Origin: Ethanoligenens harbinense YUAN-3
GTDB taxonomy: Bacteria > Bacillota > Clostridia > Oscillospirales > Ethanoligenentaceae
Direction: 5' to 3'
NCBI RefSeq assembly: GCF_000178115.2
Contig: NC_014828.1
Coordinates: forward strand, 705,501 to 769,500
DNA: 64,000 nucleotides
In this document: positions 1 to 64,000 of the stretch, piece after piece
How the letters are laid out: every line of letters begins with the position of its first letter
Numbering within the stretch: the stretch's first letter is position 1
Notes under the pieces: model-generated
Databases searched by the model: none
What the model was told of the DNA's origin: nothing
What the model saw: the letters and a program-made list of their open reading frames with translations, nothing else
Translations under genes and position numbers: made by a program

Positions 1-36
1 TTCCCTTGTGCGTTCGAACGAATCGTTTCCGCAGAT

Positions 37-72
37 AAACCGGCCCGCATGCGTGCGCCTGCGGGCCGGTTT
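37..72. terminator. Long GC-rich hairpin upstream of spoIIID
   Basis: A perfect 13-bp inverted repeat (AAACCGGCCCGCA at 37-49, complement at 60-72) with a 10-nt loop. The A-rich left arm and T-rich right arm resemble a bidirectional intrinsic terminator. It probably ends a gene lying before the window and insulates spoIIID. There is no long T-run beyond the stem. Confidence 0.6.
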
Positions 73-186
73 GGCGCGCCTGGTTTTGAAAAGGCGGGTT
101 TTTATCATGGAAAAGCGCATTTTCCACATACCCCCCGATCGCACGCATATACATATAGCGATACGATCACGTGAGGGGGATTTTTA

Positions 187-417
187 GTGAAAGGCATTGT
201 GGAGGAACGGGCCGTGGAACTGGGTGAATATATTATTGCGCACCAGTCCACGGTACGAGGCGCCGCCAAAGAATTTGGAATCAGCAAATCTACCGTACAT
301 GCGGCAGTGACGAAATGGAACGTTTTGCATGGACGATCGTATAAGAGAATCAAAGTGACACAAAGGTCAGGCGGAAATGGTGCATTGCAAAGGCCCTGCC
401 GCTATCACCAATCGTGA
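187..417 (+). CDS. spoIIID: spoIIID 5' part, interrupted by a skin-like element
   Basis: SpoIIID is the small mother-cell DNA-binding regulator that represses part of the sigma-E regulon and activates sigK. The GTG start at 187 follows GAGGGGG with a good spacer. Residues 1-38 match the SpoIIID helix-turn-helix region, including the signature EFGISKSTVH. From codon 39 (nt 301) the protein stops resembling SpoIIID and runs through element-derived sequence to a stop at 415-417, so the unexcised reading is only 76 residues. The missing C-terminus is found intact and in frame at 6997-7131. The gene is therefore split by inserted DNA rather than simply decayed. The unrearranged product has the recognition helix but lacks the basic C-terminal helix needed for DNA binding. 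Confidence 0.93.
   Translation: MKGIVEERAVELGEYIIAHQSTVRGAAKEFGISKSTVHAAVTKWNVLHGRSYKRIKVTQRSGGNGALQRPCRYHQS
275..322. other. attL-like left junction of the spoIIID element
   Basis: The hexamer GTACAT (295-300) encodes Val-His of SpoIIID and is repeated at 6991-6996. Left of it is spoIIID coding DNA. Right of it (301-322, ending GGAACG) is element DNA that mirrors, imperfectly, the element DNA just inside the right junction (6971-6990, beginning CGTTCC). This is the pattern expected of a serine-recombinase attachment site with a central dinucleotide core, here probably CA at 298-299. Confidence 0.85.
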
Positions 418-440
418 AAGAAACAGGGCTTTTGTCATGC

Positions 441-457
441 GTATGATTGAATCATAC
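441..457. repeat. Small perfect hairpin near element left end
   Basis: GTATGAT-TGA-ATCATAC is a 7-bp perfect inverted repeat beyond the 3' end of the minus-strand bioY unit. A second weak hairpin (GCCCTG/CAGGGC, about 393-429) lies next to it. One of them may terminate bioY-DUF1284 transcription. Neither is followed by a convincing T-run. Confidence 0.35.
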
Positions 458-481
458 AGATAGGGCAGGGTGGACAAAGGC

Positions 482-883
482 TTAAATACTCATACGGGCG
501 AGTTTATCTGCTTTGTTATGGCAAAGCATTTCCCATTGGCATCCTCCACAGATAGAACGTATAGTGCCCCGGCTAATTATGTGGGAGAAAACCATCTGTT
601 TGAAATCTGTCCATTTGAGGATTTGTCCGGCATGCAGATGGCAGGCGGCCAATACGGCTCTGTCAAATCGGACAACGGTTTTTTGGTGGATACATTGATT
701 GTTCCGGATATTTGGGCATTCGGAACAGATCACATCTTTGCCGGTTACAAGTTGAATTTGTGCGGAGTTATCGAGCAAATTGATCACCGCTTGCATGTTT
801 TGGATAAAAGAAGGTGAGTATCCTTTCCCTTCAAAAAAGGCAATGCAAACACCATGGTGAGGATGTAGTTTATAATTGAACAT
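482..883 (-). CDS. DUF1284 domain protein, second gene of bioY unit
   Basis: A 133-residue cysteine-rich protein with the DUF1284 pattern: an N-terminal HPHHG motif, then GKGYSPSFIQNM, a central Cys pair (SECPN) and a C-terminal ICGGCQWEMLC cluster. The conserved His and Cys residues suggest metal or Fe-S binding. The family function is unknown to me. The gene overlaps the end of bioY by 14 nt, so the two are translationally coupled and share the biotin-regulated promoter. In other Firmicutes this family occurs next to various transporters. A role in biotin or cofactor uptake is only an inference from position. Confidence 0.85.
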   Translation of the reverse strand: MFNYKLHPHHGVCIAFFEGKGYSPSFIQNMQAVINLLDNSAQIQLVTGKDVICSECPNIRNNQCIHQKTVVRFDRAVLAACHLHAGQILKWTDFKQMVFSHIISRGTIRSICGGCQWEMLCHNKADKLARMSI

Positions 884-1430
884 GGCTTGACAACCTTTTT
901 ACAAGGAATATGGAAATTGCCATTTTGATCAGATCTGGAATGATGAATGGAAACACACACCATCCAAGAGTGGCGATCAAGCTGACGGCACCGGATTTCT
1001 GTGAATAAACGACCATGAACCAAACGGTGCCAAACGCGTAAACAGTCAGAAGACCTACTGCCATTGCAATGATGGTAAACAATAATTTTGTGCCAAGCAA
1101 TTTCGTAATCAACCAGTATACAAGTGCCAAAAACACAAAACCGATGATGTATCCGCCGGTTGGCCCTAACAAGGCACCGATGCCTCCGGAAAATCCGGCA
1201 AATACCGGTATGCCGATGATGCCAAGTAATATGTACACCAGAACCGAAACCGTACCACGTTTCCCTCCCAATAATCCGACCGTACAAAAAATAGCAAAGG
1301 TCTGCAAGGTAAAGGGGACGATACCCGGGATGGAAATCCATGAGCAAACGGCGATCAGGACCGCAAACAATGCGATATAGACGGTGGCGGCGGTTCTTGG
1401 ATGCGCGTACGTTCTACTTGTCATGATCAT
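870..1430 (-). CDS. bioY: Biotin transporter substrate-binding subunit BioY
   Basis: A 186-residue, strongly hydrophobic protein with about six membrane segments. It has BioY hallmarks: the N-terminal segment ending in PGIVPFTLQTF, the GxRG loop, and the GPTGGYIIGF motif that lines the biotin site of the ECF S-component. It binds biotin in the membrane and would work with a shared ECF energizing module encoded elsewhere. The start ATG follows GGAGGAGG. The promoter and a BirA-type operator lie directly upstream (1456-1510), so expression should fall when biotin is plentiful. Being cargo of the spoIIID element, it would be lost only from the mother-cell chromosome if excision is confined there. 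Confidence 0.95.
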   Translation of the reverse strand: MIMTSRTYAHPRTAATVYIALFAVLIAVCSWISIPGIVPFTLQTFAIFCTVGLLGGKRGTVSVLVYILLGIIGIPVFAGFSGGIGALLGPTGGYIIGFVFLALVYWLITKLLGTKLLFTIIAMAVGLLTVYAFGTVWFMVVYSQKSGAVSLIATLGWCVFPFIIPDLIKMAISIFLVKRLSSHVQL

Positions 1431-1455
1431 AACCTCCTCCTACAAAATTAAAAAG

Positions 1456-1484
1456 AGTATAGCATCGGAATTTCTTATTGTCAA
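1456..1484 (-). promoter_or_regulatory. Sigma-A promoter of bioY-DUF1284
   Basis: On the minus strand, TTGACA (1479-1484), a 17-nt spacer and TATACT (1456-1461), with TG one base before the -10. The ribosome site GGAGGAGG follows before the bioY ATG at 1430. The -35 is embedded in one half of the BirA-like operator. Confidence 0.85.
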
Positions 1485-1510
1485 CTTATTATAGGCAGAT
1501 GGGTTTACAA
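1478..1510. promoter_or_regulatory. BirA-type biotin operator
   Basis: TTGTCAACT (1478-1486), 15 nt, then GGTTTACAA (1502-1510). The arms are inverted with one mismatch in the core octamers and match the Firmicute BirA operator layout (TTGTTAACC-N15-GGTTAACAA). It covers the -35 box of the bioY promoter, which fits biotin-dependent repression by the bifunctional BirA ligase-repressor, whose gene is not in this window. Confidence 0.85.
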
Positions 1511-1902
1511 CCAAAACTGCAATGTGAACGCCACGGTGCATATAAAAGCAGGAAATCTGATTTCGCGCTGGAAGTGAATAGAACATCGTATTTTACTATA
1601 TGCCGTCGGAATACTTGGCACATACGATGTACCGCCTTGTCGTATCCGGCATGGTTTTTCGGGTCCCGCTGAGAGCAATCGGATAAAAAGAATGCGAAAA
1701 AAACGATTTGTGCGGAATATTTGTGTGGAATATATTGAATTACTGCGCTTAATATCCTATAATTTGGTATGGGAATCGATATGAACCATGTGCGTTCGCC
1801 CCTCCTGAAGCGACGGTACTGTCACCCGTCACCGATGTGTGTTGCGGCAGTGCCGGGAATGGATTTCCGCCTGCGGATGGAGGCGGGATGGGAGGAATTT
1901 TA
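1511..1902. other. AT-rich intergenic region between bioY and the HD-GYP operon
   Basis: No convincing gene lies here. The stretch holds the operon promoter at 1735-1763 and an untranslated leader of about 130 nt. Short open frames (for example near 1480-1670) lack ribosome sites and family features. Confidence 0.5.
1735..1763 (+). promoter_or_regulatory. Sigma-A promoter of the HD-GYP/DUF5317 operon
   Basis: TTGAAT (1735-1740), a 17-nt spacer and TATAAT (1758-1763). Transcription would start near 1770, about 130 nt before the TTG start of the first gene. Confidence 0.7.
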
Positions 1903-2529
1903 TTGCAGCCGGATGATTTGACGGAGCTTCAGAACCTGATTGAAAAACTGGATAGCGTATATTCCGTAAAACTGACGGCCGATCCAGACGGCAACCTCTG
2001 CGAGATTCATGTTCTCTCAGATAAAAGCAAGAGCCCAAAGCAGATATCCAGAGACATTCAATCGGCGGTTGCAGCCCGTACCGGTCAAGATATCGAGCAC
2101 CGCATCATCAGCATTGCGCAGGTTGATTCGGACACGATTCCCAAGCAGGAACGGCTCAAAATCAGCGGTCTGGAAACCACCAACACCGAGGGCTCTTTTT
2201 CCGCCACAGTGATACTTGCCGGCAAAGCGGACGAATACCGGGGCCAGGCAAGCGAGGTCAACGCGATGGTAGCCCGGCGAAAAGTTCTGGCCATCGCTTC
2301 CATCAACGCCATACATGATTATCTGAAAAGCTGCCCGTTCAGCCTTTCGGATATCCAAAAGTTCCACATTGCGGGTTCGGATGAAATCAATGTTGCCATC
2401 CACTATTACTGCAACGGAAGCGCCCGCCTGCTGACGGGCACGGCCTTGATCGTTGACGACGAATACAGCGCGGTCATTAAAGCCACACTTGATGCCGTCA
2501 ACCGTGTCATACCGGTGACACTTAGCTGA
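1903..2529 (+). CDS. Conserved hypothetical protein, first gene of HD-GYP operon
   Basis: A 208-residue soluble protein. I chose the TTG at 1903 because GGGAGGA sits 6 nt upstream; a longer frame from 1837 lacks a site. There is no signal peptide or membrane segment. The N-terminal half (residues about 1-85) includes the stretch EIHVLSDKSKSPKQISRDIQ followed by HRIISIAQV, which I recognise as recurring in uncharacterised Firmicute proteins but cannot name. The second half looks like a duplicated alpha/beta unit. It is followed by a 26-codon peptide, an HD-GYP protein and a DUF5317 protein, so it may serve the same signalling pathway. The function is unknown. Confidence 0.75.
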   Translation: MQPDDLTELQNLIEKLDSVYSVKLTADPDGNLCEIHVLSDKSKSPKQISRDIQSAVAARTGQDIEHRIISIAQVDSDTIPKQERLKISGLETTNTEGSFSATVILAGKADEYRGQASEVNAMVARRKVLAIASINAIHDYLKSCPFSLSDIQKFHIAGSDEINVAIHYYCNGSARLLTGTALIVDDEYSAVIKATLDAVNRVIPVTLS

Positions 2530-2560
2530 ATGTTCCGTTGGAGTCCGGTTCATCTGCATA

Positions 2561-2767
2561 CAATACGGGTCGTGAAACAGCGAAGCGGAACAGCCTGCCT
2601 GTTTAGCGTAGGGGCAGAGAAACTCCAAGGGAGGCTGTTTCATAATGCGTAAAGTGTTGGTCGCGTTGGGTACCATCGCCGCTCTGCTTCTTTCCAGCGG
2701 TGCTCTTATGAAGATCTTCGAGTGAAGAACACGTAAGACTTTCGTTTTCTCATTGCGACCCGTATTG
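2561..2767 (+). ncRNA. Candidate structured RNA enclosing a 26-codon ORF
   Basis: A perfect 12-bp inverted repeat, CAATACGGGTCG (2561-2572) and its complement (2756-2767), brackets the small ORF. Inside the left part, GAAACAGC (2574-2581) pairs with GCTGTTTC (2634-2641), enclosing CTGCC/GGCAG (2595-2599/2613-2617) and CTCC/GGAG (2623-2626/2630-2633). This would form a three-way junction that buries the ribosome site of the small ORF. An alternative hairpin, GAACAG/CTGTTT (2588-2593/2599-2604), competes with it. This looks switch-like but matches no riboswitch class I recognise. Confidence 0.5.
2645..2725 (+). CDS. 26-residue single-span membrane peptide
   Basis: ATG at 2645 preceded by AGGGAGG (10-nt spacer). 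The product begins MRKVLVALGTIAALLLSSG: two basic residues and one hydrophobic stretch, ending LMKIFE. It resembles a tiny membrane peptide or a leader peptide. Its ribosome site lies in the predicted three-way junction, and the ORF is enclosed by the 12-bp inverted repeat 2561-2572/2756-2767. Reality is supported by the ribosome site and the position between two operon genes. Function is unknown; it could be a partner of the membrane-bound HD-GYP protein or a regulatory upstream ORF. Confidence 0.5.
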   Translation: MRKVLVALGTIAALLLSSGALMKIFE

Positions 2768-2797
2768 CATATATAAAAATTATTCAAGGGAGCCTGC

Positions 2798-4105
2798 ATG
2801 CAAGATACTGTCACACTTCCCAAGAAAGTCTATAAGGCTCTGATTATTGCGGCTGGAGTCTGCACTCTGGCTTATCTGACCGCCACCAGCCCCTTTTCGG
2901 GTAACTGGTGGCCTTTTCTTTTTCTGTGTCTTCTTGCCATCGTTACGGAAACGCAGACTATTCTAATCGGTGCGGTTGGATTTTCCATCACCATCGCGGT
3001 AATCCTCTGTGCCATGCTCACCTGCAATATTACGGAGACGGCGTGGATCTCCGCTCTTTCGGTGCTTGGCACGTATTCCAGCGGCAGAGACCGGCGAAGC
3101 TTGACCATCTTCAACATACCGGTTTCCGCCACGCTGTTCAACGCTTCTAGCTATGAACTGAGCCTCCTGGCGGCCTATGCGGTCTACCGGGCTCTGGGAG
3201 GCTACATTCTTCCACTTGGCATTTCTTTCAACACTGTGATGCGGGATATAAACGGGATCGCACTGCCGCTGATCGTCTCCATTTTCGTTTTTGTTATGGC
3301 CGACACCGTGATCGTATCCATTTTTATGTACCTTCGGTACCGGGAAAACTTTGCAAAGATTTGGGTATCAAACCTGCCCCGAATGGTGATGAGCACTTTT
3401 TTTGTGGGGCTCATCGGCATCATCATCACGGCGGTCTACATAGCCTACGGCTGGTTTCTGGTGTTGGTGCTGTTCGTGCCGTTTTTGCTGGCCCGCTATG
3501 TTTTCAGCATGTATAAAGACCTGCAGGAAAACTATCTGCAGACCATCACCAGCCTTTCTACGGCCATTGAAACCAAAGATTCCTATACCAACGGCCATTC
3601 CCGCCGCGTGGAGTTTTACAGCGGGATCATCGCCGTGGAGCTTGGCCTGAGCTCCAGGCACTGCCAGATGCTGCGCTATGCGGCACTGCTCCACGATATC
3701 GGGAAGATCGCCGTCGATGAAAGCATTCTGCATAAAGTTGATCCGCTTACGAAGGAAGAAATGGAAGTGCTCCGACGCCACCCTGCCAACGGCGAGCATA
3801 TCCTCGAAGAGATCAAGTTCCTCTCGTGTGCGGCCAAGATCATCCGCTCCCACCATGAGTGGTACAACGGGGAAGGCTACCCGGACGGGCTGTCCGGCAA
3901 GGCGATCCCCCTGGAAGCGCAAATTCTTGCGGTGGCGGACAGCTATGACGCGATGACGTCCGACAGGCCCTACCGCCGTGCTTTCAGTCACGAGGAGGCC
4001 ATGACGGAACTTTTTGCATGCGCAGGGAGCCAGTTTGCTCCGGAAATCGTTTCCGCTTTCGAAAAAGCCATGAAAAAAAGAGGGGACAAGCCATATGTTA
4101 TTTGA
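2798..4105 (+). CDS. Membrane HD-GYP domain protein (probable c-di-GMP phosphodiesterase)
   Basis: 435 residues. Residues about 10-235 form roughly seven membrane segments of the MASE-like sensor type. Residues about 245-430 form an HD-GYP domain with LHDIGK (HD pair), SHHEWYNGEGYPDGL (second His pair plus the GYP motif) and ADSYDAMTSDRPYR. Family members hydrolyse cyclic di-GMP to pGpG or GMP with a metal centre. AAGGGAG lies just before the ATG. The last codons overlap the DUF5317 gene by 11 nt. The membrane part implies sensing of an envelope or membrane-soluble signal, which is unknown. Confidence 0.93.
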   Translation: MQDTVTLPKKVYKALIIAAGVCTLAYLTATSPFSGNWWPFLFLCLLAIVTETQTILIGAVGFSITIAVILCAMLTCNITETAWISALSVLGTYSSGRDRRSLTIFNIPVSATLFNASSYELSLLAAYAVYRALGGYILPLGISFNTVMRDINGIALPLIVSIFVFVMADTVIVSIFMYLRYRENFAKIWVSNLPRMVMSTFFVGLIGIIITAVYIAYGWFLVLVLFVPFLLARYVFSMYKDLQENYLQTITSLSTAIETKDSYTNGHSRRVEFYSGIIAVELGLSSRHCQMLRYAALLHDIGKIAVDESILHKVDPLTKEEMEVLRRHPANGEHILEEIKFLSCAAKIIRSHHEWYNGEGYPDGLSGKAIPLEAQILAVADSYDAMTSDRPYRRAFSHEEAMTELFACAGSQFAPEIVSAFEKAMKKRGDKPYVI

Positions 4106-4697
4106 TGCGGCTGTATGCGGCCTGTTGGTGGGCATCCTGGCAGGGGGCAGTTTTAAGCATTTGCTTGAAATGCCGCTTCGGCACCTGTGGCTTTTGGTGG
4201 GCTCCGTTCTGGTCAGCCAGCTCCCGCGCATTATGTTCATCGCAGTGGCGCTTTCCCGCCTCGGCACGCCCGGCGCCGTCTGCTTCGCACTTGTTCGCTA
4301 TGGGCTGCTGCTCGGGTTCGTGGCGGTCAACTACCGGTGCATTTCGGTGGATATCATTGGCGCCGGCGGCGCACTCAACATGCTGGTCACATTGGCCAAC
4401 GGCGGCCGGATGCCCGTGGTGGCGAGTGCAATCGGCGGAAGTTCGCCGCGGTATGCCGAAAACGAATTGCTCAAAAGCGGACAGATTCTGAACTATACGC
4501 TGACGGATGCCCACACGCGTCTCGCTTTCCTATGCGACCGGTTGGAAATCCCGTTTTATGACTGGCTTCTCCGTCGCGTCCATTATTATCTCAGCATCGG
4601 CGATGTTTTGATTGCCGTGGGCGTTTTTCTGTTGATCGTAACGCTTATGAAACCGACGCGGCTGAAAAAGCTGCGAAGAGGAAAAACAGGCGGTTGA
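4095..4697 (+). CDS. DUF5317 family membrane protein
   Basis: 200 residues, with membrane segments at about 5-20, 27-55, 62-85 and 170-190. The central LNMLVTLANGGRMPV motif typifies the DUF5317 family, whose function is unknown. The start overlaps the 3' end of the HD-GYP gene, so translation is coupled. Similar HD-GYP plus DUF5317 pairs occur in Firmicutes, suggesting that the two membrane proteins act together. It is the last gene of the operon. Confidence 0.85.
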   Translation: MLFDAAVCGLLVGILAGGSFKHLLEMPLRHLWLLVGSVLVSQLPRIMFIAVALSRLGTPGAVCFALVRYGLLLGFVAVNYRCISVDIIGAGGALNMLVTLANGGRMPVVASAIGGSSPRYAENELLKSGQILNYTLTDAHTRLAFLCDRLEIPFYDWLLRRVHYYLSIGDVLIAVGVFLLIVTLMKPTRLKKLRRGKTGG

Positions 4698-5139
4698 GTG
4701 TGCAATGCCGGCATGCGGCAAGCAAATCAAAGTCGCATGCGCTTCTATCCGGCTGGTGCCGCGGACTGCCCCGGATGCAGGGCTGGAAACGAACGTTTTG
4801 TGCGGGCTATGGCATAAAACACAGACCGATATGGACAAGGGTCTTTCTGTTACTTCAGAAAGGCCCTTGTTGCATTGCTGGAGGGGTGGGATGAGGGGGT
4901 TGCGCATATCGTTTCTCTCGTGAAAAAAGCGTATGAACCTTTGAAATACGAAAGGCATGTCTACCCTGTGCGGTGGAAGAAGGCAAAAAGGCAAAAATCA
5001 GCGAACCGTTAAAACATGAAAAGAGCAAAGCTATGACAAGCAGCTAAAGCGGCTGAAAACCGCCACTCTGCCGCATATGCGGCGAAAAGGCCGGCAGCCC
5101 ATACAAGTCGGCGCCCATAAACATTCCCGGTCACGGCAC
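4698..5139. other. Non-coding stretch inside the spoIIID element
   Basis: No gene is supported here. It contains the hairpin at 4835-4870 and a 30-codon frame starting GTG at 4920 with no ribosome site, probably a remnant or chance ORF. Base composition is mixed, and the stretch ends at the sigma-E-like promoter at 5140. Confidence 0.5.
4835..4870 (+). terminator. Hairpin after the HD-GYP/DUF5317 operon
   Basis: ACAAGGGTCTTTCTG (4835-4849) pairs with CAGAAAGGCCCTTGT (4856-4870) with one mismatch and a 6-nt loop. The tail is poor in T, but the stem is long and sits between two operons. It probably ends the HD-GYP operon. Confidence 0.6.
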
Positions 5140-5168
5140 GCATATTCCAGATGCTGGAATAATACAAA
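5140..5168 (+). promoter_or_regulatory. Sigma-E-type (mother-cell) promoter of the recombinase operon
   Basis: GCATATT (5140-5146) fits the sigma-E -35 consensus KMATATW exactly. After a 14-nt spacer, AATACAAA (5161-5168) matches the -10 consensus CATACAHT at most positions. No good sigma-A promoter is seen. Initiation near 5174 would leave a leader of about 23 nt before the GTG at 5197. It would place the recombinase in the same cell and at the same time as spoIIID. Confidence 0.65.
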
Positions 5169-5196
5169 TGGACAGGGAAGGGGGCGTCGCGCTGCT

Positions 5197-5373
5197 GTGA
5201 AAACACAAAAACTGAACTTCCGGTTCCACAATCCCAACACGGCAGAGGCGGCTGCCGGCTACATACTGGATATTTTGATTGAGGCAAACAAAGCAAAGCT
5301 GGAGCAGGCCGTACAAACGGCCGCAAGCTCATTTGAACAACAGATACGGATTCAAAAGAGCCGTTCCGCGTGA
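5197..5373 (+). CDS. Small protein upstream of the recombinase; candidate directionality factor
   Basis: 58 residues from the GTG at 5197, with AGGGAAGGGGG upstream. It begins with a short basic segment, then FRFHNPNTAEAAAGYILD and an amphipathic helix. I recall similar short proteins immediately upstream of serine recombinases in Clostridia. A large serine recombinase normally needs a small partner to excise rather than integrate. Being in the same operon, 89 nt before the recombinase start, and inside the element, this is the best candidate for that factor. The role is inferred. Confidence 0.6.
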   Translation: MKTQKLNFRFHNPNTAEAAAGYILDILIEANKAKLEQAVQTAASSFEQQIRIQKSRSA

Positions 5374-5462
5374 ATGGCCCTTTTTGTTGCTTTCCCGGAG
5401 CATGCAGACCGTGTAATGAAGATGTGACAGAACGAACGGAAAAACACAGAAAGGCAGAAGCC

Positions 5463-6998
5463 ATGCACATCGCCGCCTATTGCCGCGTTTCTACGGACAA
5501 GGCCGACCAGCTCAACAGTCTGGAGGCACAGAAACGCTTTTTTGCCGAATACACGGAAAAGACCGGCCATGCGCTGGTGCGCCTGTACGCGGATGAGGGC
5601 ATTTCCGGCACCAAAATCAAGAAGCGCAGGGAGTTCCAGCGCCTGATGCGCGATGCGGAGACCGGCCTGTTCGATATGGTGGTGGTCAAGGACATCTCCC
5701 GTTTTGCGCGCAACACGGTCGATCTTTTGCAGAGCATCCGCAAGCTGAAAAGTCTTGGCATCGAGACGCTGTTTCTTACGGCCAACATGACCTCGATGGG
5801 CAACAGCGAATTCGTGCTGACGATTTTCGGGGCGCTGGCGCAGGAAGAGAGTGCCAACACCTCCAAGCGTGTAAAGTTCGGCAAGAAGCTGAACGCCGAA
5901 AAAGGCCGCGTGCCGAACATCGTGTTTGGTTATGACAAAACGCCCGGCGATTACTTCAACCTCTCCGTCAATGAGGCGGAGGCCGCCGCTGTGCGGCAGA
6001 TCTATCACTGGTATGCGGAGGAGGGCTACGGCGCGTCCAAAATCGCCAGAATGCTCAATGCGAAAAGCCTGCGCACCAAGCGCGGCTGTATCTGGTCGCA
6101 GAACGCCGTCTGCCGCATCCTGACAAACGAGCTGTACGCCGGCAAGATCATCAACGGCAAGCAGGAAGTCGCTGATTTCCTGACGGGCGTGCGCGCCGAA
6201 AAGGACGAGACGGAATGGATGGTGACCGACCGCCCCGACCTGCGCATCGTCGCGCCGGAGCTGTTTAAAAAAGCCGGGCAGGTCATGCGCGAGCGCGGCA
6301 AAACCTTCAAGGTGAACAAGGAGCGGCAAAGCAACAAGTATTTGTTTTCCACCCTCATCAAGTGCAAGGAGTGCGGTTGGTCGTTCCGGCGCTCGGTGCG
6401 TACTTATAAAAATACGTATGTTCGCTGGGTGTGCAGCGGGCACAACGGCAAAGGGGCGGATTCCTGCCCGAACAAAACCGGTGTGGATGAGGACGCGCTC
6501 GTCGGCGCGCTGAACGCCTATTTTGCAGAGGTGCTCAAGTCCCGGAAGAACATCGTCCGGTATGTGGTAAGCGAGTTCAACCGGCTCTACAAGGCAAAAA
6601 GCGACCATGCGGAATACGGCCGGGAATTGCAGCAGAAGCTTACACGGCTTCAGAGGACACGCCAGAAATACATGGACCTGTACGCCGACGGGTTGATTTC
6701 CCGCGAGGAAATCAATGAAAAAATAGGCGGCATGCGCGAAGAAGCCGAGCGGCTGGAAAACGATCGGAAGCTGGCGGAGCTGAACATCGACAAGAGCGAC
6801 CGGTTGGAGGGCATTATTCGCAAGACGTTCCAGACCATCGAGAGCATCACGGACGTGCGCCAGCTCACCAACGCCCAGCTCAAGCAGATTATCCGGAAGA
6901 TCGAGGTGGACAAGGACGGCAACGTGGACGTCCACCTGCGCCTGCTGGGTGATCTGGGTTTGAATCAGACCGTTCCGATTCGTGACAGCGGTACATAA
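5463..6998 (+). CDS. Large serine recombinase of the spoIIID element
   Basis: 511 residues from the ATG at 5463 (AAGGCAG upstream; the frame extends further 5' without homology). Residues 1-140 form the resolvase catalytic domain, with YCRVSTD carrying the nucleophilic Ser and VVVKDISRFARN carrying the conserved Arg. Residues about 160-260 form the recombinase domain. A zinc ribbon follows (CKECGW...CSGHN...SCPNK), then a coiled coil at about 385-455. This is the SpoIVCA/phage-integrase type that cuts two short att sites through a 2-bp core. Its stop codon (6996-6998) overlaps the right junction, placing it at the very end of the element as in sigK/skin. It probably excises the element to rebuild spoIIID. 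Confidence 0.95.
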   Translation: MHIAAYCRVSTDKADQLNSLEAQKRFFAEYTEKTGHALVRLYADEGISGTKIKKRREFQRLMRDAETGLFDMVVVKDISRFARNTVDLLQSIRKLKSLGIETLFLTANMTSMGNSEFVLTIFGALAQEESANTSKRVKFGKKLNAEKGRVPNIVFGYDKTPGDYFNLSVNEAEAAAVRQIYHWYAEEGYGASKIARMLNAKSLRTKRGCIWSQNAVCRILTNELYAGKIINGKQEVADFLTGVRAEKDETEWMVTDRPDLRIVAPELFKKAGQVMRERGKTFKVNKERQSNKYLFSTLIKCKECGWSFRRSVRTYKNTYVRWVCSGHNGKGADSCPNKTGVDEDALVGALNAYFAEVLKSRKNIVRYVVSEFNRLYKAKSDHAEYGRELQQKLTRLQRTRQKYMDLYADGLISREEINEKIGGMREEAERLENDRKLAELNIDKSDRLEGIIRKTFQTIESITDVRQLTNAQLKQIIRKIEVDKDGNVDVHLRLLGDLGLNQTVPIRDSGT

Positions 6999-7020
6999 AG
7001 ATGTTTCGGAACGGTTAAAA
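6971..7020. other. attR-like right junction of the spoIIID element
   Basis: Second copy of GTACAT (6991-6996). Element DNA to the left (CGTTCC at 6971-6976 onward) mirrors the element DNA right of the first hexamer (to GGAACG at 317-322). Joined as in an excised circle, the 48-bp site is an imperfect palindrome with 17 of 24 half-site positions matching, centred on the dinucleotide CA. DNA to the right (from 6997) is spoIIID coding sequence. Confidence 0.85.
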
Positions 7021-7131
7021 AAGCTCAACCCCCAGTTGTATATAGAAGTCAAACACGTGTTGGAAGTCAATAAAGCCCAGAGGCATATCCGCGGAGGCAT
7101 GGCGACCCGCCGGAAATATCGGCACGAGTGA
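6997..7131 (+). CDS. spoIIID: spoIIID 3' part (C-terminal 44 codons)
   Basis: Read in the frame of the Val-His codons at 6991-6996, this stretch encodes KDVSERLKKLNPQL, then EVKHVLEVNKAQRHIRGG and MATRRKYRHE before a TGA at 7129-7131. It is the characteristic SpoIIID C-terminus, including the basic helix that contacts the minor groove. It has no start codon or ribosome site of its own, so it is silent until joined to codons 1-38 at 187-300. The joined protein would be 82 residues, the usual family length. It is easy to miss because it overlaps no ATG-initiated frame. Confidence 0.93.
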   Translation, partial: KDVSERLKKLNPQLYIEVKHVLEVNKAQRHIRGGMATRRKYRHE

Positions 7132-7453
7132 AGGGCCGCTTTCGGCGCATCCGGTTTTGGTATCTGCACACAGCCCTGTCGCAGCCGTCGTCGAGACGGT
7201 GCGGCGGGGCCTTTGCGCATGTGCGGCGGGACATGCGGCGGCAAAAAAAGTTTTGCCGTACAAGCAACAGCAGCTTGTCCGCTCCATATACATGCAGTAG
7301 AGCCACACGTCCTTTGAGCGGACAAATCCTGAAAATTTTTATATATGGAATAAAAAGGAAAACGACGGTTCAAGATATATATAAGCAAAAAAATGCGGAA
7401 TGGTCTGAATGGGACGACCCGGACATATAGTGTAAAAGAAAGGGGCACATGAC
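7132..7453. other. Intergenic region after spoIIID
   Basis: No gene is supported. A hairpin CGGCAAAA/TTTTGCCG (7239-7246/7251-7258) may terminate spoIIID. The last 120 bases are AT-rich and presumably hold the promoter of the next operon, but I could not define -35 and -10 boxes with confidence. Confidence 0.5.
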
Positions 7454-7732
7454 ATGGAAGGCGTAATCGCAGGCTTTTTGGAAACGGCGGTGCATCTGCG
7501 CCGCACGGCGGCGGGGCAGGATGGGCACATGCAGCTTCTGGATGAGATCGAGGCGGTGAAAGCACGGCTGGAGCATGTTTCGGCACGTTTTGACCTGCAA
7601 AGCGATCCCGACCTGCTGGAAGAATGCATCTATGAGATGCAGGCGCTGACGGCGCGTTATCGTTATCTCACGCGGGAGGCGCGCAGGCAGGGCGTAACAC
7701 GGCGGCCGGCTGCAAGTTTACAGCGCCTGTAA
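7454..7732 (+). CDS. DUF2508 family protein (YaaL-like)
   Basis: A 92-residue, mostly helical protein with the DUF2508 pattern: LLDEIEAVKARLEHVSARFDL, then DPDLLEECIYEMQALTARYRYL. The function is unknown. In Bacillus and many Clostridia the family member lies directly before bofA, as here, usually after recR. The gap to bofA is 73 nt. Confidence 0.85.
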   Translation: MEGVIAGFLETAVHLRRTAAGQDGHMQLLDEIEAVKARLEHVSARFDLQSDPDLLEECIYEMQALTARYRYLTREARRQGVTRRPAASLQRL

Positions 7733-7805
7733 CCGTCCGACGGACCGTGCACCCTTTGAAATTGAGAAAGAGCCGCTCTGCGGTTCCGAAAAGGAGAGGA
7801 CGGCC

Positions 7806-8096
7806 ATGCAGATGTTGGCGGCCACGGTTTCTGCCGGCATTGGGCACTACCTGCTCTATGGCGGCATCGCCGTGCTGTGCGGGCTGCTCATTCTGTTGCT
7901 TCGCAACCCGCGCGCACTGGGAAAATGGGCGCTTGGCGGCGTCGGCGGCTGTGTGGCGCTTTGGGCCGTGAATGCGGCGGGCGCTTTCACCGGTGTAAGC
8001 GTCGCGTGCAATCTTTGGACGGTGGGGGCGGCGATTGTGCTCGGTTTGCCCGGCGTTGTAAGCCTGTTTTTTCTCAAACTGCTGCTGCGGATGTAA
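7806..8096 (+). CDS. bofA: Pro-sigma-K processing inhibitor BofA family protein
   Basis: 96 residues with three hydrophobic segments, ending in the BofA-type pattern NLWTVGAAIVLGLPGVVSLFFLKLLL. BofA holds the SpoIVFB protease inactive in the outer forespore membrane until a forespore signal arrives, so it acts late in the same mother-cell pathway that SpoIIID enters through sigK. The start follows AGGAGAGG. It is probably co-transcribed with the DUF2508 gene and ends at the terminator at 8271. Confidence 0.88.
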   Translation: MQMLAATVSAGIGHYLLYGGIAVLCGLLILLLRNPRALGKWALGGVGGCVALWAVNAAGAFTGVSVACNLWTVGAAIVLGLPGVVSLFFLKLLLRM

Positions 8097-8270
8097 TACG
8101 ATTTTTCCACTAAATTGACGACATCTTTGCGGTTGATTTTCCGCCCCGCCGCGTCTTCGCCGTCGGCGGGCGAAAGCGCGCTTTCCTTCTTGTCCATGCA
8201 GGGCCAAAACCTCTCGCAAATCCTGATTCCTCTTCAATGGAAGAACCGTATAAAACAAACGGGCCGGAGA

Positions 8271-8304
8271 CCCCGGCGGGACTACGGCCCCGCCGGGGCT
8301 TTTT
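8271..8304 (+). terminator. Rho-independent terminator after bofA
   Basis: CCCCGGCGGG (8271-8280) pairs perfectly with CCCGCCGGGG (8289-8298), followed by CTTTTT. It separates the bofA unit from the polysaccharide operon. Confidence 0.9.
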
Positions 8305-8343
8305 CTGCGCGCCGGCACTTGAGGGCCGCCGGCGGACGGTACG

Positions 8344-8372
8344 TTGACAAACCCTGTCGGGAAACGTATAAT
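8344..8372 (+). promoter_or_regulatory. Consensus sigma-A promoter of the polysaccharide operon
   Basis: TTGACA (8344-8349), exactly 17 nt, TATAAT (8367-8372): both boxes are perfect consensus. Transcription should begin near 8379 and read the whole cluster to about 24.8 kb. It is the strongest-looking promoter in the window and has a terminator-like hairpin soon after it. Confidence 0.9.
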
Positions 8373-8395
8373 AAATGTGACTACTTTACGAAAAG

Positions 8396-8436
8396 CGGCG
8401 CGGCAGAGTTTTTTCTGCATGTATGCGCCGTTTTTT
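8396..8436 (+). terminator. Leader terminator-like hairpin (attenuator candidate)
   Basis: CGGCGC (8396-8401) pairs with GCGCCG (8425-8430), with an inner GCAG/CTGC stem, followed by six T residues (8431-8436). It lies about 20-60 nt after the predicted start site and 140 nt before the first gene. A second strong hairpin (8445-8456 with 8482-8492) follows. This arrangement suggests premature termination with regulated read-through. Confidence 0.6.
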
Positions 8437-8573
8437 GGCGTTTGATCGGCAACGCCCGGGAGCGGCGGGCGCCTGTGCCTTGGCGTGCCGATTTATATAG
8501 GAAATTTGCGGCGGGGCCCCGCGCGGTGGCCCGCCTGCGTCGGGTTTCCCGGCAACTGGGAGAGAGCGTCTGT

Positions 8574-10472
8574 ATGCGCGTGTTTCATAAAATGCTTTCG
8601 GCAGTGCTCTATGTCGTGTGGGATGTGGCCGCGGCGGCCGCGGCGGTCGTCATCGGTCTGGGTCTGCGGTTCGGCTTTGATAATGCCGCGCTGAAGCCGG
8701 GTTTTTATGCGTCGCGCGCGGAATTCATCCTGCTGGCTGTCGTCGTGCTTTTGCTGTGCAACGTGCTGTTCCGTTGCTATAACGACGTATGGAGCCGGTC
8801 GGGCCTGCCGGAATATCTGCGGCAGATCGGTTCGGTGGCCACCTCCACGGCGATCCTGCTGCTTTGCGCGGCCATTTTCCAGTTTGTTCCGTTTGAGATC
8901 CTGATCATCATCGCCATGCTCGAGCTGATTTTTGTGCTGACGGTGCGGGCATCGGTGCGGGTGGCCACCTGGCTGCAAACGCGCGTGCGTTCCATCCGCA
9001 TCCGCAGCCGAATGACACGGGTGGTCATCTACGGCGCGGGCGAAGCCGGCACCAACCTGCTGCACAAGCTGGCGAACAACCCCGAGGAACACCGCCTTCC
9101 GGTTTGCTTCATCGACGACAACCAGGGCATGTGGGGCAAAAAGGTGGGCGGGCTGCCGGTCGTTGGCGGGCGGGACAGGCTGGGGGAGGCCATCCGGACC
9201 TATAATGCCGGGGAGGTCATCCTTGCGATCAGTTCCGCAGGGCACGACATGCTCAAAGAACTGCTCATCATCTGCCACGGCATGCACTGCCCGCTTAGAC
9301 GGTTTGGCACCATTGACGAGGTCAATGAGAGCAGTTTCAGTAATGCCAAAATTTCCGACCTGAACCTGGAGGATCTGCTCAAGCGCGACAGCGTGCAGTT
9401 GAACATGCGGGCCGTGCAGGATTTCGTGGCCGGCAAGACCGTGTTGGTTACCGGGGGCGCAGGCTCCATCGGCTCGGAGATCTGCCGGCAGGTGCTGGCG
9501 TTTGGCGCCCGCAGGCTGCTGGTCTTTGATATTTTTGAAAACGGCCTGTATGAGATCAACAACGAACTGGGCGCGCTCTATCCGGCCGAGCGTTATCGCC
9601 TGCTGCTCGGCTCCATCCGCGACGCCGCCCGCCTTGAAGAGGTCTTTGCGCGCTACCGTCCGGAGGTCGTCTTTCATGCGGCGGCGCACAAGCATGTGCC
9701 CATGATGGAATACAACCCGATGGAGGCGCTGAAGAATAACGTCTTTGGCACCCTCAACGTGGCGAAGGCCGCCATTGACGCACACGCTGAAAAATTCATC
9801 CTCATCTCCACGGACAAGGCGGTCAATCCCGCCAACATTATGGGCGCGTCCAAGCGTATCGCCGAGCTGTGTGTCCAGTTGCTCAACCGCGAGTCCCGCA
9901 CCGAACTGGCTGCCGTGCGGTTCGGCAATGTGCTGGGCAGCAGCGGCAGCGTGGTGCCGTTTTTTAAAAAACAGATCGAGCGCGGCGGGCCGGTCACCGT
10001 CACCCACCCCAAGATGCGCCGCTATTTCATGACGATCCCGGAGGCGGTGCAACTGGTGCTGGAGGCCGGCGCAATGGCGCGCGGCGGCGAGATCTTCGTG
10101 CTGGATATGGGCGAGCCGGTGCTGATTTACGACTTGGCTTGCGATCTCATCCGCCTGTCCGGTTATGAGCCGGACAAGGACATCCGCATTGAATTCACCG
10201 GACTGCGGCCGGGTGAAAAACTCTTTGAGGAGATCAGTCTGGCCGAGGAAGATGTGTCCAAGACCCCGAACGACAAGATCTATATTTGCAGGCCGGGGGG
10301 ATTTGACGAGCAGCGTATCCGCGAGCTGGTGGAACTGCTGCGCGGCTATCTGAAAAAGGGGGATGACGCGGGCGCATTCGCCTGTGTGCGCGCGCTGGTT
10401 CCCACCTTTAAAAGCGCGGGCGCCCCGTGCGACTGCGGAAAGGAGGCGCCGACATGGAATACGAGCGCCTGA
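8574..10472 (+). CDS. UDP-sugar 4,6-dehydratase of the PglF/CapD type
   Basis: 632 residues from the ATG at 8574 (GGGAGAG upstream); the frame is open further 5' but without homology. Four N-terminal membrane segments (residues about 8-110) precede a first Rossmann-like domain (VVIYGAGEAG, about 148) and the SDR catalytic domain (VTGGAGSIGSE, about 286). Late motifs HAAAHKHVPMME and LRPGEKLFEE are typical. The family converts UDP-GlcNAc to the 4-keto-6-deoxy sugar, the first step to diamino- or fucosamine-type sugars. The usual catalytic Tyr of SDRs is replaced in this family, with Met/Lys-based chemistry. First gene of the polysaccharide operon. Confidence 0.93.
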   Translation: MRVFHKMLSAVLYVVWDVAAAAAAVVIGLGLRFGFDNAALKPGFYASRAEFILLAVVVLLLCNVLFRCYNDVWSRSGLPEYLRQIGSVATSTAILLLCAAIFQFVPFEILIIIAMLELIFVLTVRASVRVATWLQTRVRSIRIRSRMTRVVIYGAGEAGTNLLHKLANNPEEHRLPVCFIDDNQGMWGKKVGGLPVVGGRDRLGEAIRTYNAGEVILAISSAGHDMLKELLIICHGMHCPLRRFGTIDEVNESSFSNAKISDLNLEDLLKRDSVQLNMRAVQDFVAGKTVLVTGGAGSIGSEICRQVLAFGARRLLVFDIFENGLYEINNELGALYPAERYRLLLGSIRDAARLEEVFARYRPEVVFHAAAHKHVPMMEYNPMEALKNNVFGTLNVAKAAIDAHAEKFILISTDKAVNPANIMGASKRIAELCVQLLNRESRTELAAVRFGNVLGSSGSVVPFFKKQIERGGPVTVTHPKMRRYFMTIPEAVQLVLEAGAMARGGEIFVLDMGEPVLIYDLACDLIRLSGYEPDKDIRIEFTGLRPGEKLFEEISLAEEDVSKTPNDKIYICRPGGFDEQRIRELVELLRGYLKKGDDAGAFACVRALVPTFKSAGAPCDCGKEAPTWNTSA

Positions 10473-11761
10473 AACAGAAGATCGAGGAGAAAACCGCCCG
10501 CTTGGGCATCATCGGCATGGGGTATGTCGGGCTGCCGCTGGCGGTGGAGATCGCCCGCGCGGGCTATGCCGTCACCGGGTTTGACGTGCAGCAGAAAAAG
10601 GTGGACTGGCTCAACAGCGGCCATAATTACATCGGCGACGTGGTGGAAAGCGACCTCGCCGCGCTGGTGAAGAACGGCCGGCTGCGCGGCACCACCGATT
10701 ATGCCGCGCTGGCGGACTGCGACTGCGTGTCCATCTGCGTGCCTACGCCGCTGGACATCTACCAGCAGCCGGATATCAGCTATGTGCAGGCGTCGGCGGA
10801 ATCGGTGGCGCAGTACGCCCACTCCGGCATGCTGGTCATCCTCGAAAGCACCACCTATCCCGGCACCACCGAGGAGATTATCCAGCCGTTGCTGGAAGCG
10901 CGCGGCCTGCGCGTGGGCGTGGATATTTTCCTGGCCTTTTCGCCCGAGCGCGTGGACCCCGGCAACAAGCAGTATAAAACCAAGAACACGCCCAAGGTGG
11001 TGGGCGGCGTGACACACGCCTGCACCGCGCTGGCGGCGCAGCTCTATGGCCAGGTGCTGGCGGGCGGCATCTGCGAAGTCTCCAGCCCCAAAGTGGCGGA
11101 GATGGAGAAAATACTGGAAAACACCTTCCGCAACATCAACATCGCGCTGGCCAACGAAATGGCCATCCTCTGCGACCGCATGGGCATCCCGGTGTGGGAG
11201 GTCATCGATGCGGCCAAGACCAAGCCCTACGGCTATATGGCGTTCTATCCCGGGCCGGGGCTGGGCGGCCACTGTATCCCGCTCGACCCGTTCTATCTCA
11301 CATGGAAAGCGCGCGCCTACAATTATCACACCCGCCTGATCGAGATCGCGGGCGAGATCAACAACGGCATGCCCGAATACATCATCGGGCGGGTGTCGCG
11401 CATCCTCAACCGGCAGAAAAAGCCGCTGAACGGCAGCCGGGTTTTCCTGCTCGGCGTGGCGTATAAGCCCGACATCGACGACCTGCGCGAATCGCCGGTG
11501 CTCAAAATCATCACGCTGCTTGAACGGGAGGGCGCGGAGGTCTGCTACAACGATCCGTTCATCCCGTCGTTCACCCACGAAGGGAAAACATATGAGTCCA
11601 TACCGCTGGACGAAGCCGCCCTGCAAAACGCGGATGTGACGGTCATCACCACCAACCACAGCGCATATGACCCGGCGTTCATCGCGGCGCATGCGCCGGC
11701 GGTGTTCGATACGCGCGGCGCGACCCGCGACGTGGAGGGCGAGCATGTCGAACGGCTTTGA
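10454..11761 (+). CDS. UDP-N-acetyl-hexosamine 6-dehydrogenase (WbpA type)
   Basis: 435 residues from the ATG at 10454 (AAAGGAGG upstream). The N-terminal NAD site is LGIIGMGYVGLPLA. Motifs VPTPL, LESTTYPGTTEE and FSPERVDPGN are those of the WbpA/WecC branch. The catalytic Cys lies in GLGGHCIPLDPFYL. It oxidises C6 of a UDP-N-acetylhexosamine to the uronic acid. It overlaps the preceding gene by 19 nt, indicating tight operon packing. The WbpA assignment (UDP-GlcNAc as substrate) rests on motif similarity and on the WbpB/D/I-type neighbours. Confidence 0.9.
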   Translation: MEYERLKQKIEEKTARLGIIGMGYVGLPLAVEIARAGYAVTGFDVQQKKVDWLNSGHNYIGDVVESDLAALVKNGRLRGTTDYAALADCDCVSICVPTPLDIYQQPDISYVQASAESVAQYAHSGMLVILESTTYPGTTEEIIQPLLEARGLRVGVDIFLAFSPERVDPGNKQYKTKNTPKVVGGVTHACTALAAQLYGQVLAGGICEVSSPKVAEMEKILENTFRNINIALANEMAILCDRMGIPVWEVIDAAKTKPYGYMAFYPGPGLGGHCIPLDPFYLTWKARAYNYHTRLIEIAGEINNGMPEYIIGRVSRILNRQKKPLNGSRVFLLGVAYKPDIDDLRESPVLKIITLLEREGAEVCYNDPFIPSFTHEGKTYESIPLDEAALQNADVTVITTNHSAYDPAFIAAHAPAVFDTRGATRDVEGEHVERL

Positions 11762-12512
11762 GCGCGCCGTCAGCCCGGACGCGGAGATCGGCGGGGGCAC
11801 CGTACTCGGCGCATATTGCGTGGTGGAAGCCGGCGCGCGCATCGGCAGAAACTGCACCGTGGGGCACCACGTGGTCATCCACGCCGGTGCGCACATCGGC
11901 GACGGCACGCGAATCGACGACTTTGCCTGTGTGGGCAAGCAGCCGTTCCGCGCCGCGCACAGCGCCGTGTCCGACGGGGCGGAACGGCCCGGCGCGGAGC
12001 TTGGCGAGGGTTGCATCCTCGGCACCGGCGCGGTGGTTTATGCGGGTGCGGTGCTGGCCGCGCGGGTGCTGGTGGCCGACGGTGCCAGCGTGCGCGAAGA
12101 TGTCGCGGTGGGCGAAGGCACCATCATCGGGCGGGGCGTCGCGGTGGAAAACCATGTGCGCGTCGGCGCGCGGTGCAAGATTGAGACCGGCGCCTACATC
12201 ACCGCCTACTCGGCGCTGGGAGACGATTGCTTCATCGCGCCCGGCGTGGTAACCTCGAACGACAATTTCGCCGGGCGCACCAAAGCGCGGTTTGCCGCGT
12301 TCAAGGGCGTGACGGTGGAAAACGGCGGGCGCGTCGGCGCGGGTGCGGTGGTGCTGCCGGGTCGCACGGTGGAAGCGGACGGTTTTGCCGCCGCAGGCAG
12401 CGTGGTGACGTGCAACGTGCCCTCCGGTGCCATCGTGGCGGGAAACCCGGCAAGACCGCTGCGCCCCGTGCCGGATGAACAACGTCTGGGGAATCAGGAG
12501 AAACGGCCATGA
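11745..12512 (+). CDS. Left-handed beta-helix sugar N-acyltransferase (WbpD-like)
   Basis: 255 residues, starting at the ATG at 11745 inside the end of the dehydrogenase gene. Nearly the whole chain is hexapeptide repeats (AEIGGGTVLGAYCVVEAGAR and onward), diagnostic of trimeric acetyl-CoA-dependent acyltransferases. SNDNFAGRTKARFAAFKGV carries the family Asn/Asp loop, and SVVTCNVPSGAIVAGNPAR is the C-terminal signature. It is longer than classic WbpD because of an insertion near residues 65-85. It probably acetylates an amino group on the UDP-sugar made by its neighbours; the substrate is inferred. Confidence 0.85.
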   Translation: MSNGFERAVSPDAEIGGGTVLGAYCVVEAGARIGRNCTVGHHVVIHAGAHIGDGTRIDDFACVGKQPFRAAHSAVSDGAERPGAELGEGCILGTGAVVYAGAVLAARVLVADGASVREDVAVGEGTIIGRGVAVENHVRVGARCKIETGAYITAYSALGDDCFIAPGVVTSNDNFAGRTKARFAAFKGVTVENGGRVGAGAVVLPGRTVEADGFAAAGSVVTCNVPSGAIVAGNPARPLRPVPDEQRLGNQEKRP

Positions 12513-13594
12513 AGATCGTCACGGTGGTGGGCGCGCGCCCGCAGTTCATCAAGGCGGCGGCGGTGTCCCGCGTGCTGCGCAGAACGCATCAGGAGATCCT
12601 GGTGCACACCGGCCAGCATTACGACGCCAATATGTCGGATGTGTTTTTCGAGGAGCTGCACATCCCGCGCCCGGATTACGCGCTGGGGGTCGGTTCGGGC
12701 ACGCACGGCAGGCAGACCGGTGAGATGCTGGCCAAGGTGGAGGAGGTGCTCCTCACTGAAAAGCCGGACACCGTGCTGGTCTACGGCGACACCAACTCCA
12801 CGCTGGCGGGCGCGCTGGCGGCCTCCAAGCTTTGCATCCCGGTCGCGCATGTGGAGGCCGGGCTGCGCTCATTCAACCGCGCCATGCCCGAGGAGCAGAA
12901 CCGCGTGCTCACCGACCATATCTCCACGCTGCTGTTCGCGCCCACCGAAACGGCTGTTACGCACCTGCGGGCCGAGGGCGTCACCGACGGCGTGCGGCTG
13001 GTTGGCGATGTGATGTGTGACGCGCTTTTCTATTACCGCGACTTGGCCGAGCGGTCCGGGAATGCGCTGGATATGCTGGCGGATATTCTGCCCCATGCGC
13101 CGGAAATCGACGAAAAGTGGATACTGGCGACCATACACCGTGCGGAAAATACAGACGGTATACAACATTTATCGCAGATTCTCGCGGCGTTTGAGCAAAT
13201 GCCCGTGCCGGTGATCTTTCCGGTGCATCCGCGCACCGTCGGGCTGGTGCGTACCCTCTGGCGGCGGGAGGATTACCGCAACATCCGTTTTGTGGAGCCG
13301 GTGGGGTATCTGCACATGCTCTGGCTGGCTGGGCACGCGCGCCGGATCGTTACCGATTCGGGCGGGTTGCAAAAGGAAGCCTATCTGCTCGGTGTGCCGT
13401 GTGTGACGGTGCGGGAGCAGACCGAGTGGGTGGAAACGGTGGAGAGCGGCTGGAACACGCTGGCCCATGCGGACACGGCCGATATCCTTGTCAAGGCGAG
13501 CGCCTGCACACCCACCGCGCCGCGCCCGCCGTTTTACGGCGACGGCCACGCGGCGGAAAACATTACGCAAAGCCTGGCCGAATTGATTCGATAA
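12509..13594 (+). CDS. Non-hydrolysing UDP-N-acetylglucosamine 2-epimerase family (WbpI/WecB-like)
   Basis: 361 residues. Motifs VGARPQFIKAAAVSR, HTGQHYDANMSDVFFEEL, VYGDTNSTLAGALAA, HVEAGLRSFNR and MPEEQNR define the family. GVGSGTHGRQTGEML resembles the WbpI branch, which converts UDP-GlcNAc3NAcA to the manno epimer; WecB-type UDP-GlcNAc 2-epimerase is the alternative. The start overlaps the acyltransferase stop by 4 nt (ATGA). Confidence 0.9.
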   Translation: MKIVTVVGARPQFIKAAAVSRVLRRTHQEILVHTGQHYDANMSDVFFEELHIPRPDYALGVGSGTHGRQTGEMLAKVEEVLLTEKPDTVLVYGDTNSTLAGALAASKLCIPVAHVEAGLRSFNRAMPEEQNRVLTDHISTLLFAPTETAVTHLRAEGVTDGVRLVGDVMCDALFYYRDLAERSGNALDMLADILPHAPEIDEKWILATIHRAENTDGIQHLSQILAAFEQMPVPVIFPVHPRTVGLVRTLWRREDYRNIRFVEPVGYLHMLWLAGHARRIVTDSGGLQKEAYLLGVPCVTVREQTEWVETVESGWNTLAHADTADILVKASACTPTAPRPPFYGDGHAAENITQSLAELIR

Positions 13595-13620
13595 GATCGT
13601 CATCCGGGAAGGGGCGCGGC

Positions 13621-14115
13621 ATGAGCCGGGAACTGGTCACCATCATCGAGGAACAGACGCGCATCCTGTTGCACAATGTGGACATCCTGCTGCAAACCTG
13701 CGAGCCGGACGCCGTGCTGTGCGATATGCCGGTCTGGAAACACGCATACCACATGCTGCATTCCCTAGACCGGTGGTTCGTCAACCCGGAGCGGTATGAG
13801 GAGCCGGCTTTCCATGCGCCGGGCTTGAACTCGCTCGACATCGCCAGTGAAAATGCGCTGACAAGAGAGCAACTGCGCGCCTGTTTTTTCGCTATCCGCC
13901 AAAAGGTGACGGCCTATCTGGCTACGCTGACCGACGGACAGCTGTCCACAAAACCGGAGGGCTGCCCGCACACGCGTCTGGCGCTGATTCTGGGGCAGTA
14001 CCGGCACCTGAACGCGCATCTGGGAAATATCAACGCCGTGACCATGATGCGTACCGGCCGCTGGCCGCGCGTGGTGGGACTGGACGGCGGCCTTGATCAG
14101 GGACTGTATGAATAG
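13621..14115 (+). CDS. DinB-like metal-binding protein
   Basis: A 164-residue, all-helical protein. An N-terminal helix with WKHAYHMLHSLDRWF and a late YRHLNAHLG (HxxxH) supply the three-His metal site of the DinB/YfiT superfamily, members of which include bacillithiol and mycothiol transferases. It lies 26 nt after the epimerase within a sugar operon, where no role is obvious. It may be a passenger gene or may act on a thiol. Confidence 0.75.
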   Translation: MSRELVTIIEEQTRILLHNVDILLQTCEPDAVLCDMPVWKHAYHMLHSLDRWFVNPERYEEPAFHAPGLNSLDIASENALTREQLRACFFAIRQKVTAYLATLTDGQLSTKPEGCPHTRLALILGQYRHLNAHLGNINAVTMMRTGRWPRVVGLDGGLDQGLYE

Positions 14116-14223
14116 CCGGAGATTCGACGGGAAGCGCATCTTAGAAGATGTTAACATTGTAATATAGATTAAAATACAACCTTTTGTAGATTTTTGGAAT
14201 CTGTTGGATAAAGGGGAACCGCT
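14116..14223. other. AT-rich gap within the polysaccharide operon
   Basis: The only markedly AT-rich gap in the first half of the cluster (TTAACATTGTAATATAGATT at 14151). It may contain an internal promoter, but no pair of boxes has good spacing. AAAGGGGAA before the ATG at 14224 is the ribosome site. Confidence 0.35.
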
Positions 14224-15303
14224 ATGCTCACCTATGCGCTGATCGGCTGTGGCCGTATTTCGCCCAATCATATTGCCGCCGTGCAAAACAATGCGGAAAA
14301 GCTGCGTTTGGCAGCTGTTTGCGATGCGGAGGAAACGACGGCCCACGTCCTGCTGGAACGTTTCGGGGTGCAAGGCGCGCACCTTTACACCGATCACCGC
14401 ACGATGCTGGAGCATGAGCACCCCGATCTGGTTGCCGTGGCCACGCCGAGCGGTACTCACGCGGCCATCGCGCTAGACTGCATCCGCGCGGGCAGCCATG
14501 TCATCGTGGAAAAACCACTGGCTCTTTCGCTGGATGAAGCCGACGCGCTCATCGCCGCTGCCGCGGAGGCGGACGTGCGCCTGTGCGCCTGCCATCAAAA
14601 CCGGTTCAACAAATCCATCCGGCGCATCCGGCAGGCGCTGGAGGACGGACGGTTCGGGCGGCTGTTCCACGGCGCGGCGCACATCCGCTGGAACCGCGGC
14701 GAATCGTATTACCGGCAGGCGCCGTGGCGCGGCACCTGGGAGCAGGACGGCGGTGCGCTGATGAACCAGTGCATCCATAACATCGACCTGCTGCGCTGGA
14801 TGCTGGGCGACGATGCGACCGAGGTGTTCGCCTATACCGACCGCCTGGCGCATCCGTACATCCAGGCGGAGGATCTCGGGCTGGCGCTCATCCGGTTTGC
14901 GGGCGGGGCCTACGGTCTGCTGGAGGGCACCACCAACGTTTACCCCAAAAATCTCGAGGAAACGCTCTATCTGTTCGGCGAGCACGGCACGGTCAAGGCG
15001 GGGGGCAAGTCGGTCAACCGCATTGAGGAATGGCGGTTTGCCGACGGGCAGGACGACCCTGAAGCCGTCAAATCCTGTTTTGCGGAAGATCCGCCCAATG
15101 TGTACGGCTTTGGGCACACGCCGCTCTACGCAGATGTGATCGACGCCATCGAACAGCATCGCGCGCCGCTGGTGGACGGCGCGGCGGGCCGCCGGGCATT
15201 GGAACTGGTGCTGGCTGTCTATCAGTCCGCGGCGACCGGTATACCGGTGCGCCTGCCGCTGCACGGCCTGTCCACGATGGATTTCGCCGGGCGTTTTGGG
15301 TGA
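14224..15303 (+). CDS. Gfo/Idh/MocA oxidoreductase (WbpB-like)
   Basis: 359 residues. The N-terminal Rossmann site is ALIGCGRISPNH. ATPSGTHAAIA, VEKPLAL and GGALMNQCIHNIDLLRWMLG mark the WbpB/WlbA group, which oxidises C3 of UDP-N-acetylglucosaminuronic acid ahead of transamination. The catalytic Lys is in EKPL. With the 6-dehydrogenase, acyltransferase and epimerase it supports synthesis of a 2,3-diamino-uronic acid. Confidence 0.88.
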   Translation: MLTYALIGCGRISPNHIAAVQNNAEKLRLAAVCDAEETTAHVLLERFGVQGAHLYTDHRTMLEHEHPDLVAVATPSGTHAAIALDCIRAGSHVIVEKPLALSLDEADALIAAAAEADVRLCACHQNRFNKSIRRIRQALEDGRFGRLFHGAAHIRWNRGESYYRQAPWRGTWEQDGGALMNQCIHNIDLLRWMLGDDATEVFAYTDRLAHPYIQAEDLGLALIRFAGGAYGLLEGTTNVYPKNLEETLYLFGEHGTVKAGGKSVNRIEEWRFADGQDDPEAVKSCFAEDPPNVYGFGHTPLYADVIDAIEQHRAPLVDGAAGRRALELVLAVYQSAATGIPVRLPLHGLSTMDFAGRFG

Positions 15304-15495
15304 AAGCCTCGAAAAAGCTGTAAGAGCAAGAGGCATCCCCGCAATGTTTCACAGAAGATACTGCCGGTATTTTCTAAATATTTATTTCGGATTGTAAAGA
15401 TCACACCGTCTTTGCGTCTCCTGTTGATGGTTGAATTCCGGGCGCTTTGAGCGCGGTTGGCACAGAGGAACCACTCCTGTGGAAAGCGAGGAACC
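15304..15495. other. Intergenic gap before the flippase gene
   Basis: 192 nt, AT-richer than its neighbours, with no terminator or convincing promoter. The open frame continues upstream of the flippase ATG without homology. Confidence 0.35.
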
Positions 15496-16863
15496 ATGAC
15501 GGCGCGGCTTCAAAAAGTGCTCAATTATGCAAAGCAGGGCATCCGCAGGGGCTTCCTGCACGTGTTCATGGGCAGCACGCTCATCAATGTTGTGTCGGCG
15601 ATAGCGGCCCTGCTGCTGCCCAACGTGCTGGTACCCGCGCAGTTCGGTCTGCTCAACGTGCCGGATACGTTCATCGGCTATGTGATGTTGTTCAACGGGC
15701 TGGGCATCGCGGGCGCCTTTTTGCGCTATTGTGCCGTGGGGGACGACCCGCGCGAAAAAAAGGCATATTTTCTGTTTGGTCTGCGCTTTGGGTTAGTGAG
15801 CGACGCCGTGCTCATCGCGGCGGGCGGTGTTTTGTTTTTTGCGTTGTATCGGGCGGGTATCTATCGCGGCGCATCACAGCAGGAAACGAAGCTGGAGTTT
15901 GAATTGCTGGGCGCGCTGGCGCTTACGCCGGTCGCCAAATTCCTGCTCGACAGCCTGACCAATTATTTCCGAGGGGTGCAGGCCAACAAGCAATACGGCC
16001 GCCTCTCGGTCGTCTATACGGTTGCCTTTGCGCTGCTTCCGCTGGGTTTCGCGTTTTTTCTGCGCATATGGGGCATCGTGCCGGGGCGTTATCTCGGTTA
16101 TCTTGCCGCATTGGCCGTCGGGTTCTGCATGCTGCGCGCCCTGCCGGCTTTCCGTTGCCGGGCGGCTGTGCTGCGCCGGGAAGATAAGATCGGCATCGTC
16201 AAATACGGCGTGAACCAGATGTTTGCCAGCCTGTTTTCACAAATCATGCCGCTGGTGGAGATGACCATTGTCAACTGGTTTGTGCTGGACAATGTGCGGC
16301 GTGGCGAGTTCCGCATCTCCACGCTCCTGCCTTCCATGCTGCAGGTGCTCACGCTTTCGGTCATTGTGTTCGTGTTCCCGTATTTTGCCAAGCATTACGC
16401 CGACGGCGCGTGGGTGTGGCAGAAATCCAGGAAACTGTATCTGGCGCTGGCGGCGGGCATGGCGGTGCTCATTCCGCTGGGCATGCTGCTCACGCCATGG
16501 CTGCTGCGGATCTTCTATCCGGGTTATGACAGCCCCGAGACGATCCGCGTGATGTGCGTGTTCTGGGCGGCCTATGGCGTGAACGCCGCGTTCAAGGCCA
16601 CTACCGGCAACATCCTCGCCGCGCTGGGCGAGGTGAAGTTCAATCTAGTGGTCACGTTTTTCGCGTCGGTGGCGCAGGGCGTGTTTTGTTATCTGCTGGT
16701 GTCGCGCTTCGCGCTCGACGGCGCAGCCTGGGGCCTGCTCATCGCTTATTCCGCTTATTCCCTTGCGGGCATGGTCTATTTGCGGTATTATTGTAAAAAG
16801 CTGATACGCGCGCAGGCGGCCTTTGCCCATGAGTCCGACGGAGAGGAGAGCGATGAACCGTGA
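15496..16863 (+). CDS. Polysaccharide flippase (MOP superfamily, Wzx-like)
   Basis: 455 residues with about 12 membrane segments and little soluble sequence, typical of Wzx/MATE-type lipid-linked oligosaccharide flippases. The ATG at 15496 follows GCGAGGA. It would move undecaprenyl-linked repeat units to the outer face of the membrane for polymerisation. The GTG of the next gene overlaps its stop (GTGA). Confidence 0.88.
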   Translation: MTARLQKVLNYAKQGIRRGFLHVFMGSTLINVVSAIAALLLPNVLVPAQFGLLNVPDTFIGYVMLFNGLGIAGAFLRYCAVGDDPREKKAYFLFGLRFGLVSDAVLIAAGGVLFFALYRAGIYRGASQQETKLEFELLGALALTPVAKFLLDSLTNYFRGVQANKQYGRLSVVYTVAFALLPLGFAFFLRIWGIVPGRYLGYLAALAVGFCMLRALPAFRCRAAVLRREDKIGIVKYGVNQMFASLFSQIMPLVEMTIVNWFVLDNVRRGEFRISTLLPSMLQVLTLSVIVFVFPYFAKHYADGAWVWQKSRKLYLALAAGMAVLIPLGMLLTPWLLRIFYPGYDSPETIRVMCVFWAAYGVNAAFKATTGNILAALGEVKFNLVVTFFASVAQGVFCYLLVSRFALDGAAWGLLIAYSAYSLAGMVYLRYYCKKLIRAQAAFAHESDGEESDEP

Positions 16864-17984
16864 ACGTTTTCGTCATCCCCTCGTGGTACGATACCGGAGA
16901 TAAGCCGCACTGCGGCGTGTTTTTTGCGGAGCAGGCACGCGCGCTCATCCGCGCCGGACATCGGGTGCATCTGCTGTATCCCGACCTGCGCTTCAAGCTG
17001 GGCGGTCTGCCCACCGGCGTGTTCTCTCTGCCGGGCGGCGTGCCGGGCCTGTTCTGCCGCCGCCGCAGTCTCACGCCCTTCTGGGAGCGCGGGCGGTGGC
17101 CACAGCGCCGGTGGATGCTGGAAAAGCTCTACCGGCGGGCGGAGCAGGAGTGGGGCAGGCCGGATGTGGTGCACCTGCATGCCTGCACGATGGGCGTCGA
17201 GGCGGTGTGGCTTTGCCAAAAGCACCGGTTGCCGCTCGTTTACACCGAGCACTATTCCGCGCTGATGCGGGAGCCGCACGGCGCACTGCGGGAACAGCTC
17301 ATGCGCACGTTGGCAGGGGCAACCGTGGCGGCGGCGGTGAGCCGGGCCTTGCAGGAGCGCCTGCGGGAATTTCGCGCCGACACCTGCTACATCCCCAATC
17401 TGGTGGATGCGGAGCGGTTTGCGCCCGCGCCTATACCCCACGGCGGCGTGGTGTTCGGCACGCTGGGCAACCTCATTCCCCGAAAGCGCGTGGATTTGCT
17501 GTTGCGTGCGTTCGCCAAAGCCGGGCTGGAAAACGCGCGCCTGCGCATTGGGGGCGACGGGCCGGAGCGGGAGCGGCTGGAACGGCTGACGGAGTCGCTC
17601 CGGCTGAAAGACCGTGTGGAATTTTGCGGTGCGGTGCCATACAGCCGGGCACCCGCTTTTTACAACGCCTGTAACTGTCTGGTGAGCGCCAGCGAGGCGG
17701 AAACGTTCGGCATGACGCTTATCGAGGCGCTGGCCTGCGGGGTGCCGGTGCTGTCCGCCCGCAGCGGCGGGCCGGAGAGCATCGTCGTTCCCGGGCAGAA
17801 CGGCTGGCTGGTTCCCGTAGGGGATGCGGACGCATTGGCGGACGGCCTGCGGGAAGCGGCCGGGCGCCCGTTCGACCCGGCCGCGCTGCGGGCGGATTGC
17901 ATCGCGCGCTTTGGTGAAGGGGTCGTGGTGCGCCAGATCGAGCAGGCGTATCAGAAAGCCGTTTACGGCTATGAACGCGCATAG
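16860..17984 (+). CDS. Family 4 (GT-B) glycosyltransferase
   Basis: 374 residues from the GTG at 16860, overlapping the flippase stop. The N-terminal acceptor half is followed by the nucleotide-sugar half with GTLGNLIPRKRVDLLL and SASEAETFGMTLIEALACGV, the E-x7-E motif of retaining GT4 enzymes. No membrane segment. The sugar is unknown. It probably adds a residue to the lipid-linked repeat unit. Confidence 0.9.
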   Translation: MNVFVIPSWYDTGDKPHCGVFFAEQARALIRAGHRVHLLYPDLRFKLGGLPTGVFSLPGGVPGLFCRRRSLTPFWERGRWPQRRWMLEKLYRRAEQEWGRPDVVHLHACTMGVEAVWLCQKHRLPLVYTEHYSALMREPHGALREQLMRTLAGATVAAAVSRALQERLREFRADTCYIPNLVDAERFAPAPIPHGGVVFGTLGNLIPRKRVDLLLRAFAKAGLENARLRIGGDGPERERLERLTESLRLKDRVEFCGAVPYSRAPAFYNACNCLVSASEAETFGMTLIEALACGVPVLSARSGGPESIVVPGQNGWLVPVGDADALADGLREAAGRPFDPAALRADCIARFGEGVVVRQIEQAYQKAVYGYERA

Positions 17985-18107
17985 CGATCCTGTGGATATG
18001 GATAGAAGCGGGCGGATGTACGGGAAATGAAAGCGACCGATTCTGCCCAAGCGTATGCCTTGTGGAACGGTACGGCGGGTATGGAACACTACAAACAGGA
18101 GCATGAC

Positions 18108-20495
18108 ATGGAACGAATGCAAACGCTCAAGAAAACGGCGCGGGTGCTGGTCTATCTGCTGCCGGTGGCCACGCTTCTGGCGGGGCATGCCAGCCTGCCG
18201 CAGTTGCCGGGGCTTCCGCTGCTCAACGTGGTGCTGCTGTTGCTCGGCGCATGTTTTATCGTATATTGTGTGGGCAGCCGCAGGTTCCGGCTGCCGTTTG
18301 GCCATGCGGCGCCGTATGCCGGCGTGCTCATCCTGCTGGCGGCCTACGGCGCGCTGTCGCTGCTCTGGGCGAAGAACATGGATTATTCCTGGAACATCTA
18401 CACCTATCAGGCGCTGGGCGTGGCGGCGGTGCTGTGCATGGCGGCGGCGCTCCGGCAGCGCGGGCAGTTTCTCCGTTTTCTGGATGTGCTCACGCTCTGC
18501 TATGTCTTTACAGTCTGTGTGGGCATTTATGAAATTTTTACCGGGCATTTCATCTTCAGCCCCTCCAACGACCAGCTTCAGTTGAAAAACGCCTACGGCC
18601 TGTGGTTCCCCTATGTGACGTTCAACAACACCAACGATTACGCCACCTATATCATCCTGTTTTTCCCGTTCGCGGCCTACACGCTGACCGAACGGCTGCG
18701 AGGCTTGTGGGGCCGCGCGGCGGCCACGGCGCTCTTTGCTGCGGCGATGTTCACCATGTTCAATGCCGATCCGCGCATTTTGTATTTTGCTATCGGGCTG
18801 GTGGCGGTGGCATTTTATGTCTGCATGGCGTTCAAGCCGGGTGCCGGGCGGTATGCCCGTGCGCTGGCGGGGATGGCCGCGGCGGGTGTCGGGGCCGTCG
18901 CGCTGCTGGGCGGCACCATGCTCATCAAAGCGAGCGTGTTTGCCAGTGAGATCAATTCCATCAATATGGATAACCACTCCGTGAGCGAGCGCACCATGCT
19001 GCTGTTTGCCACGCTGCGAATGATCCCGGCATCGCATTTTCTGGGTGTGGGCGTAGGCAACGCGGCCCAGCTGATGGGCTATTTCAGCGCCAGCATCAAG
19101 CCCTTCAACGTGCACAACATGACATTGCAGCTGCTTGCCGAATATGGTATCCTTGTGTGGGTGCCGTATGTGCTGATGCTCGTCGCGCTGCTGGTGCGTT
19201 TTTTCCGCTACCGCGGCGGTGCGTTCCGACAGGATGCGCTGGCTTCCCTCTGCTTTGCGCTGGTTGTGGGGCTGCCGGTCATCGGTATTGCTTCGGCGGA
19301 TATGACGCATATTCTGGCGGTCTGGCCGTTTTTCGGCCTGCTGTTTGTCTGCCTGAAGGTGCTGTATCCGTACCGCCCTCCCGCAGCGGGGGAAAAGGCC
19401 CGAAAGCTGTTGTTTATCAGCTTTATTGATTTCGGGGATTTCACCTCCGGGTCCAGCGTGCGGCCACAGCGGATGGCGCAGGCATTTGGAAAACTGGGGT
19501 ATGCGGTCACGGTGCTCTCCGGCCTGCAGAACCGCAAGCGCCAGCGCTGGCTGCGGGTGTGGCGCGTGTGGCGCACCCTGCGGGACGATCTGCCAGATTT
19601 CTGCTATGTGGAGCCGCCCAGCGGGCCGTTTTTCAATCTGTGTGACCATCTGCTGCTGTTGCGCCTGTGGGCAAACGGCGTGCCCATCGGCCTGTTTTAC
19701 CGCGACGCCTACTGGAAGTTTGCGGACTGGTGGGGGGTAAAAGGCTTCAAGCGCTGGGGCCTGACGCTGATGCACCGGTTCGACTTGATCGTCTTCCGCA
19801 TCACCTGCACGGTGCTGTTTTTTCCCACGCAGAGCATGGCCGACCTGTTTGCCTTCCCGCGCAAGGCCGTGCTGCCGCCTGCGGGCATGGAGTGCTCCGT
19901 GCCGCCGCATCCGCCGGCGGGCAAAGCGCTGTATGTCGGCGGCGTGTCGCATTTTTACGGCACCGACATGCTGCTCGGCGCGTTTGCTATTCTCAACGAG
20001 GAGCTCCGGCGCCCGGTGCACCTTACGGTAGTCTGCCGCAAAAAGGAAATGGGCGATTTCTTTGAGCCGTACCTCGGGCGCGAGTGGCTGACGGTGCTGC
20101 ATCTTTCAGGGGATGCGGCGCTGGCTCCGCTTTATGCCCAAAGTGACGTCGCGCTCTATCCCTCCCGCCCCGACCGGTATATGGATTTCTGCATGCCGGT
20201 CAAGTTGTTCGAATATCTCTCCCGCGCGCTGCCGGTGGTTTGCACCGATTGCACCGAGGCCGCCGCATTCGTGCGCGAAAACGGTGTCGGCGTGGTCACA
20301 CCGTACAATCCGCGGGAATATGCTCTTGCCGTGGCGGCGCTGTTCGACGATCCGGACGGGCTGCAGGCCATGCGCGCGCACTGCGCCGAGGTGCTGCGGA
20401 CAAAACACCTCTGGCGGCACCGTGCCGCTCAGGCGGCGAAAATCATTTTGCAGGCGCGGCAGCCCGCGCCGTTTGCCCCGCAACCGGCGGACTGA
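18108..20495 (+). CDS. O-antigen polymerase/ligase domain fused to a GT-B glycosyltransferase
   Basis: 795 residues from the ATG at 18108 (AGGAG upstream; an earlier in-frame ATG at 18027 lacks a site). Residues about 1-430 carry some 11 membrane segments and an extracytoplasmic loop with the Wzy/WaaL-like segment VGVGNAAQLMGYF...HNMTLQLLAEYGI. Residues about 440-790 form a soluble glycosyltransferase half, with SGSSVRPQRMAQAFGKLGY and a late SRALPVVCTDCTEAAAFV. No stop or frameshift separates them. Joining polymerase and transferase in one chain is unusual; it could couple addition of a sugar with chain growth. Each domain call is solid but the joint role is inferred. Confidence 0.85.
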   Translation: MERMQTLKKTARVLVYLLPVATLLAGHASLPQLPGLPLLNVVLLLLGACFIVYCVGSRRFRLPFGHAAPYAGVLILLAAYGALSLLWAKNMDYSWNIYTYQALGVAAVLCMAAALRQRGQFLRFLDVLTLCYVFTVCVGIYEIFTGHFIFSPSNDQLQLKNAYGLWFPYVTFNNTNDYATYIILFFPFAAYTLTERLRGLWGRAAATALFAAAMFTMFNADPRILYFAIGLVAVAFYVCMAFKPGAGRYARALAGMAAAGVGAVALLGGTMLIKASVFASEINSINMDNHSVSERTMLLFATLRMIPASHFLGVGVGNAAQLMGYFSASIKPFNVHNMTLQLLAEYGILVWVPYVLMLVALLVRFFRYRGGAFRQDALASLCFALVVGLPVIGIASADMTHILAVWPFFGLLFVCLKVLYPYRPPAAGEKARKLLFISFIDFGDFTSGSSVRPQRMAQAFGKLGYAVTVLSGLQNRKRQRWLRVWRVWRTLRDDLPDFCYVEPPSGPFFNLCDHLLLLRLWANGVPIGLFYRDAYWKFADWWGVKGFKRWGLTLMHRFDLIVFRITCTVLFFPTQSMADLFAFPRKAVLPPAGMECSVPPHPPAGKALYVGGVSHFYGTDMLLGAFAILNEELRRPVHLTVVCRKKEMGDFFEPYLGREWLTVLHLSGDAALAPLYAQSDVALYPSRPDRYMDFCMPVKLFEYLSRALPVVCTDCTEAAAFVRENGVGVVTPYNPREYALAVAALFDDPDGLQAMRAHCAEVLRTKHLWRHRAAQAAKIILQARQPAPFAPQPAD

Positions 20496-20544
20496 GCGCG
20501 GCGATACGGCGGGTATCCGCACCAAACGGATGGGAGGTCAGGAC

Positions 20545-21663
20545 ATGCGCATTGCGTTGCTATCGGCGGCTTCTTCCATTCACACCGCCCGCTGGGTGAG
20601 CGCGCTTGCGGCACGCGGGCATGCGGTGGCGCTGTTCTCAATGGAAAGGCACTCCGCGCCGGCAGGTTCTATTTCACCGGACGTGCCCGTATATTATCTG
20701 CGAGGTGGATACCTGCGCGCGACCTGCGCATTGAAAAAAGGGCTGGCGGCGTTCGCACCGCAGGTGCTCAATGTGCATTATGCCACCGGATACGGCACGC
20801 TGGCCCGGCGCAGCGGCTTTGCGCCCGTGCTGCTCTCAGTGTGGGGCAGCGATGTGTACGATTTTCCGCGGAAAAGCCCGTTTCATCGGCAGATCGTGGT
20901 GCGTAATCTGCGCGCGGCCACGGCTGTCGCCTCTACCAGCGAGCGGATGGCCATGCGGGTGGAAGAGCTCTGCCCGCAGACGCGCCCGCCGTTTATCACG
21001 CCGTTCGGCGTGGACACGGGGGTGTTCTCGCCCGCCGATCCTCCCCGCGTGCGGGACGGCAGGTTGACCATCGGCATCGTCAAGGCGCTGGAAACCAAAT
21101 ATGGGGTGGATGTGCTGCTGCGCGCATTTGCCTGCGTTCTGCCGCAGCTTTCCGATCTGGATGTGCGGTTGGAGATCTACGGCGGCGGGTCCAGGCGGCA
21201 GGCGCTGGAGCAGTTGGCGGTTTGTCTGGGCGTGGAGAAGCGTACGCGTTTCTTTGGCGCGGTGCCGCATGAGCAGGTGCCGGAGGTGCTGCGCAGGATG
21301 GACATCTTCTGCGCACCCAGCGTGTCCGACAGCGAGAGTTTCGGTGTTTCGGCGGTGGAGGCGCTGGCCTGCGGCGTGCCGGTGGTGGCCAGTGCGGTGG
21401 ACGGTTTTAAGGAAGTGCTGCGCGATGGGGAGACCGGGTTTTTGGTGCCGCCGTTTAATGCCCAGGCGATGGCCGGGCGACTGGTGCGCCTGGCGCGCGA
21501 CGCGGATCTGCGCAGGCGGATGGGCGCCGCCGGGCGGGCCGACGTGCAGGAGCGTTTTGAATGGCAGACCTGCGTAACGCGGATGGAGCAGGCGCTGGTA
21601 TCCACCATCCGCCTGCGCGCGGGTGGCGAGACGAACGAAGCGAAAAGGGGAGCGGCCGGATGA
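20545..21663 (+). CDS. Family 4 glycosyltransferase
   Basis: 372 residues from the ATG at 20545 with GGGAGG 7 nt upstream. LLSAASSIHTARWVSALAARG is a typical start of this group. The catalytic half includes IGIVKALETKYGVDVLL and PSVSDSESFGVSAVEALACGV (E-x7-E). Cytoplasmic; the sugar is unknown. The stop overlaps the next ATG (ATGA). Confidence 0.9.
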   Translation: MRIALLSAASSIHTARWVSALAARGHAVALFSMERHSAPAGSISPDVPVYYLRGGYLRATCALKKGLAAFAPQVLNVHYATGYGTLARRSGFAPVLLSVWGSDVYDFPRKSPFHRQIVVRNLRAATAVASTSERMAMRVEELCPQTRPPFITPFGVDTGVFSPADPPRVRDGRLTIGIVKALETKYGVDVLLRAFACVLPQLSDLDVRLEIYGGGSRRQALEQLAVCLGVEKRTRFFGAVPHEQVPEVLRRMDIFCAPSVSDSESFGVSAVEALACGVPVVASAVDGFKEVLRDGETGFLVPPFNAQAMAGRLVRLARDADLRRRMGAAGRADVQERFEWQTCVTRMEQALVSTIRLRAGGETNEAKRGAAG

Positions 21664-22880
21664 ATATCCTGCTCATCAACCATTACGCCGGGTCGCCGGT
21701 GCGGGGCATGGAGTTCCGCCCGTGGCTCATGGCGCGCGAATGGCAGAAGCTGGGGCACACGGTGACGATCGTGGCGGCGGATTTCACCCACCTGCGCAGC
21801 CAGAATTTCGAGGTGCCCCGCAGTTTCACCGAGGTGGATGTGGACGGCGTGCCGTATGTTGTGCTGAAAACGCCGCGTTATCACGGCAACAACGCCGGGC
21901 GCGGGCGGAACATCGCGTCGTTCTGCCTCCAGCTTTCCGCGCACGCCGGGCGGGTGGCCAGAACCTACCGGCCGGATGCGGTCATCGCTTCCTCCACCTA
22001 CCCGGTGGATATCTACGCCGCATCGAAGATCGCGCGCAAGGCGGGCGCCCGTCTGTATTTCGAGCTGCACGACCTCTGGCCCCTCACGCCGATGGTGATG
22101 GGCAATCTGCCGTGGTGGAACCCGATCATTCTCATCCTGCAGGGCGGGGAGAATGCCGCGTTCGCGCGCTCGAACAAGATCATCTCCATCCTGCCGGACG
22201 CCGACCGGTATATCCGTGAGCGGGGGTATGACGTCGGCAAGTTCGTGTATATTCCAAACGGCGTGGTGCGCGAAGAAGAAAATACCGCGCCCGCGGAGCC
22301 GGTGCCGCAGGTGGAGACGCTGCGCGCTCTGCGGGCCGACGGCTGGTTTCTGGTGGGCTATACCGGCAACCACTCCGTCGCCAACGCGCTGGAAACCTTC
22401 ATTGACGCGGCGGTTATGCTCCGGGATGTGCGGGTGAAGCTGGTGCTGGTGGGAAAAGGAAACCATAAGGACGCGCTGACGGCGCGTGCGGCGGGGGCGG
22501 AGAATGTGCTGTTTCTCGACCCCGTGCCCAAAACGGCGATGGGCGCGCTGCTCGCGGAATTGAACGCGGCCTATATGGGTCTTGCCAAATCGCGGCTGTT
22601 CGATTACGGAGTCAGCCCCAACAAACTGTTTGATTATATGCTGGCCGCAAAGCCGGTCATCTACGCGGTGGAGTCTTCCAACAACCCCGTGCGGGACGCG
22701 GACTGTGGGCTGACGGTGCCGGTGGGCAGCCCGCGGGCCGTGGCGGATGCGGTGCGCACACTGATGGCGATGGATGCGCCCGTGCGCCGGCAGATGGGAG
22801 AGAACGGGCGCGCCTATGTGCGGCGCAACCACGATTACCCCACGCTGGCCAAACGGTTCTTGGCCGCACTGCAAGATTGA
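21660..22880 (+). CDS. Family 4 glycosyltransferase (WbuB/WcaI-like)
   Basis: 406 residues. MNILLINHYAGSPVRGMEFR and the SSTYPVDIYAA...LYFELHDLWP segment resemble the WbuB/WcaI branch, several of which transfer N-acetylated amino-sugars such as L-FucNAc. The ATG at 21660 overlaps the previous stop. C-terminal YGVSPNKLFDYMLAAKPV carries the donor-site Glu/Asp region. The assignment to an amino-sugar is suggestive only. Confidence 0.88.
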   Translation: MNILLINHYAGSPVRGMEFRPWLMAREWQKLGHTVTIVAADFTHLRSQNFEVPRSFTEVDVDGVPYVVLKTPRYHGNNAGRGRNIASFCLQLSAHAGRVARTYRPDAVIASSTYPVDIYAASKIARKAGARLYFELHDLWPLTPMVMGNLPWWNPIILILQGGENAAFARSNKIISILPDADRYIRERGYDVGKFVYIPNGVVREEENTAPAEPVPQVETLRALRADGWFLVGYTGNHSVANALETFIDAAVMLRDVRVKLVLVGKGNHKDALTARAAGAENVLFLDPVPKTAMGALLAELNAAYMGLAKSRLFDYGVSPNKLFDYMLAAKPVIYAVESSNNPVRDADCGLTVPVGSPRAVADAVRTLMAMDAPVRRQMGENGRAYVRRNHDYPTLAKRFLAALQD

Positions 22881-22905
22881 AACCAAGCGGAAAGGTCTAA
22901 GGAAG

Positions 22906-24072
22906 ATGCTGAAAAAACGGGAAACATTTCTGCCCTATTGTCTGCCGTATTGGGACGACAACGAACTGGAAAGCGTGCAGGCCGCCATCCGCTCCAACTG
23001 GTGGTCGCGCGGGCCGAAAACCGGCGAGTTTGAGCAGGCGTTCGGCACGTTCGTGGGCGGGCGGCACGCCGTGGGTGTCAACTCCTGCACGGCGGCGCTC
23101 CATACGGCGCTGGCGGCCAAAGGCATCGGCCCGGGGGACGAGGTCATCACCACGCCGATGACCTTCTGCTCCACCGCCAACGTCATCTGCCATGTGGGTG
23201 CCACGCCGGTGTTTGCCGATGTGCGGCCCGATACCGGCTGCATCGACCCCGCCGCCGTGGCGCGCGCGGTCACACCGCGTACCAAGGCCGTCATTCCGGT
23301 GCATTACGCCGGGCAGCCCTGCGACATGGATGCCATCGACGCCATTGCGGACGCGCACGATCTGTTTGTGCTGGAGGATGCCGCCCACGCCGTCTACACC
23401 ACCTACAAAGGGCGTAGGATCGGCGCGAAACACACCGTTGCGTTCAGCTTTTACGCTACCAAAAACCTCGCCACCGGCGAGGGCGGCATGCTGGTAACGG
23501 ACGACGCGGAACTGGCCGACCGCGCGCGGGTGTTCGTGTCGCACGGCATGAGCCGCGGCGCGTGGAACCGCTACGCAAAGGGCGGTTCCTGGCGGTATGA
23601 TGTGGAGATCGCCGGCTTCAAATACAACATGACCGACCTGCAGGCGGCGCTGGGGCTCACACAGCTCGACCGGCTCGCATATATGCAGGAGCGCCGGGAA
23701 ACCTATGCGGGATTATACAGCGACCTGTTTCGGGATGTGCGCGGCGTGCGCCCGCCGGTGGACGGCGGCCTGGGGCGTAACGCCTGGCATCTCTATATCA
23801 TCCGCGTGAAGAAAGACGAGCTGGATATCGGGCGGGATGCGTTCATCGAGGAACTGCACGATTACAACATCGGCACCAGCGTGCATTTCATCCCGGTGCA
23901 CCTGCACCCGTTCTACCGGGAGCATTACGGCACCTGTGAAGGGGATTTTCCGGTGGCGGAGGGCATATTTGAGGAGATCATCAGTCTGCCGCTCTACCCG
24001 TCCATGACAGAAGAGGATGTGCGTTATGTTGCAGGAGCCGTTCGGGAGATTTGCGCGCGCCATGCAAAATGA
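22906..24072 (+). CDS. DegT/DnrJ/EryC1 sugar aminotransferase
   Basis: 388 residues, PLP-dependent. The internal aldimine Lys is in SFYATKNLATGEGG. MTFCSTANVICHVGATPVFAD and VIPVHYAGQPCDMDAI resemble the ArnB/PglE branch that aminates 4-keto sugars; WbpE-type 3-amination is the other possibility in this cluster. The ATG at 22906 follows TAAGGAAG. With the 4,6-dehydratase it could make a 4-amino-4,6-dideoxy sugar, and with the WbpA/B enzymes a 3-amino uronic acid. The 3' end overlaps the sugar-transferase gene. Confidence 0.9.
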   Translation: MLKKRETFLPYCLPYWDDNELESVQAAIRSNWWSRGPKTGEFEQAFGTFVGGRHAVGVNSCTAALHTALAAKGIGPGDEVITTPMTFCSTANVICHVGATPVFADVRPDTGCIDPAAVARAVTPRTKAVIPVHYAGQPCDMDAIDAIADAHDLFVLEDAAHAVYTTYKGRRIGAKHTVAFSFYATKNLATGEGGMLVTDDAELADRARVFVSHGMSRGAWNRYAKGGSWRYDVEIAGFKYNMTDLQAALGLTQLDRLAYMQERRETYAGLYSDLFRDVRGVRPPVDGGLGRNAWHLYIIRVKKDELDIGRDAFIEELHDYNIGTSVHFIPVHLHPFYREHYGTCEGDFPVAEGIFEEIISLPLYPSMTEEDVRYVAGAVREICARHAK

Positions 24073-24760
24073 GGCGCTTGCGCCCTATAAAACCCATCTG
24101 GCAAGACACCGCGCCGGTCAGGCGGCCAAGCGCGCGCTGGACGTGTTTGCCGCGCTTGTGTGCCTGTTGATTCCGCTGCCGCTCTATCTGGCGGCGGCCG
24201 TCGCCGTCAAATGCACCTCGCCGGGGCCGGTGTTTTACCGTCAGCTCCGTGTGGGACGGATGGGCAGGCCGTTTTGGGTGCTCAAGTTCCGCACCATGCG
24301 CGTGGGGGCCGACCGCTCCGGCGAGATCACGGTGGGCAGCGGCGATGTACGCATCACCGCCGTGGGCAAGGTGTTGCGTGCGTCGAATTTTGACGAATTC
24401 CCGCAGTTCTGGCAGGTGCTCATGGGAGAGATGTCCATCATCGGCGTGCGTCCCGAGGTGCCGCACTATGTGGAGCACTACACGCCGGAGGATTTTGCCA
24501 CGCTGCTCCTGCGCCCGGGTATGACCTCCCCGGTGGCCATTGCCTACCGCCATGAGAATGACCTGCTCGCGGGCGCCGCCGACCCGGAGGACTGCTACAT
24601 ACACGAGATCCTGCCCGCCAAAATGGCGATCAACCGGGAGTATGTGCGGGGCTTTTCGTTTGGCAACGACTGGCGCATCCTGGGGCGCACGTTCCGCTGC
24701 CTGTTTGAGAAAGACGAGCTGCTTGAGCAGAAGAGGCACGGGGGGCCCGCAACGAAATAG
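24026..24760 (+). CDS. Initiating undecaprenyl-phosphate sugar-phosphate transferase
   Basis: 244 residues from the ATG at 24026 (AGAGG 9 nt upstream; a nearer ATG at 24017 has no spacing). One hydrophobic re-entrant segment (residues about 37-62) is followed by GPVFYRQLRVGRMGRPFWVLKFRTMR and NFDEFPQFWQVLMGEMSIIGVRPEVP, the signature of bacterial sugar transferases (WcaJ/PglC type). It puts the first sugar phosphate on the lipid carrier. It overlaps the aminotransferase by 47 nt and is the last gene of the operon. Confidence 0.92.
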   Translation: MLQEPFGRFARAMQNEALAPYKTHLARHRAGQAAKRALDVFAALVCLLIPLPLYLAAAVAVKCTSPGPVFYRQLRVGRMGRPFWVLKFRTMRVGADRSGEITVGSGDVRITAVGKVLRASNFDEFPQFWQVLMGEMSIIGVRPEVPHYVEHYTPEDFATLLLRPGMTSPVAIAYRHENDLLAGAADPEDCYIHEILPAKMAINREYVRGFSFGNDWRILGRTFRCLFEKDELLEQKRHGGPATK

Positions 24761-24779
24761 ATATGGATTTTAGCATGAA

Positions 24780-24816
24780 GAAGCCCCGCACGATGATTCC
24801 GATCGTGCGGGGCTTC
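24780..24816. terminator. Hairpin at the convergent end of the polysaccharide operon
   Basis: GAAGCCCCGCACGAT (24780-24794) pairs perfectly with ATCGTGCGGGGCTTC (24802-24816), loop 7 nt. It lies between the plus-strand operon and the minus-strand gapN unit, so it probably serves both. No long T-run on either side. Confidence 0.7.
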
Positions 24817-24827
24817 CGTCCGTGTAT

Positions 24828-25007
24828 TCATGCAAGCAAACCGCGCACGGTTTTCCAGCCGTAGCGCAGCGCGTTGCGCGCCTGCCAGAGTGTCAGCGCG
24901 AGGGAAACTGCGAACAGGCAGGCTGCGATGACCTTTCGCCGGCCGGGACGATCTTCGTTCCATACCGTGTTGAATGCGCCCGCTTTTTTCAATAAAACAG
25001 CCACCAA
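24828..25007 (-). CDS. Small single-span membrane protein downstream of gapN
   Basis: 59 residues from a TTG at 25007, chosen because GGGAGG (25017-25022 on the complement) lies 9 nt upstream. A basic stretch (RPGRRK) precedes one hydrophobic helix (VIAACLFAVSLALTLW), then a basic tail. No family recognised. It starts 84 nt after the gapN stop and is followed by the hairpin at 24780-24816, so it may be the last gene of that transcript. Confidence 0.45.
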   Translation of the reverse strand: MVAVLLKKAGAFNTVWNEDRPGRRKVIAACLFAVSLALTLWQARNALRYGWKTVRGLLA

Positions 25008-25091
25008 ACCCAACCGCCTCCCATTTATGCATCCGGTTATGATTAGCATATCCGGCATGGGCGGGCGGTATGCGGACGGAGCCGTGCCTTT

Positions 25092-26546
25092 TCAGGAATT
25101 CTGGAAATTGATGACGATGACTTTCGGGCGGCTCATGGCTTCGATGCTGTAGCGGATGCCCTGGGTGCCCATGCCGGAGGATTTCACACCCAAAAACGGG
25201 AAGTGGTCAGGGCCGCGTTCCGGTTTGCCGTTGATCTGCACGGTGCCGACGTCCAGCCGGGAAGCAACGTAGAACGCCTTGTTGATGTCTTTGGTGAAGA
25301 CGGCGCCCTGCAGGCCGTATTCGGAACGATTGGAGATGGCGATGCCTTCGTCCGCGTCCCGGATGCGGATGATGGGCAGCACGGGGCCGAACGGTTCCTC
25401 CCACGCCAGGCGCATGTCGGTGGTCACATGGTCGAATAGGGTGGGGTAAAGCAGGTTGCCCTCTCGTTTTTTGCCGATGAGAAGTTTGGCGCCTTTGGCC
25501 AGCGCGTCGTCGATGAGCTCCTGCACATAGTCGGCCGCGTGGGTGTTGATGAGCGGTGTAACGTCCGCGCTTTCACGCGGCTGCCCCACGCGCAGCCTGC
25601 CGATCTGCTCCACGATCTTCCCGGCAAGTTCGTCCGCAATGTCGTCCTCCGCCAGCACGCGCTTCACCGCCGTGCAGCGCTGCCCGGAATAGCCGTATGC
25701 CCCTGAAACAATCAGCCTGGCGGCCAGATCGAGGTCGGCGTCTCTCAGAATGATGGCGGCGTCTTTTCCGCCCAGCTCCATCAAGAGCGGCACCATGCCC
25801 GCAATCTCCGCGATGTGTTTGCCCACCGCGCTGCTGCCGGTGAAATTGATGAAATCCACCAGCGGATGAGTGACCAGATAGTCACCGATCTCGCTGCCGC
25901 GGCCGGTCACGGTGGTGAGCACGCCGTCGGGCAGTCCGGCCTCTTTAAACGCGGCCGCCAGGTGCAGGCCGCTGATGGCGCCGCTCGTGGGAGGCTTGAG
26001 TATTACGCTGTTGCCCGCGATAAGCGCGGGCGCCACTTTGGAAGCGGCCAGGTTGATCGGGTAGTTGAACGGCGAGATGGCCAGCACCACGCCCAGCGGC
26101 ACGCGTGTGACCACCGAGATCTTGTCTTTTTGAAAGTGCGGGAAGTTTTCACTGCCCACGCTGCGCCCTTCCGCCAGTTCCCCCTGGTCGGCGGTGAAAC
26201 GGATGAAATCGGCCGTACGGCGCACCTCGCCGACAGCGGAGGAAAGCCCTTTGGAAATCTCCTCGGACAAAACGCCGCCGATCTCGTCCGCGTTTTCATC
26301 CAGAATCTGCGCGGCTTTGCGCAGGATGCGGGCGCGCTCGTTCACAGGTTTTGCCGCCCAGATCTTCTGCGCGTCTCTGGCGCTTTGCAGGTAGAGGTCG
26401 ATCTCATCTTTCTGCAAAGAGGGGATGGTGCCGAGAACCGTGCCGTCGGCCGGCGCTTTCACGGTGATGGCGCCGCTGTGGCCGTGTGCCCATTCGCCCC
26501 GATACAGATTGCGGTAGCTGCCGTTTTCGGCAATATATTCAAACAT
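25092..26546 (-). CDS. gapN: NADP-dependent non-phosphorylating glyceraldehyde-3-phosphate dehydrogenase
   Basis: 484 residues. The aldehyde dehydrogenase fold has ISPFNYPINLAASKVAPAL (cofactor site), LLMELGGKDAAI (general-base Glu) and GYSGQRCTAVKR (catalytic Cys), the last being the GapN version. It oxidises glyceraldehyde-3-phosphate directly to 3-phosphoglycerate, giving NADPH rather than ATP. AGGAGAAC lies just upstream of the ATG. It is 81 nt downstream of the flavodoxin gene and may share its promoter. Confidence 0.93.
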   Translation of the reverse strand: MFEYIAENGSYRNLYRGEWAHGHSGAITVKAPADGTVLGTIPSLQKDEIDLYLQSARDAQKIWAAKPVNERARILRKAAQILDENADEIGGVLSEEISKGLSSAVGEVRRTADFIRFTADQGELAEGRSVGSENFPHFQKDKISVVTRVPLGVVLAISPFNYPINLAASKVAPALIAGNSVILKPPTSGAISGLHLAAAFKEAGLPDGVLTTVTGRGSEIGDYLVTHPLVDFINFTGSSAVGKHIAEIAGMVPLLMELGGKDAAIILRDADLDLAARLIVSGAYGYSGQRCTAVKRVLAEDDIADELAGKIVEQIGRLRVGQPRESADVTPLINTHAADYVQELIDDALAKGAKLLIGKKREGNLLYPTLFDHVTTDMRLAWEEPFGPVLPIIRIRDADEGIAISNRSEYGLQGAVFTKDINKAFYVASRLDVGTVQINGKPERGPDHFPFLGVKSSGMGTQGIRYSIEAMSRPKVIVINFQNS

Positions 26547-26627
26547 GATTCGTTCTCCTATAAGGTATGGATGCCCTTCCCGGCCCAGAACGCGCGGCCC
26601 CGGATTCCGGAAAAGCGGATGCGGGGG

Positions 26628-27098
26628 CTATTCCGCGCGTAAGGCTGCCAGGAAAGGCGACAGGTCATATGCGCCGGTTTTGACATCCCGGCTGGAAACG
26701 GAAAAGGTGGCGTCCAGCTTTTTGCCAAGCATGGTCTGAAGCTGCTCAAACACGCCGTTGTAAGGATTTTTCGCGTCGCCGTGGGTGATAAACGCCGCCG
26801 CCGACTGGATGCCGCCGCCATATTGCGCCAGAAAACTGGTGACCGGAGAGCTGACATGCCCGGCCCACACCGGCGTACCGATGATGATGCGGTCATAGGC
26901 GGACACATCCAGCGAAAGCGGCTGGATCTCGGGCTGCTTTCCCGAAAGGGACTGCGCGATCTCCTGAAAAAAGGCAAACACGCCGCCGTTCCCGAGGCGG
27001 ACGATGCCTTCCACAGGCGCGCCCAGCTCTTTGGCGATGTGCTTTGCTGCCGTGGCGGTCATGCCGGATTTGGAAAAGTAGATCACGGCGGTTGTCAT
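26628..27098 (-). CDS. Flavodoxin family protein
   Basis: 156 residues. IYFSKSGMTATAAKHIA resembles the phosphate-binding loop of flavodoxins, and YDRIIIGTPVWAGHVSSPV is the FMN-ring loop. It is probably a small electron carrier or an NADPH-quinone reductase-like flavoprotein. AGGG lies before the start. It is followed by gapN on the same strand. Confidence 0.85.
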   Translation of the reverse strand: MTTAVIYFSKSGMTATAAKHIAKELGAPVEGIVRLGNGGVFAFFQEIAQSLSGKQPEIQPLSLDVSAYDRIIIGTPVWAGHVSSPVTSFLAQYGGGIQSAAAFITHGDAKNPYNGVFEQLQTMLGKKLDATFSVSSRDVKTGAYDLSPFLAALRAE

Positions 27099-27139
27099 GC
27101 GTATCCCTCCAGATGATATGATGGGCTTTTTCTTGTTTT

Positions 27140-27145
27140 ATTATA
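27140..27145 (-). promoter_or_regulatory. Extended -10 promoter of flavodoxin-gapN
   Basis: On the minus strand TGCTATAAT, an extended -10 with consensus TATAAT; the -35 region is weak. Transcription would start about 35 nt before the flavodoxin ATG at 27098. Confidence 0.65.
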
Positions 27146-27189
27146 GCACGCCTGGCAGGTAAATTTTAGATGCGGCGGCCTGTGGGAAG

Positions 27190-27223
27190 AACAAAAAAAC
27201 AGGGAGCGGACCGCTCCCTGTTT
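27190..27223 (-). terminator. Rho-independent terminator after the SDR gene
   Basis: AAACAGGGAGCGG (27197-27209) pairs with CCGCTCCCTGTTT (27211-27223). On the minus strand the stem is followed by a run of T residues (complement of 27192-27199). It ends transcription of the SDR gene before the flavodoxin promoter. Confidence 0.88.
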
Positions 27224-27280
27224 GGCAAAGTGTCCAAAACGGTTGTCAGAAAGCACGGAACGTGCTGCCGTGCGGGCGGT

Positions 27281-28048
27281 TTATACGATGGAAATGCCGC
27301 CGTCCACCAGCAGCAGCTGGCCGTTGACATAGCTTGACGCGTCCGAAGACAAAAACAGGATCGGTCCGTTGAGTTCGCCGCGCCGGCCGGGGCGGGAAGC
27401 CGGGCAAAGCGCGTTGTAGGCGTTGAGGAACTGTTCCTGTTTGAAGAGGGTGTTTGCCGTCATCTCGCTCTCAAAGAGGGCGGGGCCGAGCGCGTTGACC
27501 GTGATGCCGAACTGCCCCAGCGAAGCGGCCATGCCCACCGTCAGCCCCACCACGGCGCTTTTGGAGGCATTGTATACATGCCGCACCATCCGAGGGTCCT
27601 TGTCGGCCAGCACGGCGTTGACCGACGCAATGTTGACGATCTTGCCGTATTTCTGTTTTTTCATCACCGGCACAACATATTTGCACATCAGGAAAATGCC
27701 CTTGACATTGGTGCCCATCGCAAGATCCCACTGCTCCGCGGTCAGGGTTTCCACCGAACCGGGAATGGCGATGCCCGCGTCGTTGAGCAGGATGTCGATG
27801 GTATGGTACCGCTCGAGCACCTCGTCCACGGCGGCCTGCACGCTGCTTTCATCGGCTATATCGCACTGCACGGCGATCGCGTGTTTGCGCGTGCGGTTGA
27901 TCTCGGCCACCACGTTGTCCAGTTTGTCCTTTCGGCGCGCCAGCAAAGCCACTTTTGCGCCCTGCTCGGCATAGGCGCGCGCCGCGTCGGCCCCCAGGCC
28001 GCTGGAAGCGCCGGTAATCACCGCCACTTTTCCGGATAATTCAAACAT
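27281..28048 (-). CDS. Short-chain dehydrogenase/reductase (gluconate 5-dehydrogenase-like)
   Basis: 255 residues from the ATG at 28048 (AAAGGA 8 nt upstream); the open frame extends 144 codons further without homology. TGASSGLGADAARAYA is the nucleotide site, NDAG a variant of NNAG, and S...YNASKSA the catalytic Ser-Tyr-Lys region. The C-terminal VNGQLLLVDGG is usual for classical SDRs. The substrate is not predictable, though the closest look is to gluconate or 3-oxoacyl reductases. Confidence 0.88.
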   Translation of the reverse strand: MFELSGKVAVITGASSGLGADAARAYAEQGAKVALLARRKDKLDNVVAEINRTRKHAIAVQCDIADESSVQAAVDEVLERYHTIDILLNDAGIAIPGSVETLTAEQWDLAMGTNVKGIFLMCKYVVPVMKKQKYGKIVNIASVNAVLADKDPRMVRHVYNASKSAVVGLTVGMAASLGQFGITVNALGPALFESEMTANTLFKQEQFLNAYNALCPASRPGRRGELNGPILFLSSDASSYVNGQLLLVDGGISIV

Positions 28049-28442
28049 GCTGCTCATCCTTTCCGTTTGGTGTGTTTGCTTTATGCGATTTGGTTTGCGG
28101 GATACGGTGAAAGGGATGGTTTCCAACTGTTTTATGTCAAAATCATACCATTGTTTGCACAAAAAAGCAATGAATGCGCCCGGGTTGTTGTGCATAAAGG
28201 CGGCGGTTTGCCATGCGTACCGGTCGTCTTCAACTATTTTATTGAAAAAACAGAATGCCCCTCTAGTTTTGCGGAAAAAAGTCGATATAGATATATGTAT
28301 TTTTATATTCTTCATACCCATGGGGAATGTCAGGTGAATCTCTTGGTCAAAAAGCGGTCTTGGTCCGCTGAATCCGGGCGCTTTGTGTATCTGCTGCGAC
28401 GGAGTGTCGATTTGGAACGAATTGATTGAAGAGGTTTTTTCG
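28049..28442. other. AT-rich divergent promoter region between the SDR and HD-GYP genes
   Basis: No gene. Minus strand: TTGCTT (28165-28170), 17 nt, TATGAT (28142-28147) with TGG before it serves the SDR gene. Plus strand: TTGCGG (28269-28274), 17 nt, TATATG (28292-28297) is a possible promoter for the HD-GYP gene, with about 140 nt of leader. Confidence 0.55.
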
Positions 28443-29507
28443 ATGAGATTTATTTCTGTGTATTGCCTGCGTAACGGCATGACGCTGGGCCGTGACCTGT
28501 ACGGGAAAAACGGCGAACTGCTGTTGGGAAATGGGCAGGTACTGCAGGAATCCTATATAGAACGCATCCTCGCCCTGGGGTATCACGGGGTTTACATCTG
28601 CGATAATCTTTCCGGTGATATCGAGATCCAGGAGACAGTCAACCAGGAGCTGCGCATGAAAGCGGTGACGACCGTGCGCGACACGTTCATCATCACCCGC
28701 GCACAGGGGAATGTGAGCGACGCGATGGAAAACACCAAGGCCATCGTGCGCCGCATGATCGAGGAAATTTTGTCCCACAGCAACGCCATGATAAACATGG
28801 TGGACATGAAAGTGTTCGACGACTATACATTTTTCCACTCGGTCAATGTGACGGTTTTATCGCTGGTAATGGGCGTTTCCCTCGGGTTTCCGGAGTCGAA
28901 ACTGATCCGCCTGGGTCTGGGCGCGCTGCTGCACGATATCGGCAAAGTGTTCATCGACAAAAAAATTCTGGATAAGCCGGGCCCCTTGGACGATGAGGAA
29001 ATGGAGGAGATGAACAAGCATGCGGCGCTCGGGTATGAATTCCTGCGTGACCACAGCGAACTGCCGGTGACTTCCTATGTGGCCGTGCTGCAGCACCATG
29101 AACGCTATGACGGGACCGGCTATCCCTATGGTCTGAAAGGCGAAGAGATATCGGAGTTTGCCCGCATCATCGCGGTGGCCGACGTCTATGACGCGCTGAA
29201 CTCCGACCGCCCGTACCGGCGTGCCATCCTGGCCTCCAACGCGATGGAATACATCATGGGCGGCTCGGGAACGCATTTCGACCCGCTCTGCGTGGAAACA
29301 TTCGTCCGCAAGGTGGCGGCGTTCCCGCTTGGAACGGTCGTCCGCCTGAGCAATGGGATGAGCGCCATCGTGGTGCGCAATTATGCGGATTGCTGCATAC
29401 GCCCGTCGGTGCGTGTGCTTTCGGGCGAGTGGCAGGGGCGCATCATCAGTTTGCGGGATGACCATACGCTGCGAAACGTGACAATCTCGGAGGTTCTGGA
29501 CGTCTGA
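28443..29507 (+). CDS. Cytoplasmic HD-GYP domain protein (probable c-di-GMP phosphodiesterase)
   Basis: 354 residues from the ATG at 28443 with GAGG upstream. An N-terminal region of about 110 residues (DUF3391-like look, uncertain) precedes the HD-GYP core: LLHDIGKVFIDKKIL, LQHHERYDGTGYPYGLKGEEI and VADVYDALNSDRPYRRA. A C-terminal extension (about 290-354) looks like a small beta-barrel. It has no membrane segments, unlike the HD-GYP protein in the spoIIID element. All metal-binding His/Asp motifs are present, so hydrolysis of c-di-GMP is likely. Confidence 0.93.
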   Translation: MRFISVYCLRNGMTLGRDLYGKNGELLLGNGQVLQESYIERILALGYHGVYICDNLSGDIEIQETVNQELRMKAVTTVRDTFIITRAQGNVSDAMENTKAIVRRMIEEILSHSNAMINMVDMKVFDDYTFFHSVNVTVLSLVMGVSLGFPESKLIRLGLGALLHDIGKVFIDKKILDKPGPLDDEEMEEMNKHAALGYEFLRDHSELPVTSYVAVLQHHERYDGTGYPYGLKGEEISEFARIIAVADVYDALNSDRPYRRAILASNAMEYIMGGSGTHFDPLCVETFVRKVAAFPLGTVVRLSNGMSAIVVRNYADCCIRPSVRVLSGEWQGRIISLRDDHTLRNVTISEVLDV

Positions 29508-29537
29508 GGAATGCGGGTGGCAAAAATGCCCGGTTTG

Positions 29538-29566
29538 TTGACTGTGCTGGACGAATATGCTATATT
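29538..29566 (+). promoter_or_regulatory. Promoter of the AAA ATPase gene
   Basis: TTGACT (29538-29543), 17 nt, TATATT (29561-29566) with TG before it. The start site near 29573 coincides with the first of two leader hairpins. Confidence 0.75.
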
Positions 29567-29574
29567 GAAACGGG

Positions 29575-29630
29575 ACCGGCGGGCATTTTGCCGCCGGTCC
29601 GTCTGCCGGGCACGGAACGTCCGGCAGACG
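29575..29630 (+). repeat. Two back-to-back hairpins in the ATPase leader
   Basis: ACCGGCGG/CCGCCGGT (29575-29582/29591-29598) is followed after one base by CGTCTGCCGG/CCGGCAGACG (29600-29609/29621-29630). Both stems are perfect, begin at the predicted transcript 5' end and have no T-run. They may protect the transcript or be protein-bound. Confidence 0.5.
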
Positions 29631-29668
29631 CGTGACGTTTGTTCCAATGGGCGTATCGGGGTGTCGGC

Positions 29669-31072
29669 ATGACATTGATAGACTGTCTCCATGTTTGCAA
29701 CCCGTGGTGGAGAGGGGACGGGGTCGAGCCGGACCTGTTACATCAAACCATCCGCAGTGAGTTTGCGCAGATCGTCAAGGAACTAGGCGGGGAAAAGACC
29801 ATCGCGCTCGCCGGTCCGCGCGGCGGCGGCAAGACCACGCTGCTGTTTCAGGCGGTACACTACCTGTTGCAGATGAAGGTGCCGCGGGAGCGCATCCTGT
29901 TTTTCAGCGGGGACGACCCCTCGCTGTTCATCCACAATCTGCACGCGCAGGATGTGGTGATGGCGTATTGCACGGGCGTGCTGCGGGAGGAGCCGGAGCT
30001 GCTCGCACAGCCGGTCTATGTGCTTATTGATGAGGCGCACCGTGTGCGCGGCTGGCGGCTTTTCGTCCAGCGCTGCCGTGAAAAAGGCTGGCGATTCCGC
30101 TTCCTGGTGGCTGCGCCCATGCCGCAGCTCCTGTTTCCGCCGGGCAGCGAGGCGCTGCAGGAAAAAGCGCGGCTATGCAGTGTGGCGCCGCTCTGCGCGC
30201 CGCAGTTTCTGGAGTTTTACTGCACATACCATGAAGCGGACTTCGACCATGCGGCCTACAAAAGCCGCCTGCCCGGTTTTGATGTGTTCGCGCAGCCCGA
30301 GGCGTATGCCCGCGCGCTGCGGGAGCAGGCGGGCGCGCTGGAGCCGTTCCGGGCGGGCAAGCGGAACATTCTGAACCAATACCTGCTGGCCGGGGGATAT
30401 CCGGGGTATTTCGCCGCGCGGGATATGGCCGCGTGGCACCGGCGCCTGTTTGATGAAATGATCGAGCACAGTCTCTACAGCGACCTGCTGAGCAATTATG
30501 CCATCAAGTCCCCCGAAAAGCTCAAAAAACTGCTGTATTATCTGGCGTTTCTGGAAGGGCGGGAGCAGGCCTATGCGGGCATCGGCAAATATCTCTCGCT
30601 CAACACGGTGACGGTAATGCATCACCTGCGGCTGCTTTCGGATGACCGAATCGCGGTTGTGTGCGAATATTATAAGGAAAACATGGCCGGCGTGCTGCGC
30701 AAGAATAAGCGGTTCTATCTGCGCGATTGCGGGATGAAGCATGCGCTGCTCCACCGGAACACGTTTACTCCCGAGGAACATGCGCGCGCCTGCCGCGAAG
30801 CGGTGCTGACCATGCTGTTCGAGTTCGCGGAGAAAAACGGCGGACGGGTCTGGTACTGGCGCAGCGCCAAAAAGCAGGCGGTGTTCGTGCTGGAGAGGCG
30901 CGGGCAGATGCTGCCGGTGCAGTTCCTGACAGGGCTGGATGCCGGGCAGGAGAGTCCGCGTGCGCTGCAGTCTTTTTGCCGCGCGTTTTCGCATACGGGT
31001 GGGCTGGTCATCACACGCGAGACGCTCGATGTGCGCGGCGGTGTGACGTACATCCCGCTGTGGATGCTCTGA
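29669..31072 (+). CDS. AAA+ ATPase with DUF4143-type C-terminal half
   Basis: 467 residues from the ATG at 29669. Walker A is AGPRGGGKTTLL (about 49-60) and Walker B is VYVLIDEAHRV. The C-terminal half, with NQYLLAGGYPGYF, an HTH-like SLNTVTVMHHLRLL and a nuclease-like end (VWYWRSAKKQAVFVL), fits the AAA_14/DUF4143 families common in bacteria and archaea. These are often proposed to have defence or toxin-antitoxin roles, but the cellular function is not established. It is a single-gene unit between its promoter and the terminator at 31086. Confidence 0.85.
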   Translation: MTLIDCLHVCNPWWRGDGVEPDLLHQTIRSEFAQIVKELGGEKTIALAGPRGGGKTTLLFQAVHYLLQMKVPRERILFFSGDDPSLFIHNLHAQDVVMAYCTGVLREEPELLAQPVYVLIDEAHRVRGWRLFVQRCREKGWRFRFLVAAPMPQLLFPPGSEALQEKARLCSVAPLCAPQFLEFYCTYHEADFDHAAYKSRLPGFDVFAQPEAYARALREQAGALEPFRAGKRNILNQYLLAGGYPGYFAARDMAAWHRRLFDEMIEHSLYSDLLSNYAIKSPEKLKKLLYYLAFLEGREQAYAGIGKYLSLNTVTVMHHLRLLSDDRIAVVCEYYKENMAGVLRKNKRFYLRDCGMKHALLHRNTFTPEEHARACREAVLTMLFEFAEKNGGRVWYWRSAKKQAVFVLERRGQMLPVQFLTGLDAGQESPRALQSFCRAFSHTGGLVITRETLDVRGGVTYIPLWML

Positions 31073-31085
31073 CATGATTCAAAGA

Positions 31086-31110
31086 GGACGGCGGCCGCCG
31101 TCCATCTTTT
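31086..31110 (+). terminator. Terminator after the AAA ATPase gene
   Basis: GGACGGCGGCCGCCGTCC (31086-31103) is a perfect palindromic hairpin followed by ATCTTTT. A second GC-rich hairpin lies at 31159-31185. Confidence 0.75.
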
Positions 31111-31231
31111 GCCCCCGGGCATCGCAGTCCGTTTGCCGCAGACCGCAGCCAAAGGGGGGCTCCGGCGGCGCGTGCCCGCCGGAGCGGCGGGATGTATCGC
31201 TTTGCGGTCTTTTCGACAGGTTGTATCAATC

Positions 31232-31283
31232 ATGCAAACCGATAGCGGGCAGCCTATGCAGGCTGCCCGCTATCGGTTTGCAT
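31232..31283. terminator. 24-bp perfect hairpin between convergent genes
   Basis: A 24-bp perfect stem (31232-31255 with 31260-31283) and 4-nt loop. It lies beyond the cysK stop and beyond the ATPase terminator, so it probably terminates the cysK transcript. The stem is unusually long and no T-run follows. Confidence 0.6.
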
Positions 31284-31299
31284 ATACAAGCGGAACGTT

Positions 31300-32235
31300 T
31301 TAGTCGATCTGGAACAATGTAGTGGAGAGATACCGCTCGCCGGTGTCCGGCAGCAGCGCCACGATCAGTTTTCCTTTGTTTTCCGGGCGCTTGGCCAGCA
31401 CAGTGGCCGCGTGGATGGCGGCACCGGAGGAGATGCCCACCAGCAGGCCCTCATCTTTGGCCAGGCTGCGGGAAGCGGCGAAAGCGTCGTCGCCGGTGAT
31501 GGGGAGAATCTCGTCCACCACGCTGCGGTCGAACACATCGGGTACAAAGCCGGCGCCGATGCCTTGGATCTTGTGCGGGCCGGGTTTGCCGCCTTCCAGT
31601 ACCGGGGAATCGGATGGCTCCACCGCCACGATCTTCACACCCGGTTTTTTGGCTTTCAGGCCTTGGCCCACGCCGCTGACCGTTCCGCCGGTGCCCACGC
31701 CCGCCACGAAGATATCGACGGCGCCGTCGGTGTCGCGCCAGATCTCCTCGGCGGTGGTGGCGCGGTGGATGGCCGGGTTGGCCGGGTTTTTAAATTGCTG
31801 CGGGATAAAGCTGCCGGGTGTCTGCGCCGCCAGTTCCTCGGCCTTTTGGATGGCGCCTTTCATGCCCGCCGCGCCCGGGGTGAGCACCAGTTCCGCGCCC
31901 AGTGCTTTGAGCAGGTTGCGGCGCTCCACGCTCATGGTCTCCGGCATGGTGAGGATCAGCCGGTAGCCTTTGGCCGCCGCGACGAACGCCAGCCCGATGC
32001 CGGTATTGCCGCTGGTCGGTTCGATGAGCACGCTGCCTTCTTTGATGAGACCCTTTTCCTCAGCGTCCTTAATCATGGCATAGCCGATGCGGTCTTTCAC
32101 GCTGCCGGCGGGATTGAAGTATTCCAGCTTGCCCACGATGGTGGCTTCCAGCCCGTTATGTTTGTTGTAGGCCGTCAGTTCCAGCAGGGGGGTGTTGCCG
32201 ATCAGGTCAGTGAGATTTTTTGCGATGTTCGCCAT
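31300..32235 (-). CDS. cysK: Cysteine synthase (O-acetylserine sulfhydrylase)
   Basis: 311 residues, fold-type II PLP enzyme. [10 protein letters not shown], the aldimine Lys in [11 protein letters not shown], the substrate loop [12 protein letters not shown] and the phosphate loop [10 protein letters not shown] are all present. It makes cysteine from O-acetylserine and sulfide. It is the last gene of an Rrf2-ridA-cysK operon. In Bacillus, CysK also binds the CymR repressor as a co-regulator, so enzyme and regulator may interact here. Confidence 0.96.
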
Positions 32236-32313
32236 AGTGATTTACCTCCAAATGATACAGTCCTGCCGCCGCCGGGGGTCGGCAGGCATATGCGGGCGCG
32301 TGCGCGGCGAGCG

Positions 32314-32691
32314 TCAACAGGACGCGACGGCCTCGATCTCCAACAGTACACCCTTTGGCAGAGCGGACACTTCCACGCAGGAACGTGCCGGATACGGCTC
32401 TTTGAAAAAGGCGGCATACACGGCGTTGACGGCGGCGAAATTCTCCATATGCCGGATGAATACTGTGGTTTTCACCACATCTTCCAAACCGGCGCCCGCT
32501 TTTTCCAGCACGGCCCCGAGGTTTGCCAGAGCCTGCCTGGCCTGGTCCTCCACCGCGGCCGGTATCGTTCCGTCCGCGGGGTTCACCGGGATTTGCCCGG
32601 ACGTGAACACGAAGTGGCCGGACCGCGTGGCCTGTGCATACGGGCCGATGGCTGCGGGCGCGTTTTCCGTGGCGATTTCCTGCTTTGGCAT
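32314..32691 (-). CDS. ridA: RidA family 2-iminoacid/enamine deaminase
   Basis: 125 residues from the ATG at 32691 (AAAAGGATG upstream). GPYAQATRSGHFVFTSGQIP is the family start. The catalytic Arg is in ARSCVEV, near PKGVLLEIEAVA. It removes reactive imines or enamines released by PLP enzymes such as cysteine and serine metabolism enzymes, which explains its place before cysK. Confidence 0.93.
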   Translation of the reverse strand: MPKQEIATENAPAAIGPYAQATRSGHFVFTSGQIPVNPADGTIPAAVEDQARQALANLGAVLEKAGAGLEDVVKTTVFIRHMENFAAVNAVYAAFFKEPYPARSCVEVSALPKGVLLEIEAVASC

Positions 32692-32750
32692 GGTCATCCT
32701 CTTTTCTGTTCTGCTCGTTGTATCGGAAACGCCATGCTTGGGGTGAGGGG

Positions 32751-33182
32751 TCAGATGTAGAACATGGTGTAATCCTGCCCGCTGCGGTATTCCTCCACAA
32801 GGTCGCCCAGCGTGATGGAGTCCACCACCTGGTCGATGCTGTCGTTGATGCGGTCCCATACATACTTTTTAATACAGTCCTGCAACGGGTTTTCACCGGA
32901 CGTTTCTTCGGTGGCGATGTGCAGGCTACCTTCCAGCACGCGCAGGATGCCGCCGATGGTCATCTCCTGCGGCTGCATGGCCAGCGCATAGCCGCCCTGC
33001 GCGCCCTTCACGCTGCGGACAAAGCCGGCCTTGCGCAGTTGGGAAAACACCTGTTCCAGATAGTTGACCGAGATCTGCTGCCTGTCGGCGATGTTATACA
33101 GTGAAACATGGCTGCCGTCGGCATGCACGGCCAGATCCAGCAGTGCGCGCAATCCATAGCGTCCTTTGGTAGACAGTTTCAT
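32751..33182 (-). CDS. Rrf2 family regulator (CymR-like)
   Basis: 143 residues: an N-terminal winged helix (MKLSTKGRYGLRALLDLA; QISVNYLEQVFSQLRKAG) and a helical tail. It has a single Cys, so it lacks the three-Cys iron-sulfur site of IscR. That and the downstream cysK point to CymR, repressor of cysteine uptake and synthesis genes. The promoter overlaps a palindrome (33205-33222), indicating autoregulation. Confidence 0.9.
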   Translation of the reverse strand: MKLSTKGRYGLRALLDLAVHADGSHVSLYNIADRQQISVNYLEQVFSQLRKAGFVRSVKGAQGGYALAMQPQEMTIGGILRVLEGSLHIATEETSGENPLQDCIKKYVWDRINDSIDQVVDSITLGDLVEEYRSGQDYTMFYI

Positions 33183-33204
33183 GATGTTCCTCCAACGATT
33201 AGTA

Positions 33205-33245
33205 ATACTATATGTTTAGTATATATCTTTTGTGCCCGGTGTCAA
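33205..33245 (-). promoter_or_regulatory. Autoregulated promoter of the cymR-like/ridA/cysK operon
   Basis: Minus strand: TTGACA (33240-33245), 16 nt, TATACT (33218-33223). The palindrome ATACTA-N6-TAGTAT (33205-33222) covers the -10 and start site, a classic repressor position. GGAGGA precedes the ATG at 33182. Rrf2-type proteins bind AT-rich palindromes of this size. Confidence 0.75.
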
Positions 33246-33299
33246 GCTCTTTGGGCATGATTTCGTATTTTTTCGTAGAGCGTGTTCCATGCCGGGGGC

Positions 33300-33327
33300 T
33301 TGCGCCGGTTGCAATTATCGTTATAAT
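33300..33327 (+). promoter_or_regulatory. Promoter of the HD-domain gene / miaB operon
   Basis: TTGCGC (33300-33305), 16 nt, TATAAT (33322-33327). It is divergent from the cymR-like promoter and could drive the HD gene and the miaB-mutL block. Confidence 0.6.
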
Positions 33328-33382
33328 AAAGATAGGATTCGTCCGGAGCGGCGGGCGCGGTTTTGCGTATATAGGGGATTGA

Positions 33383-33892
33383 ATGATGAGTAAACAGTTG
33401 ATGGCCGCGCTGTTGTTGCGCATGGCCTCTTATAACGGCAGCGACACAAGGCGCATCGACCACGCGCTGAAAGTGTATGGTTATGCGCAGATGATCGGTG
33501 GAAACGAGGAAATGCCCGCCCCCGTGCGTGCCAATTTGCTGATGGCCGCCGTGCTGCATGATATCGGCATTCACAACGCCGAAGCGAAATACCATTCCGC
33601 CGCGGGCCGGTATCAGGAGATCGAAGGCCCGCCGGTGGCGCGCGCCATTCTGGAAGAACTGGGCGTGCCGGTCGAAATGGCCGAGCGCGTGTATTTTCTG
33701 GTGGGGCACCACCACAGCTACACACAGGTGGACGGCCCGGATTTTCAGGCTCTTATCGAAGCCGATTTTCTGGTGAATATTGAGGAAGACGGCCTGTCGA
33801 AGGAATCCGCCGCCTCCATCGGTGAAAAATATTTCCGGACGGAGAGCGGCAAGGCGCTGCTTTCCAGCCTGTTTGGCGTATCGGCGGAATAA
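33383..33892 (+). CDS. HD domain phosphohydrolase
   Basis: 169 residues. An early His in RRIDHALKVYGYA, then VLHDIG and GHHHS supply the metal-binding HD set. It resembles small HD proteins (COG1418-like) acting on nucleotides. The start is ATG at 33383 or 33386, both served by AGGGG. It has no GYP motif, so it is not the c-di-GMP type. The substrate is unknown. Confidence 0.8.
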   Translation: MMSKQLMAALLLRMASYNGSDTRRIDHALKVYGYAQMIGGNEEMPAPVRANLLMAAVLHDIGIHNAEAKYHSAAGRYQEIEGPPVARAILEELGVPVEMAERVYFLVGHHHSYTQVDGPDFQALIEADFLVNIEEDGLSKESAASIGEKYFRTESGKALLSSLFGVSAE

Positions 33893-33918
33893 CAAAAATG
33901 ATTTAAGGATACAGGATA

Positions 33919-35337
33919 TTGGGAGAAAATAAATTGCGGGAAGAAAATCCCGGAAAGGGCTGGGAAACGCAGCGGCAATATGCATTGCGGGTGCGCGGCT
34001 TGTGGGGCGCGGCGCCGAAAAAAGCGTATGTGCGCACCTATGGCTGCCAGCAGAACGTGAGCGACAGTGAAAAACTCAGCGGCATGCTTTCGGAAATGGG
34101 CTATGTTTTCACCGACAGCCCGAAAGACGCCGACCTGGTGCTGTTCAACACCTGCGCGGTGCGTGAGCACGCCGAACAGCGCGTGCTGGGCAACGTGGGC
34201 GCGCTCAAAGGCTTCAAGGCGAAAAAGCCGGACATGCTCATCGCGCTCTGCGGCTGTATGATGCAGGAGCGGCATGTGTCCGAAAAGATCAAACAGAGCT
34301 ATCCGTACGTCGATCTGGTGTTCGGCACCGGGGCGCTGCCGCGTTTTCCGGAGCTTTTGTGGCGCGCGCTGACCGAAAACGGCCGCGTGTTCGACCTGGA
34401 GGAGCAGAACGGCGTGGTCGAGGGCGTGCCCGTCCGGCGGGACGGCGCTTATACCGCATGGCTGCCGGTGATGAACGGCTGCAACAATTTCTGCACCTAT
34501 TGCATCGTGCCGTATGTGCGCGGCAGAGAGCATTCCCGCGCGCCGGAGCAGGTGCTGCGTGAGGCGGAGGAGTTGCTTGCCGCGGGGGTGAAAGACCTCA
34601 CGTTGCTTGGGCAGAATGTCAATTCCTATGGAAAAAATCTGCAAAACGACTGGGATTTTGCAAAGCTGCTTGAAAAGCTGGCCGCCCTGCCCGGGGAGTT
34701 CCGCCTGCATTTCATGACCTCGCACCCCAAGGACGCGTCGCATCGCCTGTTCGACACCATCGCGGCCAACCCGAAGATTTCGCGTCGTCTGCATCTGCCG
34801 TTCCAGTCCGGCAGCGACCGTATCCTGCGGCAGATGAACCGCGGCTATACCGCCGCGCAGTACCGGGAGCTGGTCGCTTACGCGAAAGCGGCCATTCCCG
34901 GCCTGTGCCTCACCAGCGATGTGATCGTCGGTTTTCCCGGCGAAACCTGCGAGGATTTCAAACAGACGCTCGCGCTGGTGGAAGAGGTTGGCTTCGCTAA
35001 TCTCTACACGTTTTTGTATTCGCCCCGGAAGGGGACTCCGGCGGCCGAGATGCCCGACCCCGTGGCCCGCGAGGAAAAGGCGCGCTGGTTTGAGGAACTG
35101 CTGGCCGCGCAGGGCGTGAAAAGCCGCGCGTTTCTGGAGTCCCACGTGGGCATGGCCGGGCGGGTGCTGGCCGAAAACGTGGAAAACGGGCTGGCCGCCG
35201 GACATACCGACAGCGGCGTGGCCGTGTCGTTCCCAGCGCCTGCGGCCGGCCGATTTTACGAGGTATCCTTCACCGAGGTGAAGGGCGTGACACTGCTCGG
35301 CGAGCCCAAGCAGGTCCCGGTAAAGGAGAATGTCTGA
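33919..35337 (+). CDS. miaB: tRNA-2-methylthio-N6-dimethylallyladenosine synthase MiaB
   Basis: 472 residues from a TTG at 33919. The N-terminal UPF0004 domain has Cys in TYGCQQN, FNTCAVRE and ALCGC; the radical-SAM motif CNNFCTYCIVPYVRGREHSR is followed by a TRAM domain. It adds methylthio to i6A37 of tRNAs, acting after MiaA, whose gene is downstream. It heads the conserved miaB-ylbF-mutS-mutL-miaA-hfq run. The start choice is uncertain because spacing to AGGA is short. Confidence 0.95.
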   Translation: MGENKLREENPGKGWETQRQYALRVRGLWGAAPKKAYVRTYGCQQNVSDSEKLSGMLSEMGYVFTDSPKDADLVLFNTCAVREHAEQRVLGNVGALKGFKAKKPDMLIALCGCMMQERHVSEKIKQSYPYVDLVFGTGALPRFPELLWRALTENGRVFDLEEQNGVVEGVPVRRDGAYTAWLPVMNGCNNFCTYCIVPYVRGREHSRAPEQVLREAEELLAAGVKDLTLLGQNVNSYGKNLQNDWDFAKLLEKLAALPGEFRLHFMTSHPKDASHRLFDTIAANPKISRRLHLPFQSGSDRILRQMNRGYTAAQYRELVAYAKAAIPGLCLTSDVIVGFPGETCEDFKQTLALVEEVGFANLYTFLYSPRKGTPAAEMPDPVAREEKARWFEELLAAQGVKSRAFLESHVGMAGRVLAENVENGLAAGHTDSGVAVSFPAPAAGRFYEVSFTEVKGVTLLGEPKQVPVKENV

Positions 35338-35727
35338 ATGGACGCGATCGAAAAGGCAAAAGAACTCGTCGAGACCATCTCGCGGGACCCGCGCTGCGTA
35401 CGGCTGCAGGCGGCGCGCGCGGCGGCGGAGGCCGATGGGGCGCTGCAAAGCCGCATACAGACGTGGAATGTCCGCAAAGAGCAGCTTTCCACCGCCATGC
35501 GGCAGCCGGTGAAGGACCCGGCCGCGCTCATCGAGCAGCGCAAAGCGCTTTCGGCGGATTACGATGCGCTGATGGCCGAACCGCTGATGGCCGAGCTGCA
35601 TACCGCGCAGAGCGAGCTCAACGGCCTGCTGATGCAGATCAACAATATGATCCAGCGCGCCGTGAGCGGCGAGGTGGACGCAGACGGTTGCGGCGGCGAC
35701 TGCGGCGGCTGCCCCGGCTGCCATTGA
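35338..35727 (+). CDS. YlbF/YmcA family protein with a cysteine-rich tail
   Basis: 129 residues. The helical YlbF/YmcA (RicA/RicF) domain covers about 1-112, with a tail ending CGGDCGGCPGCH. In Bacillus, RicA, RicF and RicT form a complex carrying iron-sulfur clusters that promotes mRNA processing by RNase Y, and ymcA follows miaB as here. The four closely spaced tail Cys (plus His) could bind a cluster. It abuts miaB. Confidence 0.88.
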   Translation: MDAIEKAKELVETISRDPRCVRLQAARAAAEADGALQSRIQTWNVRKEQLSTAMRQPVKDPAALIEQRKALSADYDALMAEPLMAELHTAQSELNGLLMQINNMIQRAVSGEVDADGCGGDCGGCPGCH

Positions 35728-35760
35728 TCGAAAACAGACGGAAAGACGGAGGAGTGCGGG

Positions 35761-38376
35761 ATGGCGGACATGACGCCGATGATGCGGCAGTATATGGCGG
35801 TGAAAGAGCAGCATAAAGACGAAATTCTGTTTTTCCGTCTGGGCGATTTCTATGAGATGTTTTTCGACGACGCCAGGCTGGCCTCCCGCGAGCTGGAACT
35901 GACGCTCACCGGCAAGGACTGCGGACTGGACGAGCGCGCGCCGATGTGCGGCGTGCCTTACCACAGCTGCGAAAACTATATTGCCCGCCTGGTGGAAAAG
36001 GGCTACAAGGTCGCCATCTGCGAGCAGGCCGAGGACCCGAAGCTGGCCAAGGGGCTGGTAAAGCGGGAGATCGTGCGGGTGGTCACGCCCGGCACCGTCA
36101 TCGAGGGCAGCATGCTCGATGAGTCGCGCAATAATTACCTTGCCGCCGTCTGTGTGCGGGATGGGCAGGCGGGCGTGGTCTTTGCGGACGTATCCACCGG
36201 CGAGGCGCACGCCACGCTGCTCGCGGGCGAGGAACTGGATGTCAAGCTCACCGGCGAGCTGGGGCGCTTTGCCCCGCGCGAGGTTCTGTTCAACGGCGGC
36301 TCGCTGGCGCTGGCGGGCGTGGAGCGCTTTGCGAGGGAACGGCTGGGCGCGTCGGTCACGCAGCCGCAGGAAGAAGCGTTCTCGCCGGACGTTGCGCCCC
36401 TTTGCGCGCAGTTTGGCAAGCCGGACGCCGCCGCGCTGGAACTCGACGGCAAAGAGCCGGCCGTCCGCGCGCTGAACGCCCTGCTTGCCTACCTGCGGCA
36501 AACCCAGATCACCGGGCTGGAGCGCTTAAACCAGCTCGATGTCTACAGTGACGCGCAGTTTATGCGGCTGGATCTCTCCACCCGCCGCAATCTGGAGCTC
36601 TGCGAGACCCTGCGCGGGCGGGAGAAGCGCGGCACACTTCTCTGGGTGCTCGACCGCACCAAAACGGCCATGGGCAAGCGCCTGCTCCGGGCCTGGATCG
36701 AGCAGCCGCTGCTGCACCCCGGCCCCATCACGCGCCGTCTGGCGGCGGTGGACGAGCTGTTTTCCGATGCGGTGCTGCGCGAGGACGTGATGGAAATCCT
36801 CGACGGCGTGCACGACCTCGAGCGCCTGATGACACGCATCGTCTACGGCACCGCCAACGCCCGGGAGCTGCGTGCTCTGGCCGAAACCATCGGGCGGCTG
36901 CCGGGGCTGAAAGAACGCGTCGCGCCCTGCAAGGCGCGCCTGTTGTCCGATATTGCCCGCAACATCGACCCTCTGCCCGATCTCTTTGAGCTGATTACCA
37001 AAGCCGTCGAGGAAGACCCGCCCGTTTCAGTGCGGGAGGGCGGGCTCATCCGTCCCGGCTACCACGCGGAGATCGACAGCCTGCGCGAGATCATGCGCGG
37101 GGGCAAGGGTTTCCTTGCCGAGGTCGAAGCAAGGGAAAAGGAAAAGACCGGCATCAAAAACCTCAAGATCGGCTATAACCGCGTGTTCGGGTATTACATC
37201 GAGGTCACCAAATCGAACATCGCGCAGGTGCCGGAGGATTACATCCGCAAGCAGACGCTTACAAACTGTGAGCGCTACATCACTCAGGAGCTCAAGGAAC
37301 TGGAGGGCCGCGTGCTGGGCGCTCAAGAGCGTGTGGTGCAGCTTGAGTACGATGTGTTCGACGGAGTGCGCCGGCAGGTGGCGGAGCAGCTCCACCGCAT
37401 CCAGTCCACGGCCGGCGCGCTGGCGGGGCTGGATGTGCTCTGTTCCTTCGCACAGGCGGCGGCAATGAACCGTTACTGCCGCCCCGATCTCGGGGTGGAC
37501 GGGCGCATTTCCATCAAAGACGGGCGGCATCCCGTGGTGGAAGCCATCCTTTCGGGTGTTCCGTTCGTGCCCAACGACACCGAGCTCGACATGGACGGCG
37601 ACCGTGTGGCCATTATCACCGGGCCGAACATGGCGGGCAAGTCCACCTATATGCGGCAGGTGGCGCTCATCACGCTCATGGCGCAGATCGGCAGCTTCGT
37701 GCCCGCGTCTGCCGCGCACATTGGCGTGGTGGACAGCATCTTCACCCGCGTGGGCGCGTCGGACGATCTTGCCTCCGGGCAGTCCACCTTCATGGTGGAG
37801 ATGACCGAGGTGGCCTCCATTTTGGAAAACGCCACTCAAAACAGTCTTGTTTTGCTCGACGAGATCGGGCGCGGCACCTCCACGTTCGACGGTATGAGCA
37901 TCGCGCGCGCGGTGGTCGAGCATGTGGCCGACCTCAAACGCTGCGGTGCAAAAACGCTGTTTGCCACCCATTACCATGAGCTGACGGTGCTGGAAGACCA
38001 GCTTTCCGGCGTGCGCAACTACAGCGTGGCGGTCAAAAAGCACGGCGAGGAGCTAACCTTCCTGCGGCGCATCATTCCCGGCGGCGCGGACGACAGTTAC
38101 GGCATCGAGGTGGCCAAGCTGGCGGGCATCCCCGCCCGCGTGGTCACGCGCGCCCGGGAAATCCTGCGCGAGCTGGAAGCCGGGCAGCCGGTGGCGGTTC
38201 CCGCCGGGCGGAAGCGCGCCGCCGTCGAAGCCGCGCCTGCGCAGATGGCGCTGATGAACCCCAAGGCGGAGGATGTGCTGGGGCGGCTGCGTGGCATCGA
38301 CGCCAACGCGCTCACGCCCATCGAGGCGCTCAACCTGCTGTTCGAGCTTTGCCGCATTGCAAAAGACGACGCATAA
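35761..38376 (+). CDS. mutS: DNA mismatch repair ATPase MutS
   Basis: 871 residues. The mismatch-reading Phe-x-Glu is in FFRLGDFYEMFFDDA. Connector, lever and clamp domains follow, then Walker A GPNMAGKST (about 621-629), Walker B LLDEIGRGTS (about 700) and the FATHYHEL switch. It recognises mispairs and hands over to MutL, encoded next. GGAGG lies 6 nt before the ATG. Full length. Confidence 0.97.
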   Translation: MADMTPMMRQYMAVKEQHKDEILFFRLGDFYEMFFDDARLASRELELTLTGKDCGLDERAPMCGVPYHSCENYIARLVEKGYKVAICEQAEDPKLAKGLVKREIVRVVTPGTVIEGSMLDESRNNYLAAVCVRDGQAGVVFADVSTGEAHATLLAGEELDVKLTGELGRFAPREVLFNGGSLALAGVERFARERLGASVTQPQEEAFSPDVAPLCAQFGKPDAAALELDGKEPAVRALNALLAYLRQTQITGLERLNQLDVYSDAQFMRLDLSTRRNLELCETLRGREKRGTLLWVLDRTKTAMGKRLLRAWIEQPLLHPGPITRRLAAVDELFSDAVLREDVMEILDGVHDLERLMTRIVYGTANARELRALAETIGRLPGLKERVAPCKARLLSDIARNIDPLPDLFELITKAVEEDPPVSVREGGLIRPGYHAEIDSLREIMRGGKGFLAEVEAREKEKTGIKNLKIGYNRVFGYYIEVTKSNIAQVPEDYIRKQTLTNCERYITQELKELEGRVLGAQERVVQLEYDVFDGVRRQVAEQLHRIQSTAGALAGLDVLCSFAQAAAMNRYCRPDLGVDGRISIKDGRHPVVEAILSGVPFVPNDTELDMDGDRVAIITGPNMAGKSTYMRQVALITLMAQIGSFVPASAAHIGVVDSIFTRVGASDDLASGQSTFMVEMTEVASILENATQNSLVLLDEIGRGTSTFDGMSIARAVVEHVADLKRCGAKTLFATHYHELTVLEDQLSGVRNYSVAVKKHGEELTFLRRIIPGGADDSYGIEVAKLAGIPARVVTRAREILRELEAGQPVAVPAGRKRAAVEAAPAQMALMNPKAEDVLGRLRGIDANALTPIEALNLLFELCRIAKDDA

Positions 38377-38422
38377 AATTGTGTTAGAGTGATTCCAGAT
38401 TCCATAGAAAGGCGGTGGACGG

Positions 38423-40432
38423 ATGAACCGGATTCAGGTTCTGCCCAAAGCGGTGGCGGAAAAAATTGCGGCGGGCGAAGTGGTGGAGCGCCCCGCTTCC
38501 GTGGTGAAGGAGCTGCTGGAAAACGCCATCGACGCGGGGGCGGCCGCGCTCACGCTGGAGATCCAGAACGGCGGCGTGCGGTTCATCCGCGTCACCGATG
38601 ACGGCAGCGGCATCCCGGCGGAGGACGTCGCCACCGCGTTTCTGCGTCACGCCACCAGCAAGGTGCATACCGACGGCGACCTTGAGGCTATCGGCACGCT
38701 GGGGTTCCGCGGCGAGGCGCTGGCGTCTGTCACGGCGGTGTCGAAGGTGGAGCTCATCACCCGCACGGCGGACGAACTGGAGGGAACGCGCATCGCCCTT
38801 GCGGGCGGCGAGGTGCTTGAGCAGGGCCCGGCGGGCTGTCCGCAGGGCACTACCATCCTCGTGCGCGACCTGTTTTACAATACGCCCGCGCGGATGAAAT
38901 TCCTCAAAAAAGACGTCACCGAGGGCAACGCCGTGCGCGCCGTGGCCGAACGGCTGGCGCTTTCACATCCGGAAATCTCGCTCAAATTCATCAAAGACGG
39001 GCGCGAGGAACTCCACACGCCGGGGGACGGCAAGCTGCTCTCCGCCGTCCATGCCGTGCTGGGGCGCGATTTCGCGCGCGATCTGCTGCCGGTGGACTAT
39101 GCGCTGGGCAGCGTGCGGATCACGGGCTTTGTTCTCAAACCGGTGAGCGCCCGCGCCAACCGCAACATGCAGTTTTTCTTCCTCAACGGGCGGCTGGTCA
39201 AATCCCGCACGGCGATGGCGGCGCTTGAGCAGGCGTATAAGGGCAGCATCATGGTCGGGCGTTTTCCGGGTTGCGTGCTGCACATCGCCCTGCCGCCCGC
39301 TCTGGTGGATGTGAACGTCCACCCAGCCAAGACGGAGGTGCGATTTGCCGACGAGCACGCCGTGTTCGAGGCCGTCTATTACGCGGTGAAGAACACCATT
39401 GCCGAAAAAGACACGCGCCCCGCCCTGCGGCTGCCCGGAACGGAGCAGGCCAAACCCGCCCCGTTCGCGGCGCCGGGCGGCAGCCAGTTGCATTTCGCGC
39501 CCGGAAACCACGGAATGGGCACCATGCGCGCGGGCGCGGTCACGGCCTATACCCCCGTGGCGGGTGGCCGGGTGGAAGCATCGGAGCCGGAGCTCTCGCT
39601 GCCGCCCGCGCTGCCGAAGTGGCCCGACAGACCCGCTTCCGCATTCCGGGCATCTCCGTTGTCGAAAGCAGGCGGGCAAACGGTCGCGCGGGCGGTGGAT
39701 TCTCCCGTGGCTGCCCCCGGTGCCGCGCCGGAGGCGGGCCATACCGTTCCGCACACGGGCGGGCTTTCCACACATCCGGATGTTCCGGTGGAAACAGGCA
39801 GCCCGCAGCAAACCGTGTCCGAGCAGGTCGTCACCGCACCGCCCGCCGTGGAGGAGGGTGTGCAGCCTCCCGCGCTGCGCGTGGTGGGGCAGTGCTTTGA
39901 GACCTATATCCTTGTGGAGGAAGGCGACGCCCTCTATCTCATCGACAAGCACGCCGCCCATGAGCGTATCCTTTATGAGGAAATCAAAAAGCAGGGGCAG
40001 GCGGCAGGGCAGCTATTGCTGGCGCCCCGGGCGGTCACGCTTGCGCGAGAAGAATACGCGGCGGTGCTCGAAAATTTTGCGCTGCTGCGGGAGACGGGCT
40101 TCGATATGGAGGATTTCGGCGGCGCCACGGTGCTGGTGCGTTCCGCGCCGGTTTATCTGCGCGAGAGCGAGATCGTTCCCGCCGTGGAGGAACTGGCGGG
40201 CAAGCTGGCGGGTTTCGGCAAAGATCTCACACCCGAGCGTATCGACGAGCTGTACCATTCGGTGGCCTGCCGTGCCGCCGTCAAGGCCGGAGACAAAACC
40301 GGCCCGGAGGAGGCCGCCCGGCTGGCAAAGCGCGTGCTGGAGCTGGACGATGTGCGCTACTGCCCGCACGGCCGGCCGGTGGCGTTCGTGCTCACGCGCG
40401 GGGAGATCGAAAAGCAGTTCGGCCGGGCATGA
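38423..40432 (+). CDS. mutL: DNA mismatch repair protein MutL
   Basis: 669 residues. The GHKL ATPase domain has KELLENAIDAGA, DDGSGI and LGFRGEAL. A long linker (about 345-490), rich in Pro and Ala, precedes a C-terminal domain with DKHAAHERILYEE, the nuclease motif (usually DQHAxxE; here Lys replaces Gln), and the late CPHGRPV zinc-site motif. It is therefore likely a nicking-competent MutL of the type found in bacteria lacking MutH. The ATG follows AAAGGCGG. Confidence 0.96.
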   Translation: MNRIQVLPKAVAEKIAAGEVVERPASVVKELLENAIDAGAAALTLEIQNGGVRFIRVTDDGSGIPAEDVATAFLRHATSKVHTDGDLEAIGTLGFRGEALASVTAVSKVELITRTADELEGTRIALAGGEVLEQGPAGCPQGTTILVRDLFYNTPARMKFLKKDVTEGNAVRAVAERLALSHPEISLKFIKDGREELHTPGDGKLLSAVHAVLGRDFARDLLPVDYALGSVRITGFVLKPVSARANRNMQFFFLNGRLVKSRTAMAALEQAYKGSIMVGRFPGCVLHIALPPALVDVNVHPAKTEVRFADEHAVFEAVYYAVKNTIAEKDTRPALRLPGTEQAKPAPFAAPGGSQLHFAPGNHGMGTMRAGAVTAYTPVAGGRVEASEPELSLPPALPKWPDRPASAFRASPLSKAGGQTVARAVDSPVAAPGAAPEAGHTVPHTGGLSTHPDVPVETGSPQQTVSEQVVTAPPAVEEGVQPPALRVVGQCFETYILVEEGDALYLIDKHAAHERILYEEIKKQGQAAGQLLLAPRAVTLAREEYAAVLENFALLRETGFDMEDFGGATVLVRSAPVYLRESEIVPAVEELAGKLAGFGKDLTPERIDELYHSVACRAAVKAGDKTGPEEAARLAKRVLELDDVRYCPHGRPVAFVLTRGEIEKQFGRA

Positions 40433-40489
40433 CCTGGCTGTGCGGGCTTTTTCTAAAACATTGCAGTATTCGGCGCCGGCGGCGGATGC

Positions 40490-40495
40490 TATACT
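40490..40495 (+). promoter_or_regulatory. Internal promoter before miaA
   Basis: TGCTATACT, an extended -10 (hexamer 40490-40495) just upstream of miaA; no well-spaced -35. It could give miaA-hfq separate expression from mutSL. Confidence 0.5.
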
Positions 40496-40519
40496 TTGGA
40501 TGAAACAGGAGGTGCGCCG

Positions 40520-41473
40520 TTGGAGCAGATTCCCGTCCTCGCCGTGGTGGGTTCCACCGCCAGCGGCAAAACCCGGCTGGCTGTGGAGCTGGCGCTGCAT
40601 TACGGCGGCGAGGTGGTTTCGGCGGATTCCATGCAGATCTACAAGGGCATGGCCGTTGGCACCGCGCAGCCCACGCCGGAGGAAAGGCGCGGCGTGCCGC
40701 ACCATCTCATCGGTATGCGTGACCCGGCGCAGCCATGCAGCGTGGCCGAGTATGTGGCGCTGGCGGGCGCGTGCATCGCGGATATCCACGCGCGCGGGCG
40801 GGTGCCCGTGGTGGCCGGCGGCACCGGGCTGTATGTCGATTCGCTGCTGCTCGGGCGCGCCTTTGAGGAGACCGGGCGGGACGACGCGCTGCGCGCCCGC
40901 CTGCGGCGGGAAGCGGAGGAGCGGGGTGGGGAGTCTCTGCTGGCAAAGCTGGCGGCGTTTGATCCGGAAACCGCCGAAAGGCTGCACCCGCACAACATCG
41001 GGCGCATCATTCGCGCCATCGAGGTCTATGAGACCGACGGCGTCACCATGTCCGAGCTTCAGCGCCGTTCCCGGCTGGCGCCTTCGCCCTACTGCACGTT
41101 TCGCGTCGGGCTGTATGCCGCCGACCGCGCCGCGCTTTATGCGAAGATCGACGCCCGGGTGGACGGGATGATGGCCGCCGGCCTGTTGGACGAAGCAAAA
41201 GCGCTCTTTGCGCGCGAAGATGTGCGGGGCGGCACCGCTATGCAGGCCATCGGCTACAAGGAGCTGGCGGGATACCTGCGCGGGGAATGCGCGCTGGAAG
41301 ACGCCGTGGAGGCCGTCAAGCGCGCCACCAGGCGGTATGCCAAGCGGCAGATGACCTGGTTTCGCCGCGAAAAAGACATCCTCTGGCTTGAAATCGGAAT
41401 GGGAAATTTTGAAATAATTTGTGAACAGGCCGTGCGCGGCATAGATAATGCGCGCATTCTATGCTATAATTAG
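40520..41473 (+). CDS. miaA: tRNA dimethylallyltransferase MiaA
   Basis: 317 residues from a TTG at 40520, chosen because AGGAGG lies 6 nt upstream. The P-loop VVGSTASGKTRLA, SADSMQIYKGMAVGTAQP and PHHLIGMRDP are family signatures. It prenylates A37 of tRNAs reading U-initial codons, making the substrate of MiaB encoded upstream. hfq follows, as in many bacteria. Confidence 0.95.
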   Translation: MEQIPVLAVVGSTASGKTRLAVELALHYGGEVVSADSMQIYKGMAVGTAQPTPEERRGVPHHLIGMRDPAQPCSVAEYVALAGACIADIHARGRVPVVAGGTGLYVDSLLLGRAFEETGRDDALRARLRREAEERGGESLLAKLAAFDPETAERLHPHNIGRIIRAIEVYETDGVTMSELQRRSRLAPSPYCTFRVGLYAADRAALYAKIDARVDGMMAAGLLDEAKALFAREDVRGGTAMQAIGYKELAGYLRGECALEDAVEAVKRATRRYAKRQMTWFRREKDILWLEIGMGNFEIICEQAVRGIDNARILCYN

Positions 41474-41578
41474 GCAATACTCTCTGGTGCTTGTACACAA
41501 AACCGGAGCGGTCTTCCGCCGTGCAGAAAGGCATCATTCCCTGCTTTCGGACGGGCCGGTCTCTTTGGAGGAAACAAT

Positions 41579-41830
41579 ATGCAGAAGGCAATGAATTTAC
41601 AGGACGTATTTCTCAACCAGGTGCGCAAGGACAAGATTCCCGTCACCATTTTTCTCACCAACGGGTATCAGTTCAAAGGCGTGGTCAAAGGCTTTGATAA
41701 TTTCACCGTGATCCTCGAAAGCGACGGCAAGCAGGATCTGGTCTATAAGCATGCCATCTCCACCGTGATTCCGGTGCGCCCGGTCTCCATTCTGGACAGT
41801 GCCACCGCGCCCGCTAAAGAGCACGTCTGA
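41579..41830 (+). CDS. hfq: RNA chaperone Hfq
   Basis: 83 residues. Sm1 motif [21 protein letters not shown] and Sm2 motif [12 protein letters not shown] are intact, with a short C-terminal tail usual in Firmicutes. It forms a hexameric ring binding U- and A-rich RNA. GGAGGAAAC precedes the ATG. Its presence makes sRNA regulation plausible (see the sRNA candidate at 62690-62806). Confidence 0.97.
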
Positions 41831-41835
41831 CGGCC

Positions 41836-43053
41836 ATGCACATGAACAGCTCGCTCAAATGGCTGCTGCGCGTGGGGCTTTCGCTGTTTTTGCTCACCTA
41901 TGTCGGGTACCAGGCCTACCGGGCGCTCTACCACCCCGTGCGCACGCAGCGGGTCACGATCTCCACCGTGCAGGACAGCATCACCGCCGACGCCGTCGCG
42001 CTGCATCAGGAAACGCTGTTGCAGAACACGGCGTCCGGCGTCATTGATTATACGCGCGATAACGGCGAACGGGTGTCCAAAGGCGGTGTGGTGGCCAATA
42101 TCTACCCCACCGAGCAGGACGCGCAGAACGAGCAGGCGCTCCAGGCCGTGCAGGACCAGATCACCCGTCTGCAGAATCTGGGCGATACCGGCAGCGCGGG
42201 TGTGACGGATGTGAGCGTGCTGGACGCGGCGCTGCGCGAGGATTTTCTCCGGCTGGCCGATCAGACCGCCGGTTCCAACTTGGATGGCCTTTCAGACGCG
42301 GGTACCAGCCTCTTGAATTATCTCAACCGCAAGCAGCTTGCTACCGGCGCCGTCAGCGATTTCGGCGGCGCCATCGCCACCCTGCAAAAGCAAGCGGATG
42401 CGCTCAAAGCGAAGATCGGCGGGGCCGGGCAGCCGCTCACCGCTCCGGTCGCGGGCTATTTTGTGCAGACGGCGGACGGGTATGAGGGCGCGTATAACGT
42501 CGCAAATATCGCGTCCATCAAACCGGCGGATGTGCAGAAGCTCCTGACGGAAAAGGTGACGCCGCCTTCTGGCGCGGCCGGCAAGGTCGTGTCGGACTTT
42601 GAATGGTATGTCGCTGCGCTCCTCACGCCAAACGAGGCGCACCGGCTGGCCGAGAACGGGCAGGTGGATCTGCGTTTTGCACTTTCCAGCGAGGATGCGG
42701 TGCCCGCCACCGTGCTGGCGCTCAACCCCACGGGGAACCAGTACGCCGCAGTCTTCCTCTGCAGCTCCATGACCCAGAAGCTGGCCGTCATCCGTCGCCA
42801 GAGTGTGCATATCATCATACAGAGCTATACCGGCCTGCGGGTGGACAACCGCTATATCAGCGTGATCGGCGGGAAAAAGGGCGTGTTCGTGCAGGACGGC
42901 GACACGGCCCGGTTTCGCACGATCGTCCCCGTTTTCAGCGGGAACGGCTACACGATCTCGACGGTCGATCCTTCCGATACCGGCAGGCTGCAGGTCTATG
43001 ATGCCATCATTACGAACAGGGATGATTTACATGACGGAGAATTGCTCCAGTGA
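41836..43053 (+). CDS. HlyD-like membrane-anchored adaptor protein
   Basis: 405 residues. One N-terminal membrane helix (about 8-27) is followed by a lipoyl-like half (TASGVIDYTRDNGERVSKGGVVA), a helical hairpin and a second half (PVAGYFVQTADG), the pattern of periplasmic adaptors in Gram-positive form. No transporter partner is next to it. In Clostridia a similar gene often precedes the ylmE-sepF-ylmG-ylmH-divIVA block, so a role in envelope or division is possible but unproven. Confidence 0.8.
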   Translation: MHMNSSLKWLLRVGLSLFLLTYVGYQAYRALYHPVRTQRVTISTVQDSITADAVALHQETLLQNTASGVIDYTRDNGERVSKGGVVANIYPTEQDAQNEQALQAVQDQITRLQNLGDTGSAGVTDVSVLDAALREDFLRLADQTAGSNLDGLSDAGTSLLNYLNRKQLATGAVSDFGGAIATLQKQADALKAKIGGAGQPLTAPVAGYFVQTADGYEGAYNVANIASIKPADVQKLLTEKVTPPSGAAGKVVSDFEWYVAALLTPNEAHRLAENGQVDLRFALSSEDAVPATVLALNPTGNQYAAVFLCSSMTQKLAVIRRQSVHIIIQSYTGLRVDNRYISVIGGKKGVFVQDGDTARFRTIVPVFSGNGYTISTVDPSDTGRLQVYDAIITNRDDLHDGELLQ

Positions 43054-43759
43054 GCAGACTGCGCGCGCGCAGGAAATCGCGCGCAACCTCGACGCCGTGC
43101 GGGCGCGCATCGAGCAGGCGGCGCGCGTGTCCGGCCGCAGTGCGGACGCGGTCACGCTGGTGGCGGTAACCAAGACCATGCCTGCGTCGGATGTGAATGC
43201 CGCGCTGGTGCACGGCGTGCGCGTATTCGGTGAAAACCGCGTGCAGGAGTTGCTCGGCAAGCTGCCGGACATCCGCTTGGGCGAAGGGCAGTGCGCCCAT
43301 CTCATCGGCCATTTGCAGACCAACAAGGTCCGGCAGGTGATTGACAAAGTGGCGATGATCCAGTCGGTGGACAGCGTCCATCTCGCGGAGGAGATCGACA
43401 AGCAGGCGGCCAAACGCGGCCTGCGGATGGATGTGCTCATCGAGGTCAATATCGGCGGTGAGGAAGCCAAATCGGGCGTGCCGCCCCAGGACCTGCCCGC
43501 GCTGTTGGAAGCGGCGGCCGGTTTTCCCCATCTGCGGGTCTGCGGGTTGATGGCCGTCCCCCCCGTCTGCGCCGACAAAGAGGCGGTTCGCCCCTATTTT
43601 CGGGCAATGCGCAAACTGTTTATTGACATTGCACCCAAAAAATCGGATAATGTATCTATGCACATCCTCTCCATGGGGATGTCCGGTGATTTTGATATCG
43701 CAATCGAGGAAGGCTCCACAATGGTGCGGGTTGGAACCGCGATTTTTGGCAGAAGATAA
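43031..43759 (+). CDS. PLP homeostasis protein (YggS/YlmE family)
   Basis: 242 residues from the ATG at 43031, overlapping the previous gene by 23 nt. The PLP Lys is in VTLVAVTKTMP. VFGENRVQELLGK, HLIGHLQTNK and the C-terminal MGMSGDFDIAIEEGSTMVRVGTAIFG signature are present. It binds and buffers pyridoxal phosphate. First of the conserved cell-division block. Confidence 0.95.
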   Translation: MTENCSSEQTARAQEIARNLDAVRARIEQAARVSGRSADAVTLVAVTKTMPASDVNAALVHGVRVFGENRVQELLGKLPDIRLGEGQCAHLIGHLQTNKVRQVIDKVAMIQSVDSVHLAEEIDKQAAKRGLRMDVLIEVNIGGEEAKSGVPPQDLPALLEAAAGFPHLRVCGLMAVPPVCADKEAVRPYFRAMRKLFIDIAPKKSDNVSMHILSMGMSGDFDIAIEEGSTMVRVGTAIFGRR

Positions 43760-43787
43760 GACCATACACTGCAGGAGGTAGACGGCG

Positions 43788-44225
43788 ATGAGCCTGATGG
43801 AAAAACTCAAAAATTTTATGACCGCAGAAGAAGAAGATTACGAGGATATGGGAGAAGAAGTTGATCTGCTGGCGAAAGCGCCGGATAAAGCGGGTGCGCG
43901 CACCGAAGATGTCCGCCGCAACAACAAAGTGGTCAACATCCACACTACGGCGCAGCTTCAGGTAGTGCTCATTAAGCCGGAGCGCTTCGACGACGCGGTG
44001 GGCGTGGCCGATCACCTCAACGACAAACGCACCGTGGTGCTCAATCTGGAGTCCACCAACAAGGATGTGTCGCGCCGGATCGTTGATTTTCTCAGCGGCG
44101 TGGCGTATGCCAACAACGGCCAGATCAAGCGCGTGGCCAACAGTACGTTCATTATCACGCCGTATAACGTGGATATCGTGGGCGACCTGCTGGACGAACT
44201 GGAAAACAACGGCGTGTTCTTCTGA
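43788..44225 (+). CDS. sepF: Cell division protein SepF
   Basis: 145 residues. A short amphipathic membrane-targeting start (MSLMEKLKNFMT) and acidic linker are followed by the SepF core (VNIHTTAQLQVVLIKPERFDD...RIVDFLSGVAYANNGQIKRV). It polymerises into rings and tethers FtsZ to the membrane. GGAGG is upstream. Confidence 0.95.
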   Translation: MSLMEKLKNFMTAEEEDYEDMGEEVDLLAKAPDKAGARTEDVRRNNKVVNIHTTAQLQVVLIKPERFDDAVGVADHLNDKRTVVLNLESTNKDVSRRIVDFLSGVAYANNGQIKRVANSTFIITPYNVDIVGDLLDELENNGVFF

Positions 44226-44265
44226 AAAATCCGGCATCCTGCCTGTCGGCAGGCATGTTTCGGGC

Positions 44266-44295
44266 GCCGCCCTGTTTGATGGTGGGGCGGCTTTT
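44266..44295 (+). terminator. Weak terminator-like hairpin between sepF and yggT
   Basis: GCCGCCC (44266-44272) pairs with GGGCGGC (44285-44291), followed by TTTTC. It may lower read-through into the downstream genes, or be without effect. Confidence 0.4.
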
Positions 44296-44342
44296 CATTT
44301 CGGTGCCGTACGCCGCACCGTTTTTGCTGTGGAGGGGATGGA

Positions 44343-44648
44343 TTGGCTTACGCTTTGAGTTATGGGCTTCTGCGTGCGTTTGGCGGCCTGATTTGGATCA
44401 TCAATGCGTTGATTCTGGTCAGGGTGCTCATTTCGTGGGTGCCGCAGTTGATTCAGTCGCATGTGGGACGTCTCATCGTCGCGCTCACTGAGCCGGTTTT
44501 GGCCCCTTTCCGGCATCTGCTGATGCGCATTCCCGCCCTCAGCCGTCTGCCGGTGGATTTTTCCCCGATCGTAGCCTGGATTGCTTTGAGTTTGCTCCAG
44601 TGGATCATCAACATGCTGTTCGGCGTCTTTTTCACGATGCTCCATTGA
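44343..44648 (+). CDS. YggT/YlmG family membrane protein
   Basis: 101 residues from a TTG at 44343 with GGAGGGG upstream. Two hydrophobic regions flank SWVPQLIQSHVGRLIVALTEPVLAPFRHLL, the family signature. The family is linked to cell division and nucleoid or envelope organisation. Part of the conserved block. Confidence 0.9.
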   Translation: MAYALSYGLLRAFGGLIWIINALILVRVLISWVPQLIQSHVGRLIVALTEPVLAPFRHLLMRIPALSRLPVDFSPIVAWIALSLLQWIINMLFGVFFTMLH

Positions 44649-44661
44649 CAAGGTGACGCTT

Positions 44662-45414
44662 TTGAAAATGCCAGGAACAGACGACAGTCTGCTTTTTGCG
44701 CGCGCAGACGATGCGTTGCGGGCGGTGGGGCGGTACGCGGCCCGTTTCGTCGGGTTCCTCGACGAGCGGGAACAGGCGGCCGTTTTGCGGCATCTGTCGG
44801 CAAAGCATGCTGATGCATCGTTTCTGCTCTGGGGCGGTTATGCGGACGCGGAGCGCCGGATGCTCGGCGTCTTCCCGCAGGAAGAGGTGCCGGACGGCGC
44901 GGCGTTTCCCATTACAGCGGTGCAGATCATCTGGAAAGGTGCGGAACTGAACCATCGTGATTTTCTGGGTGCGCTGCTTTCGCTGGGCCTCAAACGCGAA
45001 AAGGTGGGCGACCTTGTCGTACGTTCAAACGACTGCGTGGCGTTTTTGGAAAACGCGGTGGCCGCTTTCGTACGGTCCAACCTTTCCCGTGTGGGGCGTA
45101 TCGGCGTTTCCTGCGAGCCGTATGAGGGGGATGTGCGTCGTGAAGCGCATTTTGCGGAGATCGGCGGCACTGTCGCTTCCGAACGGCTCGACTGCGTGGT
45201 TGCCGCACTCACCGGCTGCTCCCGTACCCAGGCGGAGGACGGTATCACGGCCGGGCGGGTGGCGTTGGATTTTCGAACGGTGACCGACCGGGCTTGCCGG
45301 GTGCCGCCCGGCGCTTCGCTGTCCATCCGCGGCTGTGGCCGCTTTGTCGTGGATGAACTCGGCCCGCCCACGCGGAAAGGGCGGCTGCGCTTCGCGGCGC
45401 GCAAGTATGTGTAA
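44662..45414 (+). CDS. ylmH: S4-domain RNA-binding protein YlmH
   Basis: 250 residues from a TTG at 44662 (AAGGTG 6 nt upstream; the GTG at 44653 is the alternative). The C-terminal S4 domain covers about 178-240 (LTGCSRTQAEDGITAGRVALDF). YlmH binds ribosomes and has been linked to rescue of stalled nascent chains. It lies between yggT and divIVA as in other Firmicutes. Confidence 0.9.
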   Translation: MKMPGTDDSLLFARADDALRAVGRYAARFVGFLDEREQAAVLRHLSAKHADASFLLWGGYADAERRMLGVFPQEEVPDGAAFPITAVQIIWKGAELNHRDFLGALLSLGLKREKVGDLVVRSNDCVAFLENAVAAFVRSNLSRVGRIGVSCEPYEGDVRREAHFAEIGGTVASERLDCVVAALTGCSRTQAEDGITAGRVALDFRTVTDRACRVPPGASLSIRGCGRFVVDELGPPTRKGRLRFAARKYV

Positions 45415-45436
45415 CAGGAAATGAGGAGGCGGCGGC

Positions 45437-46159
45437 ATGACGTCGGGTGAACTTTTAAATAAGCGGTTTGAAAAAACGCGCATGGGCGGCTATAAAACCA
45501 CGGAAGTGGAGGCGTTCCTGACGGAAGCGGCCAACGCTTTTACGCAGCTGACGCGCGAAAACGGCGACCTCAAGCGGCAGGTCGAAGCGCTGCGCACACA
45601 GGCGGCGGAAGTGGAAGCCGATAAGGACAGCCTGCGTGACGCACTGCTGAGCGCTCAGAAGTTTGCCGACTCGCTGGTGCACGATGCAAAGGCGCAGGCG
45701 GAAGAAATTCTGGTGGAAGCGCGCACCAAGGCCGACCGTCTCACCGGCAGTGTGCAGATTCAGATCGTGCAGGAAAAAGAAGAACTGACGCGCATGAAAA
45801 CGGAAGTCGCCGCATTCCGCTCCAAGCTGTTGGATATCTACCGCGCACATCTGGAGCTGATCGGCGCCATACCGGTGGAAGCGCCCGCAGGCACTGCGGA
45901 GCCTGCAAAGAATGAAAACGAAGCACCGACGGCCGATACCACGGCAGCGTCGGCTGCTGAAGAAAAACCGGCTGCTGCACCTGCCCTGGAAGAAGAGGCG
46001 CAGCCTGCCGCACAAGAGGAAGCCGCCGCCGCACAGGCGCCTGCCGGGGAGACTGCAAAACCCATGAACACCGTGTCCGTGCGGCTGAACATGCGCTATG
46101 ACGAGCAGACGGGGGAATATGTCCCGTTCTCGGCGGACGGCGAGCAAGAGGAAGAATGA
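45437..46159 (+). CDS. divIVA: DivIVA-domain protein
   Basis: 240 residues. N-terminal DivIVA domain (TSGELLNKRFEKTRMGGYKTTEVEAFL), long coiled coil (about 35-140), then an Ala/Glu/Pro-rich tail (about 145-205) and a short conserved end. It binds curved membrane and organises poles and septum. The low-complexity tail is an expansion compared with Bacillus. GAGGAGG is upstream. Confidence 0.92.
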   Translation: MTSGELLNKRFEKTRMGGYKTTEVEAFLTEAANAFTQLTRENGDLKRQVEALRTQAAEVEADKDSLRDALLSAQKFADSLVHDAKAQAEEILVEARTKADRLTGSVQIQIVQEKEELTRMKTEVAAFRSKLLDIYRAHLELIGAIPVEAPAGTAEPAKNENEAPTADTTAASAAEEKPAAAPALEEEAQPAAQEEAAAAQAPAGETAKPMNTVSVRLNMRYDEQTGEYVPFSADGEQEEE

Positions 46160-46232
46160 ACAGGCGCCCCGGCGTCTGCAGCGGAACGGTTTTCGCTTTT
46201 CGTAAACATCGGATAAGGAGCGACGTGTACCC

Positions 46233-49010
46233 ATGCCTGAGGATTATAACAATACGCTGAACCTGCCGAAGACGGCATTCCCCATGCGGGCGGGCCTGCC
46301 CCAGAAAGAGCCGGAGCTGCTCAAAAAGTGGGAAGAGCAGGATTTCTGGAATGCCCTGATGCGGCACAACGAGGGCAAGCCCCTCTTTGTGTTGCACGAC
46401 GGTCCGCCCTATGCCAACGGTGATATCCATCTCGGCACGGCCATGAACAAGATCCTCAAGGATTTCATCATGCGCTACAAAAATATGTCCGGCTTCAAAG
46501 CGCCTTATGTGCCGGGGTGGGACACGCACGGCCTGCCCATCGAGCGCAAGGCGATCGACAAGGTGGGTCTGAACCGGCGCAGCGATGATCCGGCGGAGTT
46601 TCGCGGGCATTGTCGGGATTTTGCGCTTTCCCATATCGAAGTGATGACGGAACAGTTCAAGCGGCTGGGCGTTATCGGCGACTGGAAACATCCCTACCGC
46701 ACGCTCAACCCTGCATTCGAGGCAAGGCAGATCGAGGTCTTTGGCGAAATGGCGCTCAAAGGCTATATCTATAAAGGGCTCAAGCCGGTCTACTGGTGCC
46801 CGCACGACGAGACAGCTCTCGCAGAGGCGGAGATCGAATACGCGGAAGACCCATGCGATTCCGTCTACGTCAAATTTGAAGTGACGGATGACCACGGCAA
46901 GCTCTATCCGCTCGGCGCAAAGCCCGGCAGCACCTATTTCATTATCTGGACGACTACCACATGGACATTGCCGGGCAACGTGGCTATCTGCCTCGGGCCG
47001 GAGTTTGACTACGCGTTGGTGCGCGCGGGTGATTCCTGTTATGTGGTGGCCGCAGCGCTGGCCGAAAAAGCCATGCAGGCCGGCGGCGTGGAAAACTATG
47101 AAGTGCTCGGCACCATTCCCGGAGCAGAGCTTGAGGGCATCACCGCGAAGCATCCGTTCCTGGACAGGCAGTCGCTGGTTATCGTGGGCGGCCACGTTAC
47201 GCTGGAAAGCGGCACCGGCTGCGTGCATACCGCGCCGGGACACGGCGTGGAGGACTTCGAGGTCTGCCGGAATTATCCGCAGTTGCCCATTGTGGTGCCG
47301 GTGGATGACAAGGGTCGCCTGACCAAAGACGCCGGCCCGTTCGAGGGGCTGACCACCGACAAGGCAAACAAGGCCATCCGGGAACACCTCGCAGAGACCG
47401 GTGCGCTTTTTGCGACGGAGCACATCACCCACCAGTATCCGCACTGCTGGCGCTGTAAGCATCCGGTGCTTTTCCGCGCGACCGAACAGTGGTTCTGCTC
47501 GGTGGACGACATCAAGGAAAAAACGTTCGAGGCCATCCGCGGTGTGGAGTGGCTGCCCGCATGGGGCGAGGAGCGCATCACCGGCATGGTGCGTGACCGC
47601 AGCGACTGGTGCATTTCGCGCCAGCGTCTGTGGGGCGTGCCCATCCCTATTTTTTACTGCAAGGACTGCGGCAAGGAGCTCATCACCCGTGAGAGCATCG
47701 ACGCGGTGGCTGCGCTGTTTCGCAAAGAGGGCGCCGACGCCTGGTGGAAATACAGCGCGGAGGAAATCCTGCCGGGAGGCACCGTCTGCTCCTGCGGCGG
47801 GCACGCGTTCGCCAAAGAGCAGGACGTCATGGATGTCTGGTTCGACTCGGGCGTGACCCACGCCGCCGTGCTGGCCACCCGCCCCGACCTGCACTGGCCG
47901 GCGGACATTTATCTGGAAGGCAACGACCAGTACCGTGGCTGGTTCCAGTCCTCGCTGCTCACCAGCATCGCGTGGAAAGGCGTCGCCCCTTATAAAATGG
48001 TCATCACCCACGGCATGGTGGTGGACGGCGAAGGCCGCAAGATGTCCAAGAGTCTGGGCAACGGCATCGCACCGGGCGATATTGTGAAAAAATTCGGTGC
48101 GGATATCCTGCGCCTTTGGGTGGCATCGTCGGATTATCAGGGCGATGTCCGCGTGTCGGACAACATCCTCAAGCAGCTTTCGGAAGTCTACCGCAAGATC
48201 CGCAACACCGCGCGGTATATCCTCGGCAACACGTCGGACTTTGATCCGCAGAAAGACGCGGTGGCGTTCGACGCGCTGCTGCCCATCGACAAATGGGCGG
48301 TGTGGCGGCTGGACGAGCTACAGAAGACCGTTGTCACGGCGTATGAACACTACGAGTTCCACACTATTTTCCACGCGGTGCACAATTTCTGTGTGGTGGA
48401 TATGTCCAACTTCTATCTGGATGTGCTCAAGGACCGGCTGTATGTCGAAAAGGCGGATTCGGTTTCCCGCCGCGCGGCGCAGACCGTCATCCACCGCATC
48501 CTTGATTCGCTTACCCGGCTGGTGGCGCCCATTCTCGTCTTCACAGCCGAGGAAATCTGGCAGTATCTCCCGCACGACGCAGAGCAGGAAAGCGTGCTGT
48601 ACGCGGGCATGCCGTCGCTCTCGGGCGAGTCGTTCGACGAAGCGTTTACCGGTCGCTGGGAGCGCATCCACACCATCCGCGACGATGTGAAAAAAGCGCT
48701 GGAGCTTTCCCGTACGGCGCATGAGATCGGCGGCTCGCTCGAAGCGGAAGTGACGCTGTATGCCGCCGGCGAACTGTACGACTTCCTCCAGTCCGTGGTG
48801 GAAGAGCTGCCCGCTGTGTTCATCGTTTCCGGCGTGCATCTGGAAAAAGAGGGCACGGGCGCGTTCCAGGGCGACGTAGAGGGCCTGTCGGTTACAGTGG
48901 CGCACGCGCACGGGGAGAAGTGCGAACGCTGCTGGGTCTACAGCGACACGGTAGGGCAGTCGACGAAACATCCCACTCTTTGCAGCCGTTGTGCGGGGAT
49001 CGTGGAATGA
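46233..49010 (+). CDS. ileS: Isoleucyl-tRNA synthetase
   Basis: 925 residues, class I synthetase. HIGH-type motif PYANGDIHLGTA (about 58-69), a CP1 editing domain with TTTTWTLPGN, KMSKSLGN (about 603) and a C-terminal zinc site (CERCWVYSD...CSRC). Only 73 nt separate it from divIVA, leaving no room for the T-box leader that usually controls this gene in Firmicutes. Confidence 0.97.
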   Translation: MPEDYNNTLNLPKTAFPMRAGLPQKEPELLKKWEEQDFWNALMRHNEGKPLFVLHDGPPYANGDIHLGTAMNKILKDFIMRYKNMSGFKAPYVPGWDTHGLPIERKAIDKVGLNRRSDDPAEFRGHCRDFALSHIEVMTEQFKRLGVIGDWKHPYRTLNPAFEARQIEVFGEMALKGYIYKGLKPVYWCPHDETALAEAEIEYAEDPCDSVYVKFEVTDDHGKLYPLGAKPGSTYFIIWTTTTWTLPGNVAICLGPEFDYALVRAGDSCYVVAAALAEKAMQAGGVENYEVLGTIPGAELEGITAKHPFLDRQSLVIVGGHVTLESGTGCVHTAPGHGVEDFEVCRNYPQLPIVVPVDDKGRLTKDAGPFEGLTTDKANKAIREHLAETGALFATEHITHQYPHCWRCKHPVLFRATEQWFCSVDDIKEKTFEAIRGVEWLPAWGEERITGMVRDRSDWCISRQRLWGVPIPIFYCKDCGKELITRESIDAVAALFRKEGADAWWKYSAEEILPGGTVCSCGGHAFAKEQDVMDVWFDSGVTHAAVLATRPDLHWPADIYLEGNDQYRGWFQSSLLTSIAWKGVAPYKMVITHGMVVDGEGRKMSKSLGNGIAPGDIVKKFGADILRLWVASSDYQGDVRVSDNILKQLSEVYRKIRNTARYILGNTSDFDPQKDAVAFDALLPIDKWAVWRLDELQKTVVTAYEHYEFHTIFHAVHNFCVVDMSNFYLDVLKDRLYVEKADSVSRRAAQTVIHRILDSLTRLVAPILVFTAEEIWQYLPHDAEQESVLYAGMPSLSGESFDEAFTGRWERIHTIRDDVKKALELSRTAHEIGGSLEAEVTLYAAGELYDFLQSVVEELPAVFIVSGVHLEKEGTGAFQGDVEGLSVTVAHAHGEKCERCWVYSDTVGQSTKHPTLCSRCAGIVE

Positions 49011-49534
49011 GACGGAGCATGTTTGCCTCTCGAAGGCGCGGATATGGCCGAAGCAGATGCGGCGTCGCGCCGTGGATCTGGCTGTTGCTCGCGGCTGCAC
49101 TGGTGGCGGCCGATCGCCTGACCAAGCTGGCGGTGGTCGCCCACATGCAGTTGGGGGAGGACATTCCCGTTCTTGGGCCGCTTCTGCATCTGTATTATCT
49201 GCGCAACACCGGCGCGGCGTTCTCGTTGTTTGATACGCTGGCGTTTGGCCGCTGGCTCTTGGCAGGCTTTACCATCGTGCTGGTTGGCGTATGCATTTGG
49301 GTGCTGTTTGCGGGCAAACTGCGCGGGTGGCTGGGCAATCTGGCACTCACCCTCATCATCGCGGGCGGCATCGGCAACCTCATCGACCGGTTGACAACGG
49401 GCGAAGTGGTCGATTTTCTGTATGTAAAGATCATTCATTTTGCAATATTCAACGTAGCGGACAGTTTTGTGGTTGTGGGCGCGGTGCTGCTCTGCCTGTG
49501 TTTCCTGTTGCAGGAAAAACGGGGCGCACGATGA
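49007..49534 (+). CDS. lspA: Lipoprotein signal peptidase LspA
   Basis: 175 residues from an ATG at 49007 that overlaps the ileS stop. Four membrane segments. The catalytic Asp pair is in GNLIDRL and FNVADSF; YYLRNTGAAFSL is the conserved Asn motif. It cleaves prolipoprotein signal peptides at the lipobox Cys, and would process the lipoprotein at 62001-62507. The N-terminus is somewhat long and basic; ATG 49019 is an alternative start. Confidence 0.94.
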   Translation: MRRSMFASRRRGYGRSRCGVAPWIWLLLAAALVAADRLTKLAVVAHMQLGEDIPVLGPLLHLYYLRNTGAAFSLFDTLAFGRWLLAGFTIVLVGVCIWVLFAGKLRGWLGNLALTLIIAGGIGNLIDRLTTGEVVDFLYVKIIHFAIFNVADSFVVVGAVLLCLCFLLQEKRGAR

Positions 49535-50439
49535 CGCGGCAGACCTTTGTGGCCGGTATGGAACAGGCGGGCGAGCGGCTGGACAGGGCGCTCGCCCGTT
49601 TGTGTCCGGATCAGACACGCTCCGGTCTGCAAAAGCTGTTGGAATGTGGGCTGGTCACGCTTAACGGCAAACCTGCCGGCAAGCACGACCGCATGCGCGC
49701 GGGTGACGAGATCGTGGTCGAGTTTCCGGATCCGGTGCCGCTTGAAGCGAAAGCACAGGACATCCCGATCGAGGTCGTCTATGAGGACGACGATCTGCTG
49801 GTAGTGAACAAGCCGCAGGGCATGGTGGTGCACCCGGGCGCGGGCAACCCGGACGGCACGCTGGTGAACGCGCTGCTCTTCCATTGTGGGGACAGCTTGT
49901 CCGGCATCGGAGGCGTGCTGCGGCCGGGCATCGTCCACCGCATTGATAAAGACACCAGCGGTTTGTTGATGGTGGCCAAGAACGATCGCGCGCACCAGAG
50001 TCTTGCCGCGCAGATCAAGGCGCACAGCTTTCTGCGGGAATACGAAGCGGTGGTCTGTGGCGTCATCAAGGAAGACAGCGGCACGGTGGATGCGCCGGTG
50101 GGCCGCCACCCCACCAACCGCAAGCGTATGGCCGTCACGCAGAAAAACAGCCGTCACGCCGTCACGCATTACACGGTGCTGCGTCGTTATACGCATTATA
50201 CCCACCTGAGGCTGCGGCTGGAAACCGGCCGTACGCACCAGATTCGGCTGCACATGGCCTATATCGGGCATCCTGTGGCGGGCGATCCCGTTTATGGCAA
50301 GCCGCTGTGCGGCCTGCGGGGGCAATGTCTGCACGCGCGCACGCTGGGCTTCGTCCACCCGTCCACCGGCCGTTATATGGAATTTACCAGCGAACTACCC
50401 GCGTATTTCCGGCAATTTCTCACTACCCTTGCGACATGA
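49531..50439 (+). CDS. rluD: RluD/RluA family pseudouridine synthase
   Basis: 302 residues. N-terminal S4 domain (ERLDRALARLCPDQTRSGLQ), then the catalytic HRIDKDTSGLLMVAK motif with the active Asp, and RTHQIRLHMAYIGHPVAGD. It modifies uridines in 23S rRNA; assignment to RluD rather than another RluA member is by overall length and context after lspA. Overlaps the lspA stop. Confidence 0.92.
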   Translation: MTRQTFVAGMEQAGERLDRALARLCPDQTRSGLQKLLECGLVTLNGKPAGKHDRMRAGDEIVVEFPDPVPLEAKAQDIPIEVVYEDDDLLVVNKPQGMVVHPGAGNPDGTLVNALLFHCGDSLSGIGGVLRPGIVHRIDKDTSGLLMVAKNDRAHQSLAAQIKAHSFLREYEAVVCGVIKEDSGTVDAPVGRHPTNRKRMAVTQKNSRHAVTHYTVLRRYTHYTHLRLRLETGRTHQIRLHMAYIGHPVAGDPVYGKPLCGLRGQCLHARTLGFVHPSTGRYMEFTSELPAYFRQFLTTLAT

Positions 50440-50457
50440 CCCGCGGTATGATAATAT
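50429..50457 (+). promoter_or_regulatory. Possible promoter of the Cof-type phosphatase gene
   Basis: TTGCGA (50429-50434), 17 nt, TAATAT (50452-50457), overlapping the end of rluD. Confidence 0.45.
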
Positions 50458-50562
50458 GGTAGATGCGGAACGGCCCGCGCGCATGCGGGAGGGACCGCGA
50501 AAAACCCGGTTTGCAAAGCGGCCGGCGTGCGGTACGCCGCCGGCTCAATACAGGAGGGCCGT

Positions 50563-51399
50563 ATGTCGAGAAATCTGCCGTATGAAGGGTATCTGCTCGT
50601 ATCGGACATGGACGGCACGCTCATTACCGAGACCTTTGAGATGCCCGCGCGCAACATTGAAGCCGCACGCGCATTTATGGAAGGCGGCGGGCATTTTGCA
50701 TTCGCCACTGGCCGCACGCACTCTTCTGCGGGCGCGTTTCTGGACCGTGTGGAGGTCAACACGCCCTGCATTTTGTATAACGGCGCGGTCATTTTCGATT
50801 ATGCCAACAAGCGGTTCGTGTGGAGCGCAGACCTGCCCGCAGCGGTGACGGAACTGGCACGGGAAGCCATTCGTCGCTTTCCGGAGGTGGGCGTGGAGCT
50901 TATCACGGACGATGCCGTCTACATTGTGCACGAAAGCACGGCCACCCGCAGGCACACCAACAACGAGCGGCTGCATTATGTCATCACCGATCTCGACCAC
51001 GCGCCCAGAAGCGGTTGGCATAAAATGATCTTCGCAGCGGAGGAAGACCGGCTGCCGGTCTTTGCGGATTTTGCAGGCAAAGCGCCCAACCACGGCTGGG
51101 ATATGGTCTTTTCCAGCACGCATTTTCTGGAGGTGTTGCCGCGGAATGTTTCCAAGGGCACCACGGTGCTGCATCTCGCCTCGCTTCTCCAAATCGAGAA
51201 AGAGCATATTTTCGCCATCGGCGATTATTATAACGATCTCACGCTGTTGCGCACGGCAGCCTTCAGCGCCGCGCCTGCGGGAGCGCCCGATGATGTCAAG
51301 GCAGCCGCGGATGTGGTGGTTGGTCCGTGCAAGCTGGGCGCAGTGGCTGATTTTATAAACTGTATTGATGAGCGGCTGGAGAAAGCCGCCAATGCATGA
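50563..51399 (+). CDS. Cof-type HAD hydrolase
   Basis: 278 residues from the ATG at 50563 (AGGAGGG upstream). HAD motif I is SDMDGTLI, motif II FATGRTHSS, and the late motif AIGDYYNDLTLL; the large cap is type C2B. It probably dephosphorylates sugar phosphates or flavin/PLP intermediates. The substrate is not predictable. Confidence 0.9.
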   Translation: MSRNLPYEGYLLVSDMDGTLITETFEMPARNIEAARAFMEGGGHFAFATGRTHSSAGAFLDRVEVNTPCILYNGAVIFDYANKRFVWSADLPAAVTELAREAIRRFPEVGVELITDDAVYIVHESTATRRHTNNERLHYVITDLDHAPRSGWHKMIFAAEEDRLPVFADFAGKAPNHGWDMVFSSTHFLEVLPRNVSKGTTVLHLASLLQIEKEHIFAIGDYYNDLTLLRTAAFSAAPAGAPDDVKAAADVVVGPCKLGAVADFINCIDERLEKAANA

Positions 51400-51450
51400 C
51401 GGGCAGGACCGCGTCCGTCCGGCAGGAAAATTTCAGGAGGATAAAAACCA

Positions 51451-52299
51451 TTGGAGGAACAGCGCAGAGCGGAGTTGGCCCAAAAGGCACTGCAGATCCG
51501 CAAATATGTGATCGAGGAAGTTTACGCCGCACAGTCCGGACATCCCGGCGGCTCGCTGTCGATCGCCGATGTGGTCGCCTATCTCTATTTTCATGAACTG
51601 CACATCGACCCGTCGCGCCCGGACTGGGAGGATCGCGACCGGTTCGTCCTGTCCAAAGGGCACTGTGTGCCGGCCGTCTATGCGGCGCTGGCGATGAAGG
51701 GGTTTTTCCCCGTGGATTGGCTGCGCGGCTTCCGGCATATCGACAGCCCGCTTCAGGGGCACCCCAACATGCTGGATGTCGCGGGGCTGGATATGTCCAC
51801 CGGTTCGCTGGGGCAGGGCATTTCGGCTGCCTGCGGCATGGCGCTTTCCGCCAAGATTTTCGGCAAGGCCTATCGCACCTACGCCATCCTCGGCGATGGG
51901 GAGCTGGAAGAGGGCGAGGTCTGGGAAGCGGCGATGTTCGCCGCGCACTATAAGCTGGACAACCTGGTCGCTTTCGTGGATTTCAACGGCCTGCAGATCG
52001 ACGGGTGCGTGGAGGATGTCATGTCTCCGCTGCCCATCGCGGGCAAGTTCCGGGAGTTTGGCTGGCATGTCCTCGAAATCGGCGCGCACGACTTCGACGC
52101 CATCGACGCGGCGTATACCCTGGCCAAAACCGTTCAGGACAAGCCCACCATCATCGTGGCGCGCTCGGTCAAGGGCAAGGGCGTGTCGTTTATGGAGGAC
52201 ATGGCAGCGTGGCACGGCACCGCGCCGAATAAAGAGCAATATGAACAGGCGATGAAAGAACTGGGCGAAGCGCAGGCAAAACTGGAGGCGGGATATTGA
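51451..52299 (+). CDS. Transketolase, N-terminal (TPP-binding) subunit
   Basis: 282 residues from a TTG at 51451 with AGGAGG upstream. SGHPGGSLS, SKGHCVPAVYA and the thiamine-diphosphate motif GDGELEEGEVWEAAMFA...DFNGLQIDG are intact. It forms the first half of a split transketolase; the second half follows immediately, overlapping by one base. Acts in the non-oxidative pentose phosphate pathway. Confidence 0.94.
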   Translation: MEEQRRAELAQKALQIRKYVIEEVYAAQSGHPGGSLSIADVVAYLYFHELHIDPSRPDWEDRDRFVLSKGHCVPAVYAALAMKGFFPVDWLRGFRHIDSPLQGHPNMLDVAGLDMSTGSLGQGISAACGMALSAKIFGKAYRTYAILGDGELEEGEVWEAAMFAAHYKLDNLVAFVDFNGLQIDGCVEDVMSPLPIAGKFREFGWHVLEIGAHDFDAIDAAYTLAKTVQDKPTIIVARSVKGKGVSFMEDMAAWHGTAPNKEQYEQAMKELGEAQAKLEAGY

Positions 52300-53252
52300 T
52301 GGCGGAAATAAAACGGATTGCAACCAGGCAGGCCTATGGTGAAACGCTGGCGAAACTGGGCGCGGAGTATCCCGGCCTGGTGGTGATGGACGCCGATCTT
52401 TCCAAATCCACCAAGACGGATTTGTTCCAGAAAGCATTCCCGGAGCGCCACATCAACTGCGGTATCGCCGAGAGCAACATGATGGCTGCCGCTGCGGGTA
52501 TCGCTCTGACGGGCAAGATCGTTTTTGCCAGCACATTCGCCATGTTTGCGGCCGGCCGCGCATTCGAGCAGGTGCGCACCTCCATTGGCTATACGCATGC
52601 GAATGTCAAGATCGGTGCCACCCACGCGGGCCTGTCGGTCGGTGAGGACGGCGCCACCCACCAGTGCTGCGAGGATATCGCACTGATGCGCACCATCCCG
52701 GGCATGACGGTCATCTCCCCGGCGGATGCGGTGGAGGCGCGGGCGGCCGTACGCGCGGCGGCTGCCTATAAAGGGCCGGTCTACCTGCGCTTCGGGCGTT
52801 TGCCTGTGCCGGTGGTGTTCAACGAAGGGGACTATGTCTTTACAATCGGGAAAGGTTACCCGTTGCGCGAGGGACACGACGTGACGCTCGCGGCTACCGG
52901 CCTGATGGTGGAACAGGCGCTTGTCGCCGCCGATCTGCTTGCGGGCGAGGGTATCCATGCGCGAGTGCTGGACATTCCCACCATCAAGCCCATCGACGAT
53001 GATCTGCTTGCCGCCGCCGCGCGGGAAACCGGCGCCATCGTCACCGCCGAGGAGCACAACATCATCGGGGGACTGGGCGGTGCGGTCTGCGAGTCGGTGT
53101 CGGCGAGTTGCCCGGTGCCGGTGCTGCGCGTGGGCGTGGAGGATACGTTCGGCCGGTCCGGTCCGGCGCTGGAAGTGCTGCGCTATTACGGGCTGACCGC
53201 GGAGCACCTGGTGGAAAAAGCCAAAGCGGCTATCGCGCTCAAAACGCGCTGA
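52299..53252 (+). CDS. Transketolase, C-terminal subunit
   Basis: 317 residues: the pyrimidine-binding domain (MDADLSKSTKT, NCGIAESNMMAAAAGIA with the catalytic Glu) and the C-terminal domain (VTAEEHNIIGGLGGAV). ATG at 52299 overlaps the first subunit's stop. Together the two equal one full transketolase, the usual split form in Clostridia. Confidence 0.94.
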   Translation: MAEIKRIATRQAYGETLAKLGAEYPGLVVMDADLSKSTKTDLFQKAFPERHINCGIAESNMMAAAAGIALTGKIVFASTFAMFAAGRAFEQVRTSIGYTHANVKIGATHAGLSVGEDGATHQCCEDIALMRTIPGMTVISPADAVEARAAVRAAAAYKGPVYLRFGRLPVPVVFNEGDYVFTIGKGYPLREGHDVTLAATGLMVEQALVAADLLAGEGIHARVLDIPTIKPIDDDLLAAAARETGAIVTAEEHNIIGGLGGAVCESVSASCPVPVLRVGVEDTFGRSGPALEVLRYYGLTAEHLVEKAKAAIALKTR

Positions 53253-53268
53253 GCACGTTCGATCATTC

Positions 53269-53307
53269 AAAAGCCGACAGCGCCGGAAACGGCGGTGCCG
53301 GCTTTTT
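53269..53307 (+). terminator. Terminator after the transketolase genes
   Basis: AAAAGCCG...GCGCCG pairs with CGGCG...GCCGGCTTTTT around a GAAA loop, ending in a T-run (53303-53307). Confidence 0.85.
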
Positions 53308-53419
53308 GCAAACCCGCTTTGTCGAAAAAAGAAGAGTGGGATACCTGTGCGGGCCGCCTGCGTGAATGGCGGACCTGCCGGGCAAACTGTTGATACAGGC
53401 ATGTGCAGGGAGGACGATC

Positions 53420-56095
53420 ATGGAAATTTTAGGCTTGGACGACACGCAGGTGCGCGCATCCCGCGCGCAGTACGGTGAAAACCGTATCACGGAGAAGATG
53501 CAGGAGGGGTTCTGGATGAAATTCCGGACCAATCTGGGTGACCCGATGATCCGTATTCTCTGTGTCGCACTGGCCGTGAACGTGCTGTTTGCCATCCTGG
53601 GGCAGACCAGATGGTATGAATCGCTGGGCATCGCGGCGGCGGTGCTGCTGGCCACGCTGGTATCTACCTTTTCGGAATACCGCAACGAGAACGCGTTCCG
53701 GCGCTTGCAGGCCGAGGCGGCGGCTATTCGCTGCAAAGTCTATCGAAACGGAGAGATCGTAGAACTGCCCATCACCGAACTTGTGGTGGACGACTGCGTG
53801 CTGCTCCAGGCGGGAGACCGTGTGCCGGCGGACGGCGCGCTGGTGCGCGGCAGCTTGAAAGTGGATCAGTCTATCCTCAACGGCGAGGCCAAGGAAGCCG
53901 AGAAGGTCGTGATGCCGGAAAACTATATCGAGCAAAACGGCGGAATGGATTTCCTTGATCCCTATCAGGTTTTCTGCGGTTCGGTGGTCTGCACGGGGAA
54001 TGCGGTGATGCGCGTCACCACGGTGGGTGACCATTCGGTCTACGGGCAGATTGCGGGCGAGCTTCAGGTGGACAGCGAGCGCGATTCGCCGTTGAAAGTG
54101 AAACTGACAAGACTGGCCGGCGGCATCAGCCGGTTTGGATATATCGGCGGCGTGGGCATCGCACTGGCGGTGCTGTTTGAGCGCATCGTGGTGCGCAACG
54201 GGTTCGACTCCGCGCGTATCCTTGCCTACTGCGCCAACTGGATGGGCCTGCTCAACCAGTTGGTGGAAGCGGTTATACTCGCGGTCATCATCATCGTCAT
54301 GGCGGTGCCGGAGGGTCTGCCGCTGATGATCGCCATCGTGTCGGCGCTGAACATGGGCCGCATGCTGCGCGATCACGTGCTGGTGCGGAAAATCTCCGGT
54401 ATCGAGACGGCGGGCAGCCTGAACATTCTGTTCAGCGACAAGACCGGCACCATCACCAAGGGCAAGCTGGAGGCCGTCATTTTTCTGGACGGGCAGGGCA
54501 GGGCCTATCCCAGCTATGACGAGGTGGTGGGCGGTTTGGGACGAATACTCGCACTCAGTCTGCACCATAACACCGATGCCGTGGTCACCGGCGAGGGTAA
54601 GAACATGCGGGTGGTGGGCGGCAACGCCACCGAGCGGGCCATCCTCAGTTTTGCCGCAAGGCGCAACGAGGCTCCGCACGCAGCGACCATCCATTCCATC
54701 CCGTTCGACAGTGCGAACAAATATTCAGCCGCGCAGATCGAGGGCGAGCGCACCCTTACGCTCATCAAAGGCGCGCCTGAAACAATTTTGCCGCGTTGCC
54801 GTTCGTATTACGACGCACATGGACGGCCCCAGCCATATGCGCACGGGCTCTGTGCGGACGGCTGTGTGGTTGCTCACATCGACGCGTTGGCGCACCGCGC
54901 CATTCGGGTGCTGGCATTGGCCGTGAGCCACCAGCCGCTGCGGGGGGACGCGTTGCCCGAGGGGGACGACTGGACACTGGTGGGCGTCATCGGCATACGC
55001 GATGAGGTGCGGCCGGAATCGGTGGAGGCTATCCGCGAGGTGCACGGCGCGGGCGTGCAGGTGGTGATGATTACCGGTGACCGGCGGGAAACCGCAGTGG
55101 CCATTGCCAGAGAGGCTGGTTTGTTCACCGGGAATGATGACCTCGTGCTCACTTCGGATGAACTGGCGCGGCTTTCCGATGTCCATGTGAAAGCGAAAAT
55201 GCGGCAGATCCGCGTAGTGGCGCGCGCCCTGCCCAGCGACAAGAGCCGTCTGGTACGTCTGGCGCAGGAGATGGGGCTGGTGGCCGGGATGACAGGCGAT
55301 GGCGTCAACGATTCGCCCGCACTGAAACTGGCGGACGTGGGCTTTGCAATGGGCGGCGGCACCGAGGTGGCCAAGGAGGCGGGTGATATCGTCATCATGG
55401 ACGACAATTTCAGTTCCATCGACAAGACCATCCTGTATGGCCGCACCATTTTCAACAGCATCCGCAAGTTCATCGTCTTCCAGCTTACCATCAACGTGGC
55501 CGCCGTGCTGCTTTCGCTGGTTGCGCCGTTTCTGGGGATGGACAACCCGCTTTCCATCATGCAGATCCTGTGGGTGAATCTGGTAATGGATACGCTGGCC
55601 GCACTGGCGTTTGGTGGAGAGCCGGCGCTGCGCCGTTATATGCAGGAACGGCCCAAGCGGCGCGACGAGGCGATTGTCAGCCGCTCTATGTGGAGCTCTA
55701 TCCTTACCGGCAGCCTGTGGATATTTGCGATGGGTATGGTCTTTTTATATGCACCGTTTGTACGCGGCTGGTTCCGTCCGGCGGCAGATGCCCGGTATCT
55801 CTACACCGGCTTTTTTGCGTTTTTCATTTTCTCCGCGGTCTGCAACGCATTCAATGCCCGCGCCGACACGGCCCGTCTGTTTGAGCACCTCGGGCGCAAC
55901 AAGGTTTTTCTTCAGATCATCGCGCTGATCGTCACCGTACAAATCGGCATGACCTATCTGGGCGGCACGGTTCTGCGTTGTTACGGGCTGCATGCACGGG
56001 AATGGTTGGTGGTCATCCTGCTCGCGCTTTCCATCCTTCCGGTAGATCTGCTGCGCAAGGCCATTCTAGTAAGACGCCGTTCGCGCCCGTCTTGA
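53420..56095 (+). CDS. P-type calcium-transporting ATPase (PMCA/SERCA-like)
   Basis: 891 residues from the ATG at 53420 (GGGAGG upstream). Ten predicted membrane helices. Ion-site motif VPEGLPLMIAI (M4), the phosphorylated Asp in SDKTGTITKG (about 340), KGAPE, MITGDRRETA and TGDGVNDSPAL. M6 has NLVMDTLAAL, as in plasma-membrane Ca2+ pumps. It probably exports Ca2+ at the cost of ATP. Single-gene unit. Confidence 0.92.
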   Translation: MEILGLDDTQVRASRAQYGENRITEKMQEGFWMKFRTNLGDPMIRILCVALAVNVLFAILGQTRWYESLGIAAAVLLATLVSTFSEYRNENAFRRLQAEAAAIRCKVYRNGEIVELPITELVVDDCVLLQAGDRVPADGALVRGSLKVDQSILNGEAKEAEKVVMPENYIEQNGGMDFLDPYQVFCGSVVCTGNAVMRVTTVGDHSVYGQIAGELQVDSERDSPLKVKLTRLAGGISRFGYIGGVGIALAVLFERIVVRNGFDSARILAYCANWMGLLNQLVEAVILAVIIIVMAVPEGLPLMIAIVSALNMGRMLRDHVLVRKISGIETAGSLNILFSDKTGTITKGKLEAVIFLDGQGRAYPSYDEVVGGLGRILALSLHHNTDAVVTGEGKNMRVVGGNATERAILSFAARRNEAPHAATIHSIPFDSANKYSAAQIEGERTLTLIKGAPETILPRCRSYYDAHGRPQPYAHGLCADGCVVAHIDALAHRAIRVLALAVSHQPLRGDALPEGDDWTLVGVIGIRDEVRPESVEAIREVHGAGVQVVMITGDRRETAVAIAREAGLFTGNDDLVLTSDELARLSDVHVKAKMRQIRVVARALPSDKSRLVRLAQEMGLVAGMTGDGVNDSPALKLADVGFAMGGGTEVAKEAGDIVIMDDNFSSIDKTILYGRTIFNSIRKFIVFQLTINVAAVLLSLVAPFLGMDNPLSIMQILWVNLVMDTLAALAFGGEPALRRYMQERPKRRDEAIVSRSMWSSILTGSLWIFAMGMVFLYAPFVRGWFRPAADARYLYTGFFAFFIFSAVCNAFNARADTARLFEHLGRNKVFLQIIALIVTVQIGMTYLGGTVLRCYGLHAREWLVVILLALSILPVDLLRKAILVRRRSRPS

Positions 56096-56117
56096 CAGGG
56101 TTCGTGTTTTTGCAATG

Positions 56118-56151
56118 AAAAAAGGCTCTCCCGATTTTCGGGAGAGTCTTT
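56118..56151. terminator. Bidirectional terminator between convergent genes
   Basis: CTCTCCCG (56126-56133) pairs with CGGGAGAG (56139-56146), extended by A/T-rich flanks. On the minus strand the stem is followed by a T-run (complement of 56118-56123), and on the plus strand by CTTTGA. Confidence 0.85.
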
Positions 56152-56163
56152 GACTGTTGTCGC

Positions 56164-57300
56164 TTATTTTTTGGTAATCAGAAACGCGTTGGGCAGATAA
56201 CGTTCGCCGTCCGCACTGGAAGGGTTGTTGACCACCTTGGCGTTGGTACCGTCGTTGTAGACCAACGTGGAGGAAGAACCGCCGTCCAACGTGGCGGCCT
56301 CGTAGGCACCGTACTTCACCATGAGCTGCTGCAAGTCCTTGAATGTGGCGCCGTCGCTCACGCCGGGGCGCCTGCCATCGATGATGAGGAAGATCAATAC
56401 GCCGGTTTTGGTTTGGCCGATGGCGGTGCGCGGCTGGGGCGCGCCTCCCGAATACGCCGTCATGGAGGAAAGCTGCCCGTCCATGATGAGGAACGGAGAC
56501 CATTCCACGGCGGTCTTCAGTCCCTTGAGCCCCGCGCTCTGCGTAGCTTGGCTGGCAGTCAGCTTTTGCAGTGTGAGGCGGTTGGCGGAATCCAGCCCGA
56601 TGATGGAATGGATGCTGGTGTTGCTTTGCAGGGGGTGTTCAATCTTGAAGTTGGAGATGAGCAGTGCATTGGGCGTGCCGCCGTTGCCCTCCCCGCCCGG
56701 ATCCTCAAAGCCGCCGGCATTGATGCCCACATATGCGCCGGTGCGTTCTACCATATGCGAGATACGTTCGCCGCTGGTGCCGAATTTGTAAGAAAGTGCC
56801 ATATAAACGCGGGAGGGGTCATATACCTTGACCACCCAGCCTTTGTAGAGGTGCCCAAGCCCGCTGTCCGAACGGATCCGGATAAAGCCGACGCCGTTGA
56901 TGATGTTTTCCTGACCGTATTCGGTGGGCAGGGTGGTGGCGGTGTCCTTTACCTTGCCCGATACCTTGATAGCGTTCGGGTTGGTATTGTTGGACGGTTC
57001 CACCACCTGGTTGCTGGCCAGAATGGCATTGATGGTTTTCTGGTCAAAGAGCATGGTGGCCAGCCATTGGTGCTGGCCGGTGCCCATGGCCGTTGTCACC
57101 CACATATTGCGTACATAGGGGAAGGGGCCGTACATGACGAAGAGCCCGATGCAGAAGATGCCAACCAGTGTGCCAAAAAAAGATAGGAAAAAATGCTGCA
57201 CTGCGCGTTTCTTGCGTTTTTTCTGCGCCAGCTTTTTCTGTTGCTTGACCTTGCGCACGATCTCTCTGCGCTGGGCTTCGATTGAATCATCCATTTTCAT
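56164..57300 (-). CDS. Membrane-anchored phosphodiester glycosidase (NAGPA domain) protein
   Basis: 378 residues from the ATG at 57300 (AGGAG 5 nt upstream). A basic, Lys-rich cytoplasmic start and one membrane helix (about 35-60) precede an exported domain. From about 180 on, GINAGGFEDPGGEG, SPFLIMDGQ, PRTAIGQTKTGVLIFLIIDGR and EAATLDGGSSSTLVYN match the NAGPA/exopolysaccharide family. It may trim GlcNAc-1-phosphate-type linkages on cell-surface polymers. Specific substrate unknown. Confidence 0.88.
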   Translation of the reverse strand: MKMDDSIEAQRREIVRKVKQQKKLAQKKRKKRAVQHFFLSFFGTLVGIFCIGLFVMYGPFPYVRNMWVTTAMGTGQHQWLATMLFDQKTINAILASNQVVEPSNNTNPNAIKVSGKVKDTATTLPTEYGQENIINGVGFIRIRSDSGLGHLYKGWVVKVYDPSRVYMALSYKFGTSGERISHMVERTGAYVGINAGGFEDPGGEGNGGTPNALLISNFKIEHPLQSNTSIHSIIGLDSANRLTLQKLTASQATQSAGLKGLKTAVEWSPFLIMDGQLSSMTAYSGGAPQPRTAIGQTKTGVLIFLIIDGRRPGVSDGATFKDLQQLMVKYGAYEAATLDGGSSSTLVYNDGTNAKVVNNPSSADGERYLPNAFLITKK

Positions 57301-57679
57301 CCATACTCCTGGACCGTGCCGCATCCCGCCCGGCAGCCGGCGCGGGAACGGAAAAGGGTTGCACACAATGTTTTCATTATACCGTCCGCCCCTGAAAAAA
57401 GCAAGAAGAAATAGGCCGCGGTGTATGGACACTTGTATTCTCCGGGCAGGACTGCTATAATAAAAGAAATATCCCGTTTTTGGGTTTTACACAAGATATT
57501 CCGGGGCTGTGGACATTTCTCATACAAAAAATGTAAAAATGTGCGCTCCCTTTCACCGGCAGGCCGCCGGCATCCCCGCGGTCTGCCGGTCCTGTGCGTC
57601 AAAACCGGGATCTGGCGCAAAATCTGAGGATTTCAGATCGCTTGATTATTTTTTACATAATGAAAGGGTATGAGTTTGC
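57301..57679. other. Divergent intergenic region upstream of ilvE
   Basis: No gene. It contains the ilvE promoter (57433-57461) and a 210-nt leader with a GC-rich hairpin (ACCGGCAG/CTGCCGGT, about 57556-57591). I looked for the T-box sequence and found none. Confidence 0.5.
57433..57461 (+). promoter_or_regulatory. Promoter of ilvE
   Basis: TTGTAT (57433-57438), 17 nt, TATAAT (57456-57461) with TGC before it (extended -10). Confidence 0.75.
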
Positions 57680-58750
57680 ATGGCAGAGATAAGCGTGGAG
57701 CTTACAAAAACACCAAAGAAAAAACCGCAGGATGAGCATCATCTCCCGTTCGGGGACATTTTTACCGACCATATGTTTCTGATGGACTATGATGAAGGAC
57801 AGGGATGGCACGATGCGCGCATCGTGCCCTATGGCCCGCTGCCCATCGACCCGGCTGCCATGGTATTGCATTACGCGCAGGAAGTGTTTGAGGGACTGAA
57901 AGCCTACAAGACACAGGACGGCCGCATTCTGCTCTTCCGTCCGGAGGAAAATTTCAAACGCATGAATGTTTCCAACGAGCGGCTCTGCATTCCGCCTATC
58001 GATCCGGCGTTTATGATCGAGGCGCTGAATAAGCTGATTCTGGTGGAAAAAGACTGGGTTCCATCTCTGGAGGGTACTTCGCTCTATATCCGTCCGTTTA
58101 TCATCGCCACCGACCCTCATCTGGGGGTGCGTCCGTCTCATCATTATTATTTTATTGTTATTCTCTGCCCGGTTGGCGCCTATTATCCCGAAGGGCTCAA
58201 TCCGGTGAAAATCTATGTGGAAACCAACTACGTCCGCACCGTGAAAGGCGGCATGGGGTTTGCCAAGACCGGCGGCAACTACGCCGCATCGCTCAAGGCG
58301 CAGGATGAGGCGCATGAGCAGGAATATACGCAGGTGCTCTGGCTGGATGGTGTGGAGCGCAAATATGTCGAAGAAGTCGGCACCATGAACGTCTTCTTCC
58401 AAATCAACGGCACGGTGGTCACACCGGCGCTGCAAGGCAGCATCCTTTCGGGCATCACACGTAAATCCACTATCGAGATGCTGCGTTATTGGGGCGTGCC
58501 CGTGGAAGAACGCCGCATCACCATCGACGAGATCGCCCAAGTGGCGGACGAAGGTCATCTTGATGAGGCGTTCGGCACCGGAACCGCCGCGGTCATTTCC
58601 CCCATAGGCGAGCTTAAATGGGGAGAAAAGCACATGGTCATCAACAGCGGCGAGATCGGCCCGCTTTCCCATCGCCTGTACGATACGCTTACCGGCATTC
58701 AGTGGGGCAAACATCCCGATCCTCTGCACTGGACGCACGAAGTCAAATAA
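57680..58750 (+). CDS. ilvE: Branched-chain amino acid aminotransferase
   Basis: 356 residues, class IV PLP fold. The PLP Lys is in GFAKTGGNYAASLKAQ. YVEEVGTMNVFF and GTGTAAVISPIG are the late signatures of the longer BCAT (type II) group. It interconverts branched-chain amino acids and 2-oxoacids. GAAAGGG precedes the ATG. Confidence 0.95.
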   Translation: MAEISVELTKTPKKKPQDEHHLPFGDIFTDHMFLMDYDEGQGWHDARIVPYGPLPIDPAAMVLHYAQEVFEGLKAYKTQDGRILLFRPEENFKRMNVSNERLCIPPIDPAFMIEALNKLILVEKDWVPSLEGTSLYIRPFIIATDPHLGVRPSHHYYFIVILCPVGAYYPEGLNPVKIYVETNYVRTVKGGMGFAKTGGNYAASLKAQDEAHEQEYTQVLWLDGVERKYVEEVGTMNVFFQINGTVVTPALQGSILSGITRKSTIEMLRYWGVPVEERRITIDEIAQVADEGHLDEAFGTGTAAVISPIGELKWGEKHMVINSGEIGPLSHRLYDTLTGIQWGKHPDPLHWTHEVK

Positions 58751-59297
58751 ACCGGGCGGATGGCCATGCCTGAACGGCGCGGCTGCTTTGCGTCATTTTG
58801 TAAACAAATCGGGCTGTATTTTTGCAGATACAGGGCATTTTATAGCAATGTTTCCCATCGTGTTTGAAAAAATTATGATTCTTGTGCATTTTTCTTTACA
58901 CTTTAGCCACAGCTTACGCAAAGCTGTGGCTTTTTTCAATGCGATGTGCTATAATACCGATGGCTGGGAAAAGCGCATATGTAGTTGTAGTTTGCGCATC
59001 TCGGCCGTATTTTGTGCCGGATTGTATGAAAATTGCATCGAAAGTAACAAAATTCTATAAATAGAAAACATTTCCATTTGTCTATATTTTTATAGATAAA
59101 AACTTCATTTGGGTGCAATACTATAAAGGACACAAAAGCAAACGTATTTTGTATGATAGAACAAGACCGCACGGTTTCAGGGCGTTTGCATTTCCCGGCA
59201 ATGCGGCGGGAAATGGCCGACGGAAAACCGGGGACACCGCGTCGGCTGTTCCGAATGCCCGCAGAATGACCGATGTCGAATAAAGGAGCGTTCTGGT
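58751..59297. other. AT-rich intergenic region between ilvE and murA
   Basis: Contains the ilvE terminator, an extended -10 (TGTGCTATAAT, hexamer 58950-58955) that could start a murA transcript of about 340 nt leader, and a very AT-rich stretch (59060-59160). Open frames on both strands lack ribosome sites. AAAGGAGC precedes the murA TTG. Confidence 0.5.
58905..58936 (+). terminator. Terminator after ilvE
   Basis: AGCCACAGCTT (58905-58915) pairs with AAGCTGTGGCT (58921-58931), then a T-run to 58936. Confidence 0.9.
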
Positions 59298-60587
59298 TTG
59301 AATAAGTATGTCATCACAGGCGGGAAAAAACTTCAGGGCGAAGTGAGCATCAGCGGCGCGAAAAATGCTGCTGTGGCGATATTGCCGGCAACCGTGCTGG
59401 CCGGCGGCGTATGCCGCATCGAGAACGTTCCCAATATCAGCGACGTAAGTAGCCTGTTGGATATTCTGACGCACATGGGCGCGCGGGTGCGTTTTCTGCA
59501 GCGCTCGGTGGTGGAAATCGATACGACCCATCTGCACACGCCGCAGGTGCCGTATGAACTCGCACGGAAAATGCGTGCGTCCTGCTATTTTCTGGGCGCA
59601 CTGCTGGGGCGCTATCACAGGGCGCAGGTGGCGATGCCGGGCGGCTGTGATTTCGGTGTGCGCCCGATCGATCAGCACATTAAAGGGATGGAACTGCTTG
59701 GCGCGACCGTCCTGCTCGAGCACGGTGTGGTGGAGGTTTCGGCATCCGCCCTGTGCGGCACCTCGATTTATCTGGATGTGGTGTCCGTGGGCGCGACGGT
59801 GAACGTTCTGCTTTCCGCCGTCTGCAGCGAAGGTCTGACGGTGATCGAAAACGCGGCGAAAGAGCCGCATATCGTTGATCTGGCAAACTTCCTGAATGCC
59901 ATGGGCGCAGATGTGCGCGGAGCGGGCACCGACGTCATCAAGGTGCATGGCGTGCCCCGTCTGCATGGCTGCACCTATTCCATCATCCCGGACCAGATCG
60001 AGGCGGGAACGTTTATGGCGGCGGCTGCGGCGACCGGCGGGCGCGTGCTCCTGAAAAACGTTATTCCCAAGCATCTGGAGTCGATCTCCGCGAAACTGGC
60101 GGAAATGGGCGTGCAGATCACCGAGTACGACGACTCGCTCCTGGTCGAACGTAACGGCGCGCTCAACCATGCCAACCTGAAAACCATGCCGCATCCCGGT
60201 TTCCCCACCGATATGCAGCCGCAGATGGCGGTGCTGCTTTCGCTTGCGCAAGGTACCAGCATCATCACCGAGGGTGTGTGGGACAATCGTTTCCGCTATG
60301 TGGAAGAACTCAAGCGGATGGGCGCGAACATTCAGGTGGACGGCAAGATCGCGGTCGTAGAAGGCGTGGGCAGGTTGCTGGCGGCCCCTGTGAAGGCGAC
60401 CGATCTGCGGGCCGGCGCGGCCATGCTGATCGCCGGGCTGGTGGCGCATGGCGTCACGGAGATCGAGGATATCCGGCATATTGAGCGTGGCTATGAGTAT
60501 GTGGATGAAAAATTCCGGGCACTGGGCGCGCAGATCGAGCGCGTGTCCGTCACACCGGATGGTGAACCGCTGGCCAGTGCGGTCTGA
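59298..60587 (+). CDS. murA: UDP-N-acetylglucosamine 1-carboxyvinyltransferase MurA
   Basis: 429 residues from a TTG at 59298. SGAKNAAVAILPA is the substrate Lys/Asn motif. The catalytic Cys is in MPGGCDFGVRPIDQH, the residue attacked by fosfomycin. First committed step of peptidoglycan synthesis. Two upstream promoter elements are possible. Confidence 0.96.
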   Translation: MNKYVITGGKKLQGEVSISGAKNAAVAILPATVLAGGVCRIENVPNISDVSSLLDILTHMGARVRFLQRSVVEIDTTHLHTPQVPYELARKMRASCYFLGALLGRYHRAQVAMPGGCDFGVRPIDQHIKGMELLGATVLLEHGVVEVSASALCGTSIYLDVVSVGATVNVLLSAVCSEGLTVIENAAKEPHIVDLANFLNAMGADVRGAGTDVIKVHGVPRLHGCTYSIIPDQIEAGTFMAAAAATGGRVLLKNVIPKHLESISAKLAEMGVQITEYDDSLLVERNGALNHANLKTMPHPGFPTDMQPQMAVLLSLAQGTSIITEGVWDNRFRYVEELKRMGANIQVDGKIAVVEGVGRLLAAPVKATDLRAGAAMLIAGLVAHGVTEIEDIRHIERGYEYVDEKFRALGAQIERVSVTPDGEPLASAV

Positions 60588-60645
60588 GTTCGTTTTCTGT
60601 TTTACAGGCATCCATCATTTTTAAGGGAAAGGTTTTCCTGTACAT

Positions 60646-61434
60646 ATGGCGAGGTTTTGCTCACTTTACAGCGGCAGCAGCGGCAACTGCATCTATGTGG
60701 AAGACGGGGATGCCGGCGTCCTGATCGACGCGGGCGTCAGCATGCGGCGCATCTGCGCGGGCCTGCTGGCCATTGGGTCGGACATTTCGCGCGTGCGCGC
60801 CGTATTCCTTACGCACGAACACAGTGACCACATCAAGGCTCTGCCGATGCTGTTCAAAAAATATGAGATCCCGGTTTTTGCCACGCCGGGTACCATTCGG
60901 GGCGCCTGCGCCGCGGTGGAGGCGCTGAATCCGGATCGCTTTGAGCAGATGGAAACCGGTTGCTGTGCCGAAGTGGGCGGAATGGCCGTTTCTTCATTTG
61001 CCACCTCGCACGACAGCTTGGAGAGCGTAGGCTATCGCATTTCATTTGCGGGCGGAGAGGATGCCGCCGTGGCGACGGATCTGGGCTTTGTGGATGAGCC
61101 TGTGATGCGCGGTGTGCAGGGCTGCAAAATGGTTATGCTTGAGTCCAACCACGACATTGACATGCTGCGCAACGGCCGGTATCCGTATTATCTGAAGCGC
61201 CGCATCCTGTCGGCCATGGGGCATCTTTCCAACCGGGACTGCGCCGCCGTGTTACCGGCGCTGGCGGATGCGGGCATGCGGCATGTGGTATTGGCGCATC
61301 TGAGCGCGGACAATAACCTGCCCGCGTTGGCGCTGGAAACCGCGACAGAGGCTCTTTGCGCCGCGGGGATGCAGGATATGGTGAGTGTGGAGGCCGCTCC
61401 GCGGAGCGGCCCGGGCCGTGTTTATACATTGTGA
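60646..61434 (+). CDS. Metallo-beta-lactamase fold hydrolase (WalJ/YycJ-like)
   Basis: 262 residues. SLYSGSSGNCIYVED at the start and LTHEHSDHIKAL, the metal HxHxDH motif, define the YycJ/WalJ group. Further metal ligands are likely in SFATSHDSLES and LAHLSADNN. The family is 5'-3' nuclease-like and linked to mismatch repair. rlmH follows directly, as in the Bacillus yyc region. Confidence 0.9.
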   Translation: MARFCSLYSGSSGNCIYVEDGDAGVLIDAGVSMRRICAGLLAIGSDISRVRAVFLTHEHSDHIKALPMLFKKYEIPVFATPGTIRGACAAVEALNPDRFEQMETGCCAEVGGMAVSSFATSHDSLESVGYRISFAGGEDAAVATDLGFVDEPVMRGVQGCKMVMLESNHDIDMLRNGRYPYYLKRRILSAMGHLSNRDCAAVLPALADAGMRHVVLAHLSADNNLPALALETATEALCAAGMQDMVSVEAAPRSGPGRVYTL

Positions 61435-61441
61435 GGCGGAC

Positions 61442-61924
61442 ATGCTTTCGATTGAATTGTGGTGTGTCGGTGGGCTGAAAGAGTCCTATTGGAAAGCGGC
61501 CTGCACCGAATACAGCAAGCGGCTGGGCGCGTGGGCGAATGTGACCGTGCATGAGCTGCGTGAGCAGCCGCTGCCCAAGGATGTTTCTCCCTTGCAGATT
61601 GAGATGTCGCTGCGGGCGGAAGGAGTTCGGCTGTTGGCGGCGCTTCCCAAAGATGCATGTGTTACAGCGCTTTGCGTGGAGGGCCGGGAGATGGACTCGG
61701 GAGCGCTGGCGCAGACGTTGGACCGGCGGATGACCGGCGGTCAGTCCAGATTTTGTTATGTGATCGGCGGCTCCCACGGGCTTTCCGCGGAAGTGAAAGC
61801 TCGTGCCGATGAGAAGTTTTCCCTTTCTCGCATGACAATGCCGCATATGTTGGCACGCGTGTTTCTGCTGGAACAGCTCTACCGTGCCATCAGTATTCTG
61901 CATGGTGCAAACTATCATAAATAA
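61442..61924 (+). CDS. rlmH: 23S rRNA pseudouridine-1915 N3-methyltransferase RlmH
   Basis: 160 residues, the normal family length, from the ATG at 61442. SPOUT fold with the SAM knot at FCYVIGGSHGLSAEVKARAD and the end LEQLYRAISILHGANYHK. Only 7 nt after the walJ-like gene. Confidence 0.96.
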   Translation: MLSIELWCVGGLKESYWKAACTEYSKRLGAWANVTVHELREQPLPKDVSPLQIEMSLRAEGVRLLAALPKDACVTALCVEGREMDSGALAQTLDRRMTGGQSRFCYVIGGSHGLSAEVKARADEKFSLSRMTMPHMLARVFLLEQLYRAISILHGANYHK

Positions 61925-61935
61925 CAGATGCCCGC

Positions 61936-61975
61936 CAACAGACCCGCCGGATCCGATGATCCGACGGGCCTGTTG
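61936..61975 (+). terminator. Terminator after rlmH
   Basis: CAACAG-CCCG-CGGATC pairs with GATCCG-CGGG-CTGTTG, with two opposed single mismatches, followed by ATTTA. Also lies beyond the end of the convergent lipoprotein gene. Confidence 0.75.
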
Positions 61976-62000
61976 ATTTATCATGCATGTTGGCTTGCTG

Positions 62001-62507
62001 TCACGCCTGCGAACTGGCACTGGAAAGGGATGCATAAGCGGACTGGAACTGCGTGATCCAGTCCGGCGCGGGGGCAATGGGCGTGGAAAGCGGGTCAGCG
62101 GCATTGGCATGGATTTGCACATAGATACCTTCGGAAGAGAGGATATCGGTCAAATGGAATTGCGTATTCAACGATTCCAATGTCTGCGAATTCTGCGCGG
62201 CTACTTCCCGCAGCATGGAAAACAGATCCTGCGCTGATTTCTGCGCCAAAGGTTGCAGATAACTGGAACGATCCAGACGGCAGATGATGAGCGAAAGGGC
62301 GATGCGCCCGGGTGTGGAGGCATAGGTGCGCGCCATGGTATTCAGATCGGCGGTTGCCGGCAGGGTGCTGTCAATAGTCCCGCCGTGTAAGGAAGACGGG
62401 ATGGCTTCAGCCGTGGAGCTTTTAGACTGTCTCGGCTGTGTGCCGCAGGCGGACAATAACGCGAGCGCCGCTACGGCGACAGCCAGAAATAAGAGCCTGC
62501 GCAGCAC
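62001..62507 (-). CDS. Putative lipoprotein of unknown function
   Basis: 168 residues from a GTG at 62507 with AGGAGGAA upstream. The signal peptide ends in the lipobox LLSAC (Cys about 21), so it is likely lipid-anchored. The rest is predicted helical with no family I recognise (TLPATADLNTMARTYAS; LLSIIC-type core). LspA (49007) would process it. Confidence 0.75.
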   Translation of the reverse strand: MLRRLLFLAVAVAALALLSACGTQPRQSKSSTAEAIPSSLHGGTIDSTLPATADLNTMARTYASTPGRIALSLIICRLDRSSYLQPLAQKSAQDLFSMLREVAAQNSQTLESLNTQFHLTDILSSEGIYVQIHANAADPLSTPIAPAPDWITQFQSAYASLSSASSQA

Positions 62508-63054
62508 ACAAATTCCTCCTTTATGGTGAGGTTGGCAGTTGGAAAGCGGGGCTTTGGCCGCAATGCCGAAAAAAACCTTGAGTCTATGGTGGTTTCATCC
62601 AATCTGGAAGGGAAAGATACATTTTGAATTTTGTCATATATTTTTTACAAAATTTGAAAAAATATCGCCTGATGTTGTTTCAATTTGCAAAGAACAAAGG
62701 CCTGGGCGGGGGAGCCCAAGCCTTTGTCTTGTAAGCCTGAGGGGTAATGAGGAGGGTTAAGAGCATGTACATTTGAAATAAGTGCGGCTCCTATCTCAAA
62801 TGTACAAACTTATTATAACGAACAATACCACGGGGTTTGTTAACATAATATGAATTTTTTAGACGCGTGACTGTGCGCGGTTGGTGGAATATGGTCTGCC
62901 GCAAGGCGTTTGACGGCCGGAACATGGTGTATAAACACCGGAACCGGCGCGGATACTATGGGCGAAGGAGCGTTCAATGCGCCGTTGCATGTTAGTGTTC
63001 GCCGCGCGCCCGCATGGCGCATATCCTTTCCGCGGCGGAAAGAAGGAGGGGACG
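62508..63054. other. Intergenic region with a likely sRNA gene
   Basis: No protein gene. An AT-rich stretch (62610-62680) with an inverted repeat probably contains the lipoprotein promoter. 62690-62820 holds the minus-strand sRNA candidate. The region 62880-63050 leads into the CBS gene; an upstream open frame continues to 62977 without homology. Confidence 0.5.
62690..62806 (-). ncRNA. Candidate small regulatory RNA with CU-rich loops
   Basis: On the minus strand, a TATAAT box (complement of 62812-62817) is followed, at the expected start site, by an 11-bp hairpin (arms 62796-62806 and 62766-62776) with a GGAG-containing loop. Then comes about 40 nt of unpaired RNA with CCCUCCUC and CCCCUC, complementary to Shine-Dalgarno sequences. 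A terminator stem follows (62696-62707 with 62714-62725; one mismatch), ending in a U-rich tail. Length about 117 nt. It has the layout of SD-blocking sRNAs of Firmicutes and recalls csfG of endospore formers, which I could not verify. Confidence 0.65.
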
Positions 63055-63465
63055 ATGCAGGTAAGTGAGATCATGACTACGCGGATCGTCAGTGTGGAGC
63101 CGACCGCAACGGTGCGGGAAGCCGCCACGCTGATGAGCCGCAACAACATCGGCTCCGTGCCGGTGGTGGACGGTGGCGCCGTGCGCGGTATGCTGACCGA
63201 CCGGGATATCGTGCTGCGCTGTGTATCCGAAAACAAAGATGCGGACACCGTAAAGGTTTCGGATATCTGCACGCATGGCGCGGTGTCCGTGCGGCCGCAG
63301 GACCCGGTGAGCAATGCTATGCACCTGATGTCTGCGGAGCAGGTGCGGCGGCTGCCGGTGGTGGATAACGGCAAACTGGTGGGGATGCTGAGCTTTGCCG
63401 ACGTTGCCCGCGAAAAAACGGGCATGGAAGTTGCCCAATCTATCTCGGAAATTTCCATGCCGTGA
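63055..63465 (+). CDS. Two-CBS-domain protein
   Basis: 136 residues from the ATG at 63055 (AAGGAGGGG upstream). Two CBS motifs: MTTRIVSVEPTATVREAATLM...NIGSVPVVDGG and HGAVSVRPQDPVSNAMHLM...VRRLPVVDNG, with LTDRDIVLR. Such stand-alone pairs bind adenine nucleotides or related ligands and often act as stress or energy sensors. No partner gene is adjacent. Confidence 0.9.
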   Translation: MQVSEIMTTRIVSVEPTATVREAATLMSRNNIGSVPVVDGGAVRGMLTDRDIVLRCVSENKDADTVKVSDICTHGAVSVRPQDPVSNAMHLMSAEQVRRLPVVDNGKLVGMLSFADVAREKTGMEVAQSISEISMP

Positions 63466-63489
63466 GTCGTCTGAAAAAGAAAGCGTCAA

Positions 63490-63526
63490 AAAACGGGCAG
63501 GACTATTTTATAGTCCTGCCCGTTTT
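63490..63526. terminator. Bidirectional terminator between CBS and SLOG genes
   Basis: AAAACGGGCAGGACTA (63490-63505) pairs perfectly with TAGTCCTGCCCGTTTT (63511-63526), loop 5 nt. The A/T-rich stem ends suit both directions. Confidence 0.88.
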
Positions 63527-63550
63527 GCAGCAAAAGAATGCGCAGCAGCG

Positions 63551-63928
63551 TCAGTTTTGCAAAAAATTCGGCATACGGATCGGGTGGCGGGTAATCAAAA
63601 AAATCTTAAACGGTTTTCCAAGTTTGATGCAGCAGCCGAGCGCATGGCGAGTGCCTTTGGATTGGCCGTCCCAAAACGCGAGGACACAGTCTGCGTTTTC
63701 CACGATGTCGATGTTGCGCACCAGCGGCGCGGAGCGCCCATACCGCTGGTAACGCGGGCGGATGCAGGTGTGCTTGACGCCTAGTTCCGCGGCGGCACGT
63801 TTGGCCAGAGCATCTACTCCACACGCGCCACCGGTGATGATCTGCGAGCATCCCTTCGGCAACTGCCGGAGAATCAGATTGTACGTTTCTTCCCCCGCAT
63901 GACGGGAACCAATGACAGCAACCTTCAA
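63551..63928 (-). CDS. SLOG-type nucleotide-binding protein (DUF2493/YspA-like)
   Basis: 125 residues from a TTG at 63928 chosen for AAGGCGG 8 nt upstream. KVAVIGSRHAGEETY and QIITGGACGVDALAKRAA give the Rossmann-like SLOG fold shared with DprA and LOG proteins; NADCVLAFWDGQSKGTRHAL completes it. Members are thought to sense or process nucleotide-derived ligands. Full gene; its promoter -10 (TATAAT, complement of about 63973-63978) is near the window end. Confidence 0.82.
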   Translation of the reverse strand: MKVAVIGSRHAGEETYNLILRQLPKGCSQIITGGACGVDALAKRAAAELGVKHTCIRPRYQRYGRSAPLVRNIDIVENADCVLAFWDGQSKGTRHALGCCIKLGKPFKIFLITRHPIRMPNFLQN

Positions 63929-64000
63929 GTATAACACCGCCTTAAAATGAAAGTCTGGCCGCCTGTCAGCCAACAAGATTATAGTACCATCCCCGCGGGT

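Follow-up and report, generated by a model that had tools for sequence, protein, structure and literature searches.

Several sporulation genes have been reported as interrupted, namely sigK, spsM, spoVFB, gerE and yabG. In Bacillus subtilis, SP-beta lies in spsM; its recombinase SprA is vegetative, and the time of excision is set by the recombination directionality factor (RDF) SprB, which is made from a mother-cell promoter, i.e., a sigma-E/K promoter 20 nt before the sprB start codon (PMC4191935). In the C. difficile skin element of sigK, the recombinase CD1231 is transcribed from a sigma-A promoter and the RDF CD1234 (72 aa) from a sigma-E promoter, which restricts excision to the mother cell; SpoIIID also activates the RDF gene, forming a coherent feed-forward loop (PMC5025042). 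In the B. subtilis skin, skr overlaps spoIVCA and the two are co-transcribed under sigma-E and SpoIIID. Further sporulation-gene elements excised by serine recombinases are gin in gerE, vfbin in spoVFB and yin in yabG. No report of an interrupted spoIIID was found in a search of open-access papers.

Here we describe an interruption of spoIIID in Ethanoligenens harbinense YUAN-3, within a contiguous stretch of 64,000 nucleotides (the window). From its sequence context, the sigma-E-type site at 5140-5168 is likely to be a promoter from which the interrupting element expresses a 58-aa RDF, encoded by a monocistronic gene.

An element of 6,696 bp splits the only spoIIID gene

The complete genome (3,008,576 bases) has a single spoIIID, which lies in two pieces with no intact second copy. 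The gene and the element that splits it comprise the following features.

126-153, plus strand: sigma-E-type promoter of spoIIID, ACATACC-N13-CATATACA
187-300, plus strand: spoIIID 5' half, codons 1-38 (TIGR02844 positions 3-42; PF12116), ending at the core GTACAT (295-300)
870-1430, minus strand: BioY transporter, element cargo
1900-2529: unknown 209-aa protein, element cargo
2798-4105: HD-domain membrane protein, element cargo
4095-4697: DUF5317 protein, element cargo
5463-6998, plus strand: large serine recombinase, 511 aa (Pfam Resolvase, Recombinase and Zn_ribbon_recom above cut-off)
6991-7131, plus strand: core GTACAT (6991-6996) and spoIIID 3' half to the stop codon (6997-7131; TIGR02844 positions 35-79)

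The recombinase adjoins the right end of the element and has its resolvase, recombinase and zinc-ribbon domains in the order of a large serine recombinase. No phage structural genes were seen among the element ORFs checked. Just 3' of the spoIIID 3' half lies bofA (7806-8096), a regulator of sigma-K processing.

The first-pass annotation had proposed that excision yields an intact spoIIID, and the two junctions agree with this: they have GTACAT in common, and joining them there in silico yields a SpoIIID of 82 aa that contains the conserved STVHKDVSERL. The same operation restores a full-length SpoIIID in 17/17 loci in which both cores were found. A crossover at CG near 312/7008 was rejected, as it does not restore the conserved HKD, which GTACAT does.

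The highest-scoring sigma-E-type site of the window

Upstream of the recombinase, the following features were identified.

5140-5146, plus strand: sigma-E-type -35, GCATATT, exact match
5161-5168, plus strand: sigma-E-type -10, AATACAAA, found by pattern and scored with the sigma-E matrix
5143-5161, no strand: inverted repeat TATTCCAG-ATG-CTGGAATA with perfect 8-bp arms, overlapping both -35 and -10 and absent from the first-pass annotation
5197-5373, plus strand: 58-aa ORF with a GTG start, candidate RDF

A pattern search of the window finds GCATATT-N14-AATACAAA a single time, on the plus strand at 5140-5168. The -35 agrees with KMATATT in 7/7 letters and the -10 with CATACANT in 5/7 defined letters (mismatches C1 to A and T8 to A), so that the earlier description of a full -35 and a close -10 stands; the spacer of 14 nt is inside the 13-15 nt expected of sigma-E promoters. 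The two letters at which the -10 departs from the B. subtilis consensus count against the site, and both are tolerated in the lineage, where A occupies position 1 in 17% and position 8 in 40% of host sigma-E sites.

These host sites come from a two-block matrix trained on the regions upstream of spoIIID, spoIVA and spoIIIAA in about 30 genomes of the same order, the window's own spoIIID being left out, in place of a hand-made B. subtilis scoring scheme, which was dropped. The matrix converged on [TG]CATA[AT][TC]-N14-CATAnA-[TA]T, with a spacing of 14 in 91% of sites. Over both strands of the window it ranks the 5140 site first (15.6 bits) and spoIIID's own promoter at 126 second (12.3 bits), at levels where first-order Markov sequence of the window's dinucleotide make-up would give 0.017 and 0.15 sites per 128 kb, respectively. 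The genome has a sigma-E gene (TIGR02835, 357.5 bits, above cut-off). The site thus looks like a real, sporulation-specific promoter of the sigma-E type, as first annotated, and we infer that sigma-E binds it.

Recognition by sigma-K or another factor instead of sigma-E is very improbable. The -10 letters CATA are common to sigma-E and sigma-K, and many relatives have AC inside the -35 (GACTATT) at a spacing that sigma-K could use; however, the window's GCATATT has no such AC, its spacing of 14 and extended -10 follow the host sigma-E matrix, and sigma-K acts later than the stage that needs SpoIIID.

As to the inverted repeat, its outer TATT/AATA are given by the promoter letters themselves, leaving only CCAG/CTGG as extra, and a role as a conserved operator was rejected since the repeat is not evident in relatives.

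The site accompanies the small ORF and not the recombinase

The 5140-5168 site ends 28 nt 5' of the GTG at 5197, and a gap of 89 nt separates the 58-aa ORF from the ATG of the recombinase at 5463. The first-pass annotation had assigned the promoter to the recombinase, whose appearance under sigma-E would time excision. Such an operon would resemble that of the B. subtilis skin and would fit the tandem order of ORF and recombinase and their 89-nt gap, but the following features lie between the two genes.

5360-5385 (stem 5360-5378), plus strand: terminator-like hairpin over the ORF stop codon, with T-run (fold -12.5 kcal/mol, z -2.6)
5387-5417, plus strand: sigma-A-like recombinase promoter, TTGCTT (5387-5392) and TGTAAT (5412-5417), at the position homologous to the TATAAT of relatives
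5419-5434, plus strand: att-like box AAGATGTGACAGAACG, resembling the right half of the spoIIID attachment site with one mismatch in the window

GTDB genomes were scanned with the recombinase, and the best-scoring 80 of 250 loci were used; their recombinases are 70-75% identical to that of the window, they come mostly from Lachnospiraceae and Oscillospiraceae, and they are not independent samples. Among these best 80 of 250 loci, 71 have the small ORF, next to the recombinase or at a distance of up to 8.6 kb, and in most of them TATT-N14-CATA is found about 26-66 nt 5' of the ORF start, wherever the ORF sits. After de-replication of the loci by k-mer, the 40 non-redundant sequences that precede the small ORF have a median best score of 11.6 bits, as opposed to 0.1 in dinucleotide shuffles (p = 1.8e-25), and a spacing of 14 in 87.5% of sites. 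Upstream of the 41 recombinases whose ORF is far away or absent, the median is 4.3 bits vs 2.8 in shuffles. In 30 non-redundant small-ORF promoters, information is concentrated at TATT and CATA and almost absent from the spacer; most relatives have xxCTATT at -35 and CATAGNNA at -10, unlike the textbook letters. A similar upstream site accompanies the small ORF on four IMG/VR contigs found in a separate search.

A hairpin at the ORF end occurs in 31 of the 71 loci (18/38 adjacent and 13/33 distant), vs 3.7% of shuffles. Upstream of the recombinase, relatives have TATAAT and then AAGATGTAACAGAACG, a repeat of the right half of the att site at spoIIID; in the best 80 of 250 loci, 66 have this att-like box with at most four mismatches, and TATAAT stands just before it in 56 of the 66. 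The box coincides with the point at which transcription of the recombinase gene presumably starts. It may there serve for repression by the recombinase itself or by SpoIIID, given that the SpoIIID motif of C. difficile is similar.

Since the sigma-E-type site stays with the ORF when the genes are apart and a terminator-like hairpin lies between them in the window, timing is better assigned to a directionality factor. Transcription of the recombinase as an operon from the 5140 site is therefore improbable, and of the original proposal the timing by sigma-E is retained and its route, through the appearance of the recombinase, is not. In the window, the recombinase promoter looks weak because its -10 is TGTAAT and its spacer to TTGCTT is 19, and a simple scan of 4600-5600 passed no sigma-70-type site, both of which favor the operon; read-through from the 5140 promoter into the recombinase may occur here.

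The 58-aa protein as a candidate directionality factor

The ORF has no family in Pfam, NCBIfam or PHROG, a sequence search against solved structures gave only weak matches to unrelated helical proteins, and no sequence relation to SP-beta SprB was found. Counting against an RDF, it has neither a family nor a solved homologue that would mark it as such by homology. The protein might instead be a regulator or other accessory factor, in keeping with this lack of homology to a known RDF or family and with a structure model, an extended N-terminus followed by one long helix, that is not diagnostic. However, we find this unlikely, since the ORF accompanies the recombinase at any distance, its size is like that of SprB, Skr and CD1234, and its promoter is of the same kind. 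The resemblance of the arrangement to SP-beta and the C. difficile skin leads us to read the 58-aa protein as an RDF that is expressed from a sigma-E promoter, the 5140 site; by this analogy it probably tells the recombinase to excise, at a time given by sigma-E.

Split spoIIID genes among gut clostridia

Directly behind the recombinase, the spoIIID 3' half is found in 76 of the best 80 of 250 loci, which makes the present element a member of a class of spoIIID-intervening elements and no lone oddity. As judged from these sequences, such elements appear to be a widespread class in gut Oscillospiraceae and Lachnospiraceae. Three loci (L006, L007 and L052) have close relatives of both the recombinase and the ORF, and a promoter of this kind as well, but lie outside spoIIID.

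Among 297 sampled genomes of the order, 266 have spoIIID, which is split in about 20 as judged by partial matches; it is intact in a genome of the same genus (G001) and one of the same family (G003). The small ORF tracks the split gene, being present in 12 of 20 genomes with a split and 3 of 246 with an intact spoIIID (Fisher p = 2.6e-13, 266 genomes). Eight split-spoIIID genomes have no small ORF, and at least three of these have more distant recombinases: those of G278, G136 and G059 fall into the same clade with 43-54% identity, and the split spoIIID loci of these genomes (L215 in G059, L206 in G136 and L207 in G278) have no recognisable member of the small-ORF family. Three genomes of one genus have an RDF-like sequence near an intact spoIIID (L217, L218 and L219, in G209, G197 and G269); in L217 and L218 it is a fragment about 180 nt upstream of spoIIID in the same direction. 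The sequence could be a scar left by an element since lost, or else a leader that was captured.

The host of the present element is probably asporogenous. No match to spoIIP was found in the genome, which has a sigma-K-like gene just under cut-off, and the strain is listed among non-sporogenous strains without spoIIM and spoIIP (Galperin et al. 2012, PMC3533761). As spoIIP has no match and the literature calls Ethanoligenens non-spore-forming, this host may never operate the switch, and the promoter could be a functionless relic. We give this explanation some weight but consider it rather unlikely: the sigma-E gene scores above its family cut-off, and there is no sign of decay, given that the recombinase, the ORF and both spoIIID halves are open and the promoter is the best in the window. 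The switch may be idle in this host and should be working in sporulating relatives.

Proposed switch and possible feedback by SpoIIID

We propose that a vegetative-type promoter of its own supplies the recombinase, which, alone, keeps the element integrated. Once sigma-E is active in the mother cell, the RDF would be made, and excision would be confined to that cell. With the RDF present, the recombinase would join attL and attR through the GTACAT core that they share, releasing the 6.7-kb element and rejoining spoIIID, which also has a sigma-E-type promoter.

Two further features might make this switch self-limiting. The first lies at the start site of the RDF gene.

5168-5177, plus strand: ATGGACAGGG, window copy of a block (consensus TGGACAAAG, 30 promoters) just 3' of the -10; candidate operator

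Column information in the 30 non-redundant promoters shows the TGGACAAAG block to be conserved directly downstream of the -10. It fits WWRRACAR, which we take to be the B. subtilis SpoIIID motif: at the ATGGACAAAG block (+1), the motif is found in 13 of 30 small-ORF promoters vs 4% in shuffles, and in 0/26 spoIIID, 0/17 spoIVA and 2/21 spoIIIAA promoters of the host lineage. The C. difficile SpoIIID motif is KRTAACARK (PMC5025042). This the TGGACAAAG block does not fit, for which reason a SpoIIID operator here counts as a lead; the block is a possible operator, perhaps for SpoIIID, and a SpoIIID site there would be expected to repress, because it would overlap the start site.

The second feature lies in the recombinase, whose stop codon TAA is, at 66 of 77 loci, formed across attR (ACA/TAA/AG, the AA coming from spoIIID). 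Once the element is a free circle, the recombinase frame runs on past the left junction to give a tail of mostly 14 residues (CGSDEMERFAWTIV in the window, YGSDKIERxxWxI in other loci), and the frame is open in most of 20 loci. In the window, these junction features are at 6990-6998 and 295-342. As predicted from this arrangement, integration would truncate the recombinase.

In the resulting feedback, sigma-E would switch on the RDF, excision would rebuild spoIIID, and the new SpoIIID would bind the TGGACAAAG block over the RDF start site and shut the RDF off, while the recombinase, losing the stop codon that spoIIID supplies at attR, would gain its conserved tail of about 14 residues in the circle. 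We offer this self-limiting switch tentatively, as a speculation that is more doubtful than probable.

Comparison with known systems

Spore formation by gut Oscillospiraceae and Lachnospiraceae bears on transmission between hosts, and a genome survey may misjudge spore formers if it records their spoIIID as absent or defective. A single small promoter and an excision assay with two proteins would allow a direct test of how the mother-cell program is wired.

The element is like SP-beta in having a presumably vegetative recombinase and a small candidate RDF under a mother-cell-type promoter, with the RDF as timer. In contrast, SP-beta is an active phage, and its target is a late polysaccharide gene. 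With the B. subtilis skin (SpoIVCA and Skr) it has in common a split gene for a sporulation regulator, a serine recombinase and a small RDF, here a candidate; there, however, the target is sigK, Skr overlaps SpoIVCA, and both need sigma-E and SpoIIID. The C. difficile skin likewise pairs a sigma-A-like recombinase promoter with a sigma-E-type promoter at the small candidate RDF. In the skin-like models, the RDF is under a mother-cell promoter, with SpoIIID as co-activator in two cases. As opposed to the C. difficile skin, SpoIIID is here the interrupted product and thus cannot be an activator before excision; since the spoIIID elements interrupt the co-activator, control must rest on sigma-E alone, and SpoIIID could only be a later brake. 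Finally, gin, vfbin and yin have other target genes and, as far as the papers say, were described from one strain or species each; elements in spoIIID, by contrast, are found repeatedly in gut clostridia of many genera.

Follow-up and report, generated by a model that had tools for sequence, protein, structure and literature searches.

The closest described counterparts of the locus analyzed here are the csRNAs of streptococci, in which two stem-loops flank an unpaired region complementary to the Shine-Dalgarno (SD) sequence and the AUG (PMC3091779), and which are under CiaR two-component control exerted through an N5 direct repeat before the -10 box, with several sRNA genes in each regulon (PMC3091779, PMC8186281). 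RoxS/RsaE, controlled by ResD/SrrA, likewise target SD sequences with C-rich regions that are single-stranded, and FsrA is another C-rich sRNA of Firmicutes (PMC4409812). CsfG, a sporulation-linked RNA of Bacillaceae encoded next to ylbH, is CU-rich in its loops and between its helices (PMC3574147). Among regulators, CssRS of Bacillus subtilis is an autoregulated two-component system that controls HtrA proteases (PMC6749698). These descriptions, and the comparisons made with them below, follow excerpts of the cited papers.

The window, a stretch of 64,000 nucleotides of the Ethanoligenens harbinense YUAN-3 genome, carries on its minus strand a gene that, on its anatomy and conservation, very probably encodes a genuine free-standing sRNA (Table 1). 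The initial annotation had described a TATAAT box, a 5' hairpin starting at the predicted +1, and an unpaired stretch that holds both CCCUCCUC and CCCCUC. We find all three, the box by direct reading and the other two by sequence and fold. Its terminator stem is present as a hairpin in the fold, but the U-tract that follows is imperfect (UUUGUUCUUUG) and the terminator is in this respect weaker than claimed. What had been overlooked is a direct repeat of the TTCAYA type in place of a -35 box. The missing -35 box and the imperfect U-tract explain why a promoter scan of the window gave no sigma-70 -10/-35 pair for the sRNA and why a simple terminator scan did not list its terminator. The predicted fold of the 115-nt RNA (-46.7 kcal/mol; z score, -6.9) consists of two long hairpins and leaves the C-rich stretch unpaired, and none of 200 shuffled sequences was equally stable. 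As had also been stated, hfq lies within the window (plus-strand segment 41474-41830, first Met at 41579; named by reading its sequence), and Hfq might conceivably play a role.

Table 1. Features of the predicted sRNA gene and of its neighbors in the window
Feature	Position	Strand	Basis or remark
Direct repeat, upstream half TTCATA (putative response-regulator site)	62849..62854	-	Sequence; TTCAYA kept in homologous promoters
Direct repeat, downstream half TTAACA	62838..62843	-	5 nt past first half, 20 nt before -10; [T/G]T[A/C]ACA kept
-10 box TATAAT (perfect)	62812..62817	-	Sequence; near invariant in 60 nonredundant homologues
Predicted sRNA, about 118 nt, +1 near 62805, end near 62688	62688..62805	-	Anatomy and conservation
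5' hairpin, 17 bp, apical GGAGCCGCAC	62767..62805	-	Fold; loop CCGCA in 53/60; compensating changes at stem pairs 3-5
CAU, candidate anti-start-codon triplet (anti-SD motif follows 8 nt later)	62765..62767	-	Sequence; overlaps foot of 5' hairpin in the window
Anti-SD motif 1, CCCUCCUC (DNA CCCTCCTC)	62749..62756	-	Sequence and fold
Anti-SD motif 2, CCCCUC (DNA CCCCTC)	62739..62744	-	Sequence and fold
Terminator hairpin (15-bp stem, UCCCCC in the loop), followed by weak U-tract	62693..62728	-	Fold
CBS-domain gene, divergent neighbor of sRNA	62977..63465	+	Pfam CBS
Lipoprotein-like gene downstream, outside the sRNA unit	62001..62507	-	No Pfam/NCBIfam match

In its predicted fold the RNA resembles the csRNAs, with a stem-loop, an unpaired anti-SD region, and a terminator stem-loop. 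However, the csRNA repeat is TTTAAG-N5-TTTAAG and lies about 10 nt from the -10 box, whereas here it is TTCATA-N5-TTAACA (consensus, TTCAYA/TTAACA) at a distance of mostly 19 to 20 nt, in another lineage. A CAU that might correspond to the anti-start triplet of the csRNAs occurs in 31 of 60 homologues, its distance from the anti-SD motif being constant in 26 of these; in the window it overlaps the foot of the 5' hairpin. Since repeat and lineage differ, the sRNA is not a member of the csRNAs; it is best read as a functional analogue of the CiaR-dependent csRNAs that would be unrelated to them by descent as far as tested (no Rfam match). With RoxS/RsaE it shares C-rich unpaired regions complementary to the SD sequence, but it has a single C-rich block between two hairpins. 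With CsfG it shares CU-rich stretches, whereas its promoter is of the vegetative TATAAT type with a repeat.

The initial annotation had likened the layout to RoxS/RsaE and csfG and had suggested an Rfam scan. The likeness holds for the design but not for membership, as none of 4227 Rfam families matched either strand of the window at the gathering score. RsaE is included in Rfam. The ylbH-element entry, which we take, partly on the basis of PMC3574147, to be CsfG, likewise had no match on either strand of the window. Seven further loci, five of which carry the sRNA, gave no match at the gathering score (L076, L089, L078, L083, L081, L068, and L060). The best subthreshold names for the sRNA stretch, ar14 (17.3 bits) and FsrA (RF02273; 14.6 bits there and 21.3 bits in the related locus L002, against a gathering score of 80), are at chance level. 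The family is absent from Rfam 15 and was previously unlisted, and a search of the open-licence PMC literature found no mention of it. The sRNA family, of a functional kind already known, is conserved and unlisted and very probably real.

At the DNA level, relatives were detected in the family's other three genomes (G001, G002, and G003; four of four together with the window's genome, G000), and these have in common the promoter repeat, the C-rich motifs, a hairpin at the 5' end, and the terminator. A covariance model built from these four genomes (R1), the specificity of which is low above about E = 1e-5, matched 52 of 394 genomes of the order at E ≤ 0.01. Thirty order loci were read, weaker matches being left out, and the complete anatomy was present in 25 (4 in f1, 20 in f23, and 1 in f26) and incomplete in L091, L094, L096, L097, and L098; by this model, the sRNA extends beyond its own family to two others of the order. 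Judging from organism names, f23 is presumably Acutalibacteraceae. Across the class, 10 of 391 genomes matched at E ≤ 1e-4, and the matches outside the order (L334 and L335) proved to be terminator-like stretches rather than sRNA copies. Scanning the genome contigs of about 85,000 named species with the exact pattern TACCCTCCTCAAN{1,8}CCCCTCAA, from which the promoter and the 5' hairpin had been left out, yielded 118 stretches; 76 of the 80 that were read are sRNA copies, and the other four (L151, L156, L202, and L208) are chance matches in unrelated phyla. Named carriers include Caproiciproducens, Faecalispora, Neglectibacter, Anaeromassilibacillus, Massiliimalia, and Clostridium sporosphaeroides, together with many Ruminococcus or Oscillospiraceae bins. 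A phage collection and viral contigs contained no copies.

For structural comparison, 85 sequences were pooled (75 of the 76 pattern loci and ten order loci; L192 was left out because its upstream part was too short) and reduced to 60 nonredundant homologues. The 5' hairpin is predicted in 56 and the 3' helix in all 60, while 47 have an unpaired anti-SD core. Part of the conservation of the anti-SD core reflects its use as the search pattern, but the promoter, the loop, and a flanking GUUCUA are kept although they lie outside that pattern. CCGCA precedes the anti-SD core in 53 homologues, and covariation was assessed in these, anchored on the CCGCA motif and not on the fold. Pairs 3, 4, and 5 of the 5' stem are kept in 48, 40, and 43 of the 53 with several pair types, a result matched by none of 1000 shuffles, which ignore relatedness among the sequences; pairs 1 and 2 are almost invariant, and pairs 6 and 7 show no excess over the shuffles. 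Conservation across the homologues makes the sRNA more than a chance assembly. The apical loop sequence of the 5' hairpin is changed in G001, and three loci (L163, L200, and L209) carry a short variant that lacks the usual GGAGCCGCACC hairpin and its loop.

The promoters of the 60 nonredundant copies mostly read TTCA[T/C]A-N5-[T/G]T[A/C]ACA followed by a near-invariant TATAAT; the window has TTCATA-N5-TTAACA-N20-TATAAT. The spacer between repeat and TATAAT is N20 in 28 copies, N19 in 27, N9 in 4, and N21 in 1; the repeat was placed by best score, which favors finding one, and the spacing is nonetheless the same in 55 of the 60. By eye, L075 and L077 are of the N20 form with GTAACA and L092 and L093 of the N9 form. 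Between the N20 and N9 forms the repeat is shifted by 11 bp, which is close to one turn of the helix. A TTGACA-like -35 box (5 of 6 bases at 16- to 18-nt spacing) was found in none of the 60 promoters. Judged from its sequence, this layout appears to be of an activator-dependent type. The repeat does not match the CutR motif TAWATAAA (PMC12802291), as far as the excerpt of that paper goes. Rex, WalR, and Spo0A sites were considered as alternatives on the basis of their consensus sequences.

Two response regulators of the window's genome, RR1 (G000:C1:2707931) and the WalR/MtrA-like RR2 (G000:C1:1161202), both assigned to the OmpR family by profile and 44% identical to each other, are candidates for the activator. 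In tests against mononucleotide shuffles, the N19/20 repeat layout was present in 9 of 11 RR2 promoters (p ≤ 0.03) and the N9 layout in 8 of 10 RR1 promoters (p ≤ 0.015), five of the ten RR1 promoters passing with N19/20 too. Other regulator promoters did not pass (0/4); of the pstS promoters, meant as negatives, 3 of 10 reached p < 0.05 with the N19/20 layout, and for one of the three the N9 layout passed as well. Locus L129 scored poorly with both offsets used in this test. The two regulators are alike, and their sites are not firmly separable. RR2, whose own promoter has the same layout as the sRNA promoter, is the best candidate. Relatives of RR2 occur in all 11 near-complete genomes searched and those of RR1 (at least 58% identity) in 9 of the 11; at E ≤ 1e-50, neither was found in the three incomplete family genomes. 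Given that RR2 is present in every near-complete genome searched, its co-occurrence with the sRNA proves little.

RR2, a kinase, and HtrA (trypsin-PDZ) form an operon in G091, G345, and G103, and it is this arrangement in relatives that suggests a link with stress of the envelope or of secretion. In the genome of the window itself, RR2 is followed by the kinase, and htrA was not read after them. The TTCACA half-site is similar to the CssR box, TTTTCACA, and the excerpt of the CssRS paper names no sRNA in its regulon (PMC6749698). TTCACA-N5-TTCACA-N9-TA with at most 1 mismatch occurs at 17 places in the four family genomes, versus none for the reversed pattern. The N20 pattern, with at most 1 mismatch, gave 39 matches in 12 genomes, versus 8 for the reversed pattern; since it was designed after the promoters had been seen, its value lies in how little else matches, and the 11 exact matches fall before the sRNA (5), the RR2 operon (3), a CU-rich sRNA (1), and elsewhere (2). 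The N9 form, with at most 2 mismatches, gave 60 matches in 10 genomes, versus 13 reversed; the minority that were assigned include sites upstream of htrA in G226, G309, and G386, of a ClpB-like gene in G091, and of an HlyD-like gene in G345.

TTHACA-type direct repeats are used by several OmpR-family proteins. The sRNA could be a real anti-SD sRNA with another activator, be it RR1, a PhoP-type or ResD-type regulator, or several of these, and the envelope-stress link would then be wrong. The TTCACA-type repeats in the RR1 promoters speak for this reading, as do the TTTACA-N5-TTTACA repeats that pstS genes carry here, and the C-rich sRNA RoxS is driven by ResD (PMC4409812). However, no RR1 relative of at least 58% identity was found in the near-complete genomes G198 and G351, both of which carry the sRNA, and the N19/20 layout is that of the RR2 promoters. 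The Pho boxes, which the sRNA repeat resembles at first sight, differ from it at the third base, and phosphate control is correspondingly improbable. We regard a different activator as unlikely, if the most serious of the alternatives. Pho boxes of the form TTTACA-N5-TTTACA were seen upstream of pstS-like genes at L099, L100, L104, L107, and L110.

We favor, as probable, a scheme in which RR2 activates the sRNA under envelope stress and the sRNA blocks ribosome-binding sites, our confidence in the RR2 and envelope-stress link being clearly lower than that in a free-standing sRNA. A membrane kinase would sense envelope trouble, and RR2, a regulator of the OmpR/PhoB type, would bind TTCATA-N5-TTAACA and activate the promoter that lacks a -35 box. 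The RNA of about 118 nt may then pair through CCCUCCUC and CCCCUC with the SD regions of target mRNAs, the CAU present in half of the homologues perhaps pairing with the start codon, and such pairing would lower translation of the targets. The complement of the conserved stretch, GAGGAGGGTAGAACATG, has the form of an SD sequence with a start codon at the usual distance. The target prediction suggested earlier did not succeed in this form: TTGAGGAGGGTW followed by TG within 1 to 12 nt, a 12-nt complementarity, was found in eight genomes only in the sRNA genes themselves, as their complement, and in no mRNA, so that real targets must pair less perfectly.

More tentatively, and at somewhat less than even odds in our estimate, anaerobic, largely gut-associated Clostridia may have evolved an envelope-stress network of their own, independently of streptococci, in which response regulators linked to HtrA drive, through one direct repeat, two kinds of anti-SD sRNA, the two-hairpin sRNA of several families and a multicopy CU-rich group whose repeat lies one helical turn nearer the -10 box. 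For an order of gut and fermentative anaerobes, the result is a conserved sRNA family whose promoter signature is clear and for which a regulator can be proposed and a testable target rule stated. Should the link to the regulator prove true, envelope-stress systems coupled to HtrA and to anti-SD sRNAs would have at least two origins in Firmicutes, a general hint as to why envelope-stress systems recruit sRNAs.

The neighborhood bears on whether the RNA, instead of acting in trans, belongs to the downstream gene as its 5' leader or as an attenuator. It lies on the same strand as the lipoprotein gene of the window, and a same-strand M23 peptidase gene follows it directly in 40 of the 67 named loci whose sequence extends far enough. 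However, the downstream gene varies: in L002, L003, and L004, where neighbors were named by reading and not by family search, it is a different and convergent gene, and by a crude ORF call, the downstream ORF is on the opposite strand in 22 of 73 named loci. The terminator closes ahead of the gene, and the part that is kept is the C-rich stretch and not a two-fold switch. A leader is thus very unlikely. The possibility, raised in the initial annotation, that a signal might arise as part of a long lipoprotein leader is unlikely, because the lipoprotein gene, for which no relative was found in the genome contigs, is missing downstream in these three family relatives. Upstream, the CBS-domain gene adjoins the sRNA in L002, and a queG-like gene stands between them in L003 and L004. 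Although its neighbors change, the set of promoter, 5' hairpin, C-rich stretch, and terminator stays intact, which argues for a free-standing unit, so that the anti-SD sRNA first proposed is supported by comparative evidence, its transcript being predicted. That the function of the conserved DNA lies on its other strand, as a small ORF or a site with a ribosome site and ATG, is hardly credible: the complement GAGGAGGGTAGAACATG is present in 7 of 8 genomes, but in the window its frame is only 3 codons long, in two others read it stops at differing places, and promoter, hairpin covariation, and terminator fit the sRNA strand. Against the favored reading, the crude ORF call places the sRNA core inside an ORF of at least 100 aa in 16 of 76 loci.

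Several further features were noticed. In the window's genome, five CU-rich RNA candidates of about 85 nt (G000:C1; L026 at 135149, L028 at 2277033, L029 at 2358023, L045 at 1747801, and L031 at 2357865), two of them in tandem, contain AUGCUUUUU and CAUUCUUUUUCUCCUCU and a C/G terminator and stand behind TTCACA-type repeats; similar candidates occur in G001 (L060 and L065, in tandem) and G003 (L068). TTCACA-type repeats also precede HlyD-type and YibE/F-type membrane protein genes at L027 and L033 of the window's genome. One M23 peptidase gene downstream of the sRNA, at L146:4834-5568, encodes a membrane protein. Within the window, positions 60646-61924 hold a gene of the metallo-beta-lactamase fold and, after it, one for an rlmH-type SPOUT methyltransferase, and this gene order is that of the end of the wal operon in Bacilli.
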